Origin: Actinomycetota bacterium
GTDB taxonomy: Bacteria; Actinomycetota; Actinomycetes; Nanopelagicales; Nanopelagicaceae
DNA: 11,989 nucleotides
Reading direction: 5' to 3'
Assembly (NCBI GenBank): GCA_002737595.1
Contig: NSHZ01000046.1
Span: 1 to 11,989 of the forward strand
The notes under the pieces were generated by a model, which was not told the origin of the DNA, made no database searches, and was given only the letters and a program-made list of their open reading frames with translations. Numbering within the stretch: position 1 is the stretch's first letter; each line of letters starts with the position of its first letter. The position numbers and the translations under genes were made by a program. This document shows, in pieces, positions 1 to 11,989 of the stretch.

Positions 1-1368
1 CTTGCCAGTGGTACCGGCCCAAATGGAGACGACTTGGCGCTCCACCGAAAAGGGTGAGTACTGACCTTGCTTGAGAAGTTCCACCATGCGAGCACCGCGC
101 TCTAGCTGAGCCTTTGACGCAGCATCGAGGTCAGAACCGAATGCAGCGAATGCTTCGAGTTCACGGAACTGGGCAAGGTCAAGACGCAGACGTCCGGCGA
201 TCTTCTTCATGGCCTTGATCTGAGCCGAACCACCCACGCGAGATACCGAGATACCTACGTTGATAGCGGGACGCACACCCGAGTTAAAGAGATCAGTTTC
301 CAAGAAGCACTGTCCATCGGTAATCGAAATAACGTTGGTAGGAATGAACGCCGACACGTCATTGCCCTTCGTTTCGATAATTGGAAGACCAGTCATAGAA
401 CCAGCACCGAGCTCATCTGAGAGCTTTGCGCAACGTTCGAGAAGACGTGAGTGTAAGTAGAAGACGTCGCCGGGGTAAGCCTCGCGACCTGGTGGACGAC
501 GGAGCAAGAGCGAGACCGCACGGTAGGCCTCTGCTTGCTTTGAAAGATCATCGAAAATGATGAGAACGGATTCGCCCTTGTACATCCAGTGCTGACCAAT
601 AGCAGAACCGGTGTAAGGCGCGAGGTACTTGAAACCTGCAGGATCGGAGGCAGGAGCCGCCACGATGGTGGTGTAATCCATAGCGCCGGCTTCTTCGAGT
701 GCGCCGCGAACAGCTGCAATCGTGGAACCCTTCTGACCAATGGCCACATAGATGCACTTCACTTGCTTCTTAGGATCTCCGGTCAACCAGTTTTCGCGTT
801 GGTTGATGATGGTGTCGATCGCCACCGCAGTCTTACCAGTCTGGCGATCGCCAATGATGAGCTGGCGTTGTCCACGGCCAATGGCGGTCATGGCATCGAT
901 GGCCTTTATGCCGGTTTGCATCGGCTCTTTCACTGGTTGGCGTTGTACTACTGAAGGTGCTTGAAGTTCGAGTGCGCGGCGTGACTCAGCAACGATCTCA
1001 CCTTTGCCATCGATGGCGCGACCGAGTGGATCAACAACGCGACCCAAGAAGCCATCACCGACTGGCACAGAGAGAACTTCACCGGTACGGCGCACGGCCA
1101 TACCTTCTACGATGCCAGAGAAGCCGCCGAGGATTACGACACCGATCTCACGGACGTCAAGGTTGAGAGCGATACCAAGGGTGCCGTCCTCAAACTTAAG
1201 CAGCTCGTTCGTCATCGTCGAAGGTAGACCTTCAACGCGCGCGATACCGTCGCCTGCTTCGGTGACCGTGCCGATCTCGTCGCGAGCCGCAGTGCCGGGG
1301 TCGTATGACTGGACAAACTTCGCCAGTGCGTCACGAATGTCCTCGGGTCGGATCGTGAGTTCCGCCAT
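1..1368 (-). CDS. atpA: F1Fo ATP synthase subunit alpha (partial, C-terminus outside window)
   Basis: Non-catalytic nucleotide-binding subunit of the F1 head, which alternates with beta in the alpha3beta3 ring. The first 456 codons are present and the frame leaves the window open at base 1, so roughly the last 80-90 residues of a normal alpha subunit are missing. Visible landmarks are the N-terminus [11 protein letters not shown], the Walker A loop GDRQTGKT at residues 173-180, and the conserved arginine of SVSRVGG at residue 377, equivalent to E. coli alpha Arg376. Two ATG codons lie in tandem at 1371 and 1368. The second is preferred because AAGGAG (1380-1375) sits 6 nt before it and because MAELTIRP is the usual family start. 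It follows atpH after a 48-nt gap and belongs to the atpBEFHA operon; atpG, atpD and atpC would be expected beyond base 1. Identification is secure. Confidence 0.97.
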
Positions 1369-1416
1369 CATCTTCTCCTTCAATAGCCGCCCTCACGCTT
1401 TGTAAGGGCAAAGTAC

Positions 1417-2250
1417 TTAACCTGCGAGTCGTCGACTCGCTTCTGCCAAACGACTGACGGTAGTGCCGTCAATCAACTCATCAGCGAAGCGAATGGAGAG
1501 ACCACCCACCACACTCTTATCTACTTCAACGTTCACACGCATCGGACGTCCAAGTTCGGCGGTAAGGGCCGTACTCAGACGCTCTTGTTGTGCGGACGTC
1601 AATTCAATGGCGCTCTTCACATGCGCAATCATGCGGTTGCGTCGATCCGCTGCTGCCTGTGCAAACTCGCTCAAGCCACCTTCTATGTGACGACCACGTG
1701 GATGCATCACCAATTGAAGAATGAGCCGGAGCGAAGAGGGAACTACTTTGCCCGAAAGAAGTGAACGAACGAGCTCACCTTTTTGCTCGCTGGTGCCTAC
1801 GTTGCGCGCAGCAAATGCCGCACGCAACTCGGTGTTTGCGGCGACAACTCGACCAAATTGGAAGAGTTCTTCTTCGAGAGCATCGAGAGTGCCGTCAGCA
1901 TTTGCTGCAGCAGCCTCGGCTTCGACGGCCAACTGCTCAGCCGCATTTGAGAGATCACTTGAACGCGACCAACGAGTCTTCACCAATTCTTCGAGGAGCT
2001 TGGCCGCGCCGGCACCAATCTGCGCTCCGAAGAGAGATTGTGCGACACCTGCCTTGCCCTGAGCTTCTCGAGATGGATCAGTGAGCGCACGAAGAAGAGA
2101 CTTCGAGGAATCAAGGGTACGTGTAACGAGGAAGAGGTCAGCCGAAAGGGCAGACGCTTGCTCTCCATTCATGGAGGCCAGCGTGCTTTCCATCAGCGCA
2201 CGACTCATCGCCAAAGATTGGCGACTTGTTCCCTTCATTACGAGTGCCAT
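1417..2250 (-). CDS. atpH: F1Fo ATP synthase subunit delta, long actinobacterial form
   Basis: Delta subunit (OSCP equivalent), which ties the top of the F1 head to the peripheral b stalk. At 277 residues it is about 100 longer than E. coli delta, which matches the long delta typical of Streptomyces and relatives. Family-like segments are LTDPSREAQGK, the central EELFQFGRVVAANTELRAA (about residues 129-147), the MHPRGRHIEGGL stretch and the C-terminal VVGGLSIRFADELIDGT ending in RRLAG. It starts 2 nt after the atpF stop, so translation is probably coupled. The start is ambiguous: ATG 2250 has GGAGGG about 12 nt upstream, a long spacing, whereas ATG 2238 (residue 5) gives MKGTSRQSLA, closer to the family N-terminus but with no clear ribosome site of its own. 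A weak CTTTG/CAAAG hairpin (1398-1413) lies between this gene and atpA. Confidence 0.95.
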   Translation of the reverse strand: MALVMKGTSRQSLAMSRALMESTLASMNGEQASALSADLFLVTRTLDSSKSLLRALTDPSREAQGKAGVAQSLFGAQIGAGAAKLLEELVKTRWSRSSDLSNAAEQLAVEAEAAAANADGTLDALEEELFQFGRVVAANTELRAAFAARNVGTSEQKGELVRSLLSGKVVPSSLRLILQLVMHPRGRHIEGGLSEFAQAAADRRNRMIAHVKSAIELTSAQQERLSTALTAELGRPMRVNVEVDKSVVGGLSIRFADELIDGTTVSRLAEASRRLAG

Positions 2251-2252
2251 GA

Positions 2253-2789
2253 TTACTTAGAGCCCTCCAAGTCGGCCAAGAAACGATCAACCACGCGAGA
2301 TTGGCGAACTTGATCATCAAGGGCCTCACCCACAATCTTGGATGCGAGGTTAGTAGCAATAGTGCCGACCTCTTGCATCAAAGAAGTGACTGCTTGTTGA
2401 CGCTCGGCCTCGATTGAGGCGCGCGCAGCAGCAGTGATTCGGTTCGCTTCTTCTTGCGCCTTGGTGCGCATCTCTTCAATGATCGCAGCTCCCTGTGCGC
2501 GTGCTTCCTCGCGAAGCTTTTGGGCTTCACCGCGTGCATCGGAGAGTTGATCTTGATAAGACTTGAGTGCAGCTGCCGCCTCTTGCTGGGCTTGCTCAGC
2601 GCGTTCCATACCACCTTGAATGGCATCGGTGCGATCCGCGAACGCTTTCTCGAAGCGCGGTACTACCTTGCTTTTCATCACTATGAAGAGCAAGGAGAAC
2701 GCGATTAAACCAACGATGACTTCAGTCAACGTAGGAATGATCGGTAGACCGGCCTCCTCAGAAGCTAGCAACAAAATCTGCGTACTCAT
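2253..2789 (-). CDS. atpF: F1Fo ATP synthase subunit b
   Basis: Peripheral stalk subunit: a single N-terminal membrane helix followed by a long coiled coil that reaches up to delta. The 178-residue protein shows a hydrophobic helix at about residues 22-40 (TEVIVGLIAFSLLFIVMKS), then a highly charged, Ala/Glu/Gln/Arg-rich helical region from about 45 to 150 with no proline, as expected of a b-subunit dimer, and a short C-terminal part ending DLEGSK. ATG 2789 is chosen as the start because CGAGG lies 6 nt upstream. A TTG at 2795 would extend the frame by two codons but abuts that ribosome site directly. The gene lies 52 nt after atpE and 2 nt before atpH. There is one b gene only, with no b' and no b-delta fusion of the mycobacterial kind. 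Confidence 0.95.
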   Translation of the reverse strand: MSTQILLLASEEAGLPIIPTLTEVIVGLIAFSLLFIVMKSKVVPRFEKAFADRTDAIQGGMERAEQAQQEAAAALKSYQDQLSDARGEAQKLREEARAQGAAIIEEMRTKAQEEANRITAAARASIEAERQQAVTSLMQEVGTIATNLASKIVGEALDDQVRQSRVVDRFLADLEGSK

Positions 2790-2841
2790 CTGCAACCTCG
2801 TTCTCTAAGTCGTAGTCTCTGAAAATCTCTGCGATTGATCT

Positions 2842-3048
2842 TTACTTGAGGACGAATGCGAGTACGAGGCCCAAGAGCGCGAGCGCTTCGGCAAGTGCGA
2901 AACCGAGGAACGCGAGCGGTTGGAGAATACCGCGTGCCTCAGGCTGGCGGGCGACGCCATTGATGTAAGCAGCGAAGACGAGACCAGTTGCAATACCGGG
3001 TCCAATCGTCGAAAGGCCGAAGCCTACGATAGCCATTGTGCCTGTCAT
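2842..3048 (-). CDS. atpE: F1Fo ATP synthase subunit c (proteolipid)
   Basis: Membrane-rotor subunit: multiple copies form the c-ring that carries ions past subunit a. The 68-residue hairpin has a Gly-rich first helix ([14 protein letters not shown], residues 9-22), the polar loop A-R-Q-P-E (R34 Q35 P36) that contacts gamma/epsilon, and a second helix with the ion-carrying carboxylate Glu54 in [17 protein letters not shown]. The residue after the carboxylate is Ala rather than Ser or Thr, and the Gln/Ser ligands of sodium-type c-rings are not evident, so proton coupling is inferred. ATG 3048 has AAAGGGA 8 nt upstream. A second in-frame ATG at residue 5 is a possible alternative start. The gene is preceded by a 9-bp RNA hairpin in the 53-nt atpB-atpE gap. 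Confidence 0.96.
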
Positions 3049-3068
3049 GTCATTTCCCTTTCAGGTAA

Positions 3069-3092
3069 TTGATCAGAAGGGCATCTGATCAA
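3069..3092 (-). promoter_or_regulatory. Perfect stem-loop in the atpB-atpE spacer
   Basis: The minus strand reads TTGATCAGA, a 6-nt loop TGCCCT, then TCTGATCAA: a perfect 9-bp stem. It ends about 20 nt before the atpE start and 10 nt after the atpB stop. No U-run follows, so it does not look like an intrinsic terminator. Subunit c is needed in about tenfold excess over subunit a, and in E. coli the sequence before atpE raises its translation. A role here in translation or transcript stability is inferred from position alone. Confidence 0.6.
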
Positions 3093-3101
3093 ATCTAGTT
3101 G

Positions 3102-3884
3102 TTAGTGCTCGTCGGCAATTGCTCCGGCGATGTACAGCGCAGTCAGCAGGGTGAAGATATATGCCTGCAAACATTCTATAAAGAATTCGAAGAAGGTCAG
3201 ACCGATTCCGAATCCGAAAGAGAGTGGGCTCATAATTTTGAGCACCATGCTGTTGTGCAGCATGTAATCGCCACCCATGATGAAGACGAGCAACAAAAGG
3301 TGCCCGGCGAACATGTTGGCAAAAAGACGAATGGCGAGCGTGAACGGGCGAATAATGAAGTAAGTGGCAATCTCAAGCGGAGTGAGGATCACGTAGATCC
3401 ACTTTGGCACGCCTGGCACAAATGCAATGTCCTTGAGGTACTTACCAAGGCCATGCTTGCGAATACCTACGTAGTGGTAGATCCCGTAGGTGAAGATCAT
3501 GAGCGCTACCGGGAATCCAAAGCGTGACATCGTAGGAAATTGCATGAACGGCACAATTCCGAAGATGTTATTCACAATAATGAAGGTGAAGAGCGAGAAG
3601 AGAAAAGGTACAAATTTCATAAATTCGCGACCGATGATGTCTTCGCCAAGGTCTTTCTTTACGAATGAATAGACGCTCTCACCAAAGAACTGTGTGCGAG
3701 ATGGAACAACTGCGGCTTTTCTCGAAGAGATAAGAAAGAAGACAGCAACCAGAATGGCCGCCAAAATTGCTTGAAAAACTGGCTTTGTAAAAAGGATGTT
3801 GTTGCCAAAAAGTGGTTTGAATACGAAGTCATGGCTTCCGGGAGAAACGAATCCTCCAGAGGCGAGCAATGTCGACGCGTTCAA
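3102..3884 (-). CDS. atpB: F1Fo ATP synthase subunit a, probable TTG start
   Basis: Stator membrane subunit that forms the two proton half-channels against the c-ring. From the proposed start it is 260 residues with five or six hydrophobic helices. The essential arginine is Arg186 in AIRLFANMFAGH, and the C-terminal helix has ECLQAYIFTLL with Gln240 equivalent to E. coli Gln252. The open frame continues upstream to a GTG at 3986, but that codon lies directly against its GGAG and would add a 34-residue Pro/Ser-rich tail not expected in this family. TTG 3884 has GAGGAG (3898-3893) 8 nt upstream and gives MNASTLLASGGFVSPGSHDF, a plausible subunit a N-terminus. It is the first core subunit gene of the operon, 132 nt after the small AtpZ-like gene, with a possible promoter in that gap. 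Confidence 0.93.
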   Translation of the reverse strand: MNASTLLASGGFVSPGSHDFVFKPLFGNNILFTKPVFQAILAAILVAVFFLISSRKAAVVPSRTQFFGESVYSFVKKDLGEDIIGREFMKFVPFLFSLFTFIIVNNIFGIVPFMQFPTMSRFGFPVALMIFTYGIYHYVGIRKHGLGKYLKDIAFVPGVPKWIYVILTPLEIATYFIIRPFTLAIRLFANMFAGHLLLLVFIMGGDYMLHNSMVLKIMSPLSFGFGIGLTFFEFFIECLQAYIFTLLTALYIAGAIADEH

Positions 3885-3919
3885 CGCTTGGCTCCTCGGA
3901 TGGGTTGGCGAACGCCCTA

Positions 3920-3949
3920 AACATAGAGGGAGAAGGGGTAGAGAGGCAA
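3920..3949 (-). promoter_or_regulatory. Possible promoter upstream of atpB
   Basis: On the minus strand TTGCCT (3949-3944) and TATGTT (3925-3920) are separated by 18 nt and resemble -35 and -10 boxes with four of six matches each. The -10 ends about 35 nt before the proposed TTG start of atpB. Such a promoter would let the core ATP synthase genes be transcribed separately from the wecA-type and AtpZ-like genes. The match is only moderate and the call rests on position as much as sequence. Confidence 0.3.
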
Positions 3950-3981
3950 AACCTTCAGCCGAGCCCTGTCGTGTGCTCTGT

Positions 3982-3997
3982 ATCACCTCCGAAGAGG
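3982..3997 (-). promoter_or_regulatory. Orphan Shine-Dalgarno sequence partly in a UUCG hairpin
   Basis: The minus strand contains GGAGGTGAT (3990-3982), a nine-base perfect complement to the conserved 16S rRNA 3' end (ATCACCTCC). Its GGAGG-side overlaps a small hairpin CCTC-TTCG-GAGG (3997-3986), whose loop is the extra-stable C(UUCG)G type. No ATG, GTG or TTG lies at a usable distance downstream (the GTG inside the motif is too close), and the atpB start is about 100 nt away. Its role, if any, is unknown. Confidence 0.35.
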
Positions 3998-4016
3998 GCC
4001 GTTAGCGTTGCTCGAG

Positions 4017-4205
4017 CTACTGCCGAATGAAGCGAAGGTAAATAAGGTACATAGCGCTCACAAGCCCCACCAGAAATCCGATAACAACCAGAAAGTGGAG
4101 CCCAAGAAGATGGTCCAGGAACATCCCGACGCCACCCCACAGCAGAAGGCCGGCGAGCAAATAGGCGATGATGGTAAACATCGCCCCCTCGTCCTTAGAT
4201 GACAT
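4017..4205 (-). CDS. AtpZ/AtpI-family small membrane protein
   Basis: A 62-residue protein with two membrane helices (about residues 10-30 and 37-58) and charged ends (MSSKDEG at the N-terminus, RFIRQ at the C-terminus). The pattern [17 protein letters not shown] followed by a Gly-rich second helix ([12 protein letters not shown]) fits the AtpZ/F0F1-ATPase subunit family, in which an FLD-type motif closes helix 1 (Asp31 here). These small proteins sit at the head of atp operons and have been linked in Bacillus to Mg2+ uptake and in other bacteria to c-ring assembly; their role here is inferred. ATG 4205 follows GGGGAG by 3 nt, inside the end of the preceding gene. A TTG at 4232 would lengthen the frame but lacks a suitable ribosome site. 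The start overlaps the stop of the WecA-AtpI gene by 11 nt, indicating coupled translation. Confidence 0.8.
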
Positions 4206-5745
4206 GGGCTCCCCCACCTTCCGATTGGGCAATCGGTGAATTCTCTTCCTCCACGACCAAGGTCGGAATGCGCATGCGAAGGAATGCCGTTACCTCCCCA
4301 ACCAGCCAGAGGAGCACTGCTGTGATGGCGGTCACTCCAAAGTAGGCGTGATCAATACCATCCAGTGAGCGCATTGAAAGCAAGAGGGCTCCAAGCAGGA
4401 TGAGTTTGGCGAAGTAGGAGGCCATGGCCCACGCCATCGTGCCGGAGGGCGAACTCTTTCGAGTGAGCCGGCCTAGAAGTAGCGAGACTCCAAAAAAGAG
4501 TGCCACGATTCCCCCGGCGAGCAGAGCTGCCTTGACTTGGTCGCTCCGCTGGAGCACTTCGGCGTAGAGCACCGCCAGGACAACAGCGCCCCCGGAGAGG
4601 GAACCAGCCCAACGCAGCGTCGCACCCTCAAAGTTATTTCTCTTCATCCGACGTTTCTCGTCATGTTCTTTGGCCGGCAAGGAGCGCGTAAAGACCGCAG
4701 CTAGCACCAACGCCACCACCATGATGAACAACGCCGATCTCATCGGGATGAAAGCAATAGCACTCACTGGAAAAGCGATAGCGGCCGTCCATACGTAGAG
4801 CACCGACGTTGCTCCTCGAGGTGAGTGACCAATACGCAACAGACGATGATGAAGATGGTGTTTATCTGGCGTAAATGGCGATTTGCCGGCAGCGGTGCGT
4901 CGAATGACAGCCCACCCAAGATCCAAGAGCGGAATAGCAAGAATGGCTAACGGCAAGACGAGTGGCAAGAGTGCAGGCGCCAGATTCTCAGCTGAAAGAG
5001 CGTTCGCATCGAGTTGGCCAGTGATACTTATGGTGCATGCCGCCAATAAGTAGCCGAGCAACATGGACCCGGAATCACCCATAAAGATCTTGGCAGGGTA
5101 AACGTTATGCGGCAGGAATCCTAAGCAGATTCCCACCAACAGGGCAGTGAAAAGTGTGGCTGTGCCCGCTCGGCTAAATCCGTTAATCACAGCTAAGAGA
5201 TACGAGAACGAGAAGAAGGCAATTCCACCTATAGCAACAATCCCGGCAGCCAAACCATCGAGTCCGTCAACAAAGTTCACCGCATTGATTGCCACCAAAA
5301 CAACGAGAACGGTGGCAACAACGCCAAGGGTAGGCGGCAGGGCAATGACACCATTGATGGGTAGCCATAAGAGTTGCACTCCTTGAATGGCCATAACACC
5401 AGCAGCGAGAGCCTGCCCCGCCAACTTGGTGAGGGCATCAAGCTCCCAAAGATCATCAGCAGCCCCAAGGAGCGCTATAACTAATGCGCCACTAGCAATG
5501 GCGATTGGGTCGCGTGAATTTTCAAAAGCTTTATGAAGTAATGGCAAGTGATATGCCACCACTAATCCCACTGAGAGCCCGACCAACATAGCTAGCCCGC
5601 CCCAACGCGGAGTAGGGACTAAATGCACGTCGCGGGCCCTGATCGGCGCCATTGCTCCGAGACGAATTGCTAGCGATTTAAAAAATGGCGTCGCTAAATA
5701 TGTCACCGCCGAAGCGATGAGGGCAGCAAAGAGGTACTCGCGCAC
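4195..5745 (-). CDS. wecA: WecA/MraY-family sugar-phosphate transferase fused to a C-terminal AtpI-like domain
   Basis: Residues 1 to about 355 form a polytopic polyprenyl-phosphate N-acetylhexosamine-1-phosphate transferase, which starts cell-wall glycopolymer synthesis on undecaprenyl- or decaprenyl-phosphate at the inner membrane face. Motifs seen: IRARDVH..PTPRWGG (35-50), the Mg-binding DD pair at 97-98, [12 protein letters not shown] (157-168), FMGDSG (221-226) and the HHLHH cluster (296-300) that marks WecA-type enzymes. Residues about 367-516 are extra: a basic linker (EKRRMKRNN), then four hydrophobic helices (about 382-398, 406-425, 438-456, 467-488) ending [11 protein letters not shown]. 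This resembles the separate actinobacterial AtpI protein normally encoded here. Start GTG 5745 directly abuts the glyA stop (TAAGTG) and gives [15 protein letters not shown], the usual start of actinobacterial homologues. Met367 (ATG 4647) could serve as an internal start for a free 150-residue AtpI, but has only a weak ribosome site. The transferase call is firm; the AtpI assignment rests on topology, position and remembered similarity. Confidence 0.88.
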
Positions 5746-7002
5746 TTATCGAGGATACGCCGGAAATGCGTGAGTTAACTCGGTTACCTGCGCACGAATT
5801 TCCGCAGGGTCGCCTTTACCGCGTACTGCCCGCGAAATGAACTCTGCAATTTTGGCCATTTCTGGAATGCCCATTCCCTGCGTGGTCGCGGCCGGCGTGC
5901 CCACTCGAATTCCGGAGGTGACCGAAGGCGCCTCGGGGTCGAATGGAATGGAATTCTTGTTCAAGGTAATTCCAGCGGCATCGCACCGCTTTTCGGCGTC
6001 TGCGCCGTTTACACCGAGCGCCTGCAAATCGATCAAAGCAAGATGGGTGTCCGTGCCTCCCGAAACGGAGCGCATTCCATGCTCAGCCAGACTTGAGGAG
6101 AGCGCCTGCGCATTTGCAATGACGCTCTTTGCATAACTCTGATAGGCAGGCGTAGACGCTTCTTTCAGCGCAATGGCCTTGGCCGCCACCGCGTGCATAA
6201 GTGGACCACCTTGCATACCTGGGAAAATAGCCTTATCAATGGCGGCCGCATGAGCCGACTTGGAAAGAATCATTCCTCCGCGAGGACCGCGCAACACCTT
6301 ATGGGTAGTAAAAGATACGACGTCGGCATACGGAACGGGTGAAGGAATGGCTTTTCCGGCTACTAATCCGATGAAGTGGGCAGCATCGACCCACATAATG
6401 GCACCTGACTCGTCACAAATCTCACGGACTTTTTCGAAATCAACAAGACGTGGATATGCAGTTGCGCCAGAGCAAATCATTTTCGGGCGATGCTTCATTG
6501 CTAAGTCACGAAGCTCGTCGTAATCAATGAGTTCAGTATCTTGGCGGACGCCGTAAGAGACGATATCGAACCACTTACCTGAGAAATTTACTTTGGACCC
6601 ATGAGTGAGATGTCCACCATGCTGCAACGACATTGCAAGAACGGTATCTCCTGGCTTCGTGAAAGCGGCATACACTGCAATATTTGCACTTGCACCAGAG
6701 TGCGGTTGCAAATTTGCGTGCTCAGCGCCGAAAAGGGCTTTTGCACGTTCAATGCCAAGTATCTCGGCGCGATCGACATCAGCGCATCCACCGTAATAAC
6801 GCTTTCCTGGATATCCCTCTGCATACTTATTTGAAAGCGTTGAACCAAGTGCTGCAAGAACTTCAGGCGAAGTAAAGTTCTCGCTAGCGATAAGTTGTAG
6901 TCCGTCACGCTGCCGCTCTAATTCATCAAGGATGATGGTGGCAATCTCTGGATCCTGAGATTTCAACGCATCGAAATCGGGACCCCAGAACTCTGAACTC
7001 AT
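5746..7002 (-). CDS. glyA: Serine hydroxymethyltransferase
   Basis: PLP enzyme that converts serine and tetrahydrofolate to glycine and 5,10-methylene-THF, the main source of one-carbon units. At 418 residues it has normal length. Seen in the sequence: LIASENFTSPEVL (38-50), the KYAEGYPGKRYYGG segment (59-72), the PLP-contacting Asp206 and His209 in WVDAAHFIGLVAG, the Schiff-base lysine Lys235 in SFTTHKVLRGPRGG, and the carboxylate-binding arginine Arg366 in SGIRVGTPA. The ATG at 7002 is preceded by AAAGGAAG (7014-7007), a good ribosome site. It lies 22 nt after the Sua5-family gene and shares TAAGTG with the next gene, so it is probably in the same operon. Streptomyces also has glyA between sua5 and wecA. 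No odd features. Confidence 0.97.
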   Translation of the reverse strand: MSSEFWGPDFDALKSQDPEIATIILDELERQRDGLQLIASENFTSPEVLAALGSTLSNKYAEGYPGKRYYGGCADVDRAEILGIERAKALFGAEHANLQPHSGASANIAVYAAFTKPGDTVLAMSLQHGGHLTHGSKVNFSGKWFDIVSYGVRQDTELIDYDELRDLAMKHRPKMICSGATAYPRLVDFEKVREICDESGAIMWVDAAHFIGLVAGKAIPSPVPYADVVSFTTHKVLRGPRGGMILSKSAHAAAIDKAIFPGMQGGPLMHAVAAKAIALKEASTPAYQSYAKSVIANAQALSSSLAEHGMRSVSGGTDTHLALIDLQALGVNGADAEKRCDAAGITLNKNSIPFDPEAPSVTSGIRVGTPAATTQGMGIPEMAKIAEFISRAVRGKGDPAEIRAQVTELTHAFPAYPR

Positions 7003-7024
7003 ATCGCTTCCTTTCGTCGTGTGC

Positions 7025-7654
7025 TCACTCTACGACCAAGGAAGGTGCAACCTTGGCGAGGTCAAAGAACGAGATGCTTCCGCGCCGCACTAAACGAGGG
7101 GGCTTCACTGTGAGATCTATTACTGAAGATGTTCCTGCAACATTTTGTTGCCCCCCATCAACAACCAGGTCACACTCATCAGCGATTGCTATCTCACCCA
7201 CTTCATTGGCAAGTGGCTCCCCCGCGCGGGAGGCGAGCCCGCATGCAAGTGGCCCGGTGAGGCGGAGTAATTCGCGCAAATGAGGGGAACGAGGTTGGCG
7301 AACCACGAAAGATCCCATCTCTCGCCGATCCCCCAAATCCCACGCGAGACCACCTTGAGCAAGCACGAGCAGCGCTAGCGGTCCCGGCCAGAAGGCCTCA
7401 ATAAGTGCCGAACCCTCGTCATCTATCTCTCGAGCGATCCCATGCAAAGTGGGTTGATCTGCAATGAGGACTTGAAGAGTTGCCCCTGACTCCATCATGC
7501 GCAGTTCACGAATGCGTGCAGTAGCGGTGAGGTGAAAGGCGTCTGCAAGTAAGAGATAAGCATGCTCATCAGGGAATGCGACCACCCCACCCCGACGAAT
7601 TATTTCGCCAGCTTGAGTGACAGATTCATCATCGAGCAAAAGTGTGTGAGCCAT
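7025..7654 (-). CDS. Sua5/YrdC-family protein with degenerate active-site motifs
   Basis: Position and overall sequence identify the Sua5/TsaC (YrdC) family, whose members make threonylcarbamoyl-AMP from threonine, bicarbonate and ATP for the t6A37 tRNA modification. The 209-residue protein keeps the fold markers GGVVAFP (22-28), ALIEAFWPGPLALLV (83-97), AWDLGDR, the VRQP arginine (119), TSSVIDLT (175-182) and VRRG. The functional motifs are changed without gaps: the PTxTVYGLG loop reads PDEHAYLLL (28-36), the KxR pair reads RMM (52-54), and the SAN of the SSANxSG motif reads LAS (140-142). It may therefore be a pseudoenzyme or have an altered activity. ATG 7654 is chosen because GGAGGT lies 4 nt upstream, within the last codons of prmC; a TTG at 7681 would overlap prmC without a clear site. 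It lies 2 nt from prmC and 22 nt before glyA. Confidence 0.85.
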   Translation of the reverse strand: MAHTLLLDDESVTQAGEIIRRGGVVAFPDEHAYLLLADAFHLTATARIRELRMMESGATLQVLIADQPTLHGIAREIDDEGSALIEAFWPGPLALLVLAQGGLAWDLGDRREMGSFVVRQPRSPHLRELLRLTGPLACGLASRAGEPLANEVGEIAIADECDLVVDGGQQNVAGTSSVIDLTVKPPRLVRRGSISFFDLAKVAPSLVVE

Positions 7655-7656
7655 TG

Positions 7657-8499
7657 CTACCTCCGCACCGCTGATGTCCAACGAGGTCGATCATTGAAAT
7701 CGGTATGCAGTGTGACTTCTACGAAGTCTGGCGATAAGAGGGCTGCAATGGCTAGCCCTTGGTCTTCGCCATGTTCGCAGATAAATGTGCCACCTTGTTT
7801 CAGAAGTCGCGATGCTGCTTTGGCAAAGAGGCCGGGGATTTCTATTCCCGTATCTCCCCCACCGAAGAGGGCCTCCGCTGGTTCAAAGTTGCTTACTTCG
7901 AATGGCATTTCTGAGTGCGAGTTCACGTAGGGAGGATTTGCTACTGCAATATCTACTTGGCCATTGAGATCTTGGAGCGCATCTGCCACATCTCCTTGTT
8001 TGCATTCAATCGACGGAGCCAAGTTAGCGACATTTCTCTTTAACCAGACGAATGCAGAAGATTCACGTTCAACTGCAAGTACACGCGAACGTGGTACCTC
8101 GGTGGCAATCGAAAGTGCGATCGCACCACTTCCAGATCCAAGATCTACAACGATCGGAGTTCCGGGCATTGACTTAGCAGTATCTATCGCATGCTGAGCA
8201 ACGAGTTCAGTTTCCGGGCGAGGGATAAGCACACCGGGGCCAACCTCTACCTCGAGGTATCTGAAAGGTGCCAGGCCGATGATGTACTGCACTGGCACAT
8301 GGCTGCAACGCGTATCTACGTAGGACCGAAACGAATTTGCTTGTGCCGGCGAGAAATTCTCGTAGGTAAAGATTCGTCCGCGCTCTGTGTCTAGGACATG
8401 GGCAGCGATCAATTCGGCATCTACTCGAGGAGAGGCCACGCCAGCATCGCTAAGTTCACGAGTTGCCTCGGCTATTAACTCGCGCACGCTCTCGGCCAC
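7657..8499 (-). CDS. prmC: Peptide chain release factor N5-glutamine methyltransferase
   Basis: SAM-dependent methyltransferase that methylates the glutamine of the GGQ loop of release factors 1 and 2, raising termination efficiency. The 280-residue protein has the N-terminal helical domain (ELSDAGVASPRVDAELIAAHVL), the QYIIG and GVLIPRPETE (89-98) segments that join the domains, the SAM-binding loop VDLGSGSGAIALSIA (118-132) and the catalytic NPPY (188-191) that grips the target glutamine. Start GTG 8499 lies 2 nt after the prfA stop, with AGGT about 7 nt upstream inside the end of prfA. Its direct coupling to the gene for its own substrate (RF1) is a common bacterial arrangement. Nothing unusual in sequence. 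Confidence 0.96.
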   Translation of the reverse strand: MAESVRELIAEATRELSDAGVASPRVDAELIAAHVLDTERGRIFTYENFSPAQANSFRSYVDTRCSHVPVQYIIGLAPFRYLEVEVGPGVLIPRPETELVAQHAIDTAKSMPGTPIVVDLGSGSGAIALSIATEVPRSRVLAVERESSAFVWLKRNVANLAPSIECKQGDVADALQDLNGQVDIAVANPPYVNSHSEMPFEVSNFEPAEALFGGGDTGIEIPGLFAKAASRLLKQGGTFICEHGEDQGLAIAALLSPDFVEVTLHTDFNDRPRWTSAVRR

Positions 8500-8501
8500 T
8501 G

Positions 8502-9605
8502 TTACGACCTACGAGTCTGATCCGTAGCACCCACAGCAGAAAGTTTCGCTGCAGTATCTGCATCAACCAAAGATTGAATGACTGCTTCGAGATCACCGTC
8601 AAGCACTGCACTCAAATTGTAAGACTTGAAGTTGGTGCGGTGGTCACTGATGCGATTTTCCGGAAAGTTATATGTACGAATTCGCTCGCTGCGATCAACA
8701 GTCCGAACTTGTGAACGCCTGGCATCAGAAGCCGCTGCATCTTGTGCTTCTTTAGCTGCAGAAAGCAGGCGCGCGCGCATAATGCGAAGCGCAGATTCCT
8801 TATTCTGAAGTTGGCTCTTCTCGTTCTGGCACGAGACCACGATGCCGGTAGGAATATGCGTAAGTCGCACAGCGGAGTCAGTGGTGTTCACGCTCTGCCC
8901 ACCAGGACCACTCGAACGATAAACGTCGACCCGAAGATCGTTGAGATCAAGTGTCACATCAACTTCTTCCGCTTCGGGCATCACCAGCACGCCAGCGGCC
9001 GAAGTGTGAATGCGGCCTTGTGATTCGGTTTCCGGAACGCGTTGAACCCGATGGACGCCACCTTCGTACTTGAGGCGAGCCCACGGAGCCATTCCTGGTT
9101 GAGGTATTCCCTTGCTCTTCAACGCAATAGAAACATCCTTGTATCCACCCAGATCGCTTTCGGTTACATCGATGACTTCGACCTTCCAACCGACCCGCTC
9201 AGCAAAGCGCATATACATACGAAGTAAGTCCCCAGCGAAAAGTGCGGATTCATCTCCACCTTCGCCAGCTTTGATTTCAACAATGACGTCACGATCATCA
9301 TCTGGATCGCGAGGCAAGAGCAGTTCTTGAAGCGTGGCTGCTCTACTTTCTAATAATTCTTGCAGTGCAGGCAATTCGGCTTTGAAGGACTCGTCTTCTG
9401 CAGAAAGTTCGCGGGCAGTATCTAATTCTTCTTCTGCGCTCTTCCATGAGTTATATCCAGCGACGACTGGTCCGAGCTGGGCATAGCGGCGACCAAGTTG
9501 GCGAGCGCGCGCTGGGTCACTATGTACCGCGGGATCAGCTAGCTCGCCTTCAATCTCCGCATACTCACGAATTAGTTCGAGGGCTGATCCAAAATCGTCG
9601 GACAT
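8502..9605 (-). CDS. prfA: Peptide chain release factor 1
   Basis: Class I release factor that reads UAA and UAG and triggers hydrolysis of peptidyl-tRNA. At 367 residues it has normal length. The anticodon-like tripeptide is Pro-Glu-Thr (191-193) in [18 protein letters not shown], a PxT motif that marks RF1 rather than RF2 (SPF). The peptidyl-transfer loop is [20 protein letters not shown] with GGQ at 235-237, and the [16 protein letters not shown] block (112-127) is intact. ATG 9605 has AAAGGAGT about 6 nt upstream. The 86-nt gap to rpmE contains a strong hairpin, so prfA may depend on read-through or on a promoter too weak to recognise here. Downstream prmC follows after 2 nt. Confidence 0.97.
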
Positions 9606-9647
9606 TGGTGACTCCTTTTGTGCGTCTTTTTATCTGATAAATAGCGA

Positions 9648-9683
9648 ACGCCGTGTACCCCGCAACTGCGGAGCACACGGCGT
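9648..9683 (-). terminator. Long stem-loop after rpmE (possible terminator or attenuator)
   Basis: In the minus-strand RNA a 16-bp stem forms: nine perfect pairs (ACGCCGUGU with ACACGGCGU), then seven more (GCUCCGC with GCGGGGU) including two G-U wobbles, closed by the tetraloop AGUU. The wobble positions would be C-A mismatches in a plus-strand transcript, so the full stem exists only in the transcribed strand. It starts 8 nt after the rpmE stop. The sequence that follows (TCGCTATTTATC) is only loosely U-rich, so this is a weak intrinsic terminator at best. It could also limit read-through into prfA or protect the rpmE mRNA end. Confidence 0.5.
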
Positions 9684-9691
9684 CTAAAAAG

Positions 9692-9898
9692 CTACTTCTT
9701 GCCGAAGCGTTGTTCGAACTTAGCCACACGTCCACCAGTATCAAGAATCTTCTGCTTACCGGTGTAGAAGGGGTGACAGGCTGAACATACGTCTGAATGA
9801 ATCGCGCCACTCTTTGAGGTGGAACGCGTAACGAAAGTTTCGCCGCAGGAGCAGGTCACTTGAGTGCTCACATACTCGGGATGGATCTCTGGCTTCAC
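9692..9898 (-). CDS. rpmE: 50S ribosomal protein L31, zinc-binding type
   Basis: Large-subunit ribosomal protein at the central bridge between the subunits. The 68-residue protein carries the four cysteines of the zinc-containing (C+) form: Cys16 and Cys18 in TCSCGE, Cys38 and Cys41 in [12 protein letters not shown]. This is the form replaced by a cysteine-free paralogue in some bacteria under zinc limitation. The N-terminus KPEIHPEY and the C-terminus [13 protein letters not shown] are typical. The start is GTG 9898 with AGGAG 6 nt upstream. It sits alone between rho (155 nt upstream) and prfA (86 nt downstream), with a promoter-like -10, a small leader hairpin and a strong downstream hairpin, so it may be transcribed as its own unit. 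Confidence 0.97.
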
Positions 9899-9917
9899 GA
9901 ATTTCTCCTACTGTCGG

Positions 9918-9932
9918 GCGACAAAGTGTCGC
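9918..9932 (-). promoter_or_regulatory. Small hairpin in the rpmE leader
   Basis: The minus strand reads GCGACA-CTT-TGTCGC, a perfect 6-bp stem with a 3-nt loop, ending about 10 nt before the rpmE ribosome site (AGGAG). E. coli L31 represses its own translation through its mRNA leader. A similar use of this hairpin is an inference from position only. Confidence 0.35.
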
Positions 9933-9980
9933 GGTGCGCCGGGTCGAAGCAAAGTAGCCACGTGAACCGGAGCGAAGACA

Positions 9981-10011
9981 ATTCTAACCTGAGCCATTGG
10001 CAGGGAGGTAA
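9981..10011 (-). promoter_or_regulatory. Possible rpmE promoter
   Basis: The minus strand has TAGAAT (9986-9981), five of six matches to a -10 box and close to actinobacterial promoters. A weak -35 candidate TTACCT (10011-10006) lies 19 nt upstream. Transcription would begin near 9974, leaving a leader of about 75 nt before the rpmE start. The rest of the 155-nt rho-rpmE gap holds a directly repeated octamer (TTACGCTC at 10021 and 10031 on the plus strand) and a small CTCC/GGAG hairpin, but no clear terminator for rho. Confidence 0.4.
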
Positions 10012-10053
10012 TCGGGCGTTTTACGCTCAATTACGCTCCTCCAAGCGGAGTTG

Positions 10054-11679
10054 TTACGCCTCGCCGCCAGGTCCCACGGTGGTCTTCTGGATTTGCATCA
10101 GGAATTCCACGTTGTTCTTCGTGCCCTTCATCTTCTCCAGGAGCAACTCGAGGGCCTGTTGTGAGTCCAGGGCATGAAGCACGCGGCGAAGTTTCCAAAC
10201 GATCGCCAACTCCTCGGCACCCATCAAGATCTCTTCCTTGCGCGTGCCCGAACCGTCGATGTTCACGGCAGGGAAAATGCGCTTATCTGCAAAGCGTCGA
10301 TCAAGGATGAGCTCGAGGTTTCCGGTGCCCTTGAACTCTTCGAAAATAACTTCGTCCATTCGGGAGCCAGTATCGACCAGTGCCGTTGCCAGAATGGTGA
10401 GTGAGCCACCGTCTTCGATGTTGCGAGCTGCACCAAAGAACTTCTTTGGTGGATAAAGCGCTGCTGAATCAACACCACCGGAGAGGATGCGACCACTTGC
10501 GGGGGCCGAGAGATTGTATGCACGGCCAAGACGAGTGATGGAGTCGAGCAATATAACTACATCGTGCCCAAGTTCCACCAAGCGCTTTGCTCGTTCAATG
10601 GCAAGCTCAGCAACGGTGGTGTGATCTTCGGCAGGACGATCAAAAGTCGAAGCGATTACTTCGCCCTTTACGGAGCGTTGCATATCGGTCACTTCTTCAG
10701 GGCGCTCATCTACAAGTACCACCATCAAGTGACACTCAGGGTTATTGGTCGTGATGGCATTTGCAATCGCCTGCAACACCATTGTTTTACCAGCCTTAGG
10801 TGGCGAAACAATGAGACCGCGTTGTCCCTTACCAATAGGTGAGATCAAATCGATCACTCGAGTGGTAAGAATTGATCCCTCTGTTTCGAGGCGAAGACGT
10901 TGTTGTGGGTAGAGCGGTACGAGCTTAGAAAAATCAACCCGATTACGAGATTGCTCGGGATCAACACCGTTAATGGTGTCGAGGCGCACTAGCGCGTTGA
11001 ACTTCTCGCGACGCTCTCCCTCACTCGGTTGGCGGATTGCGCCCGTTACTACATCTCCCTTACGAAGACCGTATCGACGTACTTGCTGTAGTGATACATA
11101 AACATCGTTGGGACCAGGAAGGTATCCGCCAGTTCGCACGAATGCGTAACTATCGAGCACATCAAGGATGCCGGCTACCGGCAAAAGTACATCATCTTCA
11201 GTAATGACTGGCTCTTCATTGCGATTGCGCATGCGATCGTTACGATCCCCACGATCGTTACGGTCGCCTCGATCCCCACGATCGCCACGGTCGCCTCGAT
11301 CCCCACGGTCGCCTCGATCCCCACGATTGCGATTACGGCCGCGACGGTTTCCGCGATCTTCATAATTTCGATTGCCGCCGCGATCATCGCGATCAGAATT
11401 TCCTGAATTATCAGAATTATCAGAATTATTGTTTGAACCTTCGGAATCCGAGTTCTCTTCGCGCGCTGCTTCCTTGCGTGCCGGCTTCTCGGCCTTAGGC
11501 GGCTTTGCGGCTGCCGCCCGATTCTCGGCTTGCTTAGCCTCAATAGCGGCTACCAGGTCGCCCTTTCGGAGCTTGGGTGCGCCATCGATCTCAAGCCTGG
11601 CTGCTACAGATTGGAGTTCAGGCAGCAGCATGGTGGCGAGCGTGTCGCCCTTCTTCTTTGCGCGAGTGGAATCGCTCAC
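10054..11679 (-). CDS. rho: Transcription termination factor Rho with low-complexity N-terminal insertion
   Basis: Hexameric RNA-dependent ATPase and helicase that ends transcription. Of 541 residues, 1-50 form the Rho N-terminal helical domain ([17 protein letters not shown]), 55-155 are an insertion rich in Ala/Lys/Glu, then Asn/Ser/Asp, then Gly/Arg/Asp, and 156-235 are the cold-shock-like primary RNA-binding domain ([20 protein letters not shown]). The ATPase core follows: Walker A SPPKAGKT (292-299), [12 protein letters not shown] (322-333), Walker [17 protein letters not shown] with Asp379, and the central-pore loop [20 protein letters not shown] (410-429). The length excess over E. coli Rho (419 residues) is almost all in the insertion, which is usual in actinobacteria, where it contributes to RNA binding. 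Start GTG 11679 follows GAGGA by 4 nt. Leu322 aligns with E. coli Leu208, a position linked to bicyclomycin response. Confidence 0.97.
11233..11322 (-). repeat. In-frame tandem repeat inside rho: ten GDR/NDR tripeptides
   Basis: Residues 120-149 of Rho are seven consecutive Gly-Asp-Arg triplets followed by NDR, GDR and NDR. At DNA level the 18-mer acggtcgcctcgatcccc (plus strand) occurs exactly three times, at 11260-11277, 11287-11304 and 11305-11322, with related 9-mers between. The repeat length is a multiple of three, so gain or loss of units keeps the frame. Confidence 0.9.
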
Positions 11680-11709
11680 GGGTCCTCATTCATTTTCTAT
11701 AGATTGGTT

Positions 11710-11762
11710 TGAGTTTGCTTTGGTAAAGAAAAAGAAACTCAGAATGTGGCTAATTAGAGCCA
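11710..11762 (-). promoter_or_regulatory. Structured, pyrimidine-rich rho leader
   Basis: Two stem-loops can be drawn in the minus-strand leader before rho. One is TGGCT-CTAATT-AGCCA (11762-11747). The second pairs TGAGTTT (11741-11735) with AAACTCA (11716-11710) around an inner CTTT-ACC-AAAG hairpin, with a pyrimidine tract TTTCTTTTTCTTT on its 5' side. E. coli rho is autoregulated by termination in its leader. An analogous role here is inferred from the position and the pyrimidine-rich, G-poor sequence. Confidence 0.35.
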
Positions 11763-11771
11763 GACAAGGAG

Positions 11772-11799
11772 AGCGTAGCACTCCGGCCCTGTCGGTCAA
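11772..11799 (-). promoter_or_regulatory. Probable rho promoter
   Basis: The minus strand has TTGACC (11799-11794) and TACGCT (11777-11772) separated by 16 nt, matching the actinobacterial housekeeping pattern TTGAC and TAnnnT. Transcription would start near 11765, giving rho a leader of about 85 nt. A second TTGACC lies 13 nt further upstream as part of a direct repeat. Confidence 0.5.
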
Positions 11800-11814
11800 A
11801 TCTGCCGGTCAAAT
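11789..11814 (-). repeat. 13-nt tandem direct repeat carrying two -35-like boxes
   Basis: The minus strand has ATTTGACCGGCAG (11814-11802) directly followed by ATTTGACCGACAG (11801-11789), twelve of thirteen bases identical. Each copy holds TTGACC. The first base overlaps the thrB stop codon. It may be a duplicated promoter element or a pair of sites for a DNA-binding protein. Confidence 0.7.
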
Positions 11815-11989
11815 TAGTTGTCGAAAACCTGTGGTCCGGAGTTCGAAATAGCTACGTCACGGCTCTCAAAGGTGGTTCCCCCGAAGGCTGCCCAATCGGC
11901 ACCTTTCTCGGTGGTAAGCAGCAAAACAGTAGGGCCGGCGCCCGAGATGAAAGCGGCATGCCCGGCGTCACGTAATTTCTTCATCAGAG
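11814..11989 (-). CDS. thrB: Homoserine kinase, C-terminal fragment (5' end outside window)
   Basis: The last 57 residues and the TAA stop of a GHMP-family kinase. The segment LRDAGHAAFISGAGPTVLLL carries the SGAGPT loop (GHMP motif 3) that is typical of homoserine kinase, the ATP-dependent step that makes O-phosphohomoserine for threonine synthesis. The C-terminus ends in a short unstructured tail (SNSGPQVFDN). Its place directly upstream of rho matches the thrC-thrB-rho order of actinobacteria, which supports ThrB over other GHMP kinases such as mevalonate or IspE enzymes. The first full codon in the window begins at 11987. The gene is complete at its 3' end, and 134 nt separate it from rho. 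Confidence 0.85.
   Translation of the reverse strand, partial: LMKKLRDAGHAAFISGAGPTVLLLTTEKGADWAAFGGTTFESRDVAISNSGPQVFDN

Follow-up and report, generated by a model that had tools for sequence, protein, structure and literature searches.

A TsaC-derived protein without the KxR/SxN tetrad at the prmC–glyA locus of an actinobacterial family, probably retained for a role other than TC-AMP synthesis

Tetrad-less TsaC/YrdC-domain protein, encoded on the minus strand of a window of 11,989 nucleotides (the whole stretch of DNA analysed, contig NSHZ01000046.1). An ancestral operon-linked TsaC, relieved by Sua5, would have become a non-synthase that is kept for another role, probably one of binding. 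This explanation, based on sequence comparison, is held with moderate confidence. The features are as follows.

7025..7654, minus strand, tetrad-less TsaC/YrdC-domain protein, 209 aa, from ATG at 7654 to the stop ending at 7025.
7529..7573, minus strand, altered PTxTVYGLG loop and following residues, residues 28–42, PDEHAYLLLADAFHL.
7487..7501, minus strand, altered KxR site, residues 52–56, RMMES, with K52 replaced by R and R54 by M.
7226..7237, minus strand, altered SxN site, residues 140–143, LASR, with S140 replaced by L and N142 by S.
7657..8499, minus strand, prmC (release factor glutamine methyltransferase), TIGR03534 above cut-off, immediately upstream.
8502..9605, minus strand, prfA (peptide chain release factor 1), TIGR00019 above cut-off.
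5746..7002, minus strand, glyA (serine hydroxymethyltransferase), NF000586 above cut-off, 22 nt downstream.

The order on the minus strand is rho, prfA, prmC, the 7025–7654 gene, glyA, a wecA-like gene and atpB. Products of rho, prfA, prmC and glyA and ATP synthase subunit A each exceed a cut-off of NCBIfam profiles; the wecA-like protein matches TIGR02380 (NCBIfam) well below cut-off. The 7025–7654 gene is read from ATG 7654; the ORF list gives an upstream TTG at 7681. The prmC stop is followed after 2 nt by ATG 7654, and GGAGG stands directly before this stop. The wecA-like gene (4195–5745, minus strand) encodes in one frame a C-terminal Cg1360-family ATP-synthase-associated domain, above cut-off; in many relatives the wecA-like part and the Cg1360-family part are separate ORFs.

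PF01300 spans the window protein over the full profile (102.9 bits, cut-off 25.1). TIGR00057, the NCBIfam equivalog for L-threonylcarbamoyladenylate synthase, gives 106.1 bits, below its cut-off of 123.2. PF03481, the Sua5 C-terminal domain, is absent. KxR/SxN is the signature of TsaC/Sua5 synthases (PMC3223725, PMC10321239; these papers and PMC12506659 are cited throughout for excerpts). The active site of P. abyssi Sua5 consists of K56xR58/S143xN145 together with T33, S181 and R195, and binds ATP and threonine; in yeast Sua5 every one of these residues is required, mutants being inactive (PMC10321239, excerpt). Aligned to the P. abyssi numbering, five of these seven residues are changed in the window protein. 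The tetrad reads RxM/LxS (R, M, L, S). In the threonine set T/S/R the T is replaced by D, and S176 and R190 are kept. Loop with T29 replaced by D, T31 by H, and both G34 and G36 by L; E30 and Y33 retained. Residue 139 is G, against Ser/Thr in single-domain orthologues. An earlier, sequence-only reading had described the loop as PDEHAYLLL, with RxM in place of KxR and LxS in place of SxN, and sequence and alignment agree with it. Its gapless alignment to the protein family was put slightly too strongly: alignment to 2eqa has small gaps and one residue near 113 is extra. In the multiple alignment, the copies of the window's bacterial family carry this residue near position 113, which is absent from 18 Sua5 representatives and 51 copies from outside the family.

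The same motifs or close forms occur in G001–G004 (the closest of the genomes compared, with three congeners), and all ten database protein clusters at 86–95% identity carry them as well (PD[ED]H.YLLL, LR[ML]M, LAS). Chance or a single bad sequence is thereby ruled out. By the Nei–Gojobori method (10 pairs, five close genomes), dN/dS of the 7025–7654 gene is 0.046–0.105. Values for the neighbours in the same pairs are 0.026–0.063 for PrmC, 0.016–0.050 for PrfA, 0.020–0.032 for GlyA and 0.055–0.103 for the WecA-like protein, the last two with the identical G002–G004 pair left out. Selection on the gene is purifying and a little less strict than on its closest neighbours. The lost catalytic motifs and the TIGR00057 score below cut-off might suggest a pseudogene in decay or a sequencing error, but either is extremely improbable in view of these dN/dS values, the shared variant in G001–G004 and the ten clusters, and an altered copy at the locus in 71 of the 72 family genomes examined; sequencing error and recent decay were both rejected on the shared motifs and dN/dS. 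The sequence-only reading had likewise discounted a sequencing frameshift, and the variant motifs that it proposed to look for in relatives proved conserved. Between L033 (G004) and L034 (G002), glyA and the wecA-like gene are without any dN or dS; between these genomes the orthologues of the 7025–7654 gene have dS 0.337 and prmC dS 0.153.

Family set of 72 genomes examined (37 + 35), giving 71 copies and, with the window, 72 copies. G014 and the extra copies of G013, G014, G018, G023, G027 and G099 were left out. The altered copy is located at the prmC/glyA locus in every genome except G014 (89% complete). The KRSN tetrad is found at this locus in 0 of the 72 family copies, so that canonical motifs in close relatives, named in advance as evidence for error or recent decay, do not occur in the family. 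The commonest tetrad states are RDSA (25 copies), RDSS (10), RDST (6) and RDSG (6). Published active-site residues kept, of seven: 2 in 32 copies, 3 in 39, 4 in 1. Residues shared among the 72 copies are E30 (70), H31 (54), Y33 (72), H49 (59), R52 in place of K (65), D54 in place of R (54) and Q61 (66). Every copy has R190, and every copy has S or T at position 176. Column entropy at the E, Y and K positions is among the lowest 14% (47 representatives). Position 29 is variable, with ten different residues. None of the 72 copies retains loop glycine 34, and 61 have Y or F at position 35. The window's genus departs from the family signature, with R49 and M54. Several former active-site columns are thus re-conserved across the family copies, and others vary.

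The loss of the loop glycines and the common K-to-R and R-to-D exchanges suggest that the triphosphate of ATP can no longer be accommodated in the pocket. Since several pocket columns are re-conserved, and not randomised, a new enzyme may be considered, one whose pocket still binds a nucleotide and uses E30/H31/Y33, H49, R52-x-D54 and Q61 for another substrate or reaction; the invariant R190 and the S or T at position 176 are in keeping with it. This is rather unlikely: the loss of glycine 34 in all copies and Y or F at position 35 in 61 of 72 would fill the pocket, some former sites are variable (ten residues at position 29), and the window's own genus is off-signature (R49, M54). Only tentatively, the family's operon TsaC may be described as a new conserved protein with the pocket signature E-H-x-Y, H..R-x-D, A-Q-V, for example a TC-AMP/t6A regulator or carrier, or a ligand-sensing partner of PrmC or GlyA.

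Further divergent YrdC-domain copies away from prmC/glyA are L121 (G018), L144 (G027), L145 (G013), L134 (G023), L237 (G099) and L137 (G014); the extra copies of G013, G023, G027 and G099 form one strongly supported group in the tree. For ten family copies, of genera g7 and g15, the upstream stretch showed no ORF bearing the NPPY motif of PrmC; this stretch extends only about 1.4 kb in five of them and is cut by a contig end in G024. In 10 of 10 of these loci glyA follows the altered copy (among them L123, L128, L136, L141, L210, L217, L231, L233, L241).

Canonical two-domain Sua5 (KGR, SAN) is present in G001, G002 and G003, three of the four genus genomes; none was found in G004 (80% complete). 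Among 86 genomes of the order, each at least 93% complete, Sua5_C is detected in 67, including every one of the 17 that consist of a single contig. The 19 without a Sua5_C hit are more than completeness alone predicts. In one of them, G121, a contig end truncates a Sua5-type N-terminal domain; 17 others have no Sua5-type PF01300 match either, G077 being outside this count. In G006 and G011 pieces of Sua5 are cut by contig ends. All 29 full-length Sua5 domains (26 family, 3 outside) carry the KRSN tetrad and 7 of 7 residues, and SN is present in two contig-cut domains. The search for the other t6A genes proposed in the sequence-only reading covered 24 family genomes and detected TsaD in 24, TsaE in 23 and TsaB above cut-off in 22. 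TsaB tends to score low in family genomes, and in several of them its open frame is 329–363 aa long.

We infer that assembly drop-out is the likelier cause of a missing Sua5 in family genomes. Loss of Sua5 from fragmented assemblies through adjoining rRNA was considered and rejected; the RNA genes found in five 20-kb stretches of single-contig genomes are tRNAs, with no rRNA among them. Each of these stretches, L280–L284 (G019, G030, G012, G005, G108), has a cluster of three tRNA genes plus a fourth in the 20 kb that surround Sua5, and the Sua5_C match of G019 and that of G030 each have a tRNA gene no more than about 0.1 kb away.

That the altered residues still make TC-AMP, with t6A depending at least partly on the variant, is improbable. 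The 17 family genomes that have altered copies only and no Sua5 match would accord with it, as would E. coli YciO, which is without KxR/SxN and has trace activity in vitro (PMC12506659, excerpt); Sua5_C is, however, present in all 17 single-contig genomes, yeast Sua5 mutants at these residues are inactive (PMC10321239, excerpt), and where no Sua5 match is seen the locus copies show no better preservation, all 17 being without the tetrad. Of the two alternatives offered in the sequence-only reading, t6A synthesis by an unusual enzyme is thus disfavoured, although 19 of 86 order genomes lack a Sua5_C hit. The other is borne out in part: a second, canonical enzyme is seen as Sua5 in relatives (G001–G003; 17 of 17 single-contig genomes), and a new or regulatory role would fit the purifying selection and the shared new signature.

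Neighbours rho, prfA, prmC, glyA and wecA are common to other Actinomycetes, in varying sets. With the single-domain, prmC-linked TsaC of Actinomycetes the window protein shares locus, descent, similar length and the scaffold FWPG, WDLGD, VRxP and R-x-G, but differs at T29, K52, R54, S140, N142 and Ser/Thr 139 and falls below the TIGR00057 cut-off. F40 and the W of WDLGD are found in family copies and single-domain orthologues, not in Sua5. Sua5 has a homologous catalytic domain and occurs beside the altered copy in related genomes; its domains keep 7 of 7 residues and carry PF03481, whereas the window protein does neither. In a quick tree of 94 rows, a branch with SH-aLRT 85 (unstarred, no bootstrap) sets off the 28 family copies together with six extra copies of the family; Sua5 forms one group (98) and four YciO sequences form another (100).

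YciO resembles the window protein in that it is related to TsaC, lacks KxR/SxN and occurs together with an active synthase (PMC12506659, PMC3223725, excerpts). A YciO-type protein with an RNA-related role was weighed and is improbable. The change is of the same kind, the KxR/SxN signature being absent from YciO in the account of PMC3223725 (excerpt), and in E. coli YciO the K position is likewise R and the PTxT loop contains G-Y. E. coli yciO fails to complement loss of yrdC (PMC3223725, excerpt). YciO nevertheless occupies another branch and another neighbourhood and has other residues at the former active site: the four sequences stand apart from the family copies, T at position 29 and G at 36 are retained, and the active-site residues of TsaC are largely conserved (PMC12506659, excerpt), which is not so in the window protein. 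In E. coli rnm adjoins yciO, whereas the window gene sits in the prmC/glyA neighbourhood, that of TsaC; the rnm (RNase AM) neighbourhood of yciO is reported 'in many species' and so is not strictly defining. Descent from YciO was rejected on the tree (own branch, 100) and on synteny. YciO has a conserved positive surface patch, and overall charge was computed as a possible pointer to RNA binding; median pI is uninformative in this respect (72 family domains 5.27, 51 outside copies 4.91, 29 Sua5 domains 5.14, 4 YciO 5.51).

For the favoured reading, conversion of an operon TsaC to a non-synthase, the starting point would be the ancestral single-domain TsaC of the rho-prfA-prmC-tsaC-glyA-wecA-atpB cluster. 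TC-AMP for t6A would be made by a two-domain Sua5 encoded elsewhere, as seen in relatives and presumed for the window's genome. Released from its catalytic duty, this copy in the operon would have lost most of the ATP-binding tetrad and the threonine-binding T of the PTxT loop, glycines of this loop would have given way to larger residues, and a new, widely shared set (E30, H31, Y33, H49, R52, D54, Q61) would have arisen. Strong selection on the altered copy means that another role is probable. The product may be a pseudoenzyme-like protein acting by binding and no longer making TC-AMP; its target would probably be RNA or a nucleotide, or else a protein partner from translation or the t6A pathway.

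According to excerpts of a 2023 survey (PMC10321239), few species have both TsaC and Sua5, and some transfers went along with loss of the resident gene. KxR/SxN served as a filter for at least part of the sequences surveyed (same excerpts), so copies like that of the window would have been excluded there. The present family of freshwater bacteria with small genomes, probably Nanopelagicaceae (acI), keeps the altered copy under strong selection. No paper was recognised as describing this variant in the open-licence PMC literature, judged by title and start of abstract. A database relative, P0005 (88% identical to the window protein), is named by its source as a tRNA threonylcarbamoyl adenosine modification protein; the present evidence does not support this label.

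Partial loss of the same residues is observed in several other Actinomycetes families carrying Sua5. Outside the window's family, KRSN is kept in 35 of 36 copies from genomes in which no Sua5 was found, against 12 of 37 with Sua5 present, and lost in 1 of 36 and 25 of 37, respectively (Fisher p 2e-9, a test that ignores kinship). Kinship-aware pairing of Sua5 presence with tetrad loss leaves only 4 pairs on supported branches (median p 1), too few for adequate power. T29 is gone from two of the 12 KRSN-keepers (G041 and G122), which leaves 10 of 37 with the full set of 7; in the 36 copies whose genomes gave no Sua5 hit, 6–7 of the 7 published residues are present. In families f19, f20 and part of f17 the locus copy keeps KRSN despite Sua5. 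Sua5 may therefore permit loss of the tetrad but does not force it. The range in Actinomycetes (intact, partly changed, tetrad replaced) forms a natural series for the study of TsaC roles beyond TC-AMP.

Sua5-positive genomes number 96 (39 family, 57 outside). Of the 57, 45 together with G038 and G053 were searched and 10 were left unsearched. The 45 supplied 35 copies, ten genomes being dropped: G352 and G357 (single match), G127, G140, G363 and G393 (no marker gene next to the copy), G252 (only the YciO-like copy taken), and G332, G399 and G443 (second copy not taken). The single-domain copy of G053 is likewise not included. G038 and G041 were added to give 37, Sua5 of G041 being assigned by its place in the tree, not by PF03481. 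The set of 36 without Sua5 comprises the best 30 of 35 genomes and 6 others; absence means for the 30 that they are not among the Sua5-positive genomes and for the 6 that there was no match, other PF01300 proteins not being covered. Set aside, for lack of a Sua5 assignment, were G051, G055, five metagenome loci and Nocardioides. In the set lacking Sua5 a single copy is without KRSN, that of G161 (KRAN); another PF01300 match lies at a distance of about 1.9 kb from it. Pairs of PF01300 matches with this spacing occur in two outside genomes, at G151:C2 (L279) and G161:C234 (L278), and at both loci the canonical-looking copy reads T-A-A-N where others have S-S-A-N.
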